A stretch of 64,000 nt of DNA. Origin: Bacteroidia bacterium. GTDB taxonomy: Bacteria; Bacteroidota; Bacteroidia; B-17B0; Aurantibacillaceae. Each line of letters begins with the position of its first letter. Within the stretch, counting starts at the first letter, position 1. This document shows positions 1-64,000 of the stretch, one piece after another. Both the position numbers and the translations under genes were made by a program. The notes under the pieces were generated by a model. The model was given only the letters and a program-made list of their open reading frames with translations, did no database searches and was not told the origin of the DNA. Location of the stretch: positions 1 to 64,000 of the forward strand of contig JAIOZA010000003.1 of assembly GCA_021740825.1 (NCBI GenBank), read 5' to 3'.

Positions 1-858
1 AAATGCAACAAAGGCCGTGTCGTTTATGGCTTGAGAATATATTTTTTTTGTGGGCCCTATAACGTGCGGATGTGCGCCTATAACTAATGTGGCTCCAGCA
101 TCTAAGGCAAAGCGAACAGCATCATTTTGCGCTTTAGTAGGTTCAGTAATGTTTTCTAATCCCATATGAAAATAAACTAAAACAACATCTGCACCCTGCG
201 TTTTTGCTAGTTTTACAGCACTAACAATTCCAGCAGAATCAATTACATTAAGCATGTATTTATGATCAGAAATGGGATATGCCCCATTTGTACCATAGGT
301 ATAGTTTAAAATACTTAATTTAATACCTTTAATATTTAATATGCGAATAGAATCATGGTCGCGTTGATTTAAATACGTGCCGGCGTAACCTAAATTATGC
401 TGTTTAATAACTTCAATAGTTCGCAATAAACCAGCTTCTCTAGTATCCATACTATGATTATTAGCTGTCACTAAAAAATCAAAGCCAGCATTTTTAAGCG
501 CTGTGCAATATGAGTCCGGGGAATTAAAAGCGGGGTAGCCAGCGTAAGGTTGTGCAGTTCCGGCAAATGTTGTTTCCAAATTACCAATGGTGATATCAGC
601 ATCTTCTAAATATGGTTTTATATATTCAAAGCTTGGATTAAAATTAAACTCTCCGTTACTTAATTTAGCATTATTAGTTTGCGGTAAATGGCACATTAAA
701 TCTCCTACTAAATTTATTGAAATCTCAGAAATTGAATCAGCAGGCGGTGGTAATATGTTACTAATCTCAGGAGCATTCTCTTTGCTACTAATTTTAGAAG
801 TGCTAATTAGTAAAACTAAAGCGCCCATGGCAATAATTATAAAAATATATTTTGACAT
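1..858 (-). CDS. CapA-family metallophosphoesterase-like protein (partial, C-terminus off window)
   Basis: The frame is open from an ATG at 858 to the window edge, giving 286 residues with no stop. A hydrophobic N-terminus (about residues 4-20) suggests an exported or membrane-anchored protein. The CapA/PgsA pattern is visible: NLVGDLMCH near residue 50, GNLETTFAG near 92-100, TANNHSMDTR near 131-140, FHMG near 230 and GAHPHV near 261-266; the Asp, Asn and His residues would bind the metals. CapA proteins belong to the calcineurin-like phosphoesterase fold and are linked to poly-gamma-glutamate capsules in some bacteria, but most Bacteroidota members have no proven role. Its start lies 4 bases after the stop of the epimerase gene, so the two are probably co-transcribed. 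Confidence 0.85.
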   Translation of the reverse strand, partial: MSKYIFIIIAMGALVLLISTSKISSKENAPEISNILPPPADSISEISINLVGDLMCHLPQTNNAKLSNGEFNFNPSFEYIKPYLEDADITIGNLETTFAGTAQPYAGYPAFNSPDSYCTALKNAGFDFLVTANNHSMDTREAGLLRTIEVIKQHNLGYAGTYLNQRDHDSIRILNIKGIKLSILNYTYGTNGAYPISDHKYMLNVIDSAGIVSAVKLAKTQGADVVLVYFHMGLENITEPTKAQNDAVRFALDAGATLVIGAHPHVIGPTKKIYSQAINDTAFVAF

Positions 859-861
859 TTT

Positions 862-1875
862 TTATTTTTTTAAATCATTTAAATAGCACTGGCTTATAAA
901 ATATACAGAATCCGTAAAAGAAATAAATGTATTACCTAGTGTTTGTTTAACAAGGCTATTATCAAATGTATTTTGTTGTAAAGCGGCATTAATTGTCTCC
1001 TTTGTAATTAACCGTTCGCTTGTAAAAACAAGGCAGCGCAAACCATCAAACCATTTTCCAAAGGTCAATAAAACTTTTCCTGCATTATAAATTGGAGCCT
1101 TTTTACCTAAAGCTATATGAATGTGTGAAAATATATCTTTAAACGAATAGTTGTTTTCAATTAGCACAAACCTTTTATTGAAATGCTTATTTTCGGTTAA
1201 TTGAATCATGTAATTTGCAACATCTTGCGCATCTATGGTTGCGCTTGTACCTATAGTGAAAAAAGGATTACCGTTGTAACACGTTCCAAATAATCTTCCA
1301 GAACTTTGAGTCCAAAATCCTGGCCCTAAAATAATACCAGGATTAACAATTACAGCATTCATCCCTTCCTCTATTCCTCGCCAAACTTCGCGTTCGGCGT
1401 TATACTTACTTATAGCATAATCGCTGGAGGTAGGTGATGTTTTCCAATAGACAGATTCATTAATATTTTTAGTGATATCTGGATTTTGAAGAGTTGCAAT
1501 AGAACTTACATGGCATAAAGCTTTGATGTTTTTTTCTAAACAAGCATTTACCACATTAGCAGTTCCTCCTGCATTTATAAGATGCATTTGTTTATTGTCT
1601 TTTGAGTTAAACGAAACAAATCCCGCACAATGGTAAACAGTTTCAATTCCGTTAAAGGCATCTAGTAATGAAAAAATATCGCACACATCTGCATCTAACC
1701 ATTTTATTTTTTGAAACAAATCTTCAGAATGGGTTGAATAATAAGAGAATAATTTTTTGGTTTTTGAAATATCACTTGCACTTCGCTTAATAGCAACAAC
1801 CTCCTTATTTTGCTTTAAAAGTTGAAATGCAACATGTGCACCTACTAATCCTGTTGCTCCCGTTATTAAGTTCAT
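862..1875 (-). CDS. NAD-dependent epimerase/dehydratase family protein
   Basis: The 337-residue protein begins MNLITGATGLVGAH, a classic Rossmann GxxGxxG nucleotide-binding motif of extended short-chain dehydrogenases. A YxxxK-type catalytic motif appears as YAISKYNAE in the middle of the protein, preceded by HVSSIA with the catalytic Ser. An upstream start at 1941 would overlap the preceding gene by over 50 bases and put 22 residues before the Rossmann strand, so the ATG at 1875 is preferred. The substrate cannot be told; related proteins include dihydroflavonol reductase-like and sterol dehydrogenase-like enzymes. It lies between a PAP2-like gene 13 bases upstream and the CapA-like gene, probably in one operon. 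Confidence 0.85.
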   Translation of the reverse strand: MNLITGATGLVGAHVAFQLLKQNKEVVAIKRSASDISKTKKLFSYYSTHSEDLFQKIKWLDADVCDIFSLLDAFNGIETVYHCAGFVSFNSKDNKQMHLINAGGTANVVNACLEKNIKALCHVSSIATLQNPDITKNINESVYWKTSPTSSDYAISKYNAEREVWRGIEEGMNAVIVNPGIILGPGFWTQSSGRLFGTCYNGNPFFTIGTSATIDAQDVANYMIQLTENKHFNKRFVLIENNYSFKDIFSHIHIALGKKAPIYNAGKVLLTFGKWFDGLRCLVFTSERLITKETINAALQQNTFDNSLVKQTLGNTFISFTDSVYFISQCYLNDLKK

Positions 1876-1888
1876 TAACTTGTTTTGA

Positions 1889-2521
1889 CTAAACAAATGT
1901 AATTCTTTGTGCCAAATAAAATAAGGAAAATTGCAACACACAACCTAAAATAAACCCAGCATAAATTTGAGTTGGTGAATGTGCTTTTAAAAACAACCTT
2001 GAAAATGCTATAAATCCGGCTAAGACGATACAAATTGATATGATAACTAAAATTTGTATTTGCATATAATAACAAAGTGCCAATAAACTACCTATTAATC
2101 CTCCAATACCAATCATATGCGCACTAATTTTATACCAAATATTAATAATTGCATTCGCCGAAATACAAATCCCTCCACCTAAAATAAATAGTTTTACGGC
2201 TGGCCAAATATTAAAATCAAAAAGCATATAAAACAATCCAAAATAACACAAAGCTGTCATAATTAAAGGAAACGTTCTTTCACTTTGTTTATCAATTTTT
2301 AAAGACGACACAAAATTGAACTTATGCAGTATTAATAAGTTTAACACTGGTAATAAAAAAGTAAAGGCAAATACTACTAAAGTTAAAATGAGTTTTAATT
2401 TTAAAGGCGTAAACAAAAAATAGATTGTATTTGTTAAGCCAAAAAAAACTATCAGGCAACCATATGTTGCCATTAGTAATGGATGAAATAAGTAAGAAAT
2501 AATGCTTGCAAGATGCTTCAT
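1889..2521 (-). CDS. PAP2-superfamily-like integral membrane protein
   Basis: About 210 residues with roughly six hydrophobic segments. The C-terminal part carries KISAHMIGIGG followed by SRLFLKAHSPTQIYAG, which resembles the later PAP2 phosphatase signature motifs (SGH and SRxxxxxH). The first signature motif is not obvious, so enzyme activity is uncertain. Lipid phosphate or undecaprenyl pyrophosphate phosphatase activity is the family expectation only. The ATG at 2521 (MKHLASIISYLFHP) is favoured because it places the start just before the first membrane helix; an ATG at 2542 is also possible. It is the first gene of the minus-strand group that ends at the left edge. Confidence 0.65.
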   Translation of the reverse strand: MKHLASIISYLFHPLLMATYGCLIVFFGLTNTIYFLFTPLKLKLILTLVVFAFTFLLPVLNLLILHKFNFVSSLKIDKQSERTFPLIMTALCYFGLFYMLFDFNIWPAVKLFILGGGICISANAIINIWYKISAHMIGIGGLIGSLLALCYYMQIQILVIISICIVLAGFIAFSRLFLKAHSPTQIYAGFILGCVLQFSLFYLAQRITFV

Positions 2522-2592
2522 AAATGAAACGCTAAAATACATTAAATTTTCAGAGATAAATTAATAAGGTAGTATATTATAAAATCTATTGT

Positions 2593-2600
2593 TATTTTTG
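2593..2600 (+). promoter_or_regulatory. Candidate Bacteroidota -7 box before gldF
   Basis: TATTTTTG matches TAnnTTTG, 8 bases before the gldF ATG. No convincing -33 TTTG is seen at the right spacing. If used, the leader would be almost absent. Confidence 0.3.
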
Positions 2601-2608
2601 AATTCTGT

Positions 2609-3349
2609 ATGATTACCTTATTAATTAAAGAAATACGAAGTTTTTTAAGTTCACTGATTGGCTATATTGCTATTGGCGTTTTTATTACTGGAATCGGGAC
2701 ATTTATGTGGTTGGTTCCAACGGCAAGTGCTGGGTCTAATGTTTTAGAAAATGGTTTTTCAAATATCGATCCCTTGTTTATTCTGGCACCTTGGGTGTAT
2801 TTATTTTTAATACCCGCTATTACCATGCGAAGTTTTTCGGAAGAAAAGAAAACAGGGACCATTGAATTATTGTTAACTCGCCCATTAACCGAACTTCAAA
2901 TTGTTTTAGCAAAATATTTTGCCGGCGTTATTTTAGTGATTGTTTCATTATTACCAACTTTGATTTATTATTATTCGGTTCATCAATTAGGTTATCCAAA
3001 AGGCAACATTGATACCGGCGGTATGTGGGGCTCTTATGTTGGTTTATTGTTTTTAGGTGCGGGCTTTGTTGCTGTTGGTACTTTTGCCTCAGCTATTTCA
3101 GAAAATCAAGTGATTGCTTTTATTATGGCTTTACTGCTTTGTTTTATTACGTATATAGGTTTTGATTTTATTTCGGCATCAGGTTTATTTGGCAAATATG
3201 ATGCTTTAGTAAAAGGTTTTGGTATGAATGAACACTATATTAGTATGAGTCGTGGCGTTATTGATACAAGAGATATTATTTACTTTATTAGTATCATTTC
3301 ATTATTCAATTTATTATCAAAACTCGTTTTAGAAAGTAGAAAGTGGTAA
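2609..3349 (+). CDS. gldF: Gliding motility ABC transporter permease GldF
   Basis: The 246-residue protein has about six membrane helices and the typical ABC-2 permease stretch FSEEKKTGTIELLLTRP near residues 75-95. Length and the immediately following gldG-like gene identify it as GldF, the permease of the GldA-GldF-GldG complex needed for gliding in Flavobacterium johnsoniae. The ATPase gene gldA is not in this window. The gldG start follows after 1 base, so the pair is translationally coupled. Some Bacteroidota keep these genes without visible gliding, so the transported substrate and phenotype remain open. Confidence 0.92.
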   Translation: MITLLIKEIRSFLSSLIGYIAIGVFITGIGTFMWLVPTASAGSNVLENGFSNIDPLFILAPWVYLFLIPAITMRSFSEEKKTGTIELLLTRPLTELQIVLAKYFAGVILVIVSLLPTLIYYYSVHQLGYPKGNIDTGGMWGSYVGLLFLGAGFVAVGTFASAISENQVIAFIMALLLCFITYIGFDFISASGLFGKYDALVKGFGMNEHYISMSRGVIDTRDIIYFISIISLFNLLSKLVLESRKW

Positions 3350-3350
3350 T

Positions 3351-5048
3351 ATGAATCAAAAAAAATCTACACGTAAAAACAAAGATATAGCCATGGTTTT
3401 GGTTGTGCTTGCTATTTTAATATTACTAAATTTTATTGGTTCTTTTTTATTTAAACGCTTTGATTTAACAACCGAAAAACGGTATACACTTTCTGAATCA
3501 ACTAAAAAATTATTAAAAAGCTTAGATGATGTTGTATACATTAAAGTTTATTTGCAAGGCGATTTTAATCCAAATTTTACAAGGTTAAAAAACGAGACTA
3601 AAGAAATATTAGATGAATTTAGAGCCTATTCTAATAACAACTTAGAATACGAATTAATAAACCCTTTAGATAATCCAAATAAAGAAGAAACTGATAAACT
3701 AGAAAAGCAATTATATGATAAAGGGCTTATGCCTGAACAAATTGTGGATAGAAGTACTCAAAAAGTTTCTGAAACTTTTGTGTGGCCGGGAGCTATTATA
3801 TCCTATAAAGGCAAGGAATGCGTTTGGCAAATTTTTAAACGCCAACTTGGTTTTGAAGTTGAACAAAGTATAAATAATTCAGTCCAAGAATTAGAATATG
3901 GTTTAACAAATGCGATTCAAAAAACAACCTTATTCAAAAAACCTGAGGTGTTATTTATTGAAGGGCATGATGAGCTAGACACAATTCGTGGCGCTGATTT
4001 CATGCGCTCTTTATCTGAATATTATAATGTATCGCGAGTAAACATTAATCATAAATTGTATGCATTAAAAGGTGCTGATGCAATTGTTATTGCCCAACCA
4101 GATTCGATGTTTGATGAAAAAGATAAATTTATTATCGATCAATTTATCATGCATGGTGGCAAAGCATTATGGCTCATTGATCCTGTTTATGTAAATAGAG
4201 ATACTTTAACCACAAGAGGCTATTCGCTTGGTTTTAAAAATGAATTAAATTTAGATGATATCTTATTTAAATATGGAGTAAGATTAAATCCGGTTTTAGT
4301 GCAGGATTTACAATCGGCGCAAGTGCCCGTAAATGTTGGCTTTAAACAAGGTCAACCAGATTTTAAACCATTTTATTGGAATTATTATCCTTTAATTTTG
4401 CCATCATCTTCTCATCCCATTGTAAAAAATTTAGATTTAATTCGTACTGAATATATTGGGACTCTAGACACCGTTTTTTCGGAAGATGTAACTAAAACAA
4501 TTTTACTTCAAACTTCAAAATATACAAAAACTCAACCAACACCTGCTCGAATTTTAGCAGCGATGGTTAAATTAAAACCGCAAGAAAATCAGTATAATAA
4601 TTCTTTTCAAAATATAGCGTGTCTGCTTGAGGGAAAGTTTGAATCAAATTATAAAAACAGAATTACTAGTAGAATTTTGAAAGATACCATATTTGATTTT
4701 GTTGGAAAAAGTAAGCCAACAAAAATGATTATTGTAGCCGACGGAGATATTGCTAAAAATGAATATCAGCGAAGCACAGGAATGGTTTACCCTGTTGGCT
4801 ATGATATTTACACAAAGCAACAATTTGCAAATAAAACATTTTTACTAAACTGCGTCAACTATTTATTAGATGATGAAGGGCTTATTCAACTTAGATCTCG
4901 GGAAGTTAAATTACGATTATTGGACAAAAAGAAAATCACTACTCAAGTAACAAAATGGAAATTAATAAACGTTGGTTTGCCTATACTCATTATTCTGTGT
5001 TTTGGATTAATTCAATTTTATATTCGCAAGAAAAAATACAGTAATTAA
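3351..5048 (+). CDS. gldG: Gliding motility-associated auxiliary protein GldG
   Basis: A 565-residue protein with one membrane helix near residues 14-33, a large periplasmic region, and a second helix near 540-560 followed by a short Lys/Arg-rich tail. This matches GldG, a member of the ABC-type uncharacterised transport family (DUF4350-like / IFT52-like fold) that partners GldF. The motif RFDLTTEKRYTLSE after the first helix is typical. It is directly coupled to gldF upstream, and the DUF4340 gene starts 20 bases downstream, so the three probably form one unit. Confidence 0.92.
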   Translation: MNQKKSTRKNKDIAMVLVVLAILILLNFIGSFLFKRFDLTTEKRYTLSESTKKLLKSLDDVVYIKVYLQGDFNPNFTRLKNETKEILDEFRAYSNNNLEYELINPLDNPNKEETDKLEKQLYDKGLMPEQIVDRSTQKVSETFVWPGAIISYKGKECVWQIFKRQLGFEVEQSINNSVQELEYGLTNAIQKTTLFKKPEVLFIEGHDELDTIRGADFMRSLSEYYNVSRVNINHKLYALKGADAIVIAQPDSMFDEKDKFIIDQFIMHGGKALWLIDPVYVNRDTLTTRGYSLGFKNELNLDDILFKYGVRLNPVLVQDLQSAQVPVNVGFKQGQPDFKPFYWNYYPLILPSSSHPIVKNLDLIRTEYIGTLDTVFSEDVTKTILLQTSKYTKTQPTPARILAAMVKLKPQENQYNNSFQNIACLLEGKFESNYKNRITSRILKDTIFDFVGKSKPTKMIIVADGDIAKNEYQRSTGMVYPVGYDIYTKQQFANKTFLLNCVNYLLDDEGLIQLRSREVKLRLLDKKKITTQVTKWKLINVGLPILIILCFGLIQFYIRKKKYSN

Positions 5049-5068
5049 AAACAATACATATATTTCAA

Positions 5069-6091
5069 ATGAAAAAATCAACCTTTATTATCCTTGCGTT
5101 TTTATTAGCATTGACTGGCTTCTCCATTTATGTCTATAAAAATAAAAATAAAACTACTACTATTGATAAAGAGGCAAGCGACTTTAAATATAAAGATACA
5201 GCAGCCATCGACAAAATATTTTTAGCCGACAAAGAAGGCAAACAATTGCTAGTTGAACGAACCGCAAATGGCTGGATGTTGGATGGCAAGTTTCATGTTA
5301 GGCCAGATGTCATTGAATTATTGCTTTATACAATAAGTTCAGTAGAAGTAAAATCACCTGTTTCAAAGTTGGGTAAAACCTCTGCCATAAAAATAATGTC
5401 TGCAAAGTCCACAAAAATTGAAATGTATAGTAAAGGAAAAAAAGTGAAGCAGTATTTTGTTGGACACCCAACCCAAGATCACACAGGAACTTTTATGCTT
5501 TTAACAAATTTAGAAACCGATGAGAATTACGAAGAACCTTTTATTACACACATACCTGGATTTGACGGATTTCTTTCGACACGTTATAACACCAACGAAA
5601 TTGATTGGAGAGATCGATTATTAATTAATTTAAGACCGCCGCAAATTAAGCAAATTAAAATGGAGCTTCATGAAATGCCAGATTCTTCTTTTGTGATTGA
5701 TTTGTTTAGCATGCAACGTTTTGGATTAAAAACAAAAAAAGGGAATTTACAATTTGAAGAAGATAGGATGAAACAATACATTGCTTATTTTCAAAATGTA
5801 AATTGTGAAATTGTTTTAGATAAGAAAGATCATGTTGTAGATTCATTATCAAAATCTGCACTACCGTTCGCAACGCTTACAATTGTAGATAGAAATAATT
5901 ATAACACGGTTTGCGAATTTTTTCACAAGCAACCTAGCGCCTCAAAAAATGCAGAATATGCTATTGAATATAAATATGACCCAGATAACTTGTTTGTAAA
6001 ATATAATAATGGGAAAGATTACGGCATGGCACAATTTTATGTTTTCGGTAAAATTTTACAGACGTATAATTACTTTTTGCCACGTAAATAA
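5069..6091 (+). CDS. DUF4340-like protein following gldFG
   Basis: 340 residues with an N-terminal membrane helix (about residues 5-22) and the rest predicted extracytoplasmic. The pattern IDKIFLADKEGKQLLVER followed by GWMLDGKFHVRPDVIELLL resembles DUF4340 proteins, which are often encoded after GldG-like ABC transporter subunits in many phyla. The location 20 bases after gldG supports a shared operon and a possible role in the same complex. No catalytic residues are evident, and the biochemical role is unknown. Confidence 0.7.
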   Translation: MKKSTFIILAFLLALTGFSIYVYKNKNKTTTIDKEASDFKYKDTAAIDKIFLADKEGKQLLVERTANGWMLDGKFHVRPDVIELLLYTISSVEVKSPVSKLGKTSAIKIMSAKSTKIEMYSKGKKVKQYFVGHPTQDHTGTFMLLTNLETDENYEEPFITHIPGFDGFLSTRYNTNEIDWRDRLLINLRPPQIKQIKMELHEMPDSSFVIDLFSMQRFGLKTKKGNLQFEEDRMKQYIAYFQNVNCEIVLDKKDHVVDSLSKSALPFATLTIVDRNNYNTVCEFFHKQPSASKNAEYAIEYKYDPDNLFVKYNNGKDYGMAQFYVFGKILQTYNYFLPRK

Positions 6092-6150
6092 TGTTTAAAA
6101 GTAGTTTATAAAAAAGCAACCATTAAACATCCTAAACCTTTTGATATGTT

Positions 6151-6158
6151 TAAATTTG
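6151..6158 (+). promoter_or_regulatory. Candidate -7 box before dnaN
   Basis: TAAATTTG fits TAnnTTTG and lies 21 bases before the dnaN ATG. A TTTG at 6140 is too close to serve as the -33 element. Confidence 0.35.
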
Positions 6159-6179
6159 GTAGATTAAAATCATAACCAT

Positions 6180-7301
6180 ATGAACTTTGTAGTATCATCA
6201 TCAAACTTATTAAAACATTTAAAATCTATTAGTGGAGTTTTAAATTCAAGCAATACAATTCCAATTTTAGATTGTTTTTTATTTGAACTTAATAATGGGA
6301 TGTTGACTCTATTTGCAAGTGATATGGAAACTACTATTACTACAGGTATAAAGGTCGATTCATCTGAAAATGGCAATTTAGCAATTCCTGCAAAAACATT
6401 ATTAGAAGCATTAAGTAATTTGCCTGAGCAACCACTCTCTTTTATAATTGATTCTAAAAAATACACCGCAAAATTAAAAACTGAAACAGGTGATTACACC
6501 TTAACTGGACATAATGGAGACGAATATCCAAAATTGCCAAAAGTGGAATCTTCTGCGTCTGTCGTTATTAAAAGCGATGTTTTGGGAAATGCAATCAACA
6601 AAACAATTTTCGCCACCGGAAGTGATGATTTAAGGCCTGTAATGAGTGGAGTTTTTTGCCAGTTTACAGATGATAATTCTATTTTTGTTGCTACGGATGC
6701 CCATAAATTAGTACGATATACACGCAATGACGCTAAAGCCGGCGCATCAGCTTCTTTTATTATGCCAAAAAAACCATTAAATGTATTAAAAAATTTATTG
6801 GTTGGAATTGATGATGCAGTGAAAGTTGAGTTCAATAAAACAAACGCGTATTTTAGTTTTGGACATATTAATTTAGTTTGCCGATTAATTGATGGAAAAT
6901 ATCCTAATTATGAAGCGGTTATTCCAAAACAAAATCCAAATAAATTAACCGTAGATAGAACAACGTTTTTAGGTGCTATTCGCCGAGTGAGTGTTTTTGC
7001 TAACAAGGCTACTCATCAAATACGTTTAAAAATTGCCGGAAGTCAATTAACTATTTCGGCGGAAGATTTAGATTTTGCAAATGAAGGTCATGAAACATTA
7101 ATTTGTACATATGTAGGAGAAGATATGGAAATTGGCTTTAACTCTAAATTTGTGTTAGAAATGCTAACTAATTTAGAAAGCGATGAAATTACTATTGAAA
7201 TGAGTGCCCCTAATCGCGCAGGCATTATTGTTCCTACTCAAAAAGCAAATCCTGCAGAAGATATTTTAATGTTGGTAATGCCAGTGATGCTGAATAATTA
7301 A
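6180..7301 (+). CDS. dnaN: DNA polymerase III subunit beta (sliding clamp)
   Basis: 373 residues, the usual length of bacterial beta clamps, starting MNFVVSSSNLLKHLKSISGV. Three similar clamp domains can be followed: residues about 1-120, 130-245 and 250-373; GSDDLRPVMSGVF at the start of domain 2 and the hydrophobic C-terminal MLVMPVMLNN near the partner-binding pocket are typical. The protein forms the ring that tethers the replicative polymerase to DNA. It is not next to dnaA or recF here; it sits between the gldFG group and a convergent purN. The ATG at 6180 matches the family start. Confidence 0.97.
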   Translation: MNFVVSSSNLLKHLKSISGVLNSSNTIPILDCFLFELNNGMLTLFASDMETTITTGIKVDSSENGNLAIPAKTLLEALSNLPEQPLSFIIDSKKYTAKLKTETGDYTLTGHNGDEYPKLPKVESSASVVIKSDVLGNAINKTIFATGSDDLRPVMSGVFCQFTDDNSIFVATDAHKLVRYTRNDAKAGASASFIMPKKPLNVLKNLLVGIDDAVKVEFNKTNAYFSFGHINLVCRLIDGKYPNYEAVIPKQNPNKLTVDRTTFLGAIRRVSVFANKATHQIRLKIAGSQLTISAEDLDFANEGHETLICTYVGEDMEIGFNSKFVLEMLTNLESDEITIEMSAPNRAGIIVPTQKANPAEDILMLVMPVMLNN

Positions 7302-7312
7302 AAAACTATTGA

Positions 7313-7876
7313 TTAAATTATTTGCTCAATAGCCTTAGGTAGAAATTCAAATTCTAATTTTCTAATTTTCGAAGCTAGCATTTCAGCTGTATCTTCGTCC
7401 TCTATTTTGCAAGTTGCTTGTAAAATAATTTCTCCTTTGTCATATTCTTCGTTCACATAATGTATAGTGACACCACTTGTGGATTCCTTATTATTAATGA
7501 CAGCATTATGAACATGCATTCCGTACATGCCCTTTCCTCCATAAGCAGGCAAAAGTGACGGATGAATATTTACAATTTGATTTGGAAACGCTTTGATAAA
7601 TTGCTCAGGAATTTTTAAAAGAAAACCGGCTAAAACAATAATGTCAATTTTCTCAGTTTTCAAAAATTCAATTATTTGAGAAGTGTATTCAAAAAGTGCT
7701 GTTTTACTAATTATCTGAACATTCTTTTTATATTTCTCTGCTCTAGCAATAACTCCTGCCGTATCTGAATTGGTAACGACTAATTTAATTTTTACTCTTT
7801 TGTCATTATTAAAGTAATTAAATAAATTTTCAGCATTAGTACCTTCTCCCGAAGCAAATATGGCAATGTTTTTCAT
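7313..7876 (-). CDS. purN: Phosphoribosylglycinamide formyltransferase
   Basis: 187 residues, normal for PurN, which transfers a formyl group from 10-formyltetrahydrofolate to GAR in purine synthesis. The N-terminus MKNIAIFASGEGTNAENL contains the phosphate-binding GxGTN loop. The motif NIHPSLLPAYGGKGMYG near residues 103-120 includes the catalytic Asn-His pair, and VHYV-x-EEYDKGEII carries the later active-site region. It converges with dnaN with only 11 bases between stops. The upstream TATTTTCG a few bases before the ATG is a weak -7 box. Confidence 0.95.
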   Translation of the reverse strand: MKNIAIFASGEGTNAENLFNYFNNDKRVKIKLVVTNSDTAGVIARAEKYKKNVQIISKTALFEYTSQIIEFLKTEKIDIIVLAGFLLKIPEQFIKAFPNQIVNIHPSLLPAYGGKGMYGMHVHNAVINNKESTSGVTIHYVNEEYDKGEIILQATCKIEDEDTAEMLASKIRKLEFEFLPKAIEQII

Positions 7877-8010
7877 CCGTACGAAAATACAATTTATTAT
7901 AAAACAATAACACGATTACTTTCTTTAAAAAAGTATTTACAAGCCAAAAAAATTAAATCATACTATAAAAAGTATTGAAAAAGATAAGTTTGTAATAAAA
8001 TGGAAGTCAA

Positions 8011-10002
8011 CTAATTCTTGACAATCTTACTTGTTTTAAGTAATTCTCCTTGCTTATTTTTTATGTTAACTACATAAACACCATTAGCATATTTTGAAAT
8101 ATCAAATTCTGCATGAGCATCAATAGTTTGATAATGAACTATTTTTCCTGAAATATCAAGTACTTCTACAATAGCAGTACTATTGTTATATAAATAAATA
8201 TTTAAAGCATCTGAGGTTGGATTCGGTCCTACAAATATTTCAGTCATATCATCAATTAATGCAGATGTATTTAATGTTATATCTTTTGTATTAGTTCCAA
8301 CTTTATTTAATATCCAGTTATTAGGATCAACTCCTATGCCTGTTACCGAACCCGTTAATGGTATCGAATAATTTTCAATGGTTTGACCATGAAATAATCT
8401 TACAATGGTATCTGGTTTAGCTGTTCTAGAAATACGGTAATCTACAGGAGTAATAAACAAAGGAACAGAAGTTGGTTTAGAAGTGGTTTGCGTTGATTTT
8501 AAATAAAATACATTGTTAGATTGATTCCACGAAACGCTAAAAGTTGGGTAACCTTCGCCATAATACCATTGGTTAAAAAATTGAGTAAAGTTAAGCCCAG
8601 TTTGTGTTTGCATAAAGTTTTTAAAATCTATAACGCTTGCCGTACTGTCCTTAAATGCATTTTGAAAAGCTCTTATAGCTGGAAAGAAAACGGAATCATT
8701 ATTTATTTCATATCTCAGGCTGTGAACAACAGCACTTCCTTTATCATAAGTTAAACGTGAACTAAAAATTACATTGGCATTCATGGTATCTGCATTTGTA
8801 AAGTAACAACTGCCACCAGTTTGCGACATGACACTTGTATGCACATCTAACATTTTTTGAGTAGCCGTTGTTCCTGTACCTGTCATGTATTGATGGCATA
8901 AATATTCAGTATAACTTGCCCACCCCTCATTAATAAAGATGTCTTTCCATGCTGCACAAGTTACGTTATCTCCCCACCATTGATGTCCTAATTCGTGAGC
9001 GTCTAATTCAAAATCAAAAAATCCTAAACTAGTCATCGTTTGATGCTCCATACCTCCACTAAAAGGTGTCATACAATGACCATATTTTTCTTTATAAAAT
9101 GGATACATACCAAATGCGTTACATAAAAAGTTCATGGTAGGAATTATTTTATTTAATGCAACTTTTTGCCCATTAATCCATGTTGAGTTATTGATTGCAT
9201 TATCATAAATAAAATTTTGTATGTAAATTGAATCTCCTGCTAAATACTGTGGTTTTGCATATAAGATGTAAGGTTTATATTTAGCTGTTGCTACTGAAAT
9301 CAAATAATAGTCTATAGGATATTTTGATTTCCATTCATAACGTTTTTTATTTCCAATAGTTACTACATTTTTTAGCAATCCATTTGATCCAACCATATTT
9401 ACAGAATCTGTGGTAGCATATACCCAAGATGAATCTATTTTATCTCTCAAATCTTGTTTGCAAGGGAACCAATGATATGCGCATAAACTTTCGCTTAAGC
9501 TCCAGCTCACTTGATTTCCCCAAGAAGTTGATGTGCCAATGCTATAACCGTTTCCAATAGCTGCACCGCCTGCGGTGGTGCAAGTGCCTTTGTAATATAC
9601 AATGGCGTCAAATAATTGATTTTGTGCTATTGGTACTCCGGCAGTTGCCAGCACTAAACTATCTCTCCTTACAAAATTGCGTTTGGCACCATTCACATAA
9701 ACAGAATCAATTGCATGATTCTCATGCAACACAAAAGCAAAGGAATCTAAATTAGCTGTTACAACTTTTGCAATACTTTTCACATTACCGCTTATGTATA
9801 AACTGTTGCGAGCTACGTTAATGTTTAAATGATAAAACTTTAAATCATACTTATTTTCTGGCGGAACATATCCTGGCGGTAAGCTTGCTGAATTTTTTTG
9901 ATGATAATTTTTTGCCTTTTGCTTTGCGCAATTATGATCTGATTGCGCTGTTAATTTTGCAAATGAAAATATAGCAACAGAAAAGTAAATTAAATATTTC
10001 AT
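8011..10002 (-). CDS. Secreted M1-family zinc aminopeptidase with T9SS type A sorting domain
   Basis: 663 residues. Residues 1-19 form a signal peptide ending before AQS. The M1 exopeptidase motif is GGMEH (316-320) and the zinc site is HELGH (336-340) with the third ligand Glu359 exactly 18 residues on, as in M1 peptidases. The last 80 residues (VGPNPTSDALNIYLY to the end) form a Por-secretion C-terminal domain, so the enzyme should cross the outer membrane through the type IX system and be released or anchored on the surface. It probably trims peptides for nutrition. It stands alone, with about 260 bases upstream before a divergent bestrophin gene. Confidence 0.93.
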   Translation of the reverse strand: MKYLIYFSVAIFSFAKLTAQSDHNCAKQKAKNYHQKNSASLPPGYVPPENKYDLKFYHLNINVARNSLYISGNVKSIAKVVTANLDSFAFVLHENHAIDSVYVNGAKRNFVRRDSLVLATAGVPIAQNQLFDAIVYYKGTCTTAGGAAIGNGYSIGTSTSWGNQVSWSLSESLCAYHWFPCKQDLRDKIDSSWVYATTDSVNMVGSNGLLKNVVTIGNKKRYEWKSKYPIDYYLISVATAKYKPYILYAKPQYLAGDSIYIQNFIYDNAINNSTWINGQKVALNKIIPTMNFLCNAFGMYPFYKEKYGHCMTPFSGGMEHQTMTSLGFFDFELDAHELGHQWWGDNVTCAAWKDIFINEGWASYTEYLCHQYMTGTGTTATQKMLDVHTSVMSQTGGSCYFTNADTMNANVIFSSRLTYDKGSAVVHSLRYEINNDSVFFPAIRAFQNAFKDSTASVIDFKNFMQTQTGLNFTQFFNQWYYGEGYPTFSVSWNQSNNVFYLKSTQTTSKPTSVPLFITPVDYRISRTAKPDTIVRLFHGQTIENYSIPLTGSVTGIGVDPNNWILNKVGTNTKDITLNTSALIDDMTEIFVGPNPTSDALNIYLYNNSTAIVEVLDISGKIVHYQTIDAHAEFDISKYANGVYVVNIKNKQGELLKTSKIVKN

Positions 10003-10249
10003 GATGGCATGTTTGGTTGGTGATTAATTATGAGTCTAAGCTAAACTATAAAATTATGATACACAATATTTTTTTTTAAAAACTTTACGAGTGGTAATAA
10101 TTATACATAAACTTGTTTAACGTGCGGTTAATTTTGAAATATTTTTGGAGTTTAAGCCTCATTTAATTTAGCAATTTAATAGTCAATTTGTACTTTTCTA
10201 ATTATTCAATAAATAAGTATTTTTTAGGCTTAAAGTTGCTGAAAGCTAC

Positions 10250-10257
10250 TAACTTTG
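10250..10257 (+). promoter_or_regulatory. Candidate -7 box before the bestrophin gene
   Basis: TAACTTTG matches TAnnTTTG and lies 9 bases before the ATG at 10267. It overlaps an in-frame TTG at 10255, which argues that the TTG is not the start. The predicted leader would be very short. Confidence 0.4.
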
Positions 10258-10266
10258 CAAACAATT

Positions 10267-11130
10267 ATGGTAACATATAATCCAAAAGACTGGTTTACAT
10301 TAATTATACAGTTTCACAAAAGTGATACGTTTAGAAGATTGTTTTGGTCCTTGATGAGTATCGGACTTTATGCCGCAGCTATCGTTTATTTTGAAGTTAA
10401 TTTTATTCATTTAAATACAAAAAACCCTACAGTCATGCATTCCATTTTAGGTTTTGTATTGTCTATGTTATTAGTATTTAGAACCAACTCTGCTTATGAC
10501 CGATGGTGGGAAGGTAGAAAGATTTGGGGAAGCGTAGTTAATAATTCAAGAAATCTATCATTAAAATTGTCGGTTATTTTAATTCACGAAAAGGATAAAC
10601 AAGAAATTAAACACCTTATTACAAATTATGTATTTTGTTTTAAAAATCATTTAAGAGGTAAGTATATTCAAGAAGAATTTACACCAACGGATACTATTAC
10701 ACTTTCAACATTTGCAGACGCAAACCATAAACCGAATTTAATTGCAAAAGAATTATATTTAAAAATTAATACGCTTTATAAAAATAAAGAATTAACCGGC
10801 GACCAATTAATTATTATAAACGAAGAGTTAAAATCATTTACTGATAATTGTGGTGCCTGCGAGCGCATTAAAAACACTCCAATCCCATACTCTTATAATA
10901 TCTTTTTAAAGAAAATGATTTTTTTATATTGCATGAGTTTACCAATATTTTTTGGAAGTGAATTTGGTTACACAACTGTTGCCATTACTATCATTGTGTT
11001 ATATGTATTTGCCAGCATTGAATTAATTGCAGAAGAAATTGAGGATCCTTTTGGTGAAGATGATAACGATTTACCTTTAGACGATATTTGCGGGAGAATA
11101 AAAACGAATCTTAACGAAATTTTAAATTAA
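10267..11130 (+). CDS. Bestrophin-family ion channel
   Basis: 287 residues with two N-terminal hydrophobic hairpins, then the [18 protein letters not shown] stretch near residues 75-95, which is the hallmark of bacterial bestrophins (formerly UPF0187, YneE). A second membrane pair lies near 215-255, followed by the acidic [21 protein letters not shown] region typical of the C-terminus. Bacterial homologues form pentameric channels; the Klebsiella one conducts cations. The ATG at 10267 is chosen over a TTG at 10255 that sits in a likely promoter. HemE starts 1 base after this stop, so both are probably on one transcript. Confidence 0.88.
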
Positions 11131-11131
11131 T

Positions 11132-12151
11132 ATGTATCAAAACGATTTAATACTCAGAGCAGCAAAAGGAGAACACGTAGAAAGAGTTCCCATTTGGTTA
11201 ATGCGTCAAGCAGGACGCATATTACCCGAATATAAAGCAACACGTGCACGCGCTAAAAATTTTATTGAATTTGTAAAAAATCCTGAGTTAGCTGCCGAAG
11301 TCACTATTCAACCTGTTGATATTTTAGGTGTTGATGCTGCCATTATTTTTTCGGATATTTTGGTAATTCCTGAAGCAATGGGTTTGCCTTATCAAATGAT
11401 TGAAGCGAAAGGTCCTAATTTTGAAAAAACGATTAAATCACAAAATGATATTAACGCTTTAAGAATTGCTGATGCCGGCGATTTAGATTATGTAATCCAA
11501 GCGATTAAATTAGCAAAAAAAGGATTAAATAATCGCGTGCCTTTAATTGGATTTGCTGGCGCACCATGGACGTTAATGGCTTATATGGTTGAAGGTAGTG
11601 GAAGTAAAACGTTTAGTCAGGCTAAAAAATTCTTTTATCAAGAACCAGAATTAGCTCATCAATTACTTGAGAAAATTACGCAAAGTACCATCAACTATTT
11701 AAAAGCACAAGTAGCTGCTGGAGCTGATATGATTCAAATTTTTGATAGTTGGGCAGGCGTTTTAGGGCATGAACAATATTTAGAGTTTTCATTAAAATAC
11801 ATTTCAAAAATTTGCGATGCAATTGAGCCTCTTGTCCCAGTAACTGTATTTGCAAAAGATGCGCATTTTGCATTAGCAGACATGGCAAAATTAAATTGCA
11901 ATACCATTGGTTTAGATTGGACTATTAATCCGCAAGATGCACGGATTATTATTGGACACGAAAAAACATTACAAGGAAATGCCGACCCGTGCATGCTTTA
12001 TGCTAATGAAAAAAGTATTGAAGCAACTGCTCGTAAAATGGTAAATGCATTTGGCAAACAACGTTATATTGCTAATTTAGGGCACGGTTTATACCCAGAT
12101 TTAGATAAAAACAAAGTCAAATTTTTTATTGATTGCGTAAAAGGGTTGTAA
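11132..12151 (+). CDS. hemE: Uroporphyrinogen decarboxylase
   Basis: 339 residues, normal length. The N-terminal signature [16 protein letters not shown] (near residues 21-36) binds the substrate carboxylates, and the catalytic Asp region is in [14 protein letters not shown] (about 70-84). The [16 protein letters not shown] segment is the second PROSITE region. The enzyme converts uroporphyrinogen III to coproporphyrinogen III in heme synthesis. Another heme gene, hemD, lies about 18 kb downstream. Its 3' end is followed by a long hairpin repeat that could terminate transcription. Confidence 0.97.
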
Positions 12152-12167
12152 AGTTTGCATTGAATAT

Positions 12168-12238
12168 TGTCACTTCGAGCGCAGTCGAGAAGCATTTTTC
12201 TAACTTCACTCTAGTTCTCGACTACGCTTGAACTGACA
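12168..12238. repeat. Hairpin repeat, copy 1 (TTCGAGCGCAGTCGAGAA family)
   Basis: Two 24-base arms at 12168-12191 and 12215-12238 are inverted copies with only three differences, joined by a 23-base loop. The arm reads TGTCA followed by a TTCGAGCGCAGTCGAGAA core. It is much more GC-rich than its surroundings and lies between convergent hemE and a GNAT gene. Other copies are at 42811-42872 and 55631-55681. It could act as a bidirectional terminator, but no T-run follows. Confidence 0.85.
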
Positions 12239-12244
12239 GAAAAA

Positions 12245-12712
12245 CTACATCTTCTCTAATTGATGATTGATTAATTTACAATTTATCCATTCGCCATCTA
12301 AAGTAGAATTGTATTTTTTATAGAATTCAATAGCTGGTGTATTCCAATCCAGGACCTGCCATTCCATTCTGCGCACTTTCATTTCTTTGCTTATTTCTAT
12401 AACTTTATAAAATAGTAATTTCCCCAATCCTTTCCCACGTTGCGATTCAGTTACAATAATGTCTTCTAAAAATAAACATTTACCTTTCCAGGTACTATAT
12501 TTATAATAATACAAAGCCAATCCAACTATAACGTTATTTTCAGCTGCTACAAAAAAATCAAATTGTTTATCGCTACCAAAACCCCACTCTGTCATTTCTT
12601 CAATGGTTACTTCTACTTCGTTTGGTGCTTTTTCATAAGCAGCTAATTCCTTCACTAAATTTAATGCAAATGGAATATCTGTTTTCGTTCCGATTCTGAT
12701 TTCTATACTCAT
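12245..12712 (-). CDS. GNAT-family N-acetyltransferase
   Basis: 155 residues with the GNAT acetyl-CoA loop ESQRGKGLGKLLFYKV near residues 88-103 and the preceding strand LFLEDIIV. The WQVLDWNTPAIEFYKKYN segment matches the final GNAT motif and resembles the diamine (spermidine/spermine) acetyltransferase branch. The acceptor cannot be deduced. Its start lies 1 base after the stop of the 115-residue gene upstream, so it is the last gene of a three-gene minus-strand group that begins with a [2Fe-2S] ferredoxin-like protein. Confidence 0.9.
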   Translation of the reverse strand: MSIEIRIGTKTDIPFALNLVKELAAYEKAPNEVEVTIEEMTEWGFGSDKQFDFFVAAENNVIVGLALYYYKYSTWKGKCLFLEDIIVTESQRGKGLGKLLFYKVIEISKEMKVRRMEWQVLDWNTPAIEFYKKYNSTLDGEWINCKLINHQLEKM

Positions 12713-12713
12713 G

Positions 12714-13061
12714 CTATTTAGAATACTGTTGTTTTAAAATTACTTTTTGTAAAATTCGTTTGATGATTAATTCCGCTAAAATTTGTTGGAAGTTTTTTTC
12801 AGGATGACTTGACGCTTCTTTTTTTATTTGTAGCTCAGTTATATCAATTCTGTACAATAGGTTTTGAATAGAAGAAGAATCTTTTTTTTCAATAGTCAAT
12901 ACTGATTTCAATACTTCATTAAAAACATGTTCTAAATTATTTGAACTTAATTTTGGTGCAATATCCAAAAAGCCACACAATTCGAAATCGCGTTGTAACT
13001 GAGTTTTAAATTTTTCAAAAACATCAACACTTTGCAAGCTATAATTAGAATCTATTTCCAC
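12714..13061 (-). CDS. Unknown 115-residue helical protein
   Basis: No family is recognised. The sequence is rich in Leu, Lys, Glu and Gln, mostly helical, with no signal peptide, membrane segment or cysteine pairs. The only usable start is a GTG at 13061, which overlaps the end of the ferredoxin-like gene by 10 bases; there is no in-frame ATG nearby. The tight overlap upstream and the 1-base gap to the GNAT gene downstream suggest translational coupling. A role as partner of the ferredoxin-like protein is only a guess from position. Confidence 0.65.
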   Translation of the reverse strand: MEIDSNYSLQSVDVFEKFKTQLQRDFELCGFLDIAPKLSSNNLEHVFNEVLKSVLTIEKKDSSSIQNLLYRIDITELQIKKEASSHPEKNFQQILAELIIKRILQKVILKQQYSK

Positions 13062-13381
13062 TCTTTTAATAATAATCGTTCCACCGGTTTTTTATTAACG
13101 ATGTGTGATCGCACAATTTCTGTAACATCTTCTTTTTTTACTCCAACGTAAAAAACCCCTTCCGGATAAATGGCTATAGTTGGTCCAAAATCACAAATAC
13201 CCAAGCAGCCACTTTTATTAGCGCGGGTCTTTAACCCAACATTTAAATCTTTTAGTTGCTTTTTAAATTCAGCCACTAACTCTAAACCATGAGCTTCGCC
13301 ACAACTTAGTTTTTCGGAACCAGTGCGTTGGTTTGCACAAACAAAAATATGTATATCAAAAATGGGGGTCATATTAATCAT
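13052..13381 (-). CDS. Thioredoxin-like [2Fe-2S] ferredoxin domain protein
   Basis: 109 residues with Cys15, Cys27, Cys59 and Cys63, giving C-x11-C and C-x3-C, the cluster pattern of thioredoxin-like [2Fe-2S] ferredoxins (as in NuoE and Azotobacter Shethna protein I). The IHIFVCANQR and SGCLGICDFGPTIAIYPEGV stretches are diagnostic. It probably transfers electrons in the cytoplasm; partners are unknown. A second ATG at residue 4 is also possible as start. A TAACTTTG box lies 12 bases upstream. It leads the group with the unknown helical protein and the GNAT gene. Confidence 0.88.
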   Translation of the reverse strand: MINMTPIFDIHIFVCANQRTGSEKLSCGEAHGLELVAEFKKQLKDLNVGLKTRANKSGCLGICDFGPTIAIYPEGVFYVGVKKEDVTEIVRSHIVNKKPVERLLLKEWK

Positions 13382-13392
13382 TTATATTTAAA

Positions 13393-13400
13393 CAAAGTTA
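13393..13400 (-). promoter_or_regulatory. Candidate -7 box before the ferredoxin-like gene
   Basis: On the minus strand TAACTTTG fits TAnnTTTG, 11 bases before the ATG at 13381. No -33 TTTG at ideal spacing. Confidence 0.35.
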
Positions 13401-13424
13401 CAGCAAATTTGTAACTTAAGTATC

Positions 13425-14336
13425 ATGGCAATTATTTTAATAACAGGAGGCTCTGGCTTAGTTGGAAAAGCTTTAACGATGCGATTAATTTTGGAAGGAC
13501 ACGAGGTAAGAATTTTATCTCGTTATCCAAAATCAACTGATCGCATAAAATCATTTTTTTGGAATGTTGAAAAACAAGAAATTGATGAAAAAGCATTTGA
13601 GGGAGTGGAACACATTGTACATTTAGCCGGTAGTGGTATTGCTGATAAACGCTGGACTAATGATCGAAAACAAGACATTATTGATTCGAGAGTAAATAGT
13701 ATGAAGCTAATTACAGATGTTGTAAAAAAGAAGAACATAAAACTAAAATCTTTTGTTGGAGCCAGCGCTATTGGCATTTATGGCATGACAACTTCCGAAA
13801 AAATATTTTCAGAAATAGATAACGGGACGGATGATTTTTTAACACAATCTTGCACCAAATGGGAAAACTCCTATCAGCAAATTCAAACGCTTTCCTCAAA
13901 AAATTGCATCATTCGAATTGGAGTTGTATTGAGTAAAGATGGCGGTGCTTTAAAAAAATTATTGCCATTATTTCAATTAGGATTAGGCTCCGCTGTTGGA
14001 TCTGGAAAACAATATATGCCTTGGATTCATATAGAAGATTTAGTGTCTGTTTTCCATGAAGCGCTTTTCAATTCAAATTACAATGGAATTTATAATGCTG
14101 TTTCTAGTGAAAAAACAACCAGCGACTCTTTTTCAAAACAGCTAGCTAAAAGCCTTTCAAAACCATTTTTCTTACCACGAGTTCCTGCTTTTGTCCTTAA
14201 ATTACTGTTTGGCGAAATGGCCAATGTATTATTAGAAGGTTCCCCAATCAGCAACCAAAAGCTTATCCATGCAGGTTTTCAGCTCAAATACCCTACTCTT
14301 TCAGAAGCTTTACAAGAAATAGTTGCTAAAAAATAA
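13425..14336 (+). CDS. TIGR01777-family NAD(P)-dependent epimerase (SDR39U1/YfcH-like)
   Basis: 303 residues beginning MAIILITGGSGLVGKAL with the Rossmann loop at 7-13. The FEGVEHIVHLAGSGIADKRW segment and the C-terminal block starting at GEMANVLLEGSPISNQKL (DUF1731) define the TIGR01777 family, represented by E. coli YfcH, human SDR39U1 and cell-division-linked cyanobacterial proteins. The substrate is unknown. It is divergent from the ferredoxin-like gene; the 43 bases between them must hold both promoters. glmS follows on the same strand after 78 bases. Confidence 0.92.
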   Translation: MAIILITGGSGLVGKALTMRLILEGHEVRILSRYPKSTDRIKSFFWNVEKQEIDEKAFEGVEHIVHLAGSGIADKRWTNDRKQDIIDSRVNSMKLITDVVKKKNIKLKSFVGASAIGIYGMTTSEKIFSEIDNGTDDFLTQSCTKWENSYQQIQTLSSKNCIIRIGVVLSKDGGALKKLLPLFQLGLGSAVGSGKQYMPWIHIEDLVSVFHEALFNSNYNGIYNAVSSEKTTSDSFSKQLAKSLSKPFFLPRVPAFVLKLLFGEMANVLLEGSPISNQKLIHAGFQLKYPTLSEALQEIVAKK

Positions 14337-14414
14337 TTCTTGATTTTATTGTGATTTCAGGCAATATTTTCGCGAAAAAATAGTTATATTAGCCTAGTCT
14401 TTTATAAAAAAATT

Positions 14415-16262
14415 ATGTGTGGAATTGTAGGATATATTGGGAATCGTGATGCGTTTCCTATTTTAATTAAAGGTTTGCAACGTTTAGAATACCGTGGTTA
14501 TGATAGCGCGGGTGTGGCAATGATTTCTCCTACAGGAAAATTAAATGTCTTTAAGAAAAAAGGGAAAGTTTCTGATTTATTAGAGTTTAGCAAAGATAAA
14601 GATAAATCAGGAAACATTGGAATTGGCCATACTCGCTGGGCAACTCACGGAGAACCCAATGATGTAAATTCTCATCCTCATTATTCTCAATCAAAAGATT
14701 TAGTAATAATACATAATGGTATTATCGAAAATTATGCTTCCATTAAAGAAGGTTTGCAAAAAAGAGGACATACCTTTTTATCCCAAACAGACACTGAAGT
14801 TTTAATTCATTTAATTGAAGATATTCGTCAACATGAACAAGGCATGAAATTAGGGCATGCTGTTATGGCTGCACTAAAACAAGTAAATGGCGCCTATGCC
14901 ATTGTTATTTTGGATAAAAATGATCCTGATACTTTAATCGCTGCTAAAAAAGGTAGTCCGATGGTAATTGGTGTTGGTAAAGATGAATACTTTATCGCAT
15001 CAGATGCTTCGCCAATTGTAGAGTATACCAAAAATGTAGTTTATATTGAAGATGAGCACGTGGCGATTATTCGCAGAGGCGAAGAATTAAAAATCAGAAC
15101 GATACGCGATAAAGAAATTACACCTTATGTTCAGCAATTGGAAATGGAATTAGAAGCCATTGAAAAAGGTGGCTACGAACATTTCATGTTAAAAGAAATT
15201 TATGAGCAGCCGCGTTCTATTTTTGATAGTATGCGTGGTCGATTAAATTCGGAAACGGGCCATTTAAAAATGGGTGGGATTGAGGAACACGAGGGTAAAT
15301 TTAAAAATGCTAAGCGTATTTTAATAATTGCTTGTGGCACTTCATGGCATGCTGGCATGGTAGCAGAATATTTATTTGAAGAATATGCTCGCATCCCTGT
15401 TGAAGTAGAATACGCATCTGAATTCAGATATCGTAATCCAATTATTTATCCAGACGATATTGTTATTGCTATTTCGCAAAGTGGAGAAACCGCAGATACC
15501 TTAGCAGCAATTGAATTAGCTAAAACAAAAGGCGCTACTATTTTTGGAGTTTGTAATGTAGTTGGATCTTCTATAGCACGCGCTACTCATGCAGGTTCTT
15601 ATACTCATGCAGGACCTGAAATTGGTGTTGCATCAACTAAAGCATTTACTGCACAAGTAACGGTTTTAACTTTAATGGCATTACATGTAGCTAAAGTAAA
15701 AGGTGCTATTGCAGAAAGCAGATACCGTCAGTTACTTTATGAAATGGAGGCAATTCCTGCTAAAGTAGAGGAAGTTTTAAAACTAAATGATTCTATTAAG
15801 TTAATTGCTGCTGAATATAAAGATGCTGCAAATGCACTATATTTAGGAAGAGGTTACTCTTTCCCAGTTGCTTTAGAAGGCGCTTTAAAATTAAAAGAGA
15901 TTTCTTATATCCATGCAGAAGGATATCCTGCCGCCGAAATGAAACACGGACCAATTGCTTTAATTGACGAAGCAATGCCGGTATTTGTTATTGCAACAAA
16001 AGGGCCTAACTACGAAAAAGTAGTCAGTAATATTCAAGAAGTAAAAGCTCGTAAGGGAAGAATTATTGCAATAGTTACCGAAGGAGATGTTGATGTAAAA
16101 AAAATGGCAGAACATGTGATTGAAATTCCTGAAACGGATGAATCATTAGTTCCTTTAGTTTCTGTAGTGCCTTGGCAATTATTATCATATCATATTGCAG
16201 TAATGCGTGGATGTAATGTTGATCAACCAAGAAATTTAGCTAAGAGTGTTACTGTGGAGTAG
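14415..16262 (+). CDS. glmS: Glutamine-fructose-6-phosphate aminotransferase (isomerizing)
   Basis: 615 residues. The N-terminal MCGIVGYIG exposes Cys2 as the nucleophile after Met removal, and HTRWATHGEPNDVNSHPH forms the glutaminase pocket. Two SIS sugar-isomerase domains follow (roughly residues 290-420 and 460-600), with the ACGTSWHAG and SQSGETADT phosphate-binding motifs in the first. The C-terminus PRNLAKSVTVE is the conserved channel tail. The enzyme makes glucosamine-6-phosphate for peptidoglycan and LPS. No glmS ribozyme is visible upstream. It appears monocistronic. Confidence 0.97.
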   Translation: MCGIVGYIGNRDAFPILIKGLQRLEYRGYDSAGVAMISPTGKLNVFKKKGKVSDLLEFSKDKDKSGNIGIGHTRWATHGEPNDVNSHPHYSQSKDLVIIHNGIIENYASIKEGLQKRGHTFLSQTDTEVLIHLIEDIRQHEQGMKLGHAVMAALKQVNGAYAIVILDKNDPDTLIAAKKGSPMVIGVGKDEYFIASDASPIVEYTKNVVYIEDEHVAIIRRGEELKIRTIRDKEITPYVQQLEMELEAIEKGGYEHFMLKEIYEQPRSIFDSMRGRLNSETGHLKMGGIEEHEGKFKNAKRILIIACGTSWHAGMVAEYLFEEYARIPVEVEYASEFRYRNPIIYPDDIVIAISQSGETADTLAAIELAKTKGATIFGVCNVVGSSIARATHAGSYTHAGPEIGVASTKAFTAQVTVLTLMALHVAKVKGAIAESRYRQLLYEMEAIPAKVEEVLKLNDSIKLIAAEYKDAANALYLGRGYSFPVALEGALKLKEISYIHAEGYPAAEMKHGPIALIDEAMPVFVIATKGPNYEKVVSNIQEVKARKGRIIAIVTEGDVDVKKMAEHVIEIPETDESLVPLVSVVPWQLLSYHIAVMRGCNVDQPRNLAKSVTVE

Positions 16263-16332
16263 TTAGCAGCCATTTTTCTTAACATAATGATAAAAAAAAT
16301 GAATAATTAACTTCAATGAAACAAAATAAAAA

Positions 16333-16974
16333 ATGAAACAAATATTACTTAGCTTTTTTAGTTTGATTTTAATATCAAATAAAGTTATTTCTCAACAAAA
16401 TCTACAAGTGACAAGACTTAATAATTCCTGTGACACTCTGGTAGTAAGAACTTCGGTATGGTTTAGTTTTGGTTTTCAGTCAACCTGTCCACAGTTGGCA
16501 AACTATGAGACGGTTAGTAATTCAGATACGATGGAATTAAATCTCTATTACAATGTTTCAGGTGCATGGCCGCAGGTTGGTTGCGAAAAATTAGACACAA
16601 TTATTTCCAAGATATTACCGAATGTATCAATTTTGAAATGTGTCGCATATTCAGTTAATGATAATGACACTGCATTTGAATCATCAACGCAAATACAAAT
16701 ATGTAGCCTAACTGGAATCGAAAAAATAAACAATGACTCTTTTTCTTTGATATTCCCAAATCCATTTTCTACTCAACTTAACGTACAATATATAGGCAAC
16801 GAGCAGACAACAATTTCTATTTACGACTTTGTTGGACAACAAACAATTATACGTAAGAAATTTACAAACACCACTGTAATAAATTTAGAGCAACTTGCAG
16901 AGGGTATTTATTTTTACGAAATACGCAACGAGAAAGGGCTAATTAAGAATGGAAAAGTTCTAAAACAATTATAA
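16333..16974 (+). CDS. Small secreted protein with T9SS type A sorting domain
   Basis: 213 residues: a signal peptide (1-20, MKQILLSFFSLILISNKVIS), a central unknown domain of about 110 residues with four cysteines that may form disulfides, and a C-terminal sorting domain starting FPNPFSTQLNVQY and ending IKNGKVLKQL. It should be exported by the Sec system and then by the type IX system. The central domain is not recognised. It lies 70 bases after glmS but is probably transcribed on its own. Confidence 0.8.
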   Translation: MKQILLSFFSLILISNKVISQQNLQVTRLNNSCDTLVVRTSVWFSFGFQSTCPQLANYETVSNSDTMELNLYYNVSGAWPQVGCEKLDTIISKILPNVSILKCVAYSVNDNDTAFESSTQIQICSLTGIEKINNDSFSLIFPNPFSTQLNVQYIGNEQTTISIYDFVGQQTIIRKKFTNTTVINLEQLAEGIYFYEIRNEKGLIKNGKVLKQL

Positions 16975-17115
16975 GAGAAAGCTAGTAGCTAACAAGCTTT
17001 TGATCAATTCTGAACAACTTAGTAAATTGAATATTCTACCTTGGGTTGACTGTTAAGGAATATTATCATTTTTGTGTCCCGAAATTCACAACTGCGCCAA
17101 GCGTAAAAATGTTGT

Positions 17116-17697
17116 TTATTTTTTTTTGGAACTATATGCAGTATAAACAGCGTCAAGCTCTTCATACCAAGCCTCGCCATATTTTCTAATCAAAGGTTCC
17201 TTTAAAAATTTAAACACCGGAACATTTAATTGTCCGCCGCATTCGCAAGCAGGTTTGCAAATATGCCACGAATGATAATTTATGGCATCATACTCTTTAT
17301 ATTCTTTAATTCTTATAGGATACAAATGGCAAGATATGGGCTTTTTCCAATCAATTTTTCCATCCACATACGCTTGCTCTATAGCGCACTTAGCAATATT
17401 TTTTTCATCAAAAAAAACATAAGCACATTCTTCCCCTTCACTTACTAATGTTGTAGTTAAATCTCCATCGCTATCCAAAACATAAGTTCCCTGCTTTTCA
17501 ACCGCCGCAATTCCTTTTTCATTCATATATGGCTTTACCATTGGATAAACTTTATCTAAGATTGCAATTTCTTTCTTGTTTAAAGGAGCCCCGCTATCAC
17601 CTGAAATACAGCACTGACCTTTACATGCATTTAAATCGCAAACAAATTTTTTATCAAATACATCTTCAGAAATAAGGGTATGGTTTATAGCAATCAT
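17116..17697 (-). CDS. DUF3109 family cysteine-rich protein
   Basis: 193 residues. The N-terminal part has FVCDLNACKGQCC with Cys20, Cys25, Cys29 and Cys30, and later Cys residues occur in CAIEQAY, SCHLYPIR and CKPACECGG. This pattern matches DUF3109, a Bacteroidota family related to the YkgJ-type zinc/iron-binding CxxxCxxCC proteins. The function is unknown; a metal site is likely. No signal peptide is seen. It is a single gene, facing the T9SS protein at 16333. Confidence 0.87.
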   Translation of the reverse strand: MIAINHTLISEDVFDKKFVCDLNACKGQCCISGDSGAPLNKKEIAILDKVYPMVKPYMNEKGIAAVEKQGTYVLDSDGDLTTTLVSEGEECAYVFFDEKNIAKCAIEQAYVDGKIDWKKPISCHLYPIRIKEYKEYDAINYHSWHICKPACECGGQLNVPVFKFLKEPLIRKYGEAWYEELDAVYTAYSSKKK

Positions 17698-18027
17698 AAA
17701 TCAAAAGTACAATAAATAAATTTTGATAAAAAAGAATTGATGGACTATTACTGAATTATTCAAAAATTATAACTGGCAGCAAACATTAAAATAAGTTCAA
17801 TGGCCATACCTTTGTTACTGTTATTGTTTCAGTACTAAGAATATTTTAAATTAAATTTTCTTAATAAATAAATAATGCATGACTTTTTGATTAAATTTGT
17901 TTAAAGTAATTAGTTTCTAAATAGTTTGTTTGCCATAACGCACACATAAATGAAGATAAACTTCCTAAATCAGCTCGATTCAATTTCGGGACTAGTTATG
18001 ATAATTAAAAACAAATAATATTTAAAA
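17698..18027. other. Non-coding stretch between DUF3109 and a lipoprotein gene
   Basis: No open frame with coding character is seen in these 330 bases. It must hold the divergent promoters of both neighbours. The only notable motif is TACCTTTG at 17807-17814 on the plus strand, a match to TAnnTTTG, but it lies over 200 bases before the lipoprotein start. Confidence 0.5.
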
Positions 18028-18447
18028 ATGAAAAAAATACACTACTTATTATTTATAGTGGCATCTATTGCAATTTCATCATGTGCATCTGATAACCAGG
18101 ACCCAGTTAGCCCATCAACTGATTTAAGAGATAACTTTGTAGCTTATTGGAATGTTATTGAAAATAGCACAACAATTGGTGGCCAAACCACATTTGTAGT
18201 TAATGTTACTAAATCAACTACTAATTCAAATGAAATTATTTTAAATAATTTCTCAGGATTATCACAATCCGCAAGAGCTTCTGTAAGTAACAACAATATT
18301 ACTATTCCCTATCAGCAAATAGGAACTGTTGGGTTTACGCAAGGCTCAGGAACATTAACTAATGCTAATACTATGTCCTTAACCTACACAAATACAATAG
18401 GTGCCACAGCGGCAGATAATTGTACTGCAGTTTTCACAAAGCAGTAA
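18028..18447 (+). CDS. Small lipoprotein of unknown function
   Basis: 139 residues. The N-terminus has Lys2-Lys3, a hydrophobic core and a lipobox ending at Cys19 (AISSC), so it should be a lipoprotein. After the lipobox an Asp/Pro/Ser linker leads to a domain of about 110 residues rich in Thr, Asn and beta strands, with FVAYWNV near its start. Such small beta-sandwich lipoproteins are common in Bacteroidota. No enzyme motif is present. A strong terminator follows at 18489. Confidence 0.75.
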   Translation: MKKIHYLLFIVASIAISSCASDNQDPVSPSTDLRDNFVAYWNVIENSTTIGGQTTFVVNVTKSTTNSNEIILNNFSGLSQSARASVSNNNITIPYQQIGTVGFTQGSGTLTNANTMSLTYTNTIGATAADNCTAVFTKQ

Positions 18448-18488
18448 TCCATTTTTATAGTATAAAGCACCAGTTATTAACTCTAACT

Positions 18489-18517
18489 AACCACATCTCA
18501 AAAGGATGTGGTTTTTT
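18489..18517 (+). terminator. Rho-independent terminator after the small lipoprotein gene
   Basis: AACCACATC pairs perfectly with GATGTGGTT across a 7-base loop, followed by six T residues. Confidence 0.85.
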
Positions 18518-18615
18518 GTTGTTTGGCAATTTACTTTTACATCAGCAAACCTATTTTTATGGCTATAGAGATGAGTTTGAAAGCAAATAAGTATTAATCT
18601 TTAAAAAACTACGCT

Positions 18616-19425
18616 ATGAATATCTTAGGAAATAATTCAAGTAAACTAAATGAAGTGATTTTTGAAAACAGAAATAAAAATTATGGTGCTTATGCAATTA
18701 GAGCTGGTTACTATAATTCATTAACAAAATCATTATTGTATTTAAGTAGCATCGTGATTGTATTATTTGGTAGCGTTATCATATCAAATAAAATTAAAGG
18801 CGTTTCAGTTAATGAAGTTGCGCTAGCTTTTGAAGATCCAAAAATTGACATACTCACTTATTCAACTGAAGTTGATGTCACTCCCCCAGCCATTGAGCCT
18901 CATCAAAATAAATCTGTTGTCACTGCTCCAAAAGGAGTGATAGGAACGAAAATTATTGACAATGCTATTGAGACTACTTCAGTAAATATTAGCAATACAA
19001 TTAGTGGAATCGGTTCAGCAACTGCAACAGGAATATCAAGTATAGGAACAGAAACTTCAACAGTTACGACCGAAACAACTACTCATACAACAACTTCAAT
19101 CTCTACTGAACCAGTTGCCATTGCAGATGAAATGCCTGAGTTTGAAGGTGGTGCTGTTGCACTTATGAGATTTGTTGCTCAAAATATAACCTATCCAGAA
19201 GTTGCAAAAATAATAAATAAGGAAGGTGTTGTTTACGTGTCCTTTATAGTAAATGAATTAGGCTTTGTGGAACATGCAAAAGTAATGCGTGGTATTGGTT
19301 TTGGATGTGATGAAGAAGTTTTAAGAGTTGTAAGTAAAATGCCAAGGTGGAAAAAAGCTGGACGAAATGCTGGCCATCCAGTAAAAGTGAGATATAACAT
19401 TCCAGTATCTTTTAAATTAAAATAA
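18616..19425 (+). CDS. TonB family protein
   Basis: 269 residues: a cytoplasmic N-terminus with the ENRNKNYGAYAIR motif typical of Bacteroidota TonB proteins, one membrane helix near residues 38-58, a Thr/Ser/Ile-rich spacer (about 100-170) instead of the usual Pro-rich one, and a C-terminal TonB domain (about 175-269) containing YPEVAKIINKEGVVYVSFIV. TonB links the energised inner membrane to outer-membrane receptors. No exbB or exbD genes lie nearby, so its motor partners are elsewhere. A bidirectional terminator follows. Confidence 0.88.
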   Translation: MNILGNNSSKLNEVIFENRNKNYGAYAIRAGYYNSLTKSLLYLSSIVIVLFGSVIISNKIKGVSVNEVALAFEDPKIDILTYSTEVDVTPPAIEPHQNKSVVTAPKGVIGTKIIDNAIETTSVNISNTISGIGSATATGISSIGTETSTVTTETTTHTTTSISTEPVAIADEMPEFEGGAVALMRFVAQNITYPEVAKIINKEGVVYVSFIVNELGFVEHAKVMRGIGFGCDEEVLRVVSKMPRWKKAGRNAGHPVKVRYNIPVSFKLK

Positions 19426-19432
19426 TAAAATT

Positions 19433-19467
19433 AAAAATCCCTAAACTATAAAAGCTTGGGGATTTTT
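19433..19467. terminator. Bidirectional terminator between tonB-like and lipoprotein genes
   Basis: AAAAATCCC at 19433-19441 is the exact inverse of GGGATTTTT at 19459-19467. A- and T-runs lie on the two outer sides, suiting both convergent genes. Confidence 0.75.
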
Positions 19468-19488
19468 AAATAGCTAAACTAGAAATGA

Positions 19489-20013
19489 TCAGCTATCTAA
19501 TTTTTCTTTAGCAATAATTTTTTTCACTGAGTTCACCATTCTTTCAATAGCAATCTTACTTTTTGGCGCACCATCAGCAGAAACAATATCCTCAAAAACA
19601 AATGTATCGGTACCAATTTTTTGAATTGAATAGAAATGATATTCAGGCTTAGTAATTGCACTTTCCCAAATAATAGTTAAAGGGTCATCAATTACAAAAG
19701 ATTTAAAAATATTTACATCATTAGCTTTAATATCACTTTTCTTAAATTCCATATCACCAGGATCTTCCATAATTGATAACTGAAATTCTGTCCCTACTTT
19801 TATATCTAATGCTCCCCAACTTTGTTCTAGAATTTCCAATTTCGAAGTTGTAGTATCAGGAACAAAAATCGAAAACTGTTTCCCGAATTTACTCAAGTCT
19901 AACAAAATCAATCCTTCTGGATTACTTAATTTAGTGTCTGACTCTTTTTCGCTGCAACAAGTAATTAATAATGGTAAACTCATTGTAAAAATACAGATGA
20001 TTATTTTCTTCAT
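19489..20013 (-). CDS. Putative lipoprotein of unknown function
   Basis: 174 residues with Lys2-Lys3, a hydrophobic stretch and tandem Cys19-Cys20 after LLIT, which fits a lipoprotein signal. The mature part has no recognised domain; it is acidic, with a run of beta strands and a predicted helical C-terminus (RMVNSVKKIIAKEKLDS). It converges with the TonB-like gene. The name should remain hypothetical lipoprotein. Confidence 0.7.
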   Translation of the reverse strand: MKKIIICIFTMSLPLLITCCSEKESDTKLSNPEGLILLDLSKFGKQFSIFVPDTTTSKLEILEQSWGALDIKVGTEFQLSIMEDPGDMEFKKSDIKANDVNIFKSFVIDDPLTIIWESAITKPEYHFYSIQKIGTDTFVFEDIVSADGAPKSKIAIERMVNSVKKIIAKEKLDS

Positions 20014-20126
20014 AGCTAGCTTTCAATAATTTTTTAAATTGATTTTAATTTTTATTTACAACCTAAATTTTATTAGGTTTATTTTTATCCCACAAATATA
20101 ATGTAAAGTGCAACTGCATAAAAATA

Positions 20127-20154
20127 AAATGCCACTAACTAAGTAGTGGCATTT
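20127..20154. terminator. Hairpin terminator downstream of the histone-like gene
   Basis: AAATGCCACT and AGTGGCATTT are a perfect 10-base inverted repeat with an 8-base loop and T-runs on both strands. It may back up the hairpin at 20194-20220. Confidence 0.65.
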
Positions 20155-20193
20155 TTATACTGAAAATATTATGTAAGATATTAATCGTCTTTA

Positions 20194-20220
20194 ACAAAAA
20201 ACCCCGCTGTTGCGGGGTCT
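20194..20220 (-). terminator. Strong terminator of the histone-like gene
   Basis: ACCCCGC and GCGGGGT pair perfectly around a 4-base loop. Read on the minus strand the stem is followed by six T residues, just after the stop codon of the Lys/Ala-rich gene. Confidence 0.88.
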
Positions 20221-20223
20221 TTA

Positions 20224-20409
20224 TTACTTTTTCTTAGCTGCTGCTTTTTTAGGAGCTGCTTTTTTTGCTACTGCTTTTTTAGGAGCTGCTTTTTTTGCTG
20301 CTGCTTTTTTAGGAGCTGCTTTTTTTACTACTTTCTTAGCTGCTGCTTTTTTAGGAGCTGCTTTTTTTGCTACTGCTTTTTTAGGAGCTGCTTTTTTAGT
20401 TGTTGCCAT
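20224..20409 (-). CDS. Histone H1-like Lys/Ala/Pro-repeat DNA-binding protein
   Basis: 61 residues made almost only of Lys, Ala, Pro and Val in AAPKKA-type repeats (MATTKKAAPKKAV at the start). The DNA contains near-identical 30- and 60-base tandem repeats. Such proteins resemble the C-terminal tail of histone H1 and the bacterial HU/AlgP/Hc1-type tails, and should bind DNA or RNA without sequence choice. The minus frame is chosen because it has an ATG, a strong terminator directly after the stop and a plausible composition; the plus-strand reading is only a Leu/Gly/Ala/Phe mirror. Similar repeats form the N-terminal tail of the HemD protein at 29393. Confidence 0.85.
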   Translation of the reverse strand: MATTKKAAPKKAVAKKAAPKKAAAKKVVKKAAPKKAAAKKAAPKKAVAKKAAPKKAAAKKK

Positions 20410-20726
20410 GGTTTTTTGTTTTTAAGATTTTTGTTACTACGAAGTAAATAAATTTATTAACGCTAACTAATTTACAAGTAGTTAATTTATTAACATAAAA
20501 TTGTTGAAATTGTTAATACTGATTTTTTATTAATTAAATAAAATTAGCAATGTGATAAAATGAAGTCTTAAAAATACACGAGACCTTTGAAGGTATTGAT
20601 TTTACTAATGATTTGAGTGATGCAGACTTTTTCAGTAAATTAAAGTAGATAATTTTTGATTAGTGTTATAAAAAAATGACGATAAAAAAATCGAAAAAAA
20701 ATATTCAAAAAAATAAAAAAACAACA
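20410..20726. other. Non-coding stretch with a possible coding remnant
   Basis: 317 bases between the histone-like gene and the Ig-like lipoprotein gene. Most is very AT-rich with homopolymer runs. From 20559 to 20648 on the plus strand there is an open run of 29 codons with protein-like composition (containing ETFEGIDFTNDLSDADFF) but no start codon, bounded upstream by two in-frame stops. It may be the tail of a lost gene. Confidence 0.35.
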
Positions 20727-22346
20727 TCATTGGATTATCCACTCGTTCTCAATTTCCCATCCTGCTAATAATTTTATCGGAGTTGTATTTATAAAAACTT
20801 TTTCTGGTTGTTGCCTTAAAAAATAATTACCAACGTCAAATACCCTATTTTTATTGGCATCTTCAACTACTTTAATAAAATAATTTCCGGCTGGTAAATT
20901 TTTATATTCTAAAATTTTATCCGAAGCAGTGCTTAAAGAAAAATTTTCGCTTCGTTCATCTACAATTTGAAATTTACTATTTAGCAGCATCACTAAATAA
21001 TTTTCTTTACGAGGAAAAAATAGTTTTAATTTTAAAGTAGCATAATCATCAACTAAAGTAGTTTTAAACTGATAACTAATCGAATCATTAAGTCTATGTT
21101 CTTGATCTGAAATTGCGCCCTTTTCAATAGTTAATGTATAACTTGCCTCTGGTTTAAAATTGTATTGCACTGCAAACTTATTGGTCCATCCATTATTTCT
21201 AACTATTTTAATAGCTGGCTTTTTTGATATCGAATCAATGTTTTCAATTAATGTAATTTTTTCGTCTATTAGGTTGCTTGATTTAAAGGAAACGTTTGTT
21301 TCAAAAGTAGGAACCTGATAATAGGCTAGGGTAGTTTTTATATTGGTCTCTAAACTATATTTAATAGTTGATTTTTGTTTATCAAAAGTTTTTTTTGAAA
21401 TGATTTTGATATTTAGCGTATCCGTTTTTTTTGATTCATATTTGATCCACGTTACTAATGTGTCGTACCTTTGATTATAATATAATGTAAGTGTATCTTT
21501 TAGATTATTTATGTTGTAGTTTGATAGACCATCGGCTGTAACATTTATTATATCAAATTGTGGCTTATTGTAAATAACATATACTTTACCGTATTCTGAT
21601 GCAAATGATTTCTTTACAAAACTTTTACTGGGAATCTCTTTTGATAATGCTAAGTTAATTGTAGTTGTATCGTTAGAATTGACAAATTCATTTAGAAATG
21701 CAATTTGCTCTTCCGATCCGTCATATAATAAGTTTTTATTATCATCTTTTATGGCAATAATCTTGTAGGATGAATTTGGTAAATAATTAAATTTAAAAAG
21801 TCCAGCATCATTTGTTTTACTTATATATAGCGGCTTATCCTTAAAAATAACACTGTCCTTTGAATTAATATCATATAAACCAACTAATATTTGTGCTGCT
21901 GCATTTTTATCAAAAGCATAATTAACTTGCCCAGACAACTTTAAACTATCTATTGAAGTTCCTGTGCTAAAAATATATTCAAAATTTTGCAACACATTTA
22001 ATTCGTTTATATCGGTAATTGCATTTCCAAAAGCTAGCTTGTAAGTTGTATTGGGCAAAAGTGAATCACTAAAAATTATTTTTAATTTTTTTCCAGAAGT
22101 TTCAATCTCAGGATTTACTTTAGTTTGCGGAGTAATGATAAATTGTCCTGCAATATCTTTCAATGCAATATACTCGTCAAACTCAATTTCAATAATTTTT
22201 GAATTAAAATTGATAGACGTATTTGCTGGGGTAAGCCTAATTGCTTTTGGAGGCGTCGTATCTTTTTTACCTCCGGTTAATGGCGTAATTTGAGCGCATT
22301 GAGTGCTCAATAAAACTAGACATATATATATAAGTGCTTTTTGCAA
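20727..22346 (-). CDS. Lipoprotein with N-terminal Ig-like (Big_5) domain
   Basis: About 540 residues. The signal region ICLVLLSTQC is a lipobox, so the mature protein starts CAQITPLTGGKKDTTPP, a signature of the Bacteroidota Ig-like domain lipoproteins (Big_5, PF13205). The domain covers roughly the first 110 residues; the rest is predicted beta-rich and lacks catalytic motifs. No ATG precedes the lipobox. A TTG at 22346 gives a 16-residue signal peptide and lies just after a TTG-N17-TTACTTTG promoter-like pair, so it is preferred; a TTG at 22415 is the alternative. Probable surface or periplasmic structural lipoprotein; exact role unknown. Confidence 0.75.
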   Translation of the reverse strand: MQKALIYICLVLLSTQCAQITPLTGGKKDTTPPKAIRLTPANTSINFNSKIIEIEFDEYIALKDIAGQFIITPQTKVNPEIETSGKKLKIIFSDSLLPNTTYKLAFGNAITDINELNVLQNFEYIFSTGTSIDSLKLSGQVNYAFDKNAAAQILVGLYDINSKDSVIFKDKPLYISKTNDAGLFKFNYLPNSSYKIIAIKDDNKNLLYDGSEEQIAFLNEFVNSNDTTTINLALSKEIPSKSFVKKSFASEYGKVYVIYNKPQFDIINVTADGLSNYNINNLKDTLTLYYNQRYDTLVTWIKYESKKTDTLNIKIISKKTFDKQKSTIKYSLETNIKTTLAYYQVPTFETNVSFKSSNLIDEKITLIENIDSISKKPAIKIVRNNGWTNKFAVQYNFKPEASYTLTIEKGAISDQEHRLNDSISYQFKTTLVDDYATLKLKLFFPRKENYLVMLLNSKFQIVDERSENFSLSTASDKILEYKNLPAGNYFIKVVEDANKNRVFDVGNYFLRQQPEKVFINTTPIKLLAGWEIENEWIIQ

Positions 22347-22489
22347 TTTTTTTATACAAAGTAAGTGATTTTTTATAAATGCAATATAACATCTTACAAT
22401 GTAAAGTATTGACAATATATTTTACTTAAAATTGCGAAATATTGATAATGCTTACTGACGGTTTGTCGTTAAAAACTTTTTGGCATTCA

Positions 22490-22521
22490 TTTGGCATTAG
22501 TCATTTGAACAAGTATATTTG
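22490..22521 (+). promoter_or_regulatory. Probable promoter of clpP
   Basis: TTTG at 22490-22493 and TATATTTG at 22514-22521 are separated by 20 bases, fitting the Bacteroidota -33/-7 consensus. The clpP ATG is 25 bases after the -7 box. Confidence 0.6.
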
Positions 22522-22545
22522 TTTAACAACTAAAACCAATCAATT

Positions 22546-23226
22546 ATGTTTGATCAAAACGAATTTAAAAAATATGCTACAAAGCATGTTGGCATCAGCA
22601 GTTTAACCTACGATAACTATGTATCTGCAATCAATCCTGGCATTAGAAATTTAACTCCAAATATTATAGAAGAAAGACAGTTAAATGTTTCTGTTCTCGA
22701 TGTATTCTCCCGATTAATGATGGACCGCATTATTTTCTTAGGAACTGGAATCAATGACCAAGTGGCAAATATTGTGCAAGCACAATTATTATTTTTAGAA
22801 TCAGTTGATCCTAAAAAAGATATTCAAATTTACCTAAACTCACCGGGGGGTTCAGTTTATGCTGGATTAGGTATTTATGATACCATGCAAATTATTAAAC
22901 CAGATGTTGCAACTATTTGTACCGGTATGGCTGCAAGTATGGGTGCTGTTTTACAATGTGCAGGAACAAAAGGAAAACGTACAGCATTAAAACACGCTCG
23001 TGTTATGATTCATCAACCATTAGGTGGTGCTGAAGGACAAGCATCTGATATTGAAATTACTGCTCGTGAAATTCAAAAATTAAAAAAGGAATTATACGAC
23101 ATCATTGCTACGCATAGCGGACAAACCTACGAAAAAGTTTGGGCGGATAGTGATCGTGATTACTGGATGACAGCTCAAGAAGCTAAAGATTATGGAATGA
23201 TTGATGAAGTTTTAATGAAAAAATAG
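22546..23226 (+). CDS. clpP: ATP-dependent Clp protease proteolytic subunit
   Basis: 226 residues, slightly longer than E. coli ClpP because of the N-terminal propeptide-like region. The catalytic triad can be placed: Ser131 in GMAASMGAVL, His156 in HARVMIHQPLGG and Asp206 in DSDRDYWMTA. NSPGGSVYAGLGIYDTM forms the oxyanion region. It assembles into the tetradecameric chamber fed by ClpX or ClpA/C. Unusually for the phylum, clpX is not adjacent but lies about 18 kb away on the other strand. It has its own promoter and terminator. Confidence 0.97.
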   Translation: MFDQNEFKKYATKHVGISSLTYDNYVSAINPGIRNLTPNIIEERQLNVSVLDVFSRLMMDRIIFLGTGINDQVANIVQAQLLFLESVDPKKDIQIYLNSPGGSVYAGLGIYDTMQIIKPDVATICTGMAASMGAVLQCAGTKGKRTALKHARVMIHQPLGGAEGQASDIEITAREIQKLKKELYDIIATHSGQTYEKVWADSDRDYWMTAQEAKDYGMIDEVLMKK

Positions 23227-23248
23227 TTTTCCTCATTGCAAAATTAGA

Positions 23249-23278
23249 AACCTGATAATTAAACTTATCGGGTTTTTT
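23249..23278 (+). terminator. Terminator of clpP
   Basis: AACCTGATAA pairs with TTATCGGGTT (one G-T wobble) across a 6-base loop, followed by a run of T. Confidence 0.8.
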
Positions 23279-23282
23279 GTTT

Positions 23283-23825
23283 TTAAGTGCTAAACTTAAA
23301 CTCTTTATATACTTCCCAGTGATTATTTATATGTTTTAATAAACAAATAGATTGGCAGCTAAAATTTTCCTGAAACGTTTTACTATTAAATTCTTCCCAA
23401 ATTTTATAGAACACCGGTTTTTTTAAATCTCTAAATGCGATAGTTATATGTGGATGAAATCCGCGCATGTCGTCAGACTGATTAAATAGTTGCAAGTTGT
23501 TTTTAGCGTGTTGTACTAATTTTTTTTGCAACAAAAACAAAGCGTTTTCTTCTTTTACATTAATAAAAACCACACGAGGTTCAAAACAGCTAAATCCATC
23601 AAGTGTAATGTTAAATGTCTCATCAAATTTAAAAGTCTCTAAACAGCTTACTAATTTGACTTCTTTTTCCTCTTCCCAACTAAAAGGCATATGTAATGTA
23701 ATGTGCCCTGGCGAGCGCAGAGCGCCTTTAGTCTTGTAATTTTGAGAAATAGTTTTTTTTACTTCTTGAATTTCAAACAATAATGGGTCTGGAGGAACAA
23801 TGGCTATAAAATATTTTTGAATCAT
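23283..23825 (-). CDS. 2'-5' RNA ligase / cyclic phosphodiesterase family protein
   Basis: 180 residues with the two HxT motifs of the 2H phosphoesterase superfamily: HITL at 41-44 and HITI at 126-129. The N-terminus MIQKYFIAIVPPDPL is typical of LigT/ThpR-like proteins. Members open or form 2'-5' or cyclic phosphate RNA ends, but the physiological substrate in bacteria is uncertain. It converges with clpP across the terminator at 23249. No other RNA repair genes lie next to it. Confidence 0.9.
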   Translation of the reverse strand: MIQKYFIAIVPPDPLLFEIQEVKKTISQNYKTKGALRSPGHITLHMPFSWEEEKEVKLVSCLETFKFDETFNITLDGFSCFEPRVVFINVKEENALFLLQKKLVQHAKNNLQLFNQSDDMRGFHPHITIAFRDLKKPVFYKIWEEFNSKTFQENFSCQSICLLKHINNHWEVYKEFKFST

Positions 23826-23896
23826 TTGCGTATATATAAACTTTAATAATTAAAATAACACAAACTTATTCTAGCTATTACTCAACCTTTAACTAT

Positions 23897-23904
23897 TATA
23901 TTTG
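23897..23904 (+). promoter_or_regulatory. Candidate -7 box before the fRMsr gene
   Basis: TATATTTG matches TAnnTTTG exactly, 48 bases before the ATG. The -33 element is not clear. Confidence 0.35.
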
Positions 23905-23952
23905 TATATAAAAATAAACAAAGTTAGTTACCCATAAAACAATATATTAAAC

Positions 23953-24429
23953 ATGGCCGAGGATTTTGAGATAATAGGCAACACCAAAGAGGAAAAATAT
24001 CAATCTATTTTACCTCAAATTAAAGCATTAATAGATGGAGAATCTGATACAATTGCTAATATGGCAAATCTTTGTGCCGCACTAAAATTTGGTTTTAATT
24101 TTTTTTGGGTGGGGTTTTATTTAATTAAAGACAATCAACTTGTATTAGCTCCTTTTCAAGGACCTGTGGCTTGTACAAGAATAAATTTTGGCAAAGGTGT
24201 TTGCGGCACGGCGTGGCAAAAAAATGAGGTAATTATTGTTGACGATGTAGATGCTTTTCCCGGACATATAGCATGTAGTTCATTATCTAAATCAGAAATT
24301 GTATTGCCAATTTATAATTTACAAAAAGAAATAATTGGTGTTTTAGATGTTGATAGCGAATATTATTCAACCTTTGATGAAACCGATAAATTATACCTTG
24401 AGCGTATTCTTGAACTTCTAAAGTTTTAA
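23953..24429 (+). CDS. msrC: Free methionine-R-sulfoxide reductase (GAF domain)
   Basis: 158 residues forming a single GAF domain. Three cysteines, Cys74 (VACTRI), Cys84 (GVCGTA) and Cys108 (HIACSS), have the spacing of the redox-active cysteines of free-Met-R-sulfoxide reductases such as E. coli YebR/MsrC and yeast YKG9. The family usually reads HIACD where this protein has HIACS, a small difference. The enzyme reduces free methionine-R-sulfoxide in the cytoplasm and protects against oxidation. The acyl-CoA ligase gene follows after 78 bases on the same strand. Confidence 0.88.
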   Translation: MAEDFEIIGNTKEEKYQSILPQIKALIDGESDTIANMANLCAALKFGFNFFWVGFYLIKDNQLVLAPFQGPVACTRINFGKGVCGTAWQKNEVIIVDDVDAFPGHIACSSLSKSEIVLPIYNLQKEIIGVLDVDSEYYSTFDETDKLYLERILELLKF

Positions 24430-24507
24430 AAATTAAAAATTTTTGATTTGCTATTTCCTTCAATTTTATTAATCTTTGATTAGTATAATATTTCAAAAAA
24501 ATATAAA

Positions 24508-26283
24508 ATGGAAATAACCCGTGTATTTGATATTCTAGCGCTATATAAAACCCACTATAAAAAAGAGGATGTTTTATCTGCTAAAGAGAATAAGCAATGG
24601 ATAAAATATAGTAGCGAAGAGTTTATTCATAATGTAAACAATGTCAGTTTTGGTTTATTAGCCCTTGGATTGAATAATAACGATAAGGTGGCAATTATTT
24701 CAAACAATCGCCCTGAATGGAACTTTTGTGATTATGGTTGTCAACAAGCAGATATCGTTACAGTTCCAATTTTCCCAACTATTAGTAATCATGATTTACA
24801 ATTTATTTTAAATCATGGAGAAGTAACAACCATTTTTATTTCTGATAAAGCTATTTATGCAAAATTAATTGCCATTGAAAAAGAAATTCCAAACGTAAAA
24901 AATATTATCAGTTTTAATCCTATTGAAGGAATTATGTCTTTTTCTGAATTTATAGAATTAGGAAAAAGTAATGCTAATTCGGATAAACTGAATGTGATAA
25001 AAAAATCTATATTGCCAAGCCATCTCTTAACTATTTTATATACATCTGGTACCACCGGCACGCCAAAAGGAGTAATGATTACTCACAATAATTTAGTATC
25101 AAACATTTTAGCATGCCAAGGTTTTGCTCCATTTAGTAGTACATGGAAAGCACTTAGCTTTTTGCCTCTTAACCATGTGTATGAGCGAATGGTAAGTACC
25201 TTATATTTGTATAAAGGAATTTCAATTTATTATGCTGAAGGTTTAGAAACTATTGGAGACAATTTAAAAGAAATTCAACCACAAATATTTGTTTCCGTTC
25301 CAAGATTAATTGAACGTGTTTATGAAAAAATTACAGCTACCGGCGAAAAATTAACCGGGACAAAGCGTAAAATATTTGATTGGAGTATGCGCATTGCTAA
25401 TACATACGAGCTCAATAATAAAAATAGTTTGTGGTATAAAGTACAACATAAAATAGCTGACAAATTAGTATTTAGTAAGTGGCGAGCTGCTGTTGGTGGA
25501 AATTTAGTTTGTATTGCTTCAGGCGGCGCGGCTCTAAACCCAAAACTTGAACGCATATTTTTATGTGCAAACATAGTTTGTTTGCAAGGCTACGGCTTAA
25601 CAGAAACATGCGTTGTTGTAAGTGTAAATAGATACGGAGAAGATAATATTAGAATCGGAACCTGTGGGCCAGTTATAAGTGGCGTGGACGTAAAAATAGC
25701 AGAAGAAGATGGTGAAATTTTAGTAAAAGGTCCTAATTTAATGCAAGGTTATTATAAAAATCCGGAAGCAACTGCCGAAGTTATGGATAGCGAAGGTTGG
25801 TTTCATACGGGTGATGTAGGAACTTTTATTGAAGGCCGTTTTTTAAAAATTACTGATCGAAAAAAAGAAATTTTTAAAACAAGTTCAGGAAAGTACATTG
25901 CTCCTTTAATGATTGAAAATAAAATTAAAGAATGCCGTTTTGTAGAACAAAGTATGGTGGTTGGTGAAAATCAAAAATTTGCATCAGCCATTATTGTTCC
26001 TTCATTTGTAAACTTTAAAGACTATTGCAAAGACCATTCTATTAATTGGACATCTAATGAAGAAATGAGTAGACATGAAGATTTAAAGCGTTTGATTAAT
26101 GAGCACATTAAATTAATTAATAAGTCGTTAGCGCCATATGAGCAATTAAAACGTGTAGCTATTTTAAGTAAAGATTGGAGTATTGAAGGCGGTGAGTTAA
26201 CTCCTAAAATGAGTTTGAAACGTAAAATTATTAAAGAAAAAAATATCGAGGCTATTAATAAAATTTTTGCAGTAGAGGATTAA
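24508..26283 (+). CDS. Long-chain acyl-CoA synthetase (AMP-forming)
   Basis: 591 residues of the ANL superfamily. The P-loop motif LYTSGTTGTPKGVMITH lies near residues 176-192, the A5-type motif GYGLTETCVVVS near 361-372, and the hinge/ADP-ribose region WFHTGDVGTFIEGRFLKITD near 430-450. The catalytic Lys is expected in TPKMSLKRK near the C-terminus. It activates fatty acids to acyl-CoA through an acyl-AMP intermediate, for membrane lipid synthesis or degradation. The length and FAA1-like insertions fit long-chain enzymes. It is followed by mutY after 84 bases. Confidence 0.93.
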   Translation: MEITRVFDILALYKTHYKKEDVLSAKENKQWIKYSSEEFIHNVNNVSFGLLALGLNNNDKVAIISNNRPEWNFCDYGCQQADIVTVPIFPTISNHDLQFILNHGEVTTIFISDKAIYAKLIAIEKEIPNVKNIISFNPIEGIMSFSEFIELGKSNANSDKLNVIKKSILPSHLLTILYTSGTTGTPKGVMITHNNLVSNILACQGFAPFSSTWKALSFLPLNHVYERMVSTLYLYKGISIYYAEGLETIGDNLKEIQPQIFVSVPRLIERVYEKITATGEKLTGTKRKIFDWSMRIANTYELNNKNSLWYKVQHKIADKLVFSKWRAAVGGNLVCIASGGAALNPKLERIFLCANIVCLQGYGLTETCVVVSVNRYGEDNIRIGTCGPVISGVDVKIAEEDGEILVKGPNLMQGYYKNPEATAEVMDSEGWFHTGDVGTFIEGRFLKITDRKKEIFKTSSGKYIAPLMIENKIKECRFVEQSMVVGENQKFASAIIVPSFVNFKDYCKDHSINWTSNEEMSRHEDLKRLINEHIKLINKSLAPYEQLKRVAILSKDWSIEGGELTPKMSLKRKIIKEKNIEAINKIFAVED

Positions 26284-26367
26284 CAAACAAGTTAGAAAGT
26301 TGTCAGGTTTTGAAAGTTTGACAGTTAAAGTATAGTTGAAAATTTAAGAATATTATATGGTTAATTA

Positions 26368-27408
26368 ATGCATCCAATATCTAATAATCTAATTTCTTGG
26401 TATAAAAAAAACAAACGTGATTTACCTTGGCGTCATACAAATAATCCTTACAAAATATGGTTATCAGAAATTATATTACAGCAAACACAAGTTATACAAG
26501 GGATTAATTATTATTTAAAATTTACTGAAAATTTTCCAACTGTTATTGATTTAGCAAATGCTCCCGAAGATAAGGTGATGAGATTATGGCAAGGTTTGGG
26601 TTATTACTCAAGAGCCAGAAACTTGCATGCTTCTGCAAAATTTATTAGAGAAAATCACCAAGGCAAATTTCCAAATAACTACGAAGCTATAAAAGAATTA
26701 AAAGGTGTAGGCGACTATACTGCAGCAGCTATTTCATCATTTGCTTTTGGATTACCACATGCTGTTGTAGATGGAAATGTTTACAGAGTTTTGTCTCGCT
26801 TATTTAATATAGATATCCCTATTTACTCTTCACAAGGAAAAAAAGAATTTCAGATTTTAGCAGATGAATTATTAAATAAAAAACAACCCGCTCTGCACAA
26901 TAGTGCTATTATGGAATTTGGCGCACTTTGGTGTAAACCTCAAAATCCTAAATGCGAAGACTGCCCTTTACAAGGAAACTGCTTAGCTTTTGAAAATGAT
27001 ACAGTGAAAATGCTTCCGGTTAAAGACAAAAAAATAAAAATAAAAAACAGACACTTACATTATTTTATCTTTAACTATAAAGACAACGTTTATATTCAAA
27101 AAAGAACGGAAAAAGATATTTGGCAAAATTTGTATGAGTTTTTTTTAATAGAAACTCAAAATGAAACTGATGCTGAAGTAATGCTAAAAAATGAAGTGCT
27201 CAATTCCTTAGTTAAGGATTTTGAAGTCGTTTGTGTTACGCAATCAAAAAAACACATTTTATCACACCAACATTTATACGGAACGTTTTATGAGTTGACG
27301 ATAAAAACGCCTTTAAAATTAAATTCATTAATTAAAATTAAACGCGAAGATTTAAATAAATTTGGGGTTCCTCAGTTAATAACTAAATACCTCCATAAAA
27401 TAGATTAG
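26368..27408 (+). CDS. mutY: A/G-specific adenine DNA glycosylase
   Basis: 346 residues. The catalytic Glu34 is in WLSEIILQQTQV, the helix-hairpin-helix is LKGVGDYTAAAI (111-122) and Asp135 is in VVDGNVYRV. The [4Fe-4S] cluster ligands are Cys189, Cys196, Cys199 and Cys205 with the exact C-x6-C-x2-C-x5-C spacing. The C-terminal NUDIX-like domain (about 225-346) recognises 8-oxoguanine. The enzyme removes adenine mispaired with 8-oxoG. It follows the acyl-CoA ligase gene by 84 bases. Confidence 0.97.
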   Translation: MHPISNNLISWYKKNKRDLPWRHTNNPYKIWLSEIILQQTQVIQGINYYLKFTENFPTVIDLANAPEDKVMRLWQGLGYYSRARNLHASAKFIRENHQGKFPNNYEAIKELKGVGDYTAAAISSFAFGLPHAVVDGNVYRVLSRLFNIDIPIYSSQGKKEFQILADELLNKKQPALHNSAIMEFGALWCKPQNPKCEDCPLQGNCLAFENDTVKMLPVKDKKIKIKNRHLHYFIFNYKDNVYIQKRTEKDIWQNLYEFFLIETQNETDAEVMLKNEVLNSLVKDFEVVCVTQSKKHILSHQHLYGTFYELTIKTPLKLNSLIKIKREDLNKFGVPQLITKYLHKID

Positions 27409-27471
27409 TAGGATTATTTCAAAGCGAATATTCATAAATATGCCTTTTTTAGTCCTATTACTGAGTAATCA

Positions 27472-27479
27472 TATCTTTG
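27472..27479 (+). promoter_or_regulatory. Candidate -7 box before the choice-of-anchor V gene
   Basis: TATCTTTG matches TAnnTTTG, 79 bases before the ATG at 27559. The -33 element is not clear. Confidence 0.3.
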
Positions 27480-27558
27480 TAATGAGTAAAAAAATATCCG
27501 ACAGTTATTTTTTTACTATTTTTGTTTTATCTTTTTATTTAATTTTTAAATTCAGTTT

Positions 27559-28353
27559 ATGAAAAAAACTTTACTTCTATTCTCCGTTATTATAGTAACA
27601 GCTATTACAGTTATTTCAACATTAAATACAACAAATGCTAGCTCATCATTACCTCCTAATGGTACCGCAGGCGCTCCAGCTGATGGAGCAGGCGCAACTT
27701 GTACAGGTTGTCACGCTGGCACCGCAACTCAAACAACTGGAGTAATTTCTTCTGATATTCCTGCATCAGGCTTTATCGGTGGAACAACTTATAATTTTAC
27801 TGTTGCGATGTCTGGCGCTGCTGCTTATGGCTTTGAAATGACGCCACAAACAGCAAGCTCAAATGTTGGAATAGGAACTTGGATTGCAGGAACTGGTTCA
27901 AGCGTTTCTGGAAAATACATTAAACAATCTGCTAAGAAAACTGGAGCAAGTGCAACTTGGACATTTCAATGGACTGCGCCAGCAACTGCAACTACTGTAA
28001 CTTTTTATGGATCATTTAATTACGCAAATAATAATAGCGGTACAGGTGGAGATGTTATTAAAACATCTTCAATAACTTATTTAGCAAACTCAACTAGTAT
28101 TGATGAGGATGCGATTTCAAATACTCTTATTTCTGTATTTCCAAATCCTACCTCATCTGTTTTGCATATCGCATCGCCTTCAGTTTTTGAAAAGGGATTT
28201 ATATATTCCATCAACGGTAGTTTGGTAAAAACTATTACTGAAACTGAATTGATAAATAAAACGATTGATATTGCTGAGTTAAGTAATGGAAGTTATTATA
28301 TGACTTTATCATCTAACAATAAAACTAGTACAAGTAAGTTTGTAAAAAATTAG
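27559..28353 (+). CDS. Choice-of-anchor V domain protein with T9SS type A sorting domain
   Basis: 264 residues: signal peptide (1-27), then GTAGAPADGAGATCTGCHAG with a CxxCH motif at Cys48-His52, a beta-sandwich of about 120 residues rich in Thr, Ala and Gly (reeler-like), and a C-terminal sorting domain from VFPNPTSSVLHIAS onward. The G-APG-x-TC-xxCH pattern defines choice-of-anchor V proteins. The CxxCH could bind c-type heme, but a single site without a redox context is weak evidence. It should be exported by the type IX system. Confidence 0.82.
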   Translation: MKKTLLLFSVIIVTAITVISTLNTTNASSSLPPNGTAGAPADGAGATCTGCHAGTATQTTGVISSDIPASGFIGGTTYNFTVAMSGAAAYGFEMTPQTASSNVGIGTWIAGTGSSVSGKYIKQSAKKTGASATWTFQWTAPATATTVTFYGSFNYANNNSGTGGDVIKTSSITYLANSTSIDEDAISNTLISVFPNPTSSVLHIASPSVFEKGFIYSINGSLVKTITETELINKTIDIAELSNGSYYMTLSSNNKTSTSKFVKN

Positions 28354-28594
28354 ACTTGTTCCTTTTTTAGAGTTTGACACACTTTTTAACTATTCAACTT
28401 CTATAAATTTTCAACTTTATTTAGGAAGGGATTAATTATTGATTTTTCTAGTATTCATTTTTGAAAAGTTATTGTTTTTACAATATTTTATATGCTTGCT
28501 TGAAGCCTATAAAAATGGAAATATCTATATCTATTTTTATATTTGACGAATCAAATCGGAGAAAAAGTTAAATGCATCCGTTTTAAATAATTTT

Positions 28595-29377
28595 TTGGAA
28601 CAACAAGACACTATATCCTCCATTAGACAAGATTCTGCAGCCTATAGCAATGCTGTAAGTGTTGATAATACATCTATTTTTTATGGCCATACATTAAAAC
28701 GCATTCATGAAAAACCGATTATAAACTCACATTCTCCAAGTTACTGGGAGATAGTTATATTGTTTTTAATTTTCTGTATGTATGTTCTGATAAGAATTGC
28801 AGAGCCTAAAAAAATCGGAAAGATGTTTATTGCAGTTTTTAGCATGCAAGAAGCAAAGCAATTATTTCGGCAAGAGTTCAGACTTACAAAGCGTATCTCG
28901 CTTTTATTGGTTATTGCTTTTATATTTATTTTGGCATTTTTCATGCAATTTATGAATCAATATTATGGGTTTGTTTTAATTAATAGCACGCATTTGCTGC
29001 AATATTTTTTCTTCGTTTTAGTAATCACTTTAGCGTTTTTGTTGAAGTTTGTAGCAGTTTATGTCTTTGCTTTTATTTCCTCAAATATTGAATTAGGAAA
29101 AGAATATCTTTTTAACGTACTTATTTTTTCTCAAACCATTGGAATTATATTATTTCCGCTCATGACTTGCATACAGTACACAAAATTCCCGCCTCAGTGG
29201 TTTTTATTCCCCTCAGCAATTATATACATTGGATTTTATTTATTGCGAGCTTACAGAACCATTATTATATCAGCGGTTGAACAAAACATAGGAATTCTAT
29301 ATATTATTTTATACCTTTGCGCATTGGAAATTTTACCATTATTGGTTTTGATAAAATTTTTATTAGTAAATTTTTAA
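28595..29377 (+). CDS. DUF4271 integral membrane protein
   Basis: About 260 residues with an N-terminal soluble part of about 50 residues and six to seven membrane helices from SYWEIVILFLIFCMYVLI onward. The sequence matches DUF4271, a Bacteroidota membrane family whose gene usually precedes hemD, as here (16 bases apart). There is no ATG before the first helix. A TTG at 28595 is the only usual start; the frame is open back to 28547, so the true start or a small sequence error upstream is uncertain. Function unknown. Confidence 0.8.
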   Translation: MEQQDTISSIRQDSAAYSNAVSVDNTSIFYGHTLKRIHEKPIINSHSPSYWEIVILFLIFCMYVLIRIAEPKKIGKMFIAVFSMQEAKQLFRQEFRLTKRISLLLVIAFIFILAFFMQFMNQYYGFVLINSTHLLQYFFFVLVITLAFLLKFVAVYVFAFISSNIELGKEYLFNVLIFSQTIGIILFPLMTCIQYTKFPPQWFLFPSAIIYIGFYLLRAYRTIIISAVEQNIGILYIILYLCALEILPLLVLIKFLLVNF

Positions 29378-29392
29378 GCGCTGATTTTAAAT

Positions 29393-30628
29393 ATGGCTAA
29401 AAATAAGAAGAACACTGTAAAAGCACCTTCTGTAAAACAAAATAGTAAGAAGGCCAAGAAGGTAATTGTAGAAAAAGTAGTCAAAAAAAGTACTAAAAAG
29501 ACAATTCCTAAGAAAGCAGTAGTAAAAACAGTTCCTAAAAAAGCGATAGCAAAACCAGTTGCTAAAAAAGCAGTGGTAAAAAAAATTATCATTAAAAAAT
29601 CAGCCTCTTCAAAAAATAGTATCAAAAAGGCAGTTAAAAAGGCTGCACCAAAAAAGGCGATTACAGCTGTAAAAAAAGCAATTGTAAAAAAAGTAGCAGC
29701 TATAAAGCCGGTAGAAATTGTTAAACAAAAACCTGCACCAAAGTTAAAATTACCTGTAGTTAAGAAAGTGGAAGTTGCTTTAAGTACTGAAAAAATTGTA
29801 AAAGTAGGTGTTAAAACAAAAAAACAATTAGTTGTTGTAGTTCCTCAACCTGTAATTGAAGTATCAAACTTCCCAAAGAATAAGGTCAAGACGATTTTAA
29901 TTTCTCAGCCGAAACCTGAAAATGATAAAAATCCATATTACGATCTTTCAAAAAAATATAACCTAATTGAAACATTTCGTCAGTTTATTAAGATTGAAGG
30001 TATTCCTGTTAAAGATTTTCGTTCACAACGCATTGATATATTAGAACACAAGGCGGTTATTTTAACAAGTAGAATGGCTGTAGATCATTATTTTAGAATG
30101 TGTAATGAGATGCGCGTTACTGTTCCTGAATCGATGAAATATTTTTGTATAAACGAGGCTACCGCTTACTATTTACAAAAGTATATCCAATACCGTAAAC
30201 GTAAAATTTTCTTCGGACATCAAACTATCCAGGATTTAGTGGATGTAATAAGAAAAAATAGGGAAGAGAAGTTTTTATTACCTGCGTCTGATGTTCATAA
30301 AGAACAAATTTGTGATTTTTTAGATGCCATTAATATAAAGTATACAAAGGCTATCATGTATAGGACAGTTAGTGCCGATTTATCAGATATAAAAAATTTA
30401 AACGAGTTTGATATTTTAGCGTTTTTTACACCGGCTGGCATTAATTCATTAAAGCAAAATTTTCCTAATTTTAAACAAGGAAATACACGTATTGCTTGTT
30501 TTGGTGCAGCTACAGCTAATACCTTACTAAAAAATGGTTATCGATTAGATATTTATGCTCCAAATCCAAAAAATCCAAGTATGTCTGGCGCACTTGATCA
30601 ATACATTAAAGAGGCCAATAAACGATAG
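29393..30628 (+). CDS. hemD: Uroporphyrinogen-III synthase with histone-like N-terminal tail
   Basis: 411 residues, far longer than the usual 240-260. Residues 1 to about 125 are a Lys/Ala/Val/Pro repeat tail (MAKNKKNTVKAPSV, KKAVVKTVPKK, KKAAPKKA) like histone H1, and after a linker the synthase domain starts near KTILISQPKPENDKNP (167-182). The C-terminal half carries FDILAFFTPAGINSLKQNF and RIACFGAATANTLLKNGY, matching HemD motifs. The enzyme cyclises hydroxymethylbilane to uroporphyrinogen III. The DUF4271 neighbour supports the call. The tail may bind nucleic acid or anionic surfaces; this is inference. Codon use of the tail is AAA-rich but similar to the rest. Confidence 0.85.
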   Translation: MAKNKKNTVKAPSVKQNSKKAKKVIVEKVVKKSTKKTIPKKAVVKTVPKKAIAKPVAKKAVVKKIIIKKSASSKNSIKKAVKKAAPKKAITAVKKAIVKKVAAIKPVEIVKQKPAPKLKLPVVKKVEVALSTEKIVKVGVKTKKQLVVVVPQPVIEVSNFPKNKVKTILISQPKPENDKNPYYDLSKKYNLIETFRQFIKIEGIPVKDFRSQRIDILEHKAVILTSRMAVDHYFRMCNEMRVTVPESMKYFCINEATAYYLQKYIQYRKRKIFFGHQTIQDLVDVIRKNREEKFLLPASDVHKEQICDFLDAINIKYTKAIMYRTVSADLSDIKNLNEFDILAFFTPAGINSLKQNFPNFKQGNTRIACFGAATANTLLKNGYRLDIYAPNPKNPSMSGALDQYIKEANKR

Positions 30629-30805
30629 ACTTTGTAACGCTTCTATTTGACTTATTTATCCAAATAGAAACATCGTTTTACAAAATAGTTACTTGGGTTA
30701 ATAAAGGATGCCGCAAGATGGTACTTCATCTTAAATTACAAAAGCTATGACTTGTGCATTTAAAAATAACTTACATTTAGCTTGAGAGAATACCCATAAA
30801 ACTAC

Positions 30806-31180
30806 ATGAATTTTACCTTTACTAAAATAGAACGTTTGTGTGGTGTAAAAGCTATTGATGAATTATATGCATCAGGTAAATCCAAAACGGCATTTCCTAT
30901 AAAACTTATTTATAAAAAATCGGAATTTGAAAGCCCTTTTCCTCTTAGAGTGCTATTTGTAGTTCCCAAAAAAAAACATAAACGAGCTAATAAAAGAAAC
31001 TTTATTAAACGTAGAATGCGTGAAGTATATCGTTTAAATAAACATGTGCTTTATGATGCAGTAGCTGCGCATAAATTAGATATTATGTTTATTTGTTTGA
31101 CTAGTGATGAGCTAGAATATGTTGAAATAGAAAAATCGATGTTACAATTAATGCATACATTGGCAAATCAAATTTTGTAG
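30806..31180 (+). CDS. rnpA: Ribonuclease P protein component
   Basis: 124 residues, normal length. The RNR motif appears as KRANKRNFIKRRMREVYR near residues 55-75, after the strand LRVLFVVPKKKHK. The protein assists the RNase P RNA in trimming tRNA 5' ends. The usual neighbour rpmH is not upstream; hemD lies 177 bases before it. Its 3' end overlaps the convergent TSUP transporter gene by 13 bases. Confidence 0.93.
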   Translation: MNFTFTKIERLCGVKAIDELYASGKSKTAFPIKLIYKKSEFESPFPLRVLFVVPKKKHKRANKRNFIKRRMREVYRLNKHVLYDAVAAHKLDIMFICLTSDELEYVEIEKSMLQLMHTLANQIL

Positions 31181-31971
31181 GTAGTTACTACGTCGTATCC
31201 GTATTTTAAAATCATGATAGTAACAATTACTAAAAAAATACTACGCACAAAACCATTTCCTTTTTTTAATACCAAAGTACTACCAATAAAACTTCCAAGG
31301 ATATTGAATACGGCTAATAAAAAAGCAAGTTGTAAAATATAATTTCCCTGCTTAATAAATACAATTAGTGCAGAGATGTTTGTGATACAGTTTACTATTT
31401 TTGAATACGCAGATGCCTTCACAAATTCAAATCCTAATATCACTACAAAACCCAACACAAAAAAGCTTCCTGTACCTGGACCAAAAAATCCATCATAAAA
31501 ACCAACTACTAATCCTATGCAAGTTCCATAAAGTAATTGTTTGTTAATTGGGAGTTCTTTTGTTTCATTAGCGCCTAAGTCCTTTTTAAAAAACGTATAA
31601 ATAGCAATAGCAATTAGGATTACTAAAATAATTGGCTTTAAAATAGTTGAATCGATATGGCTAACTATTTTTGCCCCTAAAAAAGAAGAAACAAAACAAC
31701 TTAGTGCTATTACAAAAAGTAATTTATAATTAAAGGTTATTTTTTTAGCGTATTTAAATGCAGCAATCGAAGTGCCAGCAAGTGCCGCAATTTTATTTGT
31801 TCCAAACAAAATTGGTAATGGCATTTTTGGAAATGTAATTAATAAAAAAGGAATTTGAATTAATCCACCTCCACCAACAACAGCATCAATAAACCCAGCA
31901 GTAAATGCTGATAATGCTAATAAGCATAATGTTATTACGCCATAGTCAGTGTAGATATTTAGAATACTCAT
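31168..31971 (-). CDS. TSUP family (TauE/SafE) transporter
   Basis: 267 residues with about eight hydrophobic helices in two repeated halves. The first half holds GFIDAVVGGGGLIQIP near residues 26-41 and the second GFYDGFFGPGTGSFF, the paired signature of TauE/SafE permeases. These proteins are proposed exporters or importers of sulfite, sulfonates or other organic anions; the substrate here is unknown. It overlaps the end of rnpA. Its own promoter must lie in the 90 bases before the ppiD terminator. Confidence 0.92.
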   Translation of the reverse strand: MSILNIYTDYGVITLCLLALSAFTAGFIDAVVGGGGLIQIPFLLITFPKMPLPILFGTNKIAALAGTSIAAFKYAKKITFNYKLLFVIALSCFVSSFLGAKIVSHIDSTILKPIILVILIAIAIYTFFKKDLGANETKELPINKQLLYGTCIGLVVGFYDGFFGPGTGSFFVLGFVVILGFEFVKASAYSKIVNCITNISALIVFIKQGNYILQLAFLLAVFNILGSFIGSTLVLKKGNGFVRSIFLVIVTIMILKYGYDVVTTYKI

Positions 31972-32014
31972 ATATAATGAAGATAGCTTGTTAAATTGAA
32001 TACTGGCATAAAAA

Positions 32015-32048
32015 AACTCCTACTAAATTTTAGCAGGAGTTTTTTTTA
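32015..32048 (-). terminator. Terminator of ppiD
   Basis: AACTCCTACTAAA and its inverse around TTTAGCAGGAGTT form a near-perfect stem with a short loop (one mismatch). Flanking A- and T-runs make it work in both directions, and it sits directly after the ppiD stop on the minus strand. Confidence 0.8.
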
Positions 32049-32061
32049 ATAAAAATAGTTT

Positions 32062-34218
32062 TTAAAAATCAAATTTACCTCTATGGTCCTCAATGTTTGC
32101 TTTTTCTTTTAAAGCATCAAATAATTCATAGTCCACACGACCTGTATTCATTTGTTCAATTTCTTTTTGTTTCCCTTTAAAATCTTGAGGTAAAACCGCA
32201 TCTTTCACTGATAATACATTTACAACAAAAACACCGTTATCACCTTTAATAGCTTTACTTGTGTTACCAGCTTTCATTGCTGAAGCCACGCCAATTAGGG
32301 CGTCCTCTCTTCCAATTGCTGCAACATTAAATGCAGAGAAAGTTAAGTTTTCTGATTTTTCAGCAGTTAATCCTAACTTAGAAGCGATATCATCAATAGA
32401 TTTAGATGCTCCTGCTTTTGATTTAAATTCAGTAATAAAAATTTCTGCTTTTTTATCGCGAATAGTTTTTGCAGTCACTTCATCATTAACATCTTCTAAA
32501 GGAGCAATTCCTTTATCCTTAATACCAACTAATTGCGCAACAATAAATCTATCTTTAAATTCAAATACGGGTGAAACTTCCCCTTTTTTTGCTTTATAAG
32601 TCCAACGAACTAAATCTTTTGCTCCTTCTAAACCTGGCAATGTTTTATCGCCTTCTTTAATATTTTCGGCAATGCGTTTGTTTAATTTTTCAGAATCAAC
32701 ACTTTTATTGAAAGCCTCGCTAGTTTGATTTTTACCCGCAAAGTCACTTGCTGTTTTATAATACTCCTGGCTTGTTTCTCCACTTGGTGCAATTAACTTA
32801 GTAATTTGAGCAACGGTGTAGGAGTTGTGACGAGTTTTAGAAACATTTAAAACTTCAATAATATGGAATCCAAATTGAGTTGGTACGATGGTGATATTTC
32901 CAACTGTTCCTTGTAAACCTGCATTTTTAAATGGATCCACAAAACCTTTGTTTTCATCAAACCATCCATAGTCGCCACCTTTGTCAATTGACCCTAAATC
33001 GTCAGACATTGTTTTTACTAACGTGTCAAACTTTACTTGTTTATTCTTGATTAACACTAATAAACTATCGGCAATGCGTTTTGCAACTTCAGGAGTACGC
33101 TGTGTTTGTGTTTTTTGACTTTGTAATCCAATTAAAATATGACGAACTTTTGCAGAATCTGCTATTGATTTAACATCTGCTAATTTATAAATCTTAATAA
33201 ACGTACCTTCAACATACGGGCCATAAACAGTACCTTTAGCTGCACCAAATACAGTTGAATCTGTAATGATCATGTTTTTTTTGCTGTAGCTAGAAATACT
33301 TACTTGACCACCTTCTGTTTCTTGAGCAATGTAAGCTGAATCTTCAGAGGCTATTTTGGTTTTAAACTCATCGGTAGCACGTTGAGCATCTTTCATTAAG
33401 GCATCATAATCTGCTTTAGAAGGCATGACATCATAAGCAATGTATTCAATTTTACGAGTTGCATCTGCTACTTTGTAATCATTTTTATGTTTATTGTAAT
33501 AAGCATTCAATTCATCTTCAGTAACTTTTACAGTAGAATCAGCAACGGTTGCGTATGGCTTTAATACAAAGGCTACGTTTACTTGTTTGTTTTGAGCAAT
33601 AAATGCGTCTTTAGCTTCTGCTTTAGTAACGTATAATCCTTTTTTAACAGCATTGTTATACTTTTCAGCAGCACGTACTTCTAAAATAGATTTTTCTAAT
33701 TGTAACCAAAATTTTTCTTGTTCAGCATTCATTTGGCCAACCCATTGATTTAATTTTGCAAGATCTAATGTTCCGTCAGGGCGAGCAAAACCTTCGTATA
33801 CTTTTCCAGTTTTTTGATCTGTTAATTGCTGAATAACATATTGGTGCGGGTGAACTAACATTAAGTCGTACAACTCATCTTCAGATACTGAAATACCTAG
33901 TTTTTTGTACTGTAACTTAATGACTCTATCATTAATCATTTGACTCCAAACAGATTCAATGATTTGCTCTTTGGTTTTTTCATCAACGGTTGCATTTGGA
34001 TTTGATTGCTGAATTTGAACAATTTGCTCATTTACTTTAGCACTAAACGCTGGATAATCAATATTATCACCGTTAATTTTACCAACTTCTAAATCTTGAT
34101 TTGAGAATAAAGCACTACCAGAGCCAAGTAAACTCTCTAAAATAAAGATTACTAATGCTAAACCAACTATACCTACCAAAAGGCTTGTTCTACTACGTAT
34201 TTTTTCTAAAACGCTCAT
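32062..34218 (-). CDS. ppiD: PpiD/SurA-type peptidylprolyl isomerase, membrane-anchored
   Basis: 718 residues. An N-terminal helix (about 11-30, SLLVGIVGLALVIFILESLL) anchors it to the inner membrane; a SurA_N-like region follows, then a parvulin rotamase domain starting at AKVRHILIGLQ near residue 350 and running to FGFHIIEVL near 455, and a long C-terminal chaperone-like part. It helps fold exported and outer-membrane proteins. The ATG at 34218 is chosen: the TTG at 34242 lies within a likely -7 promoter box. It follows the FAD protein gene on the same strand but probably has its own promoter. Confidence 0.92.
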   Translation of the reverse strand: MSVLEKIRSRTSLLVGIVGLALVIFILESLLGSGSALFSNQDLEVGKINGDNIDYPAFSAKVNEQIVQIQQSNPNATVDEKTKEQIIESVWSQMINDRVIKLQYKKLGISVSEDELYDLMLVHPHQYVIQQLTDQKTGKVYEGFARPDGTLDLAKLNQWVGQMNAEQEKFWLQLEKSILEVRAAEKYNNAVKKGLYVTKAEAKDAFIAQNKQVNVAFVLKPYATVADSTVKVTEDELNAYYNKHKNDYKVADATRKIEYIAYDVMPSKADYDALMKDAQRATDEFKTKIASEDSAYIAQETEGGQVSISSYSKKNMIITDSTVFGAAKGTVYGPYVEGTFIKIYKLADVKSIADSAKVRHILIGLQSQKTQTQRTPEVAKRIADSLLVLIKNKQVKFDTLVKTMSDDLGSIDKGGDYGWFDENKGFVDPFKNAGLQGTVGNITIVPTQFGFHIIEVLNVSKTRHNSYTVAQITKLIAPSGETSQEYYKTASDFAGKNQTSEAFNKSVDSEKLNKRIAENIKEGDKTLPGLEGAKDLVRWTYKAKKGEVSPVFEFKDRFIVAQLVGIKDKGIAPLEDVNDEVTAKTIRDKKAEIFITEFKSKAGASKSIDDIASKLGLTAEKSENLTFSAFNVAAIGREDALIGVASAMKAGNTSKAIKGDNGVFVVNVLSVKDAVLPQDFKGKQKEIEQMNTGRVDYELFDALKEKANIEDHRGKFDF

Positions 34219-34239
34219 ATTGTTATTATTAAAGGAACG

Positions 34240-34247
34240 CAAAGATA
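34240..34247 (-). promoter_or_regulatory. Candidate -7 box before ppiD
   Basis: On the minus strand TATCTTTG matches TAnnTTTG, 21 bases before the ATG at 34218. It overlaps an in-frame TTG and so helps decide the start. Confidence 0.45.
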
Positions 34248-34271
34248 AAATTATTGCTGAAAAACGAAAAA

Positions 34272-35603
34272 TTAATTACAAATAAAATTAACAGCCAATT
34301 TATACGCTTGAGCACTAATTTCCGGTACTGCTGTACTTTCCCATAAAACTCCCTTTAATGGAGGACCCAACGTATAGACGTTTTGAGAAATTTGCCCATC
34401 TTTTTGTGCATTTATACCATATTTTATAAAATTTGGGGTAATAATTTGATTTTTCAGTAGGTTTTGTATTAATGGCATTTTAATTTTTGTGTAATCCGCT
34501 TCGGGCCCCGTGCAATTAATAATAAGATCTGTATTTAATGTTTGTGAACTTTGTTGGCTATTAGAAAAGAAAATTACAAAGTTTTTTTCTGAGTATTTTA
34601 TATCAAACACTCTTCCTTTTATTAAACCTATTTTATTATTTGAAATTAATTCCTGAAAAACTATCATGCTTTGCATTGGAGCTCTATGCCTTGCAACGCC
34701 CCATTTATGTCTTAAATGCCTAAGGAATTGATGTTGTTCGTCTATCGAAAAATTTACCCAAATATTTTGAAAATAAGGGCGCATAACATCAATAATACTA
34801 TGTGGATTTAAACCTTGTTTTTTTGCGGTTTTTAATTGTTTGTTTACAATCGATAGTATTTCTGACAAACTGTATATTTTTTCTTCTTCTATAAACGGAG
34901 CAACAGACGGAAAAGCATTTTCATGATGCACCTCAGGAACATAGGCGTGAGGAGAAATAATATGAATAAGACCTTTGTATTTATTTTTAGATAAACTAAT
35001 TACGACGTCAATCATCGTTAATCCTGAGCCAATAATTGTAATATTATTTTTATTCAGAATCTTATGAGTTAATGACGGATGAAACGCATTTTGAAAGTAG
35101 TTCTCTGACCAAATATAATCTGATGAAATTGATCTTGGATGCGGTGGTAAAAAATTTCCAAAAGCCAGTACTAATTTTTGGACCAAGTAAGTGTTTTTTG
35201 TTTTTAATTCAAAACCATCATCTAGTTTATCAATAGATATAACTTCTTCTGCCAATTGAGTGATGGAAACTAATTGGTTTGTTTTTTTTGTATTTTCAAA
35301 TATATCATTCACATATTCCCCAAATATTTTTCTAGGGACAAAATCTGTTGGGTTGTAATGAGGATAATGTTGATTTAACCATTGGGTGAAATGAGTTGGT
35401 TCATCAAAAAAAATGGACATATTATTTGCCCTTACATTTAATAAATGTCTTTCTTCAATTGTTGAGTATGCGTAGCCTTTACAAAAATTATTATGAGTGT
35501 CAAACCAAATGATCGAAATTGGCTTTTTACTTTGTTTTATACAATTTAAAACCGTTAATGTGCCGCTGATACCGCCGCCAATTATGGCAATGGTGCTTGT
35601 CAT
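34272..35603 (-). CDS. FAD/NAD(P)-binding protein (NAD_binding_9 family)
   Basis: 443 residues. The N-terminus IAIIGGGISGTLTVLNC is a Rossmann FAD-binding GxGxxG motif, followed by GYAYSTIEERHLLNVRANNM, typical of the FAD-NAD(P)-binding family (PF13454) that includes hydroxyacyl and ornithine-type monooxygenase relatives. A second nucleotide loop appears as NITIIGSGLTMID near 190-202. The substrate is unknown. Its ATG overlaps the stop of the 69-residue membrane protein gene as ATGA, so the two are translationally coupled and belong to the lptC group. Confidence 0.85.
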   Translation of the reverse strand: MTSTIAIIGGGISGTLTVLNCIKQSKKPISIIWFDTHNNFCKGYAYSTIEERHLLNVRANNMSIFFDEPTHFTQWLNQHYPHYNPTDFVPRKIFGEYVNDIFENTKKTNQLVSITQLAEEVISIDKLDDGFELKTKNTYLVQKLVLAFGNFLPPHPRSISSDYIWSENYFQNAFHPSLTHKILNKNNITIIGSGLTMIDVVISLSKNKYKGLIHIISPHAYVPEVHHENAFPSVAPFIEEEKIYSLSEILSIVNKQLKTAKKQGLNPHSIIDVMRPYFQNIWVNFSIDEQHQFLRHLRHKWGVARHRAPMQSMIVFQELISNNKIGLIKGRVFDIKYSEKNFVIFFSNSQQSSQTLNTDLIINCTGPEADYTKIKMPLIQNLLKNQIITPNFIKYGINAQKDGQISQNVYTLGPPLKGVLWESTAVPEISAQAYKLAVNFICN

Positions 35604-35809
35604 TTTCTAGGTTGATTATTTGCTAAGCGATCTTGATTTTTGCGCTGGTAGCGCCTTAATAAGTACATAATTGAAGCAATAATAAAAACAAACGTAAAGT
35701 ATAAGGCGCTATCCCAGTTGTTTACTATCAAAAAGTAAACACTAATTGCTGCGCAGCCAATAGCTGTCATTAGCCATATCATTTCCAGTATTTTAAAAAA
35801 TTTACTCAT
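35600..35809 (-). CDS. Small membrane protein of unknown function
   Basis: 69 residues with two membrane helices (about 10-28 and 36-50) and a basic C-terminus RRYQRKNQDRLANNQPRK on the likely cytoplasmic side. It starts 2 bases after the lptC stop and its stop overlaps the start of the FAD protein gene. The tight packing on both sides supports it as a real gene. No family is recognised with certainty. Confidence 0.75.
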   Translation of the reverse strand: MSKFFKILEMIWLMTAIGCAAISVYFLIVNNWDSALYFTFVFIIASIMYLLRRYQRKNQDRLANNQPRK

Positions 35810-35811
35810 AA

Positions 35812-36375
35812 CTATAATTGATTATCTTCTACTCTAATTGTGCCGGTTACTTCCTTTATTTCATATTGCGTAAAATCCTGATTTGCTTCCAAACCTTTAC
35901 CCATAATAATTTCTTTAGCGGTTGTAATTTTTACAAAATCATCGGAGATTATTTTCTTTTTTTGCTCATCCCAAATAAGGTGCTCGGTATTTAATTTTTC
36001 GCCATTTACATTTACTACCTCTACATTGTATTTTACTTCCATGCGTTTGGTGGTTTCGTAACGCACGCCATAGTCAGATTTTAACGTGGTTGATTCTTTG
36101 CCGTTTTGGTCGTAAAAAATAACAAAAAGTCCTTTTGGCATAATGGTCATAGGTTCTTTTGTATTTTCATATTTCTGCATTTGTGGCGTGGTAAGTTTTA
36201 TTTTTAAAATTGTAGAGTCAGAGTACAACATGGTAACTCCTTTGCCTGTTAAAGATGGCATTGTTGACTTTTTGCCAAGCGCCATTACTTCCTCTCTGTT
36301 TGTTTCGCATGCTGAAATAACGCAAATAGATACCGTTAAAATGAAAAGGCGACTTATGCTTTTTACTACATGCAT
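35812..36375 (-). CDS. lptC: LPS export protein LptC
   Basis: 187 residues with a lipobox ending at Cys23 (CVISAC), so it is probably a lipoprotein rather than the helix-anchored E. coli form; this is usual in Bacteroidota. The beta-jellyroll region runs from about residue 45, with LKSDYGVRYETTKRMEVK and EHLIWDEQKKKIISDDFV as the strongest LptC motifs. It bridges the LptB2FG transporter to LptA in LPS transport. It lies directly after an outer-membrane protein gene and coaX, a common Bacteroidota order. Confidence 0.88.
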   Translation of the reverse strand: MHVVKSISRLFILTVSICVISACETNREEVMALGKKSTMPSLTGKGVTMLYSDSTILKIKLTTPQMQKYENTKEPMTIMPKGLFVIFYDQNGKESTTLKSDYGVRYETTKRMEVKYNVEVVNVNGEKLNTEHLIWDEQKKKIISDDFVKITTAKEIIMGKGLEANQDFTQYEIKEVTGTIRVEDNQL

Positions 36376-36385
36376 TAAAAATAAA

Positions 36386-37849
36386 TTAATCGTATTTGAA
36401 TTTAATAAACCAACGTTTATTAAATGTAAATCCTAAAACTACACGAACGTAGTCTTCTTGCAACAAATTATTTGAAATTGAACCCATTTTCCCGAATTGG
36501 GCAGATAAATTAATAATGGCAATATCATCAAATCGTCCAATACCAACTGGTAAGCCTAAGCCGGCAGAAATAAAATAATTGCTGATGGCCGTATTTTTTA
36601 AATCTAAGTAACCATCTGTATAAGAAAAACCTAAACGGTATTGAATTCTTTTTGTATAGTTTGAAGAGCCGTATGCTAATTTATTTGGAACGTAATTTAA
36701 CCCAGCAGACAACCGATAACTATTTTTGAAATTTGTACTTGGCGCATCAAAATATTTAAAACCACTCCAAGCAGTGGTGGCTGCATCCATTAATAAGGTT
36801 ATTTTTTCACCTTTTTTAATGGAAAAACCAATCCCCATTTCTAATGGTAACTTAATTAAACCTGCCACGTTTTGCGAATTTAGTATTGTATCTTTTGGAC
36901 GCTCAATGCCAAAACCATCAATGGCATAATTATAAATAATATTACTTTGTTTAGCAGAAATCCCCGTTGGAGTATTTATAAAAAAGCCGACGCCAATTTT
37001 TATTTTTTGTTTTAAAATACGATGTTGACCTTTTGATTTTACCGAATCGATTGTAAAATGAGTTTGCAATCCGGCGTTGAAAGTAAAATCTGATACCTGA
37101 ATAGATCGTTGTCTTTTTGAATTGAAATAGGTAACTGTTCCGGGATAAATAATATTTGTAGTTTGGTTAATAGTTCCAAATAAATAGTTGGCGGTTCCAC
37201 CAATTGAAAGTTCTGATAAAAGTTGTTTGCCAATTTTTTTACGCTTGTAGATTGCTGTTTTTTGATATTTAATAAGCGTGTCAGCTTCCGCAGAATTATA
37301 AAATTTTGAAGCTTGTTTTCTAAATGGCTTGATGCCTGCTCCTACAAAAGCTTTATTAATTCCCCCATCTCCATCAAAAATATAATTCATGGTGCCAATA
37401 CCTTCATACTCTTGCGTAGAAGTAATTTTATAGCCAACAGTGCTATAAGGCATAATGCCAAAAGCGGCGCCACCAATTCGTTTTAATGGGAATCCAACCG
37501 AGCCGTAAGAAAAATTAGTGTTTTTTTTAACAGCAGAACCTTGACTATTAATGATTTTAGTAAATTGTGCTTGACCACCTAATTCAAAAGTGGTTAGTTT
37601 AATGCCAGCTAAACCTGCCGGATTAGCCACATTAATAAAAAAGGGTGCAATAGTATCTTGGTGATAAGCAATAAACGATCCGCCCATAGCAGCTGGTGCG
37701 GCAAAAGTTTGTAAGTTTAATTCGCCCAAGCCGTAGCGTGAGTATGGACTTGATGTTAAAATTTGAGATTTACAAAACATGCTCAAACATAAAAACGCAA
37801 GTGTTAAGGAAGTTGACTTCAAAAAAGAGGTATCTTTAATTATTTTCAA
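36386..37849 (-). CDS. Outer-membrane beta-barrel protein of unknown function
   Basis: 487 residues with a signal peptide (about 1-29, ending before QILTSSPYSRYGLGEL) and alternating hydrophobic strands to a final aromatic residue-rich segment (VVLGFTFNKRWFIKFKYD), as in outer-membrane barrels. The SSPYSRYGLG and NPAGLAG patterns are common in Bacteroidota barrels related to FadL/PorV-like proteins. The function is not known; the link with coaX and lptC suggests an envelope role. The start overlaps the coaX stop by 14 bases. Confidence 0.78.
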   Translation of the reverse strand: MKIIKDTSFLKSTSLTLAFLCLSMFCKSQILTSSPYSRYGLGELNLQTFAAPAAMGGSFIAYHQDTIAPFFINVANPAGLAGIKLTTFELGGQAQFTKIINSQGSAVKKNTNFSYGSVGFPLKRIGGAAFGIMPYSTVGYKITSTQEYEGIGTMNYIFDGDGGINKAFVGAGIKPFRKQASKFYNSAEADTLIKYQKTAIYKRKKIGKQLLSELSIGGTANYLFGTINQTTNIIYPGTVTYFNSKRQRSIQVSDFTFNAGLQTHFTIDSVKSKGQHRILKQKIKIGVGFFINTPTGISAKQSNIIYNYAIDGFGIERPKDTILNSQNVAGLIKLPLEMGIGFSIKKGEKITLLMDAATTAWSGFKYFDAPSTNFKNSYRLSAGLNYVPNKLAYGSSNYTKRIQYRLGFSYTDGYLDLKNTAISNYFISAGLGLPVGIGRFDDIAIINLSAQFGKMGSISNNLLQEDYVRVVLGFTFNKRWFIKFKYD

Positions 37850-38564
37850 GGTGATATGCTAAAATAGTGTTAAGTCCAATTAAAATTAAATTTTGGTGGG
37901 CAAAGATGCTATTTTTTAACCGATTTGCCAAGTATTCGCCATCGCCACCAGTTAATAAGCAAATTAAGTTTGAATACTGTTGTTTATACTGGTTGATGAT
38001 ACCATCAACCTCGGCAACTGAGCCATTTAGAACGCCCGATAGAATGGATTGTTGTGTATTTACACCAACTAAATCAGTAAATGACTTATCAAAATCAATT
38101 AACGGCAGTTTGCTTGTAAATTGATGTAGCGCTTTAAATTTCATTTGTATTCCGGGCGAAATGCCTCCACCTAAATACTCGTTATGTACATTTGTAAAAT
38201 TATACTTAATGCAAGTACCAGCATCAACTACCAGCACATTGCTATTTGGATATAAGCTATATGCCCCAACCGCAGCTGCTATGCGATCGGAACCCAAAGT
38301 GGAAATAGATTGATACGAATTAATTAAAGGGATTTTTGTTTTATCCGTAAAAAGATGAATAGGCAAAACCACGTTTAGTTTTTCATACCATTTATCTAAA
38401 CCATCAACAACACTGCAAATAATAGCATGTTGTGCCTGATTGAGCAGTGTCTTGTCTGCTAAAAGTTCATTAAAATCGTTAAATGTTTTGTGATCAATTA
38501 AGTGGTTATTCTTAAATAATGCTGCTTTTACGCAGGTATTGCCTATGTCTATTACTAAATTCAA
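37836..38564 (-). CDS. coaX: Type III pantothenate kinase
   Basis: 242 residues of the acetate/sugar kinase fold. The N-terminal phosphate loop is VIDIGNTCVKAALF (4-17), the central catalytic motif is STLGSDRIAAAVGAY and the ATP-binding motif is VVDAGTCIKYNF. The enzyme phosphorylates pantothenate, the first step of CoA synthesis, and depends on a monovalent cation. It is the first gene of the group with the outer-membrane protein and lptC. A CoaD-like gene in the window (50427) would act later in the same pathway. Confidence 0.95.
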   Translation of the reverse strand: MNLVIDIGNTCVKAALFKNNHLIDHKTFNDFNELLADKTLLNQAQHAIICSVVDGLDKWYEKLNVVLPIHLFTDKTKIPLINSYQSISTLGSDRIAAAVGAYSLYPNSNVLVVDAGTCIKYNFTNVHNEYLGGGISPGIQMKFKALHQFTSKLPLIDFDKSFTDLVGVNTQQSILSGVLNGSVAEVDGIINQYKQQYSNLICLLTGGDGEYLANRLKNSIFAHQNLILIGLNTILAYHLENN

Positions 38565-38627
38565 CGTTTATAAATGTAATAAATATAGCAGCATAGCCAT
38601 GCGTATTTAAGATTTTTTAATATTTGT

Positions 38628-38657
38628 TTTGCATTATAAATAATTCTCTTAAATTTG
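38628..38657 (+). promoter_or_regulatory. Probable promoter of tRNA-Phe
   Basis: TTTG at 38628-38631 and TAAATTTG at 38650-38657 are separated by 18 bases, a good Bacteroidota -33/-7 pair. The tRNA 5' end is 15 bases downstream. Confidence 0.65.
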
Positions 38658-38672
38658 CAGCCCGATTAAGTT

Positions 38673-38745
38673 GGTACCTTAGCTCAGTCGGTAGAGCAAC
38701 AGACTGAAAATCTGTGTGTCCCTGGTTCGATTCCTGGAGGTACCA
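38673..38745 (+). tRNA. tRNA-Phe (anticodon GAA)
   Basis: A 73-base cloverleaf. The acceptor stem GGTACCT pairs with AGGTACC, the D arm is AGCTCAGTCGGTAGAGC, and the anticodon loop CTGAAAA gives GAA for phenylalanine. The T loop is TTCGATT. The T stem CCTGG/CCTGG has a central T-T mismatch, which is unusual. The 3' CCA is not encoded (the sequence after the discriminator A is CAAAA). A terminator follows immediately. Confidence 0.96.
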
Positions 38746-38757
38746 CAAAAATTATAA

Positions 38758-38789
38758 AACCCTTAACTAGTTATAGTTGAGGGTTTTTT
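38758..38789 (+). terminator. Terminator of tRNA-Phe
   Basis: AACCCTTAACTA pairs with TAGTTGAGGGTT (one G-T wobble) across a 4-base loop, followed by a run of T. Confidence 0.82.
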
Positions 38790-38800
38790 GTTTAGCTTAA

Positions 38801-38820
38801 TTCCCCACATTTTCCCCACA
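38801..38820. repeat. Paired TTCCCCACA direct repeat downstream of tRNA-Phe
   Basis: TTCCCCACA occurs at 38801-38809 and again at 38812-38820. Such CCCCACA repeats just behind a tRNA can mark an integrase arm-binding or attachment region, but no integrase gene is present here. Confidence 0.45.
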
Positions 38821-38843
38821 ATAGAGTAAAAACCCATAAAAAA

Positions 38844-38869
38844 AGCGGACTGTTATATCCGCTTATCTT
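38844..38869 (-). terminator. Terminator of the pentapeptide-repeat gene
   Basis: AGCGGA and TCCGCT are perfect inverse copies around an 8-base loop, flanked by an A-run on one side and a T-rich stretch on the other. It lies just after the stop of the minus-strand gene. Confidence 0.6.
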
Positions 38870-38884
38870 TTTTATAGTGTCCTT

Positions 38885-39733
38885 TTAATATGGTAGGTCG
38901 TCGTCCTGCATTGCTTCATTAAAATTAGCACCGCGTAACTCAGCACTATCTAATTTAGCACCTCGTAAATCAGCGTGACTTAAATCAGCATTAAATAACT
39001 TAGCATCACTTAAATCAGCAAGAGTTAAATTAGCGTGACTTAAATCAGCAATATTTAAATTAGCAGCTCTTAAAATAGCATTTCTTAAGTAAGCATTTCT
39101 TAAATTAGCACCTCGTAAATCAGCAAGAGTTAAATTAGCATCTGTTAAATTAGCACTATCTAATTTAGCCTCGCTTAAATGAGCACGAGTTAAATCAGCA
39201 AGAGTTAAATTAGCTTCTGTTAATAGAGCACCTAATAAATTAGCACTACGTACATTTGCATTGCTTAAATTAACCTCGGTTAAATTAGCCTGGCGTAAAT
39301 CAGCGCTTTTTAAATTAGCATATCTTAAATCAGCGTGACTTAAATTAGCGCATGTTAAATCAGCACCGCTTAAATCAGCATCGCTTAAATTAGCATGACT
39401 TAAATTAGCACCATTTAAATTAGCATACTGCAAATTGGCATAATCCAAACGAGCACCTTTTAAATTAATATCTGTTAAATTAGCATATCTTAAATCAGCA
39501 GATCTTAAATCAGCATCTGTTAAATCAGCACCGCTGAAGAAAGCATGACTTAAATTAGCATTACTTAAATTAGCACCATTTAAATTAGCGCCTAATAAAT
39601 TAGCACCTTTTAAATTAACATCTGTTAAATTAGCTACTCTTAAGTTAGCGCCACTTAAATTAAGTCCTCTAATTTTTTCATTTAAATTTTTTATCTCACT
39701 TAAAATATTTAAAAGTTCTTCTGTATTACTCAT
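38885..39733 (-). CDS. Pentapeptide-repeat protein
   Basis: 282 residues. After a short helical N-terminus (MSNTEELLNILSEIKNLNEK) about 48 uninterrupted A(N/D)LxxA-type pentapeptides run from residue 26 to about 270, then an acidic tail ending DDDLPY. This should fold as a right-handed four-sided beta-helix of about twelve coils, like MfpA, Qnr and HetL. There are no loops as in Qnr, so gyrase protection cannot be claimed. The DNA shows a 15-base periodicity. It lies next to tRNA-Phe and shows no operon partner, which may point to acquired DNA. Confidence 0.93.
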   Translation of the reverse strand: MSNTEELLNILSEIKNLNEKIRGLNLSGANLRVANLTDVNLKGANLLGANLNGANLSNANLSHAFFSGADLTDADLRSADLRYANLTDINLKGARLDYANLQYANLNGANLSHANLSDADLSGADLTCANLSHADLRYANLKSADLRQANLTEVNLSNANVRSANLLGALLTEANLTLADLTRAHLSEAKLDSANLTDANLTLADLRGANLRNAYLRNAILRAANLNIADLSHANLTLADLSDAKLFNADLSHADLRGAKLDSAELRGANFNEAMQDDDLPY

Positions 39734-39906
39734 TTCTATTGGTTATAAACTAAATCAAATATATTTATTTTTGGCGGAATAACCTAAATCATTAGCGTCT
39801 CAAAATTTATAACAACGTTTTATTTAAGTCGTACATTTATAAAAATTTAAATTGTACAAAAAAACAAACATATTTTTTTAACTTCATTATTAAAAATACC
39901 TACCAA

Positions 39907-40821
39907 ATGATTTATAAAATTCAATTTAAAGTTCTTGTTTTATTATGCATTATCACCATCACTCATACTGGTTGTAAAGTTTATTACGATATTAATGCAA
40001 TTAATACAAAATTAAAATCAAGTGTTGATAACGTTAATCAAAACTGTTCGTCGGTAACTACAAAAATTGGTGCTATGCAAACCGATTATTTGGCATTAAA
40101 TTGTAAAACCGATGCAAAGCCTTTTCAAATTGCTAAACAACTTTTATTAGAAACAGATGCGTTAGTTAATGAGATGGCTGCATACCAAAAGAACATTAAT
40201 GATGAATATGCTAATTTTAAACAATACACCAATGGTAAAAGTAAAATAGAGTCGGGGACTCCAGAATGGAAGAAGTTTAAAGTCACCAAAAAAACGCTTA
40301 AATCTAATGTTCATGTGCTTCAAGTAAAAGGAAACGATGCGGTGAAAAAAGCAACGGCCTTCAATAAATATGCAAATGAAGATGTATTGAAAGGTATTCA
40401 ATTTTGCGATGTGGCTTCTTTTAATTCTAAATTTGATGATATCATTATTAATTTAGATAAAAGCTACAAAACATTTTTAGAACAGCTAACAGAATACGAA
40501 TCGAAGTTGCAAGTGATGACAGAAAAATTTAATCAAGTTTTTCCTAATCAATGTAAATTATTGAATGAAGATTTTGAAAAAATAAAATCAGGTAAAGAGC
40601 GATTTGAATCTGTAAAATCTAAGGTGCAATTAAGTGTCAATAAGTTTAAAGGTGCTTCGGCAGGAAAGCAAAAAATTTATTCATGTTCTTCGGAGTGGGT
40701 GATGGTAAGTGAGGCGGAAAAAGAATTAACATCGCATCAAACAGCGTTAAGTAATTTGCAACAAACTATTCAAGGTTTGATTAATCACATGCAAACTGTT
40801 ATAAACACGATGCAGCAATAA
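39907..40821 (+). CDS. Coiled-coil lipoprotein of unknown function
   Basis: 304 residues. The hydrophobic start ends with a lipobox THTGC (Cys23), so a lipoprotein is likely. The mature part is mostly helical, with long charged heptad-like stretches (about 30-110 and 165-300) and five more cysteines (in NQNCSS, LNCKTD, QFCDV, NQCKLL and YSCSS), perhaps disulfides. No family is recognised. It is a single gene with no clear partner. It is followed by a repeat-like intergenic stretch. Confidence 0.72.
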   Translation: MIYKIQFKVLVLLCIITITHTGCKVYYDINAINTKLKSSVDNVNQNCSSVTTKIGAMQTDYLALNCKTDAKPFQIAKQLLLETDALVNEMAAYQKNINDEYANFKQYTNGKSKIESGTPEWKKFKVTKKTLKSNVHVLQVKGNDAVKKATAFNKYANEDVLKGIQFCDVASFNSKFDDIIINLDKSYKTFLEQLTEYESKLQVMTEKFNQVFPNQCKLLNEDFEKIKSGKERFESVKSKVQLSVNKFKGASAGKQKIYSCSSEWVMVSEAEKELTSHQTALSNLQQTIQGLINHMQTVINTMQQ

Positions 40822-41174
40822 TTAGGGTTCCCTGAAAAACTCAATTTTCCTTTTTATTTTCTTTTTGCTTGGCAAAAAAGAAACAAAAACCCAATCCGCC
40901 AACTGGCGGACAACTCCTATTTTTTATCCCTCTAAAAGCCTGCGCAGCGCTGCCTAAAAAATCGCAGTTCGCACTCTTTCGCCAAAAGCAACCGCACTAT
41001 TACCAAAGTATGATAAATTTGCTAATAATTGATGCGAGCTTCTTTATAATTTTTCTGCAAAGTACCTTGAAGAAAAAAAATCAAACACTTTTAATAATTT
41101 GCATCTGTAAGGATTTCAAAATTTTGAGTTAACTCTAATAAAATCGAAACAAATTTGAGTTTGTTTATTTTACC
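40822..41174. repeat. Intergenic stretch with hairpin-rich repeat-like element
   Basis: About 350 bases without a credible gene. From 40861 to about 41000 it is richer in GC than its surroundings and holds two hairpins: CTTTTTGC/GCAAAAAAG (40861-40880) and TCCGCCA/TGGCGGA (40895-40910). The CTTGGCAAAAAAGAAACAAA stretch resembles intergenic repeats I know from other Bacteroidota, which is from memory. An 87-codon open frame at 40869-41132 has atypical composition and is not called. Confidence 0.45.
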
Positions 41175-42416
41175 TTAAGCTACTTGCAATTGCGTTAGTC
41201 GTGCATTTTTTAATTTATCTAAGGCGTATTCTAAAGTAATTGTTAATTTTTTAGAAACCTTTTCATCACTAGGTGCATCAAACATAAAATCAACCATGAT
41301 TGATTCGCAAATACCGCGTAATCCGCGGGCACCTAATTTAAATTCGAGCGCCTTATCAACTATTAAATTTAAAACCTCTTCGTCAAATTCAAGCGTAATA
41401 CCTTCCATTTTAAATAAGAATTGGTATTGCTTAATTAAGGCATTTTTAGGTTCTGTTAAAATTGAACGAAGGGTTGCTTTATCTAATGGCTTTAAATACG
41501 TGAGCACAGGTAAACGACCAATTAATTCGGGAATTAAACCAAATGATTTTAAATCTTGTGGAGAAACATATTGTAATAAATTACTTTTATCAATTTCATC
41601 TTTAGCCACCGAAGCCGAATAACCAACCGCTTGCGTATTTAAGCGTTGTGCTATTTTTTTATCAATACCATCAAAGGCACCGCCACAAATAAATAAAATA
41701 TTTTTAGTATTTACTTGTATCATTTTAGCATCGGGGTGCTTACGACCACCCTGCGGTGGCACATTTACAATTGAACCTTCTAGTAATTTTAACATGGCTT
41801 GCTGCACACCTTCACCACTTACATCACGTGTAATAGATGGATTATCGCCTTTGCGCGCAATTTTATCAATCTCGTCAATAAAAACAATACCACGCTCTGC
41901 ATTTGCTACATCATAATCGGCAGCTTGCAGTAAACGTGTCAATACATTTTCTACATCTTCGCCCACATAACCAGCTTCTGTTAAAACAGTAGCATCAGCA
42001 ATACAAAATGGCACATTTAATAGTTTAGCAATAGTGCGCGCCATCAGTGTTTTTCCCGTTCCTGTTTCGCCAACTAAAATCACATTTGATTTATCAATTT
42101 CAATATCTTCTTTAGCAGAATTAACATGCGAAATACGTTTAAAGTGATTGTATACCGCCACACTTAATATTTTTTTTGCTTCATCTTGCCCAATAATATA
42201 TTCATCTAAATGTTGCTTGATGGCGTGCGGTTTTAATACATTTAAAGCATGCTTTACTTGTTGGTTGCCCTGCGCGCCGGCTTCTTCACTTACAATTTTA
42301 AATGCTTGAGAAATACACATGTCACAAATGTGACCAGTAACACCTGCAATTAAAACTTTTACTTCTTTTTTATCTCGTCCGCAAAACGAACACACAATTG
42401 GACCTGCTTTTGCCAT
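41175..42416 (-). CDS. clpX: ATP-dependent Clp protease ATP-binding subunit ClpX
   Basis: 413 residues. The zinc-binding domain has [11 protein letters not shown] and later CDMCI. The AAA+ module shows Walker [12 protein letters not shown], Walker [16 protein letters not shown] and sensor 2 [11 protein letters not shown]. The ATG at 42416 gives [12 protein letters not shown], the family start; an upstream start at 42452 would add 12 residues. ClpX unfolds substrates for ClpP, whose gene is at 22546, unusually far away. A TACTTTTG box lies 18 bases upstream. Confidence 0.96.
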
Positions 42417-42433
42417 AATAGTAATTTGGGCTA

Positions 42434-42441
42434 CAAAAGTA
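42434..42441 (-). promoter_or_regulatory. Candidate -7 box before clpX
   Basis: On the minus strand TACTTTTG matches TAnnTTTG and lies 17 bases before the ATG. It supports the start at 42416. The -33 element is unclear. Confidence 0.4.
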
Positions 42442-42502
42442 CGCAAATACACTTACATACGTTATGCTTAGAGTGGTTTTTTTAATACTACAATTTAATT
42501 GA

Positions 42503-44656
42503 TTATATTTTCACTCCTATCACACACACATCATCCACCTGCTCTAAATCACCTTTCCAATTTTCAAAAACATTTTCGAGTTTTTGTTTTTGTATTTCCA
42601 TTGATTCATGAGAAATAGAAATTAATAAATTTTCTAATTGTTTGTACATAAATTTTTTGCCTTTTGGTCCTCCAAATTGATCGGCAAAGCCATCGGTAAA
42701 TAAATAAAATTGCATGCCATCTTGTAATGCAATTTCATGTGCAGTAAATGGTTTAGTTATTTCGCTTTTGCCAATTGGTTGTTTGTCAGCTTTGATTTCG
42801 ATGAGTTGAATGTCAGGTCGAGCGGAGTCGAGACCTGCATATGTCGACTTCTCGACTGCGCTCGAAGTGACAGAAGATTTTACATACCACAACGGATTGT
42901 TGGCGCCACTCCAATAAACTTTATTATTTGACTTATCAATACACAACAACGAAATATCCATGCCGTCTTTTACTTCGGAGTTTCCTTTGGCAAAGGTTTC
43001 TAAAACGAGTTCGCGAGTTTTATCTAAAATTTTTCCCGTATCAGTAATGCCAAATTCGTTTACGGTTCTGTTTAAGGCATTAGAGCAAACAACAGAAACC
43101 ATTGCGCCAGGAACACCATGTCCGGTGGAATCGGCAGCGGCAATAAAAAATTTATCATCTTTAATTTCAGCCCAATAAAAATCTCCAGCAACTACATCTT
43201 TAGGTTGATATAAAACAAAGTTATTTGGAACATGTTCATTGATGAAATGTAATGGTGGTAAAATAGCTTCTTGTAAACGTTTAGCGTAATGAATGGAATC
43301 GAGGATTTCTTTTTGTTTTTCTTTTATTAAATGGTTTTGTAAATCAACTACTGCTTTTTGTTTTTCAACTTCTGTTTTCTGTAAGGCAATAATTTTATTT
43401 GCTTTTTTAGTTTTTCTTAAATTAATAAAGACAAAAAACAAAAAAACAACTAGCATGAACAAACCACTTAGAATCATTTTCTGAATGTATTCTTGTTGCT
43501 TTCTATTCTCTTCGCTTAAAGTCTTCTCAATCTCTAATCCTTTAATTTTTTTTTGTTTAAGTTCTGCTTCAATATTTTTTTGTGCTATTTCATTTTCTTT
43601 ATTTTTTAAGGATAATTCATTAATTATTTTTAACTGATTAAGTTGTTCTATTTCTTTTCTTTTTTGATTAGCGATTAATTGACTTTTAATAATTTCAGCC
43701 TCTTTTGACTTTATAATTAATGCAGAAACAGCCTTATCTTTAGCTAATAAATCCAGCTCTAGTTGCTTTTGTTTTGTTACTATTTCTTGACGCTTTAATT
43801 CTTCTTTTTTCTCCTTCATTTCACTTTCAAAAATCACTTGCGCGTTTTTTAAATGAATCATTTCATTTATAATTTCTTTACTTCTATTTTCAATTCTTTT
43901 TGAGACGTTCTTGATTAGCTGTGTCTTTTCTGATTCATTTAGTTTTTTATATTTCTCTATAGTCTCTGGATCTGTTAATTCTAAATTAGCTTCAAGATTT
44001 GAATCGTAGGAAAGTACAAATTCGGGTTTATCATACAGTAATGGCGCCAAAAAATAAATATCGTTATTTTTGAAGGTCTGTAATGAAATTGATTTAATTA
44101 ATGGTAAATCGAAAAGCAAATTCTCGTCAGGGAAAGAAATAGATTTATTAATATCTATATTATCTGCTTTAACTAATATTTTTATTGGAAGATACCCTAA
44201 AACAAAAAACTCTACTTCGTAATTTTTGCCTACATCAAGAATAATTACATATTTATTTTTTAATGTGCTTAATCTTGTTATTTCCTTTTTAGTATCAAGA
44301 TCCAATATTTTTATCAACAAAAAATCAATTTCGTTTTCAGGATTTAATTCGTCATGAATAGCCCCATCTAAAATAATGCATCCCTTTTTTATTGTATCTG
44401 AATTAATTTCAAAATTATAAGTTATTTTTCCATCTTTATTATAAAAAATCTGTTTGTATTTGATGTTTTTTTTATAAAACACTTCCTCTGAAACATGTTT
44501 CCCATCATCAAAGTATTTTTTTAAAAAACCTTCTCTATCACCATTTGAATTAATATATATTGAATTGTTTTGAGACTTAACTGAAATTTTAAAGACTATT
44601 AATAATAGAAGTATAGTAAATTTGATAATACGTATATTATTAGCAGTATAAATCAT
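42503..44656 (-). CDS. SpoIIE/PP2C-type phosphatase with periplasmic sensor and coiled coils
   Basis: 717 residues. A signal/anchor helix (about 10-26) is followed by a likely periplasmic region (30-240), a long Lys/Glu/Gln coiled coil (about 250-390), a membrane helix (about 396-416), a second short coiled coil and a SpoIIE domain (about 480-717). Phosphatase motifs are DVVAGDFYWAE, AADSTGHGVPGAMVS, KDGMDISLLC, SGANNPLWYVK and DDVCVIGVKI. It probably dephosphorylates an anti-sigma-antagonist-like protein. Residues 595-616 are encoded by a genomic hairpin repeat (42811-42872) and lie in a loop after the PLWYVK strand. Confidence 0.88.
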   Translation of the reverse strand: MIYTANNIRIIKFTILLLLIVFKISVKSQNNSIYINSNGDREGFLKKYFDDGKHVSEEVFYKKNIKYKQIFYNKDGKITYNFEINSDTIKKGCIILDGAIHDELNPENEIDFLLIKILDLDTKKEITRLSTLKNKYVIILDVGKNYEVEFFVLGYLPIKILVKADNIDINKSISFPDENLLFDLPLIKSISLQTFKNNDIYFLAPLLYDKPEFVLSYDSNLEANLELTDPETIEKYKKLNESEKTQLIKNVSKRIENRSKEIINEMIHLKNAQVIFESEMKEKKEELKRQEIVTKQKQLELDLLAKDKAVSALIIKSKEAEIIKSQLIANQKRKEIEQLNQLKIINELSLKNKENEIAQKNIEAELKQKKIKGLEIEKTLSEENRKQQEYIQKMILSGLFMLVVFLFFVFINLRKTKKANKIIALQKTEVEKQKAVVDLQNHLIKEKQKEILDSIHYAKRLQEAILPPLHFINEHVPNNFVLYQPKDVVAGDFYWAEIKDDKFFIAAADSTGHGVPGAMVSVVCSNALNRTVNEFGITDTGKILDKTRELVLETFAKGNSEVKDGMDISLLCIDKSNNKVYWSGANNPLWYVKSSVTSSAVEKSTYAGLDSARPDIQLIEIKADKQPIGKSEITKPFTAHEIALQDGMQFYLFTDGFADQFGGPKGKKFMYKQLENLLISISHESMEIQKQKLENVFENWKGDLEQVDDVCVIGVKI
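42811..42872. repeat. Hairpin repeat, copy 2, inside the SpoIIE phosphatase gene
   Basis: Arms TGTCAGGTCGAGCGGAGTCGAG (from 42811) and TTCTCGACTGCGCTCGAA (from 42849) are inverted relatives of the repeat at 12168. The unit is about 62-63 bases, compatible with 21 codons, and keeps the host gene in frame. Confidence 0.85.
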
Positions 44657-44673
44657 ATATTAATTAAATAAAA

Positions 44674-47600
44674 TTACATATTTCTTCTGTACTGCCCGCC
44701 AACCTCAAATAAGCACTTGGTTACTTCGCCTAAGCTCATAAACTTAGCAGCATCCATTAACTCAGCAAAAATATTTTTGTTGTGTATAGCTGCTTTTTGC
44801 AGGCGTTTTACCATATCATCATGTTTATCGGTATGTGTTTTATGTAACTCAGCGAGCATGGTAATTTGGTATTCTTTTTCTTCAGTAGTCGAACGAATCA
44901 CCTCACGTGGTAATACCGTTGGACTTCCTTTGCTTGATAAGAAAGTATTGACTCCAATAATTGGATATTCACCTGTGTGTTTTAAAGTTTCGTAGTATAA
45001 ACTTTCTTCCTGTATTTGTCCACGTTGATACATGGTTTCCATTGCTCCTAAAACACCGCCACGTTCGGAAATTCTATCGAATTCAGTTAATACTGCTTCT
45101 TCTACTAAGTCCGTTAATTCTTCAATAATAAAAGAACCTTGTAACGGGTTTTCGTTTTTGGCTAAACCTAACTCACGATTTATAATTAACTGAATAGCCA
45201 TTGCTCTACGTACTGATTCTTCGGTTGGCGTTGTGATGGCTTCATCATACGCATTGGTGTGTAACGAATTACAGTTATCGTAGATGGCGTATAACGCTTG
45301 AAGAGTTGTTCTAATATCATTGAAATCAATTTCTTGCGCGTGTAACGAACGACCAGACGTTTGAATGTGGTATTTCAACATTTGACTTCTTTCGTTTCCA
45401 CCGTAACGTAACTTCATGGCTTTAGCCCAAATACGACGGCTCACACGGCCAATCACACTATACTCAGGATCGATACCGTTACTAAAAAAGAATGATAAGT
45501 TTGGAGCAAAATCGTCAATGTGCATTCCACGACTTAAGTAATATTCTACAAAGGTAAAACCATTTGCTAACGTAAATGCTAATTGAGAAATAGGATTTGC
45601 GCCAGCTTCTGCAATGTGGTAACCACTAATTGAAACCGAATAGAAGTTACGTACTTTTTGATCGATGAAGTATTGTTGCACATCACCCATCACTCGTAAA
45701 CTAAATTCGGTACTAAAAATACAGGTGTTTTGCGCTTGATCTTCTTTTAAAATATCAGCTTGCACCGTTCCTCTAACTTGAGTTAATGTTTTTGCTTTAA
45801 TTGTTTCGTAAACATCTTTAGGCAATACTTGATCGCCCGTAACACCTAATAGCATTAGGCCTAAGCCATCATTACCTTCAGGCAATTCGCCTTGGTAAGT
45901 TGGTCTTACAGTTCCTTTTGCTTTATAAATAGCAGCTATTTTTGCTTCAACTTCTTTTTCTAATTTATTTTCTTTGATATAAATTTCACATTGTTGGTCA
46001 ATGGCTGCATTCATAAAAAACGCTGCTATGGTTGGCGCCGGCCCATTAATAGTCATTGATACAGACGTTTTTGGATCGGCTAAATTAAAGCCACTATACA
46101 ATTTTTTAGCGTCATCTAAACAACAAATACTCACACCTGAGTTACCAATTTTTCCATAAATATCTGGACGGTAATCAGGGTCGTTACCATATAAAGTGAC
46201 ACTATCAAAAGCCGTGCTTAAACGAGCGGCAGGTAAACCTTTACTGACATAATGAAAACGTTTGTTTGTTCTCTCCGGACCACCTTCGCCAGCAAACATA
46301 CGCGTTGGATCTTCGCCCTCACGCTTAAAAGGATAAATACCAGCGGTGTAAGGAAAATCGCCTGGGAAATTTTCCTGCAAGGTCCATTTTAAAATATCTC
46401 CCCAAGAAGTATATTTTGGAGAAGCAATTTTTGGAATTTTTGAATGAGACAATGATTCGTAATGTGTTTCAATTTTCAACACTTTATCACGCACTTTAAA
46501 TTCGTAAAACTCATTACTGTATAATTTCTTTTTAGCTTCCCATCCTTGAATCACTAATAAATGATGAGGATCTAAATCTAATTTTGTTTTTTCAAATGCT
46601 TCTTGCAAACTTTTAATCAAACGATCTTTATCATCCATTTTAGATTCAGTAATCGTTTCGATGGTTTTTTGAATACCATATAATTTTTGAGCAACCTCTG
46701 CTTGAGCATTCGCTCTCTTATCGTAATTACGGTTGTTTTCAGAAATCTCTGATAAGTAACGCGTTTTTGAAGGAGGAATGATGTAAATTTTTTCACTCAT
46801 CTCTTCTGTAATAAAAAACTCTGATGCTAAACTTTTATCGCCGGTTTTTTCAACCATTTTGTTCATCACCGCTTTATATAAACGATTCATGCCAGGGTCG
46901 TTGAATTGAGAAGCAATGGTGCCAAATACTGGGATATCTTCATCTGCAATTTCCCATAAGTTATGATTGCGTTTGTATTGTTTTTTTACATCACGAATGG
47001 CGTCTAAAGCCCCACGTTTATCAAATTTATTAAGCGCAATAATGTCAGCAAAATCTAACATATCAATTTTCTCTAACTGTGTAGCTGCACCATACTCTGG
47101 CGTCATCACATATAAACTCATGTTAGAGTGTTCAATAATTTCTGTATCCGATTGTCCGATACCAGACGTTTCTAAAATAATTAAATCGAAATTTGAGGCT
47201 TTACAAATATTTACAGCATCTTGCACATATTTACTTAAAGCTAAATTACTTTGACGAGTTGCTAATGAGCGCATATACACGCGATCATTATTTATCGCAT
47301 TCATGCGAATTCTATCTCCTAACAAAGCTCCGCCAGTTTTGCGTTTAGATGGGTCGACCGAAATAATGGCAATTTGTTTGTCTTTAAAATCAATTAAAAA
47401 ACGGCGCACTAATTCATCTACTAAGCTCGATTTTCCAGAACCACCAGTACCTGTAATACCTAATACAGGCGTTGCAGATTTTTCTGCTTTAATTTTTAAT
47501 TCGTTTAATAAACCAATATTTTCTTCGTTAAAATTTTCGGCTGCCGAAATAATGCGAGCTATTGATTTATAATCTCTATCTGCAATTTTAGCCACATCAT

Positions 47601-48054
47601 TTTTAATATTTGTTCCTGTAGCATAATCACACTGACGTAACAAATCATTAATCATTCCTTGCAATCCCATCGCGCGTCCATCATCTGGCGCATAAATACG
47701 AGCAATGCCGTAATTGTGTAATTCTTCAATTTCTTCAGGAAGAATTACTCCACCACCACCACCAAATAATTTAATGTGTTCACAACCTTTTTCTTTCAAT
47801 AAATCATACATGTATTTAAAATACTCCACATGTCCACCTTGATAGCTGGTTACCGCAATGGCATTCGCATCTTCTTGAATAGCACAGTTTACAACCTCTT
47901 GCGCGCTCCTATCATGACCTAAATGAATAACCTCTGCTCCACTTGATTGAATAATGCGGCGCATAATGTTAATGGCTGCGTCATGCCCATCAAATAATGC
48001 GGCAGCGGTTACAATACGAATTTTATGTTTTGATTGATATGGTATAGTTTCCAT
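44674..48054 (-). CDS. icmF: Fused isobutyryl-CoA mutase (IcmF)
   Basis: 1126 residues with all three IcmF parts. Residues 1-145 are the B12-binding domain with the DxHxxG-like FDGHDAAI (His24 as the lower cobalt ligand). Residues about 195-420 are a MeaB/ArgK-type G-protein chaperone with P-loop [10 protein letters not shown] and NKFD (342-345). Residues about 540-1126 form the mutase barrel. Phe587 (RMFAGEGG) and Gln775 ([11 protein letters not shown]) occupy the places of Tyr89 and Arg207 of methylmalonyl-CoA mutase, as in isobutyryl-CoA mutases. It interconverts isobutyryl-CoA and n-butyryl-CoA. It lies 18 bases upstream of the phosphatase gene. Confidence 0.93.
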
Positions 48055-48132
48055 AGGAAATTGATTTTAAAAATAAAATGTCTAATATAATAGTTTTTAT
48101 GGTTTTTGGACAAGTAATTAAGCAAGTTTGTC

Positions 48133-48489
48133 CTATTCTTTTTTTAAAGATGATTCTTGTTTATTAAATAGTAATTGGTAATAAAAAATTCCTACAAAAA
48201 TAAATCCTAATCCAAAAGGAATCGAGGCTAATAATTTATATGCACCGTTACTAAAAAACTCACTGTACATCCAAAAGCTATTTGCACAAATCCAAAATAA
48301 AATGGCCAGATTTAAAAATAAATCGGTTGTTTTGCGAGTAATGTAAATGATATAGGCGGCAATGCTTAAGGTAGGAATAATCATTAATACGCCCAATAAT
48401 TTAGCTTCAAACATCCAGCAACTGTCTTTTATTAGCCAAAAAACAATGTGAAGGCTTTCATACTTTTTTATCTTTTCCCAAAGTTCCAT
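48133..48489 (-). CDS. Small four-helix membrane protein of unknown function
   Basis: 118 residues with four hydrophobic helices (about 14-24, 31-48, 57-75 and 84-104) and a charged tail KQESSLKKE. The motif LIKDSCWMFEAKLLG and LFWICANSFWMYSEF are aromatic-rich and repeat the W-M pattern. No family is recognised; similar small proteins are found in other Bacteroidota. It lies 78 bases upstream of icmF on the same strand. Confidence 0.7.
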   Translation of the reverse strand: MELWEKIKKYESLHIVFWLIKDSCWMFEAKLLGVLMIIPTLSIAAYIIYITRKTTDLFLNLAILFWICANSFWMYSEFFSNGAYKLLASIPFGLGFIFVGIFYYQLLFNKQESSLKKE

Positions 48490-48517
48490 AATTCAGCATT
48501 AAAAGTAATATTTTTTT

Positions 48518-48656
48518 AACCACATAGGTCATAGGTTTTCATTGATTTATATAGAGGATTAAAATAATTTCTCTTTTACACAGTTTAACTATGTACAAAA
48601 ACATGTTTTCTATCATGGAAATTCTAACAAATAGTATTCTATGTCTCTATGTGGTT
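48518..48656. repeat. Gene-free inverted-repeat element (AACCACATAG ends)
   Basis: AACCACATAGGTCATAG at 48518-48534 is matched inversely by CTATGTCTCTATGTGGTT at 48639-48656, with a single small difference. The roughly 140 bases between hold no gene. It lies in the divergent gap between the membrane protein and the M16 peptidase genes. It resembles a miniature element. Confidence 0.7.
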
Positions 48657-48727
48657 ATTTTTCCATAACTCTTTATGTATTTAAGCCTTTTTAGTATCTT
48701 TAAAGATAATTTACTTCAAAAAAATAT

Positions 48728-49966
48728 ATGATCGAGTTTCAAAAATTTAAACTTAAAAATAATTTAACAGTTATAGTTCATCAAGATAAAAGTACGCCGA
48801 TGGCTTGCTTAAATATTATTTATGATGTTGGCGCGAGAGATGAAGATGAAAATAAAACAGGTTTTGCACATCTATTTGAGCATTTAATGTTTGGAGGCAG
48901 TGTTAATATTCCTAATTATGACGAGCCTTTGCAATTGGTTGGCGGTGAAAATAATGCATTTACCACAAACGATATTACAAACTACTATTGCACAGTTCCA
49001 TCCGAAAATTTAGAAACGGCTTTTTGGTTAGAGAGCGACCGTTTGTTGAGTTTGGCTTTTGATAAAAAAAGTTTAGAAGTACAACGCAGCGTAGTAATTG
49101 AAGAGTTTAAACAACGCTATTTAAATCAACCATACGGCGACGTTTGGTTATTATTACGTCCAATGATTTACAGAGTGCATCCATACAAATGGGCAACTAT
49201 TGGTAAAGAAATAAAACATATTGAAGACGCTACCATGGAAGATGTGAAAGCATTTTTTAAAGAACATTATACGCCGAGTAATGCCGTATTAGTTGTAGCT
49301 GGCGATGTTGAATTTGAGCAAGTAAAACAATTAGCAGAAAAATGGTTTGAACCAATTGAAGCAGGCACTAAACCAAAACGTAATTTACCTGTTGAGCCGC
49401 CACAAACAGAATACAGAAGTTTAACTGTTGAACGTGATGTGCCAATTAGCAGCATTTACAGAGCATATCGCATGTGTGCCAGAGTTGATGCAGAATACCA
49501 TACCATTGATTTAATGTCGGATATTTTATCAAGAGGAAACTCTTCTCGTTTGTATAAAAACTTAATTAAAGACAAACAATTATTTTCAGACATCAATGCT
49601 TATGTGATGGGGGATTTTGATAAAGGACTATTTGTGATTTCAGGTAAAATAAATGAGGGGGTTACCATTGAGCAAGCTGAAGCTGGTATAGATGCTGAAA
49701 TTGCAAAACTACAAAACGAATTAGTTGCTGCTGATGAGTTACAAAAATGTAAAAATAAAGTTGAATCTACTGTAACTTATAGTGAAGCAGATGTGCTAAA
49801 TAAAGCAACAAACTTAGCTATTTCGGAATTGTTAGGCGATGCCAATTTGATTAATTTAGAAATTGAAAATTACCAAAATGTAACCGCTGAACAAATTAAA
49901 GAACAAGCCAATATCATTTTACGAAAAACAAATTGTAGCACGTTGTTTTATTTAAAAAAGAAGTAG
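48728..49966 (+). CDS. M16-family zinc metallopeptidase
   Basis: 412 residues. The inverted zinc motif HLFEH (HxxEH) is in GFAHLFEHLMFGGS near residues 44-57, and the third ligand Glu lies in LEVQRSVVIEEFKQRY near 115-130. The later half is the inactive-type M16 domain with the RGNSSRLYKNL pattern. There is no signal peptide, so it should be cytoplasmic. The physiological substrate is unknown. It is followed after 5 bases by the inverted-repeat element holding the GxxExxY gene. Confidence 0.93.
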   Translation: MIEFQKFKLKNNLTVIVHQDKSTPMACLNIIYDVGARDEDENKTGFAHLFEHLMFGGSVNIPNYDEPLQLVGGENNAFTTNDITNYYCTVPSENLETAFWLESDRLLSLAFDKKSLEVQRSVVIEEFKQRYLNQPYGDVWLLLRPMIYRVHPYKWATIGKEIKHIEDATMEDVKAFFKEHYTPSNAVLVVAGDVEFEQVKQLAEKWFEPIEAGTKPKRNLPVEPPQTEYRSLTVERDVPISSIYRAYRMCARVDAEYHTIDLMSDILSRGNSSRLYKNLIKDKQLFSDINAYVMGDFDKGLFVISGKINEGVTIEQAEAGIDAEIAKLQNELVAADELQKCKNKVESTVTYSEADVLNKATNLAISELLGDANLINLEIENYQNVTAEQIKEQANIILRKTNCSTLFYLKKK

Positions 49967-49970
49967 GTCG

Positions 49971-50420
49971 GGTTCCCGCAGATTTCGCAGATGACACAGA
50001 TAGAAAAAATAGTAGAAAATGATTTATCCTATATAATTAGAGGATGTGTTTTTGATGTTTATAATGAACTTGGTCCTGGTTTGTTAGAATCTATTTACGA
50101 AGCTGCTTTAGCTTATGAATTAAGGGAAAAGGGCTTAAACGTTAAAACACAATTGGGATTGCCTGTTAGATATAAAGACACGCAACTAGATCTTGGTTAT
50201 AGAATAGATATACTAGTAGAAGACAAAGTGATTATCGAATTAAAATCTATTGAAACAATTTTAGATGTTCATCATAAACAAGTACTAACCTATTTAAAAC
50301 TTACAAAACTTAAATTGGGGTTATTGATTAACTTTAATAGTGATGATATATCAAAATCAATTTATAGAAAAGTAAATAATTTATAAAAAATCTGCAGAAA
50401 TCTGTGAGATCTGCGGGACA
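49971..50420. mobile_element. Candidate GxxExxY element with inverted-repeat ends
   Basis: The left end 49974-49983 (TCCCGCAGAT) is exactly inverted at 50409-50418 (ATCTGCGGGA). Both ends continue inward with imperfect CGCAGAT/ACAGAT units. The GxxExxY gene fills the whole interior and its start codon is inside the left repeat. No target-site duplication could be established by eye. Confidence 0.6.
49991..50386 (+). CDS. GxxExxY protein (PDDEXK-like fold)
   Basis: 131 residues. The family motif appears as GPGLLESIYEAAL (G-x-x-E-x-x-Y) near residues 29-41. Later YRIDILVEDKVIIELKS provides the Asp and Glu-x-Lys of a PD-(D/E)xK nuclease-like core. The family (TIGR04256, PF13366) is common in Bacteroidota and has no proven function. 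The ATG lies inside the left inverted repeat, so the first residues (MTQIE) are encoded by the repeat; the stop is 4 bases before the right repeat. This arrangement suggests a self-contained element. Confidence 0.88.
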   Translation: MTQIEKIVENDLSYIIRGCVFDVYNELGPGLLESIYEAALAYELREKGLNVKTQLGLPVRYKDTQLDLGYRIDILVEDKVIIELKSIETILDVHHKQVLTYLKLTKLKLGLLINFNSDDISKSIYRKVNNL

Positions 50421-50426
50421 TTAATT

Positions 50427-51380
50427 ATGAATATAACTGAAATATCAAATCGTTTAACTCAACTTCAGTTTAACTCTGATGTGATTAACTCGTATTATGA
50501 ACCACATAGATATTATCATACATTAGAACATATTATTGATGTGTTAAAAGAATTACGAAATAGTGATTTATTAAAACATGATGAGCTGTTTTTAACAGCC
50601 GTATTTCATGATATTGTTTACAATGCTCAATCAAGTTCCAACGAAGAGGATTCAGCGGAATTTTTTATAAATGCAGCAAAAACATCTTCTTTAACTCAGG
50701 AACAAAAAGAACATATTAAACAATTAATTTTAGACACAAAACATCATAAACCTACCGTTCCATTTTCTGAAGAATTTATAAAAGCTGATTTAGCCATTTT
50801 AAATTCTTCCTTTGATAAATTAATTAAATATGAGAAACAAATTTTTAAAGAATTTCAATTTGTAGATTATAAAGACTATAAAACAAAACGCATTGAAGTT
50901 TTAAAGCAATTTAATACTAATGGAAATTTAAATAATTTAATTGATTATGTTAACTCGGTTGAGCCAAGTATAGGCGTATTTGCAGGTAGTTTTAATCCTT
51001 TTCATAAAGGGCATTACAACGTATTAGAGAAAGCGGAAAAATTGTTTGATAAAGTAATTATTGCATTTGGAAAAAATCCTGATAAAACAATACGCTCATG
51101 GCCAATTCCTAAAACTATTGCAAACAGACAGCAAACAGAATATCACGATTTGTTAACTGACCATATAGATTCGTTTGACTACGATGTAACGGTGGTAAGA
51201 GGTTTAAGAAATTCTACGGATTTTAATTACGAACAAAATCAATACCGCTACATACAAGAATTAAAACCAGATATTAAAATCATCAATATTTTTTGCGATA
51301 AAGAATTTGAACATATTAGTTCATCTGGTATTCGCACGTTAGAGAAATACAACAAACACCACAGTTATTTGTTAGACTAA
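50427..51380 (+). CDS. HD-domain phosphohydrolase fused to CoaD-like adenylyltransferase
   Basis: 317 residues. Residues 1 to about 170 match the predicted metal-dependent HD family of COG4339: RYYHTLEHI (His31, His35), AVFHDIVY (His61-Asp62), DTKHHKP and KADLAIL. Residues 182-317 are a nucleotidyltransferase with GSFNPFHKGH (187-196), VVRGLRNSTDFNYE (256-269) and ISSSGIR (297-303), the three CoaD (phosphopantetheine adenylyltransferase) motifs. CoaD adenylates 4'-phosphopantetheine in CoA synthesis. Whether this is the only CoaD of the cell is unknown. The HD substrate is unknown. It begins just past the GxxExxY element. Confidence 0.85.
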   Translation: MNITEISNRLTQLQFNSDVINSYYEPHRYYHTLEHIIDVLKELRNSDLLKHDELFLTAVFHDIVYNAQSSSNEEDSAEFFINAAKTSSLTQEQKEHIKQLILDTKHHKPTVPFSEEFIKADLAILNSSFDKLIKYEKQIFKEFQFVDYKDYKTKRIEVLKQFNTNGNLNNLIDYVNSVEPSIGVFAGSFNPFHKGHYNVLEKAEKLFDKVIIAFGKNPDKTIRSWPIPKTIANRQQTEYHDLLTDHIDSFDYDVTVVRGLRNSTDFNYEQNQYRYIQELKPDIKIINIFCDKEFEHISSSGIRTLEKYNKHHSYLLD

Positions 51381-51391
51381 AAAAACATCAC

Positions 51392-54193
51392 ATGAAGACA
51401 ATTATTTTTATTATAAGTTGCACTTTTACGTTCATTAACATAAAGGCTCAAAAAACATATCAATTGCCATCCGATATTTCAGCAAATGATTACATGGCAA
51501 AAACCATTATTATAAAAGTGAAGCCCGCTTTTGCGAGTGTATGTTATGATACAAAAATTGATCATCCGTCATTTACAGCTTTAGCTGCAGCTGTTGGAGT
51601 TACTAACCTAAATAAAAAATTTCCTTTAGATAAATCGCCCGAAAAACCATTTAATGAAGTTGGTCAGGCGTATGCGGATTTATCACTAATTTATGAATTA
51701 AATTATACGTCTATTTTAACGATTGAAAAAGCCATTAATAAGTTGCTCTTATCAAACATCTTAGTTTATGCTGAGCCACATTTTATCCCCAAGATTAATT
51801 ACAATCCAAATGATCCATTAGCAAATCTCGCAAATCAATATCACTTGCAAACAATAAATGCCTTTAATGCCTGGAATATTGATAAGGGCGATTCATCTAT
51901 CGTTATTGGAATTACTGACACCGGAACAGACCCAACACATCCTGATTTATTTAATAATATTAAACGAAATTATGCAGATGTAATTGATGGCGTTGATAAT
52001 GATGGCGACGGATTTATAGATAATTACATGGGTTGGGATTTAGGTGTAAATGATAATGATGCAACTTATCAAGCTAATGCACATGGCGTGCATGTTTGCG
52101 GATTATCGAGCGCAAGCACTGACAATACTTTAGGCGGCGCAGGTTCAGGCTTTAATTGCAAGTTTTTACCTGTTAAAATATCCGATGCAAATGGAAGTTT
52201 AATAGCAGCCTACGAAGGTATAAAATATGCCGCTGATCATGGTTGCCAAATTATTAATTGTTCTTGGGGAGGTGGCGGTTCAAGCCAATTTGGGCAAGAT
52301 ATTATTAACTACGCCACGATTAACAAAAATAGTTTAGTGATTTGTGCTGCGGGCAACAATGGAGTAGATGGCGATTTTTATCCTGCTGCCTATAATTTTG
52401 TATTATCTGTTGCCAATACTTCACAAAATGATGTTAAATTTTCTAATTCAAATTATGGTTATATGATTGATGTTTGCGCCCCCGGCGATAATGTTAATTC
52501 AACATGGCCCGGAAGTTTATATATTACAACATCTGGCACGTCCATGTCTGCGCCAGTAGTTGCTGGAGCGGCAGGAATTGTAAAAAATCACTTTCCAGCA
52601 TATAACGGCTTGCAGGTTGGCGAACGATTAAAAGTAACTGCCGATAATATTTACGCAGCTAATCCGGCTTATATTAACAAACTTGGTACTGGCAGAATAA
52701 ATTTATTTCGCGCTTTAACAGATCCAGCTTCGCCAAGTGTTGTGCTTACAAATAAGTCAGTAACAGATCGTAATGATTTATCTTTTATCAATGGTGATAC
52801 GCTATTTATTGCGGGTACTTTTGTAAATTATTTAGATCCTACATCTGCTTTAAATGTAACCGTTACGCCCTTATCAGCTTATGCTTTGAGTATTGATAAT
52901 ACAACCGCATTAGGCAATATAAACACTTTAGCTAGCGCTACTAACTCACTAGACCCTTTTACTTTTAAATTAACTGGCACGATTCCCATTAATCAGCCTA
53001 TTGATTTTGAAGTTGTGATGAGCGATGGAGCGTACACGGCAAAACAATTTTTTACTTTATATATTAATGTAGATTATATAAATATTGAAGTAAATGATGT
53101 AAGCACAACCGCTACTAGTAAGGGTAAAATTGGCTACAACCAAGATGCGCAAGCACAAGGTTTAGGATTTAAATACAATAATACGGAATTATTATACGAA
53201 GCGGGTTTAATGATAGGTAGCGATACCACTAAAGTATCTGATTGTGTGCGAGGGCTAAATACCAGTAACTCAGATTTTGATTTTGGAACTATTAACAGAA
53301 TAGCTTTACAAATACCTTCAATAAATTCTGATTTTGATACCAAAGCCAAACTGAACGATAACTTAGCTTTTAATCCCTTAAACATTACTGTTGACCAAAA
53401 TACATTTGCTTGGACAGCTTTACCAAATAATCAATTTGTTATATGGGAATATATGATTACTAACACCCACCTTACTGATACTATAAAGAATATGTATCCT
53501 GGTATTTTTGCGGATTGGGATATTGACGGCGGAACATATGCTCAAAACAGAAGTGCTTATGATGCAGGAACAAAAATGGGGTATACTTTTTATACAGCAA
53601 CAGGCGGAAAGTATGCAGGTATTAAATTATTAACCAATACAGCACCTCCAAATTTTTATGCAGTTGATCATGTGAGTGGTGGCAATGGTGGTTTAGATTT
53701 TGCAAACGGTGTGGATACAAAAGATAAATATTTAAGTTTGTCAACACAACGTTTAGCAGCAGGTGTGGCTGGAAATGGCGTGGACGTTATGAATGTAATG
53801 AGTAGTGGGCCATTTATAGTTGCGCCAGGACAATCTGTTAAAGTAGCTTTTGCGCTAATTGGTGGCGATAGTTTACAAAACTTAATTACGGGAGCGAATC
53901 AGGCGCAAATAAAATATGATGGTATATCAACCGGTATTGACGAATCTACTTCTGCTAATTATGGATTGAAAATTTTTCCTAATCCAACAAAAAATAGCAT
54001 TACTATTTCGCAAACAGAACCAACGTTTAATAAGTATGAAATTTATAGTTTAAGCGGAAAATTGGTTTCTGAAAATAAAATTAATAGCATACTACAAAAG
54101 GTTGATTTAACTGGTTATTCGGATGGTATGTATATTGTAAAATTAATTGGAAACCAAAAAGTGGAGTTTAAAAAAATTGTGGTTACAGAATAA
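51392..54193 (+). CDS. Secreted subtilisin-like serine protease with T9SS sorting domain
   Basis: 933 residues: signal peptide (1-19), an inhibitor-like propeptide (about 25-130), and an S8 peptidase domain (about 145-450) with the catalytic Asp in GITDTGTDPTHPD (near 175), His in NAHGVHVCGL (near 230) and Ser in TSGTSMSAPVVAG (near 383). A long beta-rich region follows, and the last 80 residues, from IFPNPTKNSITISQ, are a T9SS type A sorting domain. It should be a surface or released protease. It starts 11 bases after the HD-CoaD stop. A perfect terminator follows. Confidence 0.93.
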   Translation: MKTIIFIISCTFTFINIKAQKTYQLPSDISANDYMAKTIIIKVKPAFASVCYDTKIDHPSFTALAAAVGVTNLNKKFPLDKSPEKPFNEVGQAYADLSLIYELNYTSILTIEKAINKLLLSNILVYAEPHFIPKINYNPNDPLANLANQYHLQTINAFNAWNIDKGDSSIVIGITDTGTDPTHPDLFNNIKRNYADVIDGVDNDGDGFIDNYMGWDLGVNDNDATYQANAHGVHVCGLSSASTDNTLGGAGSGFNCKFLPVKISDANGSLIAAYEGIKYAADHGCQIINCSWGGGGSSQFGQDIINYATINKNSLVICAAGNNGVDGDFYPAAYNFVLSVANTSQNDVKFSNSNYGYMIDVCAPGDNVNSTWPGSLYITTSGTSMSAPVVAGAAGIVKNHFPAYNGLQVGERLKVTADNIYAANPAYINKLGTGRINLFRALTDPASPSVVLTNKSVTDRNDLSFINGDTLFIAGTFVNYLDPTSALNVTVTPLSAYALSIDNTTALGNINTLASATNSLDPFTFKLTGTIPINQPIDFEVVMSDGAYTAKQFFTLYINVDYINIEVNDVSTTATSKGKIGYNQDAQAQGLGFKYNNTELLYEAGLMIGSDTTKVSDCVRGLNTSNSDFDFGTINRIALQIPSINSDFDTKAKLNDNLAFNPLNITVDQNTFAWTALPNNQFVIWEYMITNTHLTDTIKNMYPGIFADWDIDGGTYAQNRSAYDAGTKMGYTFYTATGGKYAGIKLLTNTAPPNFYAVDHVSGGNGGLDFANGVDTKDKYLSLSTQRLAAGVAGNGVDVMNVMSSGPFIVAPGQSVKVAFALIGGDSLQNLITGANQAQIKYDGISTGIDESTSANYGLKIFPNPTKNSITISQTEPTFNKYEIYSLSGKLVSENKINSILQKVDLTGYSDGMYIVKLIGNQKVEFKKIVVTE

Positions 54194-54199
54194 CTTTTA

Positions 54200-54235
54200 A
54201 GACCTATCAGGTTTTTAAACCTGATAGGTCTTTCC
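54200..54235 (+). terminator. Terminator after the subtilase gene
   Basis: AGACCTATCAGGTT and AACCTGATAGGTCT are perfect 14-base inverse copies around a 4-base loop, followed by T's. Similar CCTATCAGG hairpins recur between genes in related genomes as I recall, so it may also be a repeat. Confidence 0.8.
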
Positions 54236-54272
54236 TCAAAATTCCCTATATTTACTCTTTATTTTTAAAAAG

Positions 54273-55628
54273 ATGGAATTAAATACCCTTACTGCTATTT
54301 CACCTGTTGACGGACGTTACCGAAAAGTAACAAACGAATTAGCAGCTTACTTTTCGGAATTCGGATTAATTAGATACCGTGTGCAAGTTGAAATTGATTA
54401 TTTTATCTTATTGTCACAACAAGGTTTACCTCAATTACCAAAATTAAACGAAAGTCAAATCACAAACTTAAAAACAGTTTACCAAAACTTTTCGTTTGCA
54501 GATGCAGAGGTGATTAAAGAAACTGAAAAAACAACCAATCATGATGTAAAAGCAGTTGAGTATTTCATTAAAGAAAAATTAAAAGCACAAGGTTTAGAAA
54601 ACTATTTGGAGTTTGTACACTTTGGTTTAACATCTCAGGATATAAATAATACATCAATTCCATTGTCGCTTAAACATGCTACTAAAGATGTAGTATTGCC
54701 AAACTTAACACAAGTAACTGATAAATTAACTAGCCTTGCTAAAGACTGGAAACACGTTTCATTATTGGCGCGTACTCACGGTCAGCCGGCTTCTCCAACT
54801 CGTTTAGGGAAAGAAATATATGTATTTGTTGAGCGCTTACAAATTCAAATCAATCAATTAAATGCTATTCCTTTTTCTGCAAAATTTGGAGGTGCTACTG
54901 GTAATTTTAATGCGCATTATGTAGCTTATCCAAAAAACGACTGGATTAAATTTGGGAACGAATTTGTAAATAATACGCTTGGGTTAAGCCGCAGTCAGTT
55001 TACTACACAAATTGAGCATTACGATAATATTGCAGCTTATTGTGATGCGTTAAAAAGAATCAATACCATACTGATAGATTTATGTCGTGATATTTGGACA
55101 TACGTGAGCATGGAATATTTTAAACAAAAATTGAAGGCAGGAGAAATTGGATCTTCAGCTATGCCACATAAAGTAAATCCTATTGATTTTGAAAATGCTG
55201 AAGGTAATTTGGGAATAGCAAATGCCATCTTAGAACATTTATCTGCTAAGCTTCCATTATCTCGTTTACAAAGAGATTTAACTGATAGTACAGTATTAAG
55301 AAATTTAGGGGTTCCTGTTGCACATATTTTAATTTCTTATAAAAGCATTTTAAAAGGCTTGGATAAATTAATATTAAACGAAGAAATTTTTAATAGAGAT
55401 TTAGAAAATAATTGGGCAGTAGTTGCGGAAGCGGTTCAAACAATTTTACGTAGAGAAGGCTATCCAAAACCATACGAAGCATTGAAAGACTTAACGCGTA
55501 CTAATACGCAAATAACTAAAGATTCGATGCATACATTTATTAATAATTTAAATGTAAGCGTTGAGGTAAAAGAAGAATTATTACAAATTACACCTCAAAA
55601 CTTTGTAGGACAAAATCCGGAGTTTTAA
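54273..55628 (+). CDS. purB: Adenylosuccinate lyase
   Basis: 451 residues, of the longer E. coli-like type. The fumarase/aspartase signature GSSAMPHKVNPIDFENAEG lies near residues 293-311, with the catalytic Ser loop, and the second active-site region is LLARTHGQPASPTRLGKE with His near 172. The enzyme acts twice in purine metabolism, on SAICAR and on adenylosuccinate. Its partner purN is in this window at 7313. A hairpin repeat lies right after its stop. Confidence 0.96.
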   Translation: MELNTLTAISPVDGRYRKVTNELAAYFSEFGLIRYRVQVEIDYFILLSQQGLPQLPKLNESQITNLKTVYQNFSFADAEVIKETEKTTNHDVKAVEYFIKEKLKAQGLENYLEFVHFGLTSQDINNTSIPLSLKHATKDVVLPNLTQVTDKLTSLAKDWKHVSLLARTHGQPASPTRLGKEIYVFVERLQIQINQLNAIPFSAKFGGATGNFNAHYVAYPKNDWIKFGNEFVNNTLGLSRSQFTTQIEHYDNIAAYCDALKRINTILIDLCRDIWTYVSMEYFKQKLKAGEIGSSAMPHKVNPIDFENAEGNLGIANAILEHLSAKLPLSRLQRDLTDSTVLRNLGVPVAHILISYKSILKGLDKLILNEEIFNRDLENNWAVVAEAVQTILRREGYPKPYEALKDLTRTNTQITKDSMHTFINNLNVSVEVKEELLQITPQNFVGQNPEF

Positions 55629-55630
55629 CC

Positions 55631-55681
55631 TTTCGACCCCGCTCAGGGTGACATTTTTGTCAGTTCGAGCGCAGTCGAGAA
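55631..55681. repeat. Hairpin repeat, copy 3
   Basis: TTTCGACCCCGCTCAGGGTGACA and TGTCAGTTCGAGCGCAGTCGAGAA are inverse relatives separated by TTTT. The arms here point outward, the opposite of the order at 12168. It lies directly between purB and the glycosyltransferase gene. Confidence 0.8.
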
Positions 55682-55691
55682 CAAACAAAAA

Positions 55692-56564
55692 ATGAAAGTA
55701 GCTGGTTTCACAATCATACGCAATGCGATAAAATTTGATTATCCTGTGGTTGAAGCCATTACTTCTATTTTGCCGATATGCGATGAATTTATTGTAGCAG
55801 TAGGTAATAGCGAAGATGGCACTTTACAATTGATTAAAAACATCAACTCTCCAAAAATTAAAATTATTGAAACTGTTTGGGATGGTTCACTTCGTCAAGG
55901 AGGACAAGTACTTGCCATTGAAACTAACAAAGCATTTGATGTCATTAGTAAAGATGTTGATTGGTGTTTTTATATTCAGAGCGACGAGTGTGTCCACGAA
56001 AAACATTTAGCATCAATTAAAGAAGCGATGCAGAAATACAATGACGATAAACAAGTTGAAGGTTTATTATTTAATTACGTCCATTTTTATGGCACATATA
56101 ATTACGTTGGTAATTCTCGTCGATGGTATCGTAAAGAAATAAGAATTATTAAAAACGATAAAAGCATTCGTTCTTATAAAGATGCACAAGGATTTAGAAA
56201 AACTGATAATAGCAAATTACATGTTAAACCAATCAGTGCAGAAATTTATCATTATGGTTGGGTAAAGCCTCCAAAGGCTCAACAAGCTAAGCAAGAGAAT
56301 TTTCATAAGATGTGGCATGATGATGAATGGATGAAAAAAAACATTGCTAAGGTAGAAGAGTTTGATTATTCTCAAATAGATATCCTGGAAGAATTTAAAG
56401 GCACACATCCAAAAGTTATTCAGGAACGTATTAACGCTGCTAATTGGAATTTTAAATTTGATAAATCCCAAATCAAATTAACTGCAAAAAATAAAATTTT
56501 ATTATTGATAGAAAAAACTACTGGCTGGAAAGTTGGAGAGTATAAAAATTATAAAATAAAATAA
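55692..56564 (+). CDS. Family 2-type glycosyltransferase
   Basis: 290 residues with a GT-A fold. MKVAGFTIIRNAIKFDYP starts the first strand, DEFIVAVGNSEDGTLQLI holds the nucleotide-sugar binding region, and CFYIQSDECVHEKH provides the DxD-like SDE motif near residue 96. The C-terminal half contains HYGWVKPPKAQ, a conserved segment of this group. The acceptor is unknown; envelope polysaccharide is a reasonable guess. It starts 10 bases after the hairpin repeat. Confidence 0.85.
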   Translation: MKVAGFTIIRNAIKFDYPVVEAITSILPICDEFIVAVGNSEDGTLQLIKNINSPKIKIIETVWDGSLRQGGQVLAIETNKAFDVISKDVDWCFYIQSDECVHEKHLASIKEAMQKYNDDKQVEGLLFNYVHFYGTYNYVGNSRRWYRKEIRIIKNDKSIRSYKDAQGFRKTDNSKLHVKPISAEIYHYGWVKPPKAQQAKQENFHKMWHDDEWMKKNIAKVEEFDYSQIDILEEFKGTHPKVIQERINAANWNFKFDKSQIKLTAKNKILLLIEKTTGWKVGEYKNYKIK

Positions 56565-56635
56565 TTGCAAGTAATAAAAATTGAATAGAAGTGTATTAAC
56601 TTAACCCCCATTTTTATCATCAAAAAAATTTTGTA

Positions 56636-58030
56636 ATGCTTGGTAGTAAATTATTTAACCTTTTAAAAGATCTTAGCACTGCTGATCGAAAGTTATTATT
56701 TTATAAAGAAAAAAAGACTGAAGATAAGCGGTTTAAGCAATTCATCTATTTATTAAAATCTAATCTTAATACCGCAGATGATTTTAATAAAAGTTTGATG
56801 CAAATAAAAAACACTTTTTATTCTGGGCAATCTGAAAAAATAAAAAATGATCACATTAGGCGTCTTATTGATTTTTGTATAAAACAAATCGAAGATTTAA
56901 AAATTGATCAGTTTATAAAAGATAATGCCAGTATAAGAAATTATATATTAACAAAAGTTTATAATAAAACACAAACTAGAACTAGTTACCAAGATTATCT
57001 TTCTAAGTTATATAATAGTGCAAAAGATTCAAATGAGTTTTGGATCATGAACTATTATATTAATAAAATGGCTAATTTAAAATTGCTAAGTCAAACCGAT
57101 GATGATTTTAAGGAATGGAGAAATTTACTATCATCACAAATTAATTTAATTCAAGAGTTTTATCACGAGGAAATTGGTAATGTTTATAGCAAGATTGGAT
57201 CTTCCTACGTTGACGATAGAACTACTTTAAACCAGTTTAAGTCGCAATTTTTAAATCAAGATTACATCTTAAAGCAAATTGAAATAATTCCTAATTTAAA
57301 AGTTAAAGCTAATTTGTATCTCACTCTTGCTCGCTTTAACTTTGAGGACGAAGTTAAATATGCGTTTTATTCAACAACTGCTATCAGAATAATTAAAAAT
57401 GTGGATGATAGCGATTCCGATTTAATACGAAGAAAAATATTCTTTGCATCCTTTCTTCACGCTTTTCATTTTAATCATTCTTACTCTGTATTAAAGAAAT
57501 TGTTATTAAAAATAATTTCGTTTAACAAAAAAGCCCAATTTGAAGAACCAAAAATATATTTTTACTTGTTTCTAATTCAAATTGTAAAAAATGACAAAGA
57601 AGGCGATTTAAACTATTATAACGTAAATGCTAAAAAATATTTCAGCGAAGAAGAATTCACTTACTTCTATAATTTTTTAGAAGCCTTACAGTTTTATAAA
57701 TCAAATGATTATAAGAGTACTAAAAGAGTTCTAAATAAACTATCTCTTGTAAAAAATCCATATATAGTATCTTGGTCTAATTGCCTTGAGATTATTACTA
57801 ATTACAAACAAGGAAATGTAGATTTAACCGAACGATTAATTTTAAAGGAATTTAAGAAGTTAGCTTCAAACTCAAATCGCATTTTTACTATCAATTCTTC
57901 TATTGTTGTAACTGTAAAAATAGCTAACCTCATAAACTTAAAAATTCCAAAAAATTATGATGAATTGTTTTTAAGAAGTACGAAGTTATCTCCAATTCAC
58001 AACTTTATGATTGATTCGATTAATCACTAA
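56636..58030 (+). CDS. Unknown 464-residue helical protein
   Basis: No domain is recognised. The protein is rich in Lys, Asn, Phe and Tyr, almost entirely helical, with TPR-like spacing of aromatic residues in the second half (for example YFYLFLIQIVKNDKEGDLNYY). There is no signal peptide or membrane helix. The start MLGSKLFNLLKDLSTADRKLL has a tidy amphipathic helix. Bacteroidota genomes often carry such lone, fast-evolving helical proteins. The neighbours are a glycosyltransferase and a T9SS cargo gene and give no clue. Confidence 0.7.
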   Translation: MLGSKLFNLLKDLSTADRKLLFYKEKKTEDKRFKQFIYLLKSNLNTADDFNKSLMQIKNTFYSGQSEKIKNDHIRRLIDFCIKQIEDLKIDQFIKDNASIRNYILTKVYNKTQTRTSYQDYLSKLYNSAKDSNEFWIMNYYINKMANLKLLSQTDDDFKEWRNLLSSQINLIQEFYHEEIGNVYSKIGSSYVDDRTTLNQFKSQFLNQDYILKQIEIIPNLKVKANLYLTLARFNFEDEVKYAFYSTTAIRIIKNVDDSDSDLIRRKIFFASFLHAFHFNHSYSVLKKLLLKIISFNKKAQFEEPKIYFYLFLIQIVKNDKEGDLNYYNVNAKKYFSEEEFTYFYNFLEALQFYKSNDYKSTKRVLNKLSLVKNPYIVSWSNCLEIITNYKQGNVDLTERLILKEFKKLASNSNRIFTINSSIVVTVKIANLINLKIPKNYDELFLRSTKLSPIHNFMIDSINH

Positions 58031-58179
58031 ATGTTTTTAGTAAGTATCTAATCCTTTACATCTATTATTTTGTATTATGAAACTAATAGGACAAATTGAC
58101 TATTGTATCATTTTATTATTGGAAGTGATTTCTTAAATTCATCTATAATTATAAAAAAATAATTTAACCTTATTAGTAA

Positions 58180-59316
58180 ATGAATAAACAAGTATTCATA
58201 TCTGTAATATTTTTACTTTTTGCTTTATTTAGTAATGCGCAAGTTACAATATTAGATAATTTTACTGATGGTAATTTTACAACAAATCCTACTTGGAATA
58301 TTCAATCTGGAACCTGTGGTATTGCTTTAAATCAAATACAAAACACGTCCACAAGCGCTATAATCTCGACGCCTTTTTCTATTGCATGCGAAGAGTGGGC
58401 CTTTGAAATTGATCTTGAAACTGACGTAGATGCATTTGTTCGCTACTATTTTTATTTAAAAGATAGTCCAAATCCAGCAAATAGTTTGGCTGACGGTTAT
58501 TATGTTCATGTTGATGGATATAATCGCATTTTTACTTTTAGAAGGCTGGATAACGCATCTGCTGTCATCCTAATAAGCTACACAGCTTCTTCAAATATAG
58601 CAGGAGCTGCCTTAGGCATAAAAGTTGTAAAAACTAATGACACTTGGGAGCTATTTGTAAATAATATATCGAGAGGAACAGCTTCTGACGCTACCTATGA
58701 CATGAGTCAATGCCAATATCAGGCTATATGGATTACCGCAGGTATTGCTTCTGACAATCATAGAGTTGATAATATTACTTATAAAGCGGTAAGTACTTTG
58801 CCAATTGAATTAACTAATTTCGATTACAGTTGTAACAATGAAACATTAAAATTAAATTGGTCAACAGCTTCGGAAACTAATAATGACTATTTTTTGGTGT
58901 TGGGCAGTGCTGATGGAATGGAGTGGATAGAAGTTGGTAAAGTAGCAGGTGCAAATAATAGTATTAATAAACTAAATTATAATTTTAATATACCAAAACA
59001 CTATTCAAACTTAAATTATTATAAGTTAAAGCAAGTTGATTTTGACAACTCTTATTCATACTCGAACATATTATATGTTGATTGCCAATCGAAAAACAAA
59101 ATTGAAATCTTTCCTAACCCATTTGCTGATGAGCTGAATTTAAAAGTTCAGTCAAATGAACTAGTCCCATATCAAATATCAACCGTTTTAAGCCAAGTGG
59201 TTAATTCAGGTTATGTCAATTCTGAAAGCAGTACCATTAAATTATCAGAATTACCTTCAGGCATTTATTTTATTAAAGTAAATAACTCCAATTCACATAA
59301 AATTATTAAACAATAA
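58180..59316 (+). CDS. Secreted protein with T9SS type A sorting domain
   Basis: 378 residues: signal peptide (1-20), a concanavalin-like beta domain (about 22-205) beginning VTILDNFTDGNFTTNPTW with FRRLDNAS in its middle, a linker LPIELTNFDYSCNNETLKL that starts a fibronectin-like domain (about 208-300), and a sorting domain from IFPNPFADELNLKVQ. This is a frequent Bacteroidota surface-protein layout. The ligand is unknown; carbohydrate is possible. It precedes the giant SprB-repeat gene. Confidence 0.82.
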   Translation: MNKQVFISVIFLLFALFSNAQVTILDNFTDGNFTTNPTWNIQSGTCGIALNQIQNTSTSAIISTPFSIACEEWAFEIDLETDVDAFVRYYFYLKDSPNPANSLADGYYVHVDGYNRIFTFRRLDNASAVILISYTASSNIAGAALGIKVVKTNDTWELFVNNISRGTASDATYDMSQCQYQAIWITAGIASDNHRVDNITYKAVSTLPIELTNFDYSCNNETLKLNWSTASETNNDYFLVLGSADGMEWIEVGKVAGANNSINKLNYNFNIPKHYSNLNYYKLKQVDFDNSYSYSNILYVDCQSKNKIEIFPNPFADELNLKVQSNELVPYQISTVLSQVVNSGYVNSESSTIKLSELPSGIYFIKVNNSNSHKIIKQ

Positions 59317-59443
59317 GTTGTTCAAGTTTAGTTAGGTTGCGAAATTATAATTTGCCCCTAACTAGTAGGACAATTGTGCATATAAATTATTGCTTTTTTA
59401 TTTTTTTTAATCGTTTTTAGTGCAATGTTTTTATCCCATAACT

Positions 59444-62400
59444 ATGCGTATAATTTTAATGAATTCAATTTATTTCAAAATAAAAAATAGGAGATCTCTC
59501 GCAATTATAATCTTAATCTTATTTTGTTTTAATTTACAATCACAAATTGTAATTAATGAAATTCAGGTGCAACCTGCAGGAAGCAGTTCAGCATCTAATC
59601 CACAAAATTTGGTTGATTGCACGCCAAATGCAGGAGCTGAATTTATAGAGTTGTACAATACAAATCCTTGTAATGCTGTTGATATTAGTTGCTATATTTT
59701 AGCAAATAATATTGCCGGCACTTCGGTGGCGGCTCACGGGGGATTTAGATTTCCTGCAGGAACTATTATTCCTCCTTTAGGATTTGTGTCAATTGGTGGA
59801 GCAAATTCGGGAGCAACATTTAATTTAAATACATTATGTGGTACCGCAAACTTAAATATTAATCCTGCTGGTAGATGGTATTTACCAAATGGAGATGGAT
59901 ATATGATGCTGTATAATGCTAGTGGTAATGTTGTGGATGCAATTTACTGGACTCTCGGTGCAGGAGAAGCTTCTAAATGGGGAACAGATACAGATATTAA
60001 TACAAATCCAACAAGAATTCCAGCAGGAACTGCATCATGTCCCACAGTATTATCTCTTTCAGGCCCCGCAAATTTAGCTATCGGATTAGCGGAATATATT
60101 GGCCAATCCTCAAGTGGCGGATTTTCAACTTCTAGGCAAACAGATGGAAGTTCTGTTTGGGTGCGAAATGCAGCAGGTACAATAAATACATGTAATGGCT
60201 CCTGCAATATTTCAACAAGCACATTTTCTATCACAACGGCAATTTCAAATCCAACTTGTACTTCCACAAACGGAGCGATAACTATAACCCCTAATCCACA
60301 AGGCAATTATACATATACATGGACGGCACCTGCAATAAGCTCAACAAATTCAGCAACTGGATTAACAGCGGGACAATATTCAGTAGCAATAAGTAATGGA
60401 AGTTGTATTACTAATACTACCATAGTTTTATCAGCGGTTCCTTGTTCTAACTATTGCCAACCTAATGGCAACTTAGCTATTTTTTCAAATTATGATGGAG
60501 GTATACTTACAATAAATGTTGATCAAAATATTCCCAATCTAAAAGTAGGTATCTGCACCTACGAGCCAATACAAGTTAATTTTACAGGCCCATTTGTTGC
60601 AAATGTAACACAAGTAATTTATGCTGGATTTAATTCAAATCAAAACAATAATAATTGCAATTTAGGAAATTTCCCAACTTCTATTACTGGAGTTCCTGCT
60701 GGTATTGTTACTATAAACCCGCCATTATCGCCTCCGTTGGTTGGATATACACCAGTTCATAATAATGGGGCAGGGCCATGGGGAGGGCAGATGATTGGAA
60801 CTGCTGGAAATTGCGATACCACTATTAATGGTGGTGGAGGTAATACGCCGGATGAAATTGTTTATTATTTTCAGCAAGCTACCGCAGGCACTTTATTATT
60901 TCATCAAACTCAGTACAATTGTTGGATAAATCAAACATTAAATATTTCGGCAGGTGGCAACTGTTGTATCTTACCGGGCAATACATCATGCCCTCCTATT
61001 TCATTATCAGTTTTAAGCAGTTCTAATGTCTCATGCTTTGGAGGATCTAATGGTGCCGCAACAATAGTAGGAAATGGAAGTGCAGGTCCGTATACATACA
61101 CTTGGACACCCGGAAATCTAAGCAGCGCTTCTCAAACCTCCTTATCTGCCGGAACTTATACAATTAATGTAACAGATGTTAATCAATGCTCTGGAACAGG
61201 AACGATTTCTATTTCGCAACCAACTACATCTATAAGTGCAGTGATAACAGCTACAACTCATGCCGGATGTGGTGGCGGATCATCTTCAACGATTTTTTGG
61301 ACAGAAGATTTTGGTGTTGGATGCAACCAAGGAGCATTAGCATCTGTTTATACAGGAACTAACGGTTCGTGGACTGTAACCAATACAGGAATAAATGATG
61401 CATCAGCAAATCAATGGTTTGTTAGTGCTACTGAAGCTGGCATGGGAGTTGGAAATTGTGGGGATGGGTGCTTAGGTAGTTTTACAAATAATAGAACGTT
61501 ACATATTTCTAATGTTTCAACCTCTCCTGCAGCTTTTATTTTTTGCCCAGCTGGCGATTGTGGTGCAGCGTATGATACAGGTATTGGTTTTAGCAACGTT
61601 GCAGCAGATAAAAGAGCAGAATCTCCGCAAATTAATTGTTTAGGCAAATCAAACATTTCACTTAATTTTAATTATATAGAAGGTGGAGCTACAACCATTG
61701 ATGATGCTACGTTATGGTATTTTGATGGTGCGATTTGGAATCAAATTGATAACATGCCTAAAACGATTGTTTGTAGCAGTGGTCAAGGACAATGGGCAGC
61801 AAGAAATATTGTATTACCTGCTTCTGCAAATAATAATCCGAATATTAAAATTGGATTTAGATGGGTAAATAATGATGATGGCGCAGGAACCGATCCATCC
61901 TTTGCGGTAGATGATATTTCATTAACAGCTAGCTCTACAAATGGAGCATCAGGTGGAGCAACCGTAACGGTTAGTGGAGGAACACCTTCGTATACTTATA
62001 GTTGGATTCCAAGTGGAGGAACTACGGCAGGCGTAACTAATTTATCTGCTGGTAGTAATTCGGTTTTAGTAACCGATGCAAATGGTTGCATAGCATTGGC
62101 AACTACAAATATTTCTTCAACTGCTGGTCCTACTGTTGCAATTTCATCGCAAGCGAATGTAACTTGTTTTGGAGCAAACACAGGGACTGCAACAATTAAT
62201 ACTTCAGGAGGCACGGCACCTTATTCCTATACTTGGACACCTGGAAATTTAAGCAGTGCTGCTCAAACTTCTTTATCATCTGGAATATATACAATTAATG
62301 TAGCAGATGTCAACCAGTGTGCTGGCGCGGCAACACTAACTATTTCTCAACCAACTTCAGCCCTAACAGCTATTATCTCCTCAACTTCAGCAACTGGTTG

Positions 62401-63322
62401 TGGCACTAGTACAGGTGGTGCAACCGTATCTGCTACTGGTGGAACACCAGGTTATACTTACAGTTGGACTCCAAGTGGCGGGACTACTGCAAGTGTTGCA
62501 AATTTATCCACCGGAAGCAATTCGGTAACCGTTATAGATAATAACGGATGTTCGATTATGGTGATAGCAACTATTATTACAGCATCTGGTCCAACATTAT
62601 CTGTACTTTCTCAAACAAATATATTGTGTAATAATGATGCAACAGGTTTAGCCACAATAAATGCTAATGGCGGCTTAGCTCCTTATACTTATTCATGGGT
62701 GCCAACTGGCGGCAATAGTAATTCTGCATCGGGTTTAACAGCTGGAGATTACACAATAACAGTTACAGATGCCTCGCAATGTGAAAGTTTAATTAATTTA
62801 ACTATTACTGAAGCTCTACCGATATCATTTACATTATCTTCATCGCCCGCTTTATGCGGAAATGTTGGTGGATCGGCAACTGTAACTGCAACTGGTGGGG
62901 TTGCTCCATTAACTATTTTATGGGCTGATGGCAGCAGCAATGCTACAATCGGTAATTTAACAGCAGGATCATATTTTGTAACTATTACAGATGCTAACAA
63001 TTGTTCCGAATCAGGTAATGTGGTTGTTGAATTATTATCAACGCAAACAATTAATGGAACGCCTTGCATTATTGAAATTCCAAATATTATTACACCTAAT
63101 AATGATAATGTGAATGACTTTTTTAAAATTAAGAATTTAGAATATTTTCCTAATACTTCTGTGAGTATTTTTAATCGATGGGGAACAAAACTATATGAGA
63201 ATGCTAATTATAAAAACGAATGGAACGCTGATGGCATTTCGGATGGAACTTACTTTTATATAATTACCGTTACAAAAGATCAGCAGTACAAAGGTTATGT
63301 TACTGTATTTAGAACTAACTAA
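59444..63322 (+). CDS. Giant lamin-tail / SprB-repeat protein with T9SS type B domain
   Basis: About 1292 residues. After a signal region (ending near LQSQ) a lamin-tail domain starts IVINEIQVQPAG and AEFIELYNTNPCNAVDISC. Then follow about eight SprB-type repeats, each with C-x-G-x-x-G and PYTYTWTPGNLSS-like cores. A jelly-roll domain of about 215 residues (starting IFWTEDFGVGCNQG) is inserted inside one repeat. The last 90 residues (IITPNNDNVNDFFKI onward) are the gliding-associated C-terminal domain, T9SS type B. It resembles gliding adhesins such as SprB. Starts at 59444 or 59459 are possible; a GTG at 59420 is less likely. Confidence 0.88.
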   Translation: MRIILMNSIYFKIKNRRSLAIIILILFCFNLQSQIVINEIQVQPAGSSSASNPQNLVDCTPNAGAEFIELYNTNPCNAVDISCYILANNIAGTSVAAHGGFRFPAGTIIPPLGFVSIGGANSGATFNLNTLCGTANLNINPAGRWYLPNGDGYMMLYNASGNVVDAIYWTLGAGEASKWGTDTDINTNPTRIPAGTASCPTVLSLSGPANLAIGLAEYIGQSSSGGFSTSRQTDGSSVWVRNAAGTINTCNGSCNISTSTFSITTAISNPTCTSTNGAITITPNPQGNYTYTWTAPAISSTNSATGLTAGQYSVAISNGSCITNTTIVLSAVPCSNYCQPNGNLAIFSNYDGGILTINVDQNIPNLKVGICTYEPIQVNFTGPFVANVTQVIYAGFNSNQNNNNCNLGNFPTSITGVPAGIVTINPPLSPPLVGYTPVHNNGAGPWGGQMIGTAGNCDTTINGGGGNTPDEIVYYFQQATAGTLLFHQTQYNCWINQTLNISAGGNCCILPGNTSCPPISLSVLSSSNVSCFGGSNGAATIVGNGSAGPYTYTWTPGNLSSASQTSLSAGTYTINVTDVNQCSGTGTISISQPTTSISAVITATTHAGCGGGSSSTIFWTEDFGVGCNQGALASVYTGTNGSWTVTNTGINDASANQWFVSATEAGMGVGNCGDGCLGSFTNNRTLHISNVSTSPAAFIFCPAGDCGAAYDTGIGFSNVAADKRAESPQINCLGKSNISLNFNYIEGGATTIDDATLWYFDGAIWNQIDNMPKTIVCSSGQGQWAARNIVLPASANNNPNIKIGFRWVNNDDGAGTDPSFAVDDISLTASSTNGASGGATVTVSGGTPSYTYSWIPSGGTTAGVTNLSAGSNSVLVTDANGCIALATTNISSTAGPTVAISSQANVTCFGANTGTATINTSGGTAPYSYTWTPGNLSSAAQTSLSSGIYTINVADVNQCAGAATLTISQPTSALTAIISSTSATGCGTSTGGATVSATGGTPGYTYSWTPSGGTTASVANLSTGSNSVTVIDNNGCSIMVIATIITASGPTLSVLSQTNILCNNDATGLATINANGGLAPYTYSWVPTGGNSNSASGLTAGDYTITVTDASQCESLINLTITEALPISFTLSSSPALCGNVGGSATVTATGGVAPLTILWADGSSNATIGNLTAGSYFVTITDANNCSESGNVVVELLSTQTINGTPCIIEIPNIITPNNDNVNDFFKIKNLEYFPNTSVSIFNRWGTKLYENANYKNEWNADGISDGTYFYIITVTKDQQYKGYVTVFRTN

Positions 63323-63359
63323 AACAGAAAAACGCAGCGATTGTTCCTCATGATAACGG

Positions 63360-63800
63360 CTACCTTTTAGATTGAAAAAAATCTTTTAATATTTTTGAGC
63401 ACTCATTTTCTAACACTCCTTTTATAACTGTTGTTTTGGGATGAAGGATAGTTTGATTTATTTTACTAAATCCTTTTTTTTCATCACTAGCGCCATAAAT
63501 AATTTTAGTGATATGACTCCAGTGAAGCGCTCCCGCACACATTAAACAAGGTTCTAAGGTTACGTATAGGGTGCAATCATTTAAGTACTTACCGCCAATT
63601 GCATTTGCAGCAGAAGTTATGGCTTGCATTTCAGCATGAGCGGTCACGTCAATTAATCGCTCGGTAAAATTATGAGCCCTTGCAATTATTTTTTTGTCAG
63701 CAACAATTACTGCACCAACAGGAACTTCGTCTGCATCAAAAGCTTTGCGAGCTTCTTTCAACGCTTCGTTCATAAAATAATCATCAGAGTATAATTCCAC
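63360..63800 (-). CDS. tadA: tRNA-specific adenosine deaminase
   Basis: 146 residues. The zinc site is His55 and Glu57 in HAEMQAI and Cys85-Cys88 in PCLMC. The N-terminal YFMNEALKEARKA and DEVPVGAVIV match TadA, which converts A34 to inosine in tRNA-Arg. The start is a GTG at 63800 overlapping the gltX stop as TAGTG; the next ATG (residue 10) would cut off the conserved first helix, so GTG is preferred. A guanine deaminase-like relative is possible but less likely. Confidence 0.9.
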   Translation of the reverse strand: MELYSDDYFMNEALKEARKAFDADEVPVGAVIVADKKIIARAHNFTERLIDVTAHAEMQAITSAANAIGGKYLNDCTLYVTLEPCLMCAGALHWSHITKIIYGASDEKKGFSKINQTILHPKTTVIKGVLENECSKILKDFFQSKR

Positions 63801-64000
63801 TATGATAAAGTAGTTAAAGCATTTTTTAATCTTGTAAGCACTTCTTCTTTACCTAGCAATGCTAACATGTCAAATAGCTGAGCGCCGCCTGCAACACCGG
63901 TAGTTAATACTCTTACTAATTGCATGTCTATTTTCCCTAATTCAGGTTCCGCAGCTGCAAATAAATCATGGATACTTGTTGTTGACCAAGATTCTAATGA
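63800..64000 (-). CDS. gltX: Glutamate-tRNA ligase, C-terminal part (start off window)
   Basis: The last 66 residues are readable without a break: GKIDMQLVRVLTTGVAGGAQ followed by LFDMLALLGKEEVLTRLKNAL, which match the anticodon-binding C-terminus of GluRS. The stop TAG overlaps the GTG start of tadA, so both genes should be coupled. The catalytic HIGH and KMSKS regions lie beyond the window. Confidence 0.9.
   Translation of the reverse strand, partial: SLESWSTTSIHDLFAAAEPELGKIDMQLVRVLTTGVAGGAQLFDMLALLGKEEVLTRLKNALTTLS

Follow-up and report, generated by a model that had tools for sequence, protein, structure and literature searches.

Among the closest described counterparts of the element reviewed here, in its way of life if not in its protein, are the REPIN/RAYT systems. 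In the available part of the published account, a small nuclease gene lies beside its own palindromic repeat, each nuclease is distinct and single-copy in its genome with its closest relatives in other genomes, and many gene-less inverted doublets of the repeat are found in intergenic space (PMC3116915). The nucleases (RAYTs) are thought, in the same text, to copy or maintain the REPINs in cis and in trans (PMC3116915), and the constituent REPs carry GTAG/CGTC tags according to the accessible portion of a further paper (PMC3733652). A second architecture for comparison is that of the 23S rRNA intervening sequences, for which the available sections of a study on Coxiella describe a unit of 428 nt with pairing ends and tandem heptamers before an S23p ORF, suspected of being a selfish element (PMC4990558).

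The locus considered here lies in a stretch of 64,000 nt (contig C51:1-64000; hereafter the window, meaning the whole stretch of DNA that was analysed) from a Bacteroidia genome of 2.95 Mb in 58 contigs, and consists of a gene of the GxxExxY family enclosed by inverted arrays of a short word. It resembles REPIN/RAYT in that gene-less inverted doublets of the gene's flanking repeat are dispersed in the genome and in that the putative nuclease is distinct and single-copy per genome. It differs in that the GxxExxY protein belongs to the PD-(D/E)xK type (PF13366), whereas RAYTs are Y1/HUH transposases, and in that its arms are tandem words of 7-9 nt with the gene inside the repeat pair; neither of the REP tags, as given in the available text, was seen by eye in the window arms. 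The 23S rRNA intervening sequences, in contrast, carry an ORF for the four-helix bundle S23p, are located in rRNA, and are excised by RNase III, whereas the GxxExxY element has another ORF and another word spacing; Rfam searches of window positions 48300-51000 and of 20 of the 80 named loci gave no rRNA match. With insertion sequences and their miniature derivatives (MITEs) the element shares a gene-bearing copy with terminal inverted repeats and, for one type (word TACGAAT), shorter gene-less copies with the same ends; however, it has no known transposase domain and no consistent target duplication, and its gene-bearing copies are single per type. Cas4, RecB, and lambda exonuclease are similar to the GxxExxY protein in predicted fold and in the D, ExK, and QxxxY core, but the latter has only about 130 residues, shows no cysteines among its listed conserved columns, and is free-standing within repeats. 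In the accessible text of the papers found, the name GxxExxY occurs as annotation only. The literature search, the scope of which left out subscription journals, preprints, and curators' family notes, found no account of the repeat context or function of GxxExxY genes or of the six words.

Organization of the element

The whole element (left arm, GxxExxY gene, and right arm) occupies positions 49974..50418 of the plus strand, a length of 445 nt delimited from the sequence, the inverted pair, and the comparison of the same gap in related genomes. It starts behind the stop codon of an M16 peptidase (insulinase) gene (48728..49966, plus strand) and is followed by a gene with a cytidylyltransferase-like domain (50427..51380, plus strand) that forms the other edge of the compared gap, both neighbors being defined by ORF, gap comparison, and domain search. 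The left arm (TCCCGCAGATTTCGCAGATGACACAGAT; 49974..50001, plus strand) opens with TCC and continues with the words CGCAGAT (49977-49983), CGCAGAT (49986-49992), and CACAGAT (49995-50001) at 9-nt spacing; it was recognized from the sequence, its period of 9, and the enrichment of the word over a reversed control. The right arm (50390..50418, minus strand), recognized from the sequence and its alignment with the left arm, reads CGCAGAT (50409-50415), CACAGAT (50400-50406), and TGCAGAT (50390-50396) on the minus strand and ends in GGGA. TCCCGCAGAT at 49974-49983 and ATCTGCGGGA at 50409-50418 are exact reverse complements, and the aligned inverted pair extends over 49974-49992 and 50400-50418. Between and partly within these arms lies the gene itself (49991..50386, plus strand; 131 aa), identified by profiles, its conserved nuclease core, and purifying selection. 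Its ATG (49991-49993) starts within the second left word, and the first right word starts 3 nt after the stop codon (50384-50386), at 50390. The initial annotation had placed the gene inside its own inverted ends with the start codon in the left one, as is confirmed here; it had also described a unit of 450 bases with the stop codon 4 bases from the right end, a layout that holds with the sizes corrected to 445 nt and 3 nt. In the downstream gene, the first 125 residues are matched in only 8 of 19 genomes, the match starting at residue 126 or 127 in the other 11.

In an AT-rich genome, inverted pairs of such length are not rare in themselves. The 64-kb window holds 22 inverted pairs scoring at least 14 within 700 nt, the element's own pair scoring 15, and two AT-rich pairs in the window are equally periodic. 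The tandem word is the distinctive part, and it is the comparative data that carry the argument. Throughout the genome of 2.95 Mb, CGCAGATNNCGCAGAT is present in 3+3 copies and its reversed control is absent; the single word CGCAGAT occurs 85+87 times against 51+42 for the control. All five GxxExxY genes of the source genome that exceed the family cut-off sit, as judged by eye, between inverted word ends, the words being CGCAGAT, CGCAAAG/CGCAGAG, CACATAG (in two variants), and TACGAAT. Their automatic arm scores are 12 (L007), 15 (L008, the window copy), 16 (L009), 18 (L010), and 26 (L011), so that two of the five fall below the threshold of 16 used in the surveys described below. A gene-less element of about 139 nt with another word (AACCACATAG..CATAG / CTATGTCTCTATGTGGTT; inverse also CTATGTGGTT) was noted by eye in the sequence at 48518..48656, without assigned strand, in the gap upstream of the M16 peptidase gene; words of this family are likewise found at the flanks of the GxxExxY genes L009 and L010 of the source genome and at scattered sites in congeners.

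The GxxExxY protein

The window protein is a full member of its family, scoring 149.5 bits against TIGR04256 (cut-off 35) and 147.7 bits against PF13366 (cut-off 22). These were the only profiles matched at E <=0.001, and no known transposase, Y1 (HUH), or S23p domain was detected in that search. Six columns (G28, G30, E33, Y36, D73, and K85) are invariant in 57 sequences, and E83 (at least 90%), Q97, and Y101 are nearly so; the D, ExK, and QxxxY columns are what we take to be the core motif of Cas4/RecB-type nucleases. The window protein has E33, D73, E83, K85, Q97, and Y101 of the nuclease core. The predicted structure has a pLDDT of 92.9, and the solved folds ranked highest by Foldseek were Cas4 SSO0001 (4ic1) and lambda exonuclease, with an E value of 2.4e-3 at best and none at or below 1e-3. 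A sequence search of solved structures returned one hit of E 0.58, which was not trusted as a relative, and libraries of defence and phage profiles gave weak hits only, to Cas4, CRISPR-associated, or nuclease profiles. By its predicted fold and its D...ExK residues, the window protein is assigned to the PD-(D/E)xK superfamily as a putative nuclease.

The protein is under purifying selection. The dN/dS ratio is 0.039 between the window gene and its G012 orthologue and 0.037 between L011 and L138. Of 11 pairs examined, six had a dS of at least 0.69 and gave 0.037-0.056, three closer pairs gave 0.03-0.17, a near-identical pair gave 0.8 at dS 0.012, and one further pair is identical.

Association of inverted arms with GxxExxY genes

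GxxExxY genes were found in 45 of 60 related genomes searched and also occur in records of many phyla. Arms were scored by alignment of the flank left of a gene with the reverse-complemented right flank, with a main threshold of at least 16. In related genomes, 69 of 94 GxxExxY loci reach this score, as compared with 5 of 70 control ORFs and 5.6% of 1223 mismatched flank pairs; at a score of at least 20, the figures are 45/94, 1/70, and 1.0%. The 94 loci comprise the five of the source genome, 29 returned by the 60-genome search, and 60 hand-picked from a listing, mostly in rank order, and are not a random draw, as hits that contained internal stops or lay close to contig edges were for the most part excluded, and some of the G043 copies as well; nor are they independent, the genes of L049 and L092 being identical. 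Across phyla, arms scoring at least 16 were found at 55 of 77 loci, vs 11 of 136 control ORFs taken from these loci and 9.4% of the 913 mismatched pairs. These loci, which remained of 80 named ones after three with short flanks were dropped, are labelled Bacteroidota, Acidobacteria, Planctomycetota, Chloroflexi, Cyanobacteria, Proteobacteria, archaea, and others, several being metagenome bins for which the phylum label may be wrong for the contig. They were collected with a profile built from 14 closer sequences, a wider profile having been too variable, and at least four loci, judged from their arms, are common to both sets (L022/L231, L081/L264, L125/L237, and L126/L289). In a Hymenobacter daecheongensis copy (L222), 52 of 52 arm bases match. 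About a quarter of the loci have no arms at a score of 16 (25/94 in related genomes and 22/77 across phyla).

The word itself differs between protein lineages. CACAGAG, CACATAG, TACGAAT, and CATATAAG are among those seen, repeated with a period of 8-10 nt, and the word is usually not CGCAGAT. The expectation that GxxExxY genes elsewhere would always be flanked by CGCAGAT is thus borne out as regards the repeats, which are far commoner than at other genes, and not as regards the word, which holds for the window element while other protein lineages own other words. In Mantel tests across genera, arm similarity is correlated with protein identity (rho 0.497; 1990 pairs from 69 of the 94 loci), the highest values in 500 shuffles each being 0.178 for full and 0.327 for within-genome permutation. 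With coding bases excluded (66 of 94 loci), rho is 0.450 across genera (maxima 0.130 and 0.319, respectively, in 1000 shuffles each) and 0.413 across families (0.192 and 0.314, likewise in 1000 each). Expressed differently, 62% of 56 pairs from different families share an arm (score of at least 14) when their proteins are 60-80% identical, vs about 1% of 361 such cross-family pairs at 30-35% identity. Paralogues within a genome are distant, with a mean identity of 0.40 and only 1 of 103 pairs at 80% or more and 3 of 103 at 60% or more among the 94 loci. A word that changes in step with the protein suggests that the gene and its repeats form one tiny mobile unit, the nuclease of which would recognize its own word.

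Gene-less copies and occupancy of gene gaps

Tandem words are scattered through the genomes, in many cases forming inverted pairs with no gene between them. Exact tandem words were found in 27 (CGCAGAT), 29 (TACGAAT), 15 (CATAWAAG), and 21 (CACATAG) of the 60 genomes, as against two hits in total for reversed-word controls over all four scans. Close TACGAAT pairs with starts 28-65 nt apart, examined by eye in G000, G003, G005, and G012 only, faced inwards in 19 of 19 cases. Six gene-less copies were read in the source genome (G000), and the five with listed surroundings sit in or at the edge of gene gaps; the four of the six that carry TACGAAT have ends in common with the copy of this word that bears the gene. 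Genomes with a known cognate gene more often have copies at a distance from it: 7 of 10 such genomes vs 5 of 50 others for one word (p 2e-4), 10/11 vs 10/49 for a second (p 2e-5), 7/7 vs 22/53 for TACGAAT (p 0.004), and 8/11 vs 17/49 for a fourth (p 0.025), these being hand counts with Fisher tests that ignore relatedness among congeners that are not independent. "Cognate" was judged by adjacency or from the arms of fetched loci, and unfetched GxxExxY genes count as non-cognate. The gene is not required for the repeats to persist, and a strict dependence is disfavored, because words also occur in genomes lacking a known cognate gene, as in the 22 of 53 just cited for TACGAAT and in G059, which has 10 TACGAAT hits and no GxxExxY match.

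The gap occupied by the window element was compared in 19 genomes of the genus, the source genome included (G001 had no match there). The full element is present in G000, G005, and G012 and is absent or different in the other 16. The gene is decayed in G013, and mainly the gene tail and the right arm are found in G003, G015, and G011. A gene-less pair of the CGCAGAT word takes its place in G007 and G016, G007 having a second copy of the gap without the array, and a gene-less pair of the CGCAAAG word does so in G008, G017, and G019. No word array is found in G002, G004, G009, G010, G014, and G018. In G006 (locus L068) the gap holds a chimera with CGCAGAT words at the left end and CGCAAAG words at the right, resembling the product of recombination between two element types.

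A second gap, that of the L011 element (G000:C42), was compared in 20 genomes. The full element is present in G000, G003, G005, and G012, whereas in G002, G004, and G019 the flanks adjoin each other, the two genes lying about 4 nt apart with no word between them. Only 8-28 nt separate the genes in G007, G008, G014, G015, and G018. The remaining genomes have other contents: TACGAAT copies in G011 and a half copy in G016, a CATATAAG half in G009, palindromes with 7-nt steps in G006, G013, and G017, 49 unassigned nt in G010, and, in G001, a 650-nt element with a DUF559 ORF (PF04480, E 1.3e-22). The four genomes with the full element belong to a clade with a support of 100 that also contains the empty G019; precise loss and a single gain could not be separated, the inner nodes of the tree having supports of 61 and 42. 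Absence in related genomes, which the initial annotation had proposed as a check, was thus observed at two gene gaps, and its view of a compact unit of a gene with its own repeats is supported by the gap comparison, the flank statistics, and the match of word and protein. Repeats without the gene, which it held would speak against such a unit if they showed no sign of movement, are indeed common, but many of them are inverted pairs of a single polarity, and presence or absence differs between relatives at the two gaps.

No consistent target-site duplication was found, matches of at least 5 nt without shift occurring in 4 of 70 cases vs about 0.8 expected from shuffled pairs. When contig C42 of G000 was compared with contig C53 of G005 in search of recent insertions, only about 47 kb could be chained, and most gaps were other indels; one CACATAG copy is present only in G005, with blurred edges.

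Mechanism and alternative explanations

The association of arms with the gene, the separate word of each lineage, the gene-less copies, the presence or absence at two gaps, the purifying selection, and the conserved catalytic residues are observed. From them we infer that the GxxExxY protein may bind, cut, and move the DNA of its element. The explanation favored here, to which a probability of about 0.56 is given, is that the GxxExxY gene and its inverted word arms form an element of about 450 nt that operates as a REPIN/RAYT-like system built on an unrelated nuclease, with recognition of its own word and spread in cis and in trans. A PD-(D/E)xK protein of the Cas4/RecB/lambda exonuclease type would recognize its own word of 7-9 nt, repeated two to four times about one helical turn apart and facing inwards from both ends. 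The nuclease would nick or cut inverted pairs of the word, and this cutting would spread or maintain both the gene-bearing and the gene-less miniature copies, in cis and in trans; such copies would land in short gene gaps, in many cases just downstream of a stop codon, and would degenerate with time. Against this explanation count the lack of a consistent target duplication and of an evident joining chemistry in a nuclease alone, the loci without arms at a score of 16, the score of 15 of the window element itself, the words in genomes with no known cognate gene, the weak structural hit, and the near-identical pair with a dN/dS of 0.8. A cognate inverted word array around a GxxExxY gene points to a concrete function, namely word-specific DNA recognition. 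Were the explanation correct, the family would amount to a natural library of small nucleases that differ in specificity, a group of short repeats scattered through these genomes would be explained, and the REPIN/RAYT way of life would have arisen with a second, unrelated nuclease.

Some of the same observations could be accommodated by autoregulation, with the arms serving as operators for the gene's own expression and the gene-less copies as a regulon or decoys, without a role in mobility. The position of the ATG within the arm of the window element and the match of word and protein would suit such a role, and purifying selection fits a function for the host. This reading is nevertheless considered unlikely, given arms that also lie behind the gene, gene-less copies that are inverted pairs in gene gaps and come and go between congeners, and conserved nuclease residues. 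The suggestion of homing in the initial annotation is a poor fit in its strict sense, because the unit occupies gene gaps and not a conserved target gene. In a looser, homing-like form, gene-less palindromes would be landing sites that the nuclease cuts and into which the gene is copied by recombination, and the ends common to gene-bearing and gene-less TACGAAT copies, as well as the gene-less copy of the window word at the window gap in two congeners (G007 and G016), are what such a process might leave. However, unlike the sites of homing endonucleases, the three empty second-gap sites with abutting flanks (G004, G019, and G002) are short gene gaps of about 4 nt without word or palindrome, and gene-bearing copies are single per type and not spread over landing sites (1 of 103 same-genome pairs at least 80% identical), which leaves this form improbable.

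The words might also be repeats of host or foreign origin that are moved by other means, with GxxExxY genes as passengers caught between copies and kept, for example, for defence. Words that persist without a known cognate gene and the weak Cas4-type profile hits agree with this, and the inverted arms around four-helix-bundle and DUF559 genes make a shared carrier conceivable. The word, however, tracks the protein phylogeny across genera beyond within-genome shuffles, and the arm grammars differ between the gene families (a period of 8-10 nt for GxxExxY, a period of 7 nt for four-helix genes, and a GC-rich, hairpin-like form for DUF559), so that little credence is given to a passenger role. 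Least probable is an RNA element, the arms of which would pair in the transcript and be processed as in the 23S rRNA intervening sequences. The likeness in size and architecture to such a sequence, with its S23 ORF and tandem heptamers (PMC4990558, in the sections available), speaks for it, but an RNA-stem reading is weakened by the arm mismatches, in which sense G.U pairs are not overrepresented: the 641 mismatches of 86 elements include 103 sense G.U and 149 sense A.C (p 0.0045), which leans the opposite way. Rfam searches, moreover, gave no match at gathering score in the 20 of 80 named loci, and only two matches, both far below gathering score, in window positions 48300-51000.

Other ORFs in palindromic elements

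The favored explanation for GxxExxY can be placed, tentatively and with more doubt than conviction, within a general class of bacterial and archaeal elements that have an ORF inside a palindrome. Such a class would comprise at least three unrelated families (GxxExxY, S23-type four-helix bundle, and DUF559), each with its own repeat grammar and with gene-less miniatures, using the same gaps; DUF559 would also insert into essential proteins without breaking their frame, and one branch would be formed by the enigmatic intervening sequences of 23S rRNA. Each GxxExxY nuclease would then read a DNA word of its own, and the family would provide a natural set of word-specific nucleases.

Genes of the TIGR02436 four-helix-bundle family, to which the S23p of rRNA intervening sequences presumably belongs, were surveyed in related genomes (L140-L169) and have inverted arms at 16 of 30 loci (score of at least 16). 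These arms are inverted arrays of 7-nt words at a strict 7-nt spacing, in an architecture like that of the 23S rRNA intervening sequences. DUF559 genes have inverted arms at 21 of 30 loci (score of at least 16) vs 11.2% of 436 mismatched pairs, and at 11 of 30 vs 8.0% at a score of 20, the mismatched-pair values being high because the arms share GC-rich hairpins. In five cases, picked from the 30 for their long frames, DUF559 lies in frame inside another protein with palindromic DNA ends: leucyl-tRNA synthetase in L319, L330, and L324 (twice in the last) and methionine synthase in L321 and L328. Elements resembling all three types occur at the second gap, with no four-helix gene found in the second-gap inserts tested. 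The 650-nt element of G001 (contig C27, L300) has inverted ends (..CCCCTCCATTGGAGGGGTGTCCGTAGGACGGGGTGGTT..) and sits in the gap where four congeners have the TACGAAT GxxExxY element.

Further palindromes were seen in the window. A hairpin repeat, TGTCANNTCGAGCGNAGTCGAGA with its inverse, is present in two copies (12168-12238 and 42811-42872) and represents a further palindrome family. Another palindrome, ACCTATCAGGTTT (54199-54232), recurs in a longer version at the element gap of G015 (locus L058), beside the remaining right arm.
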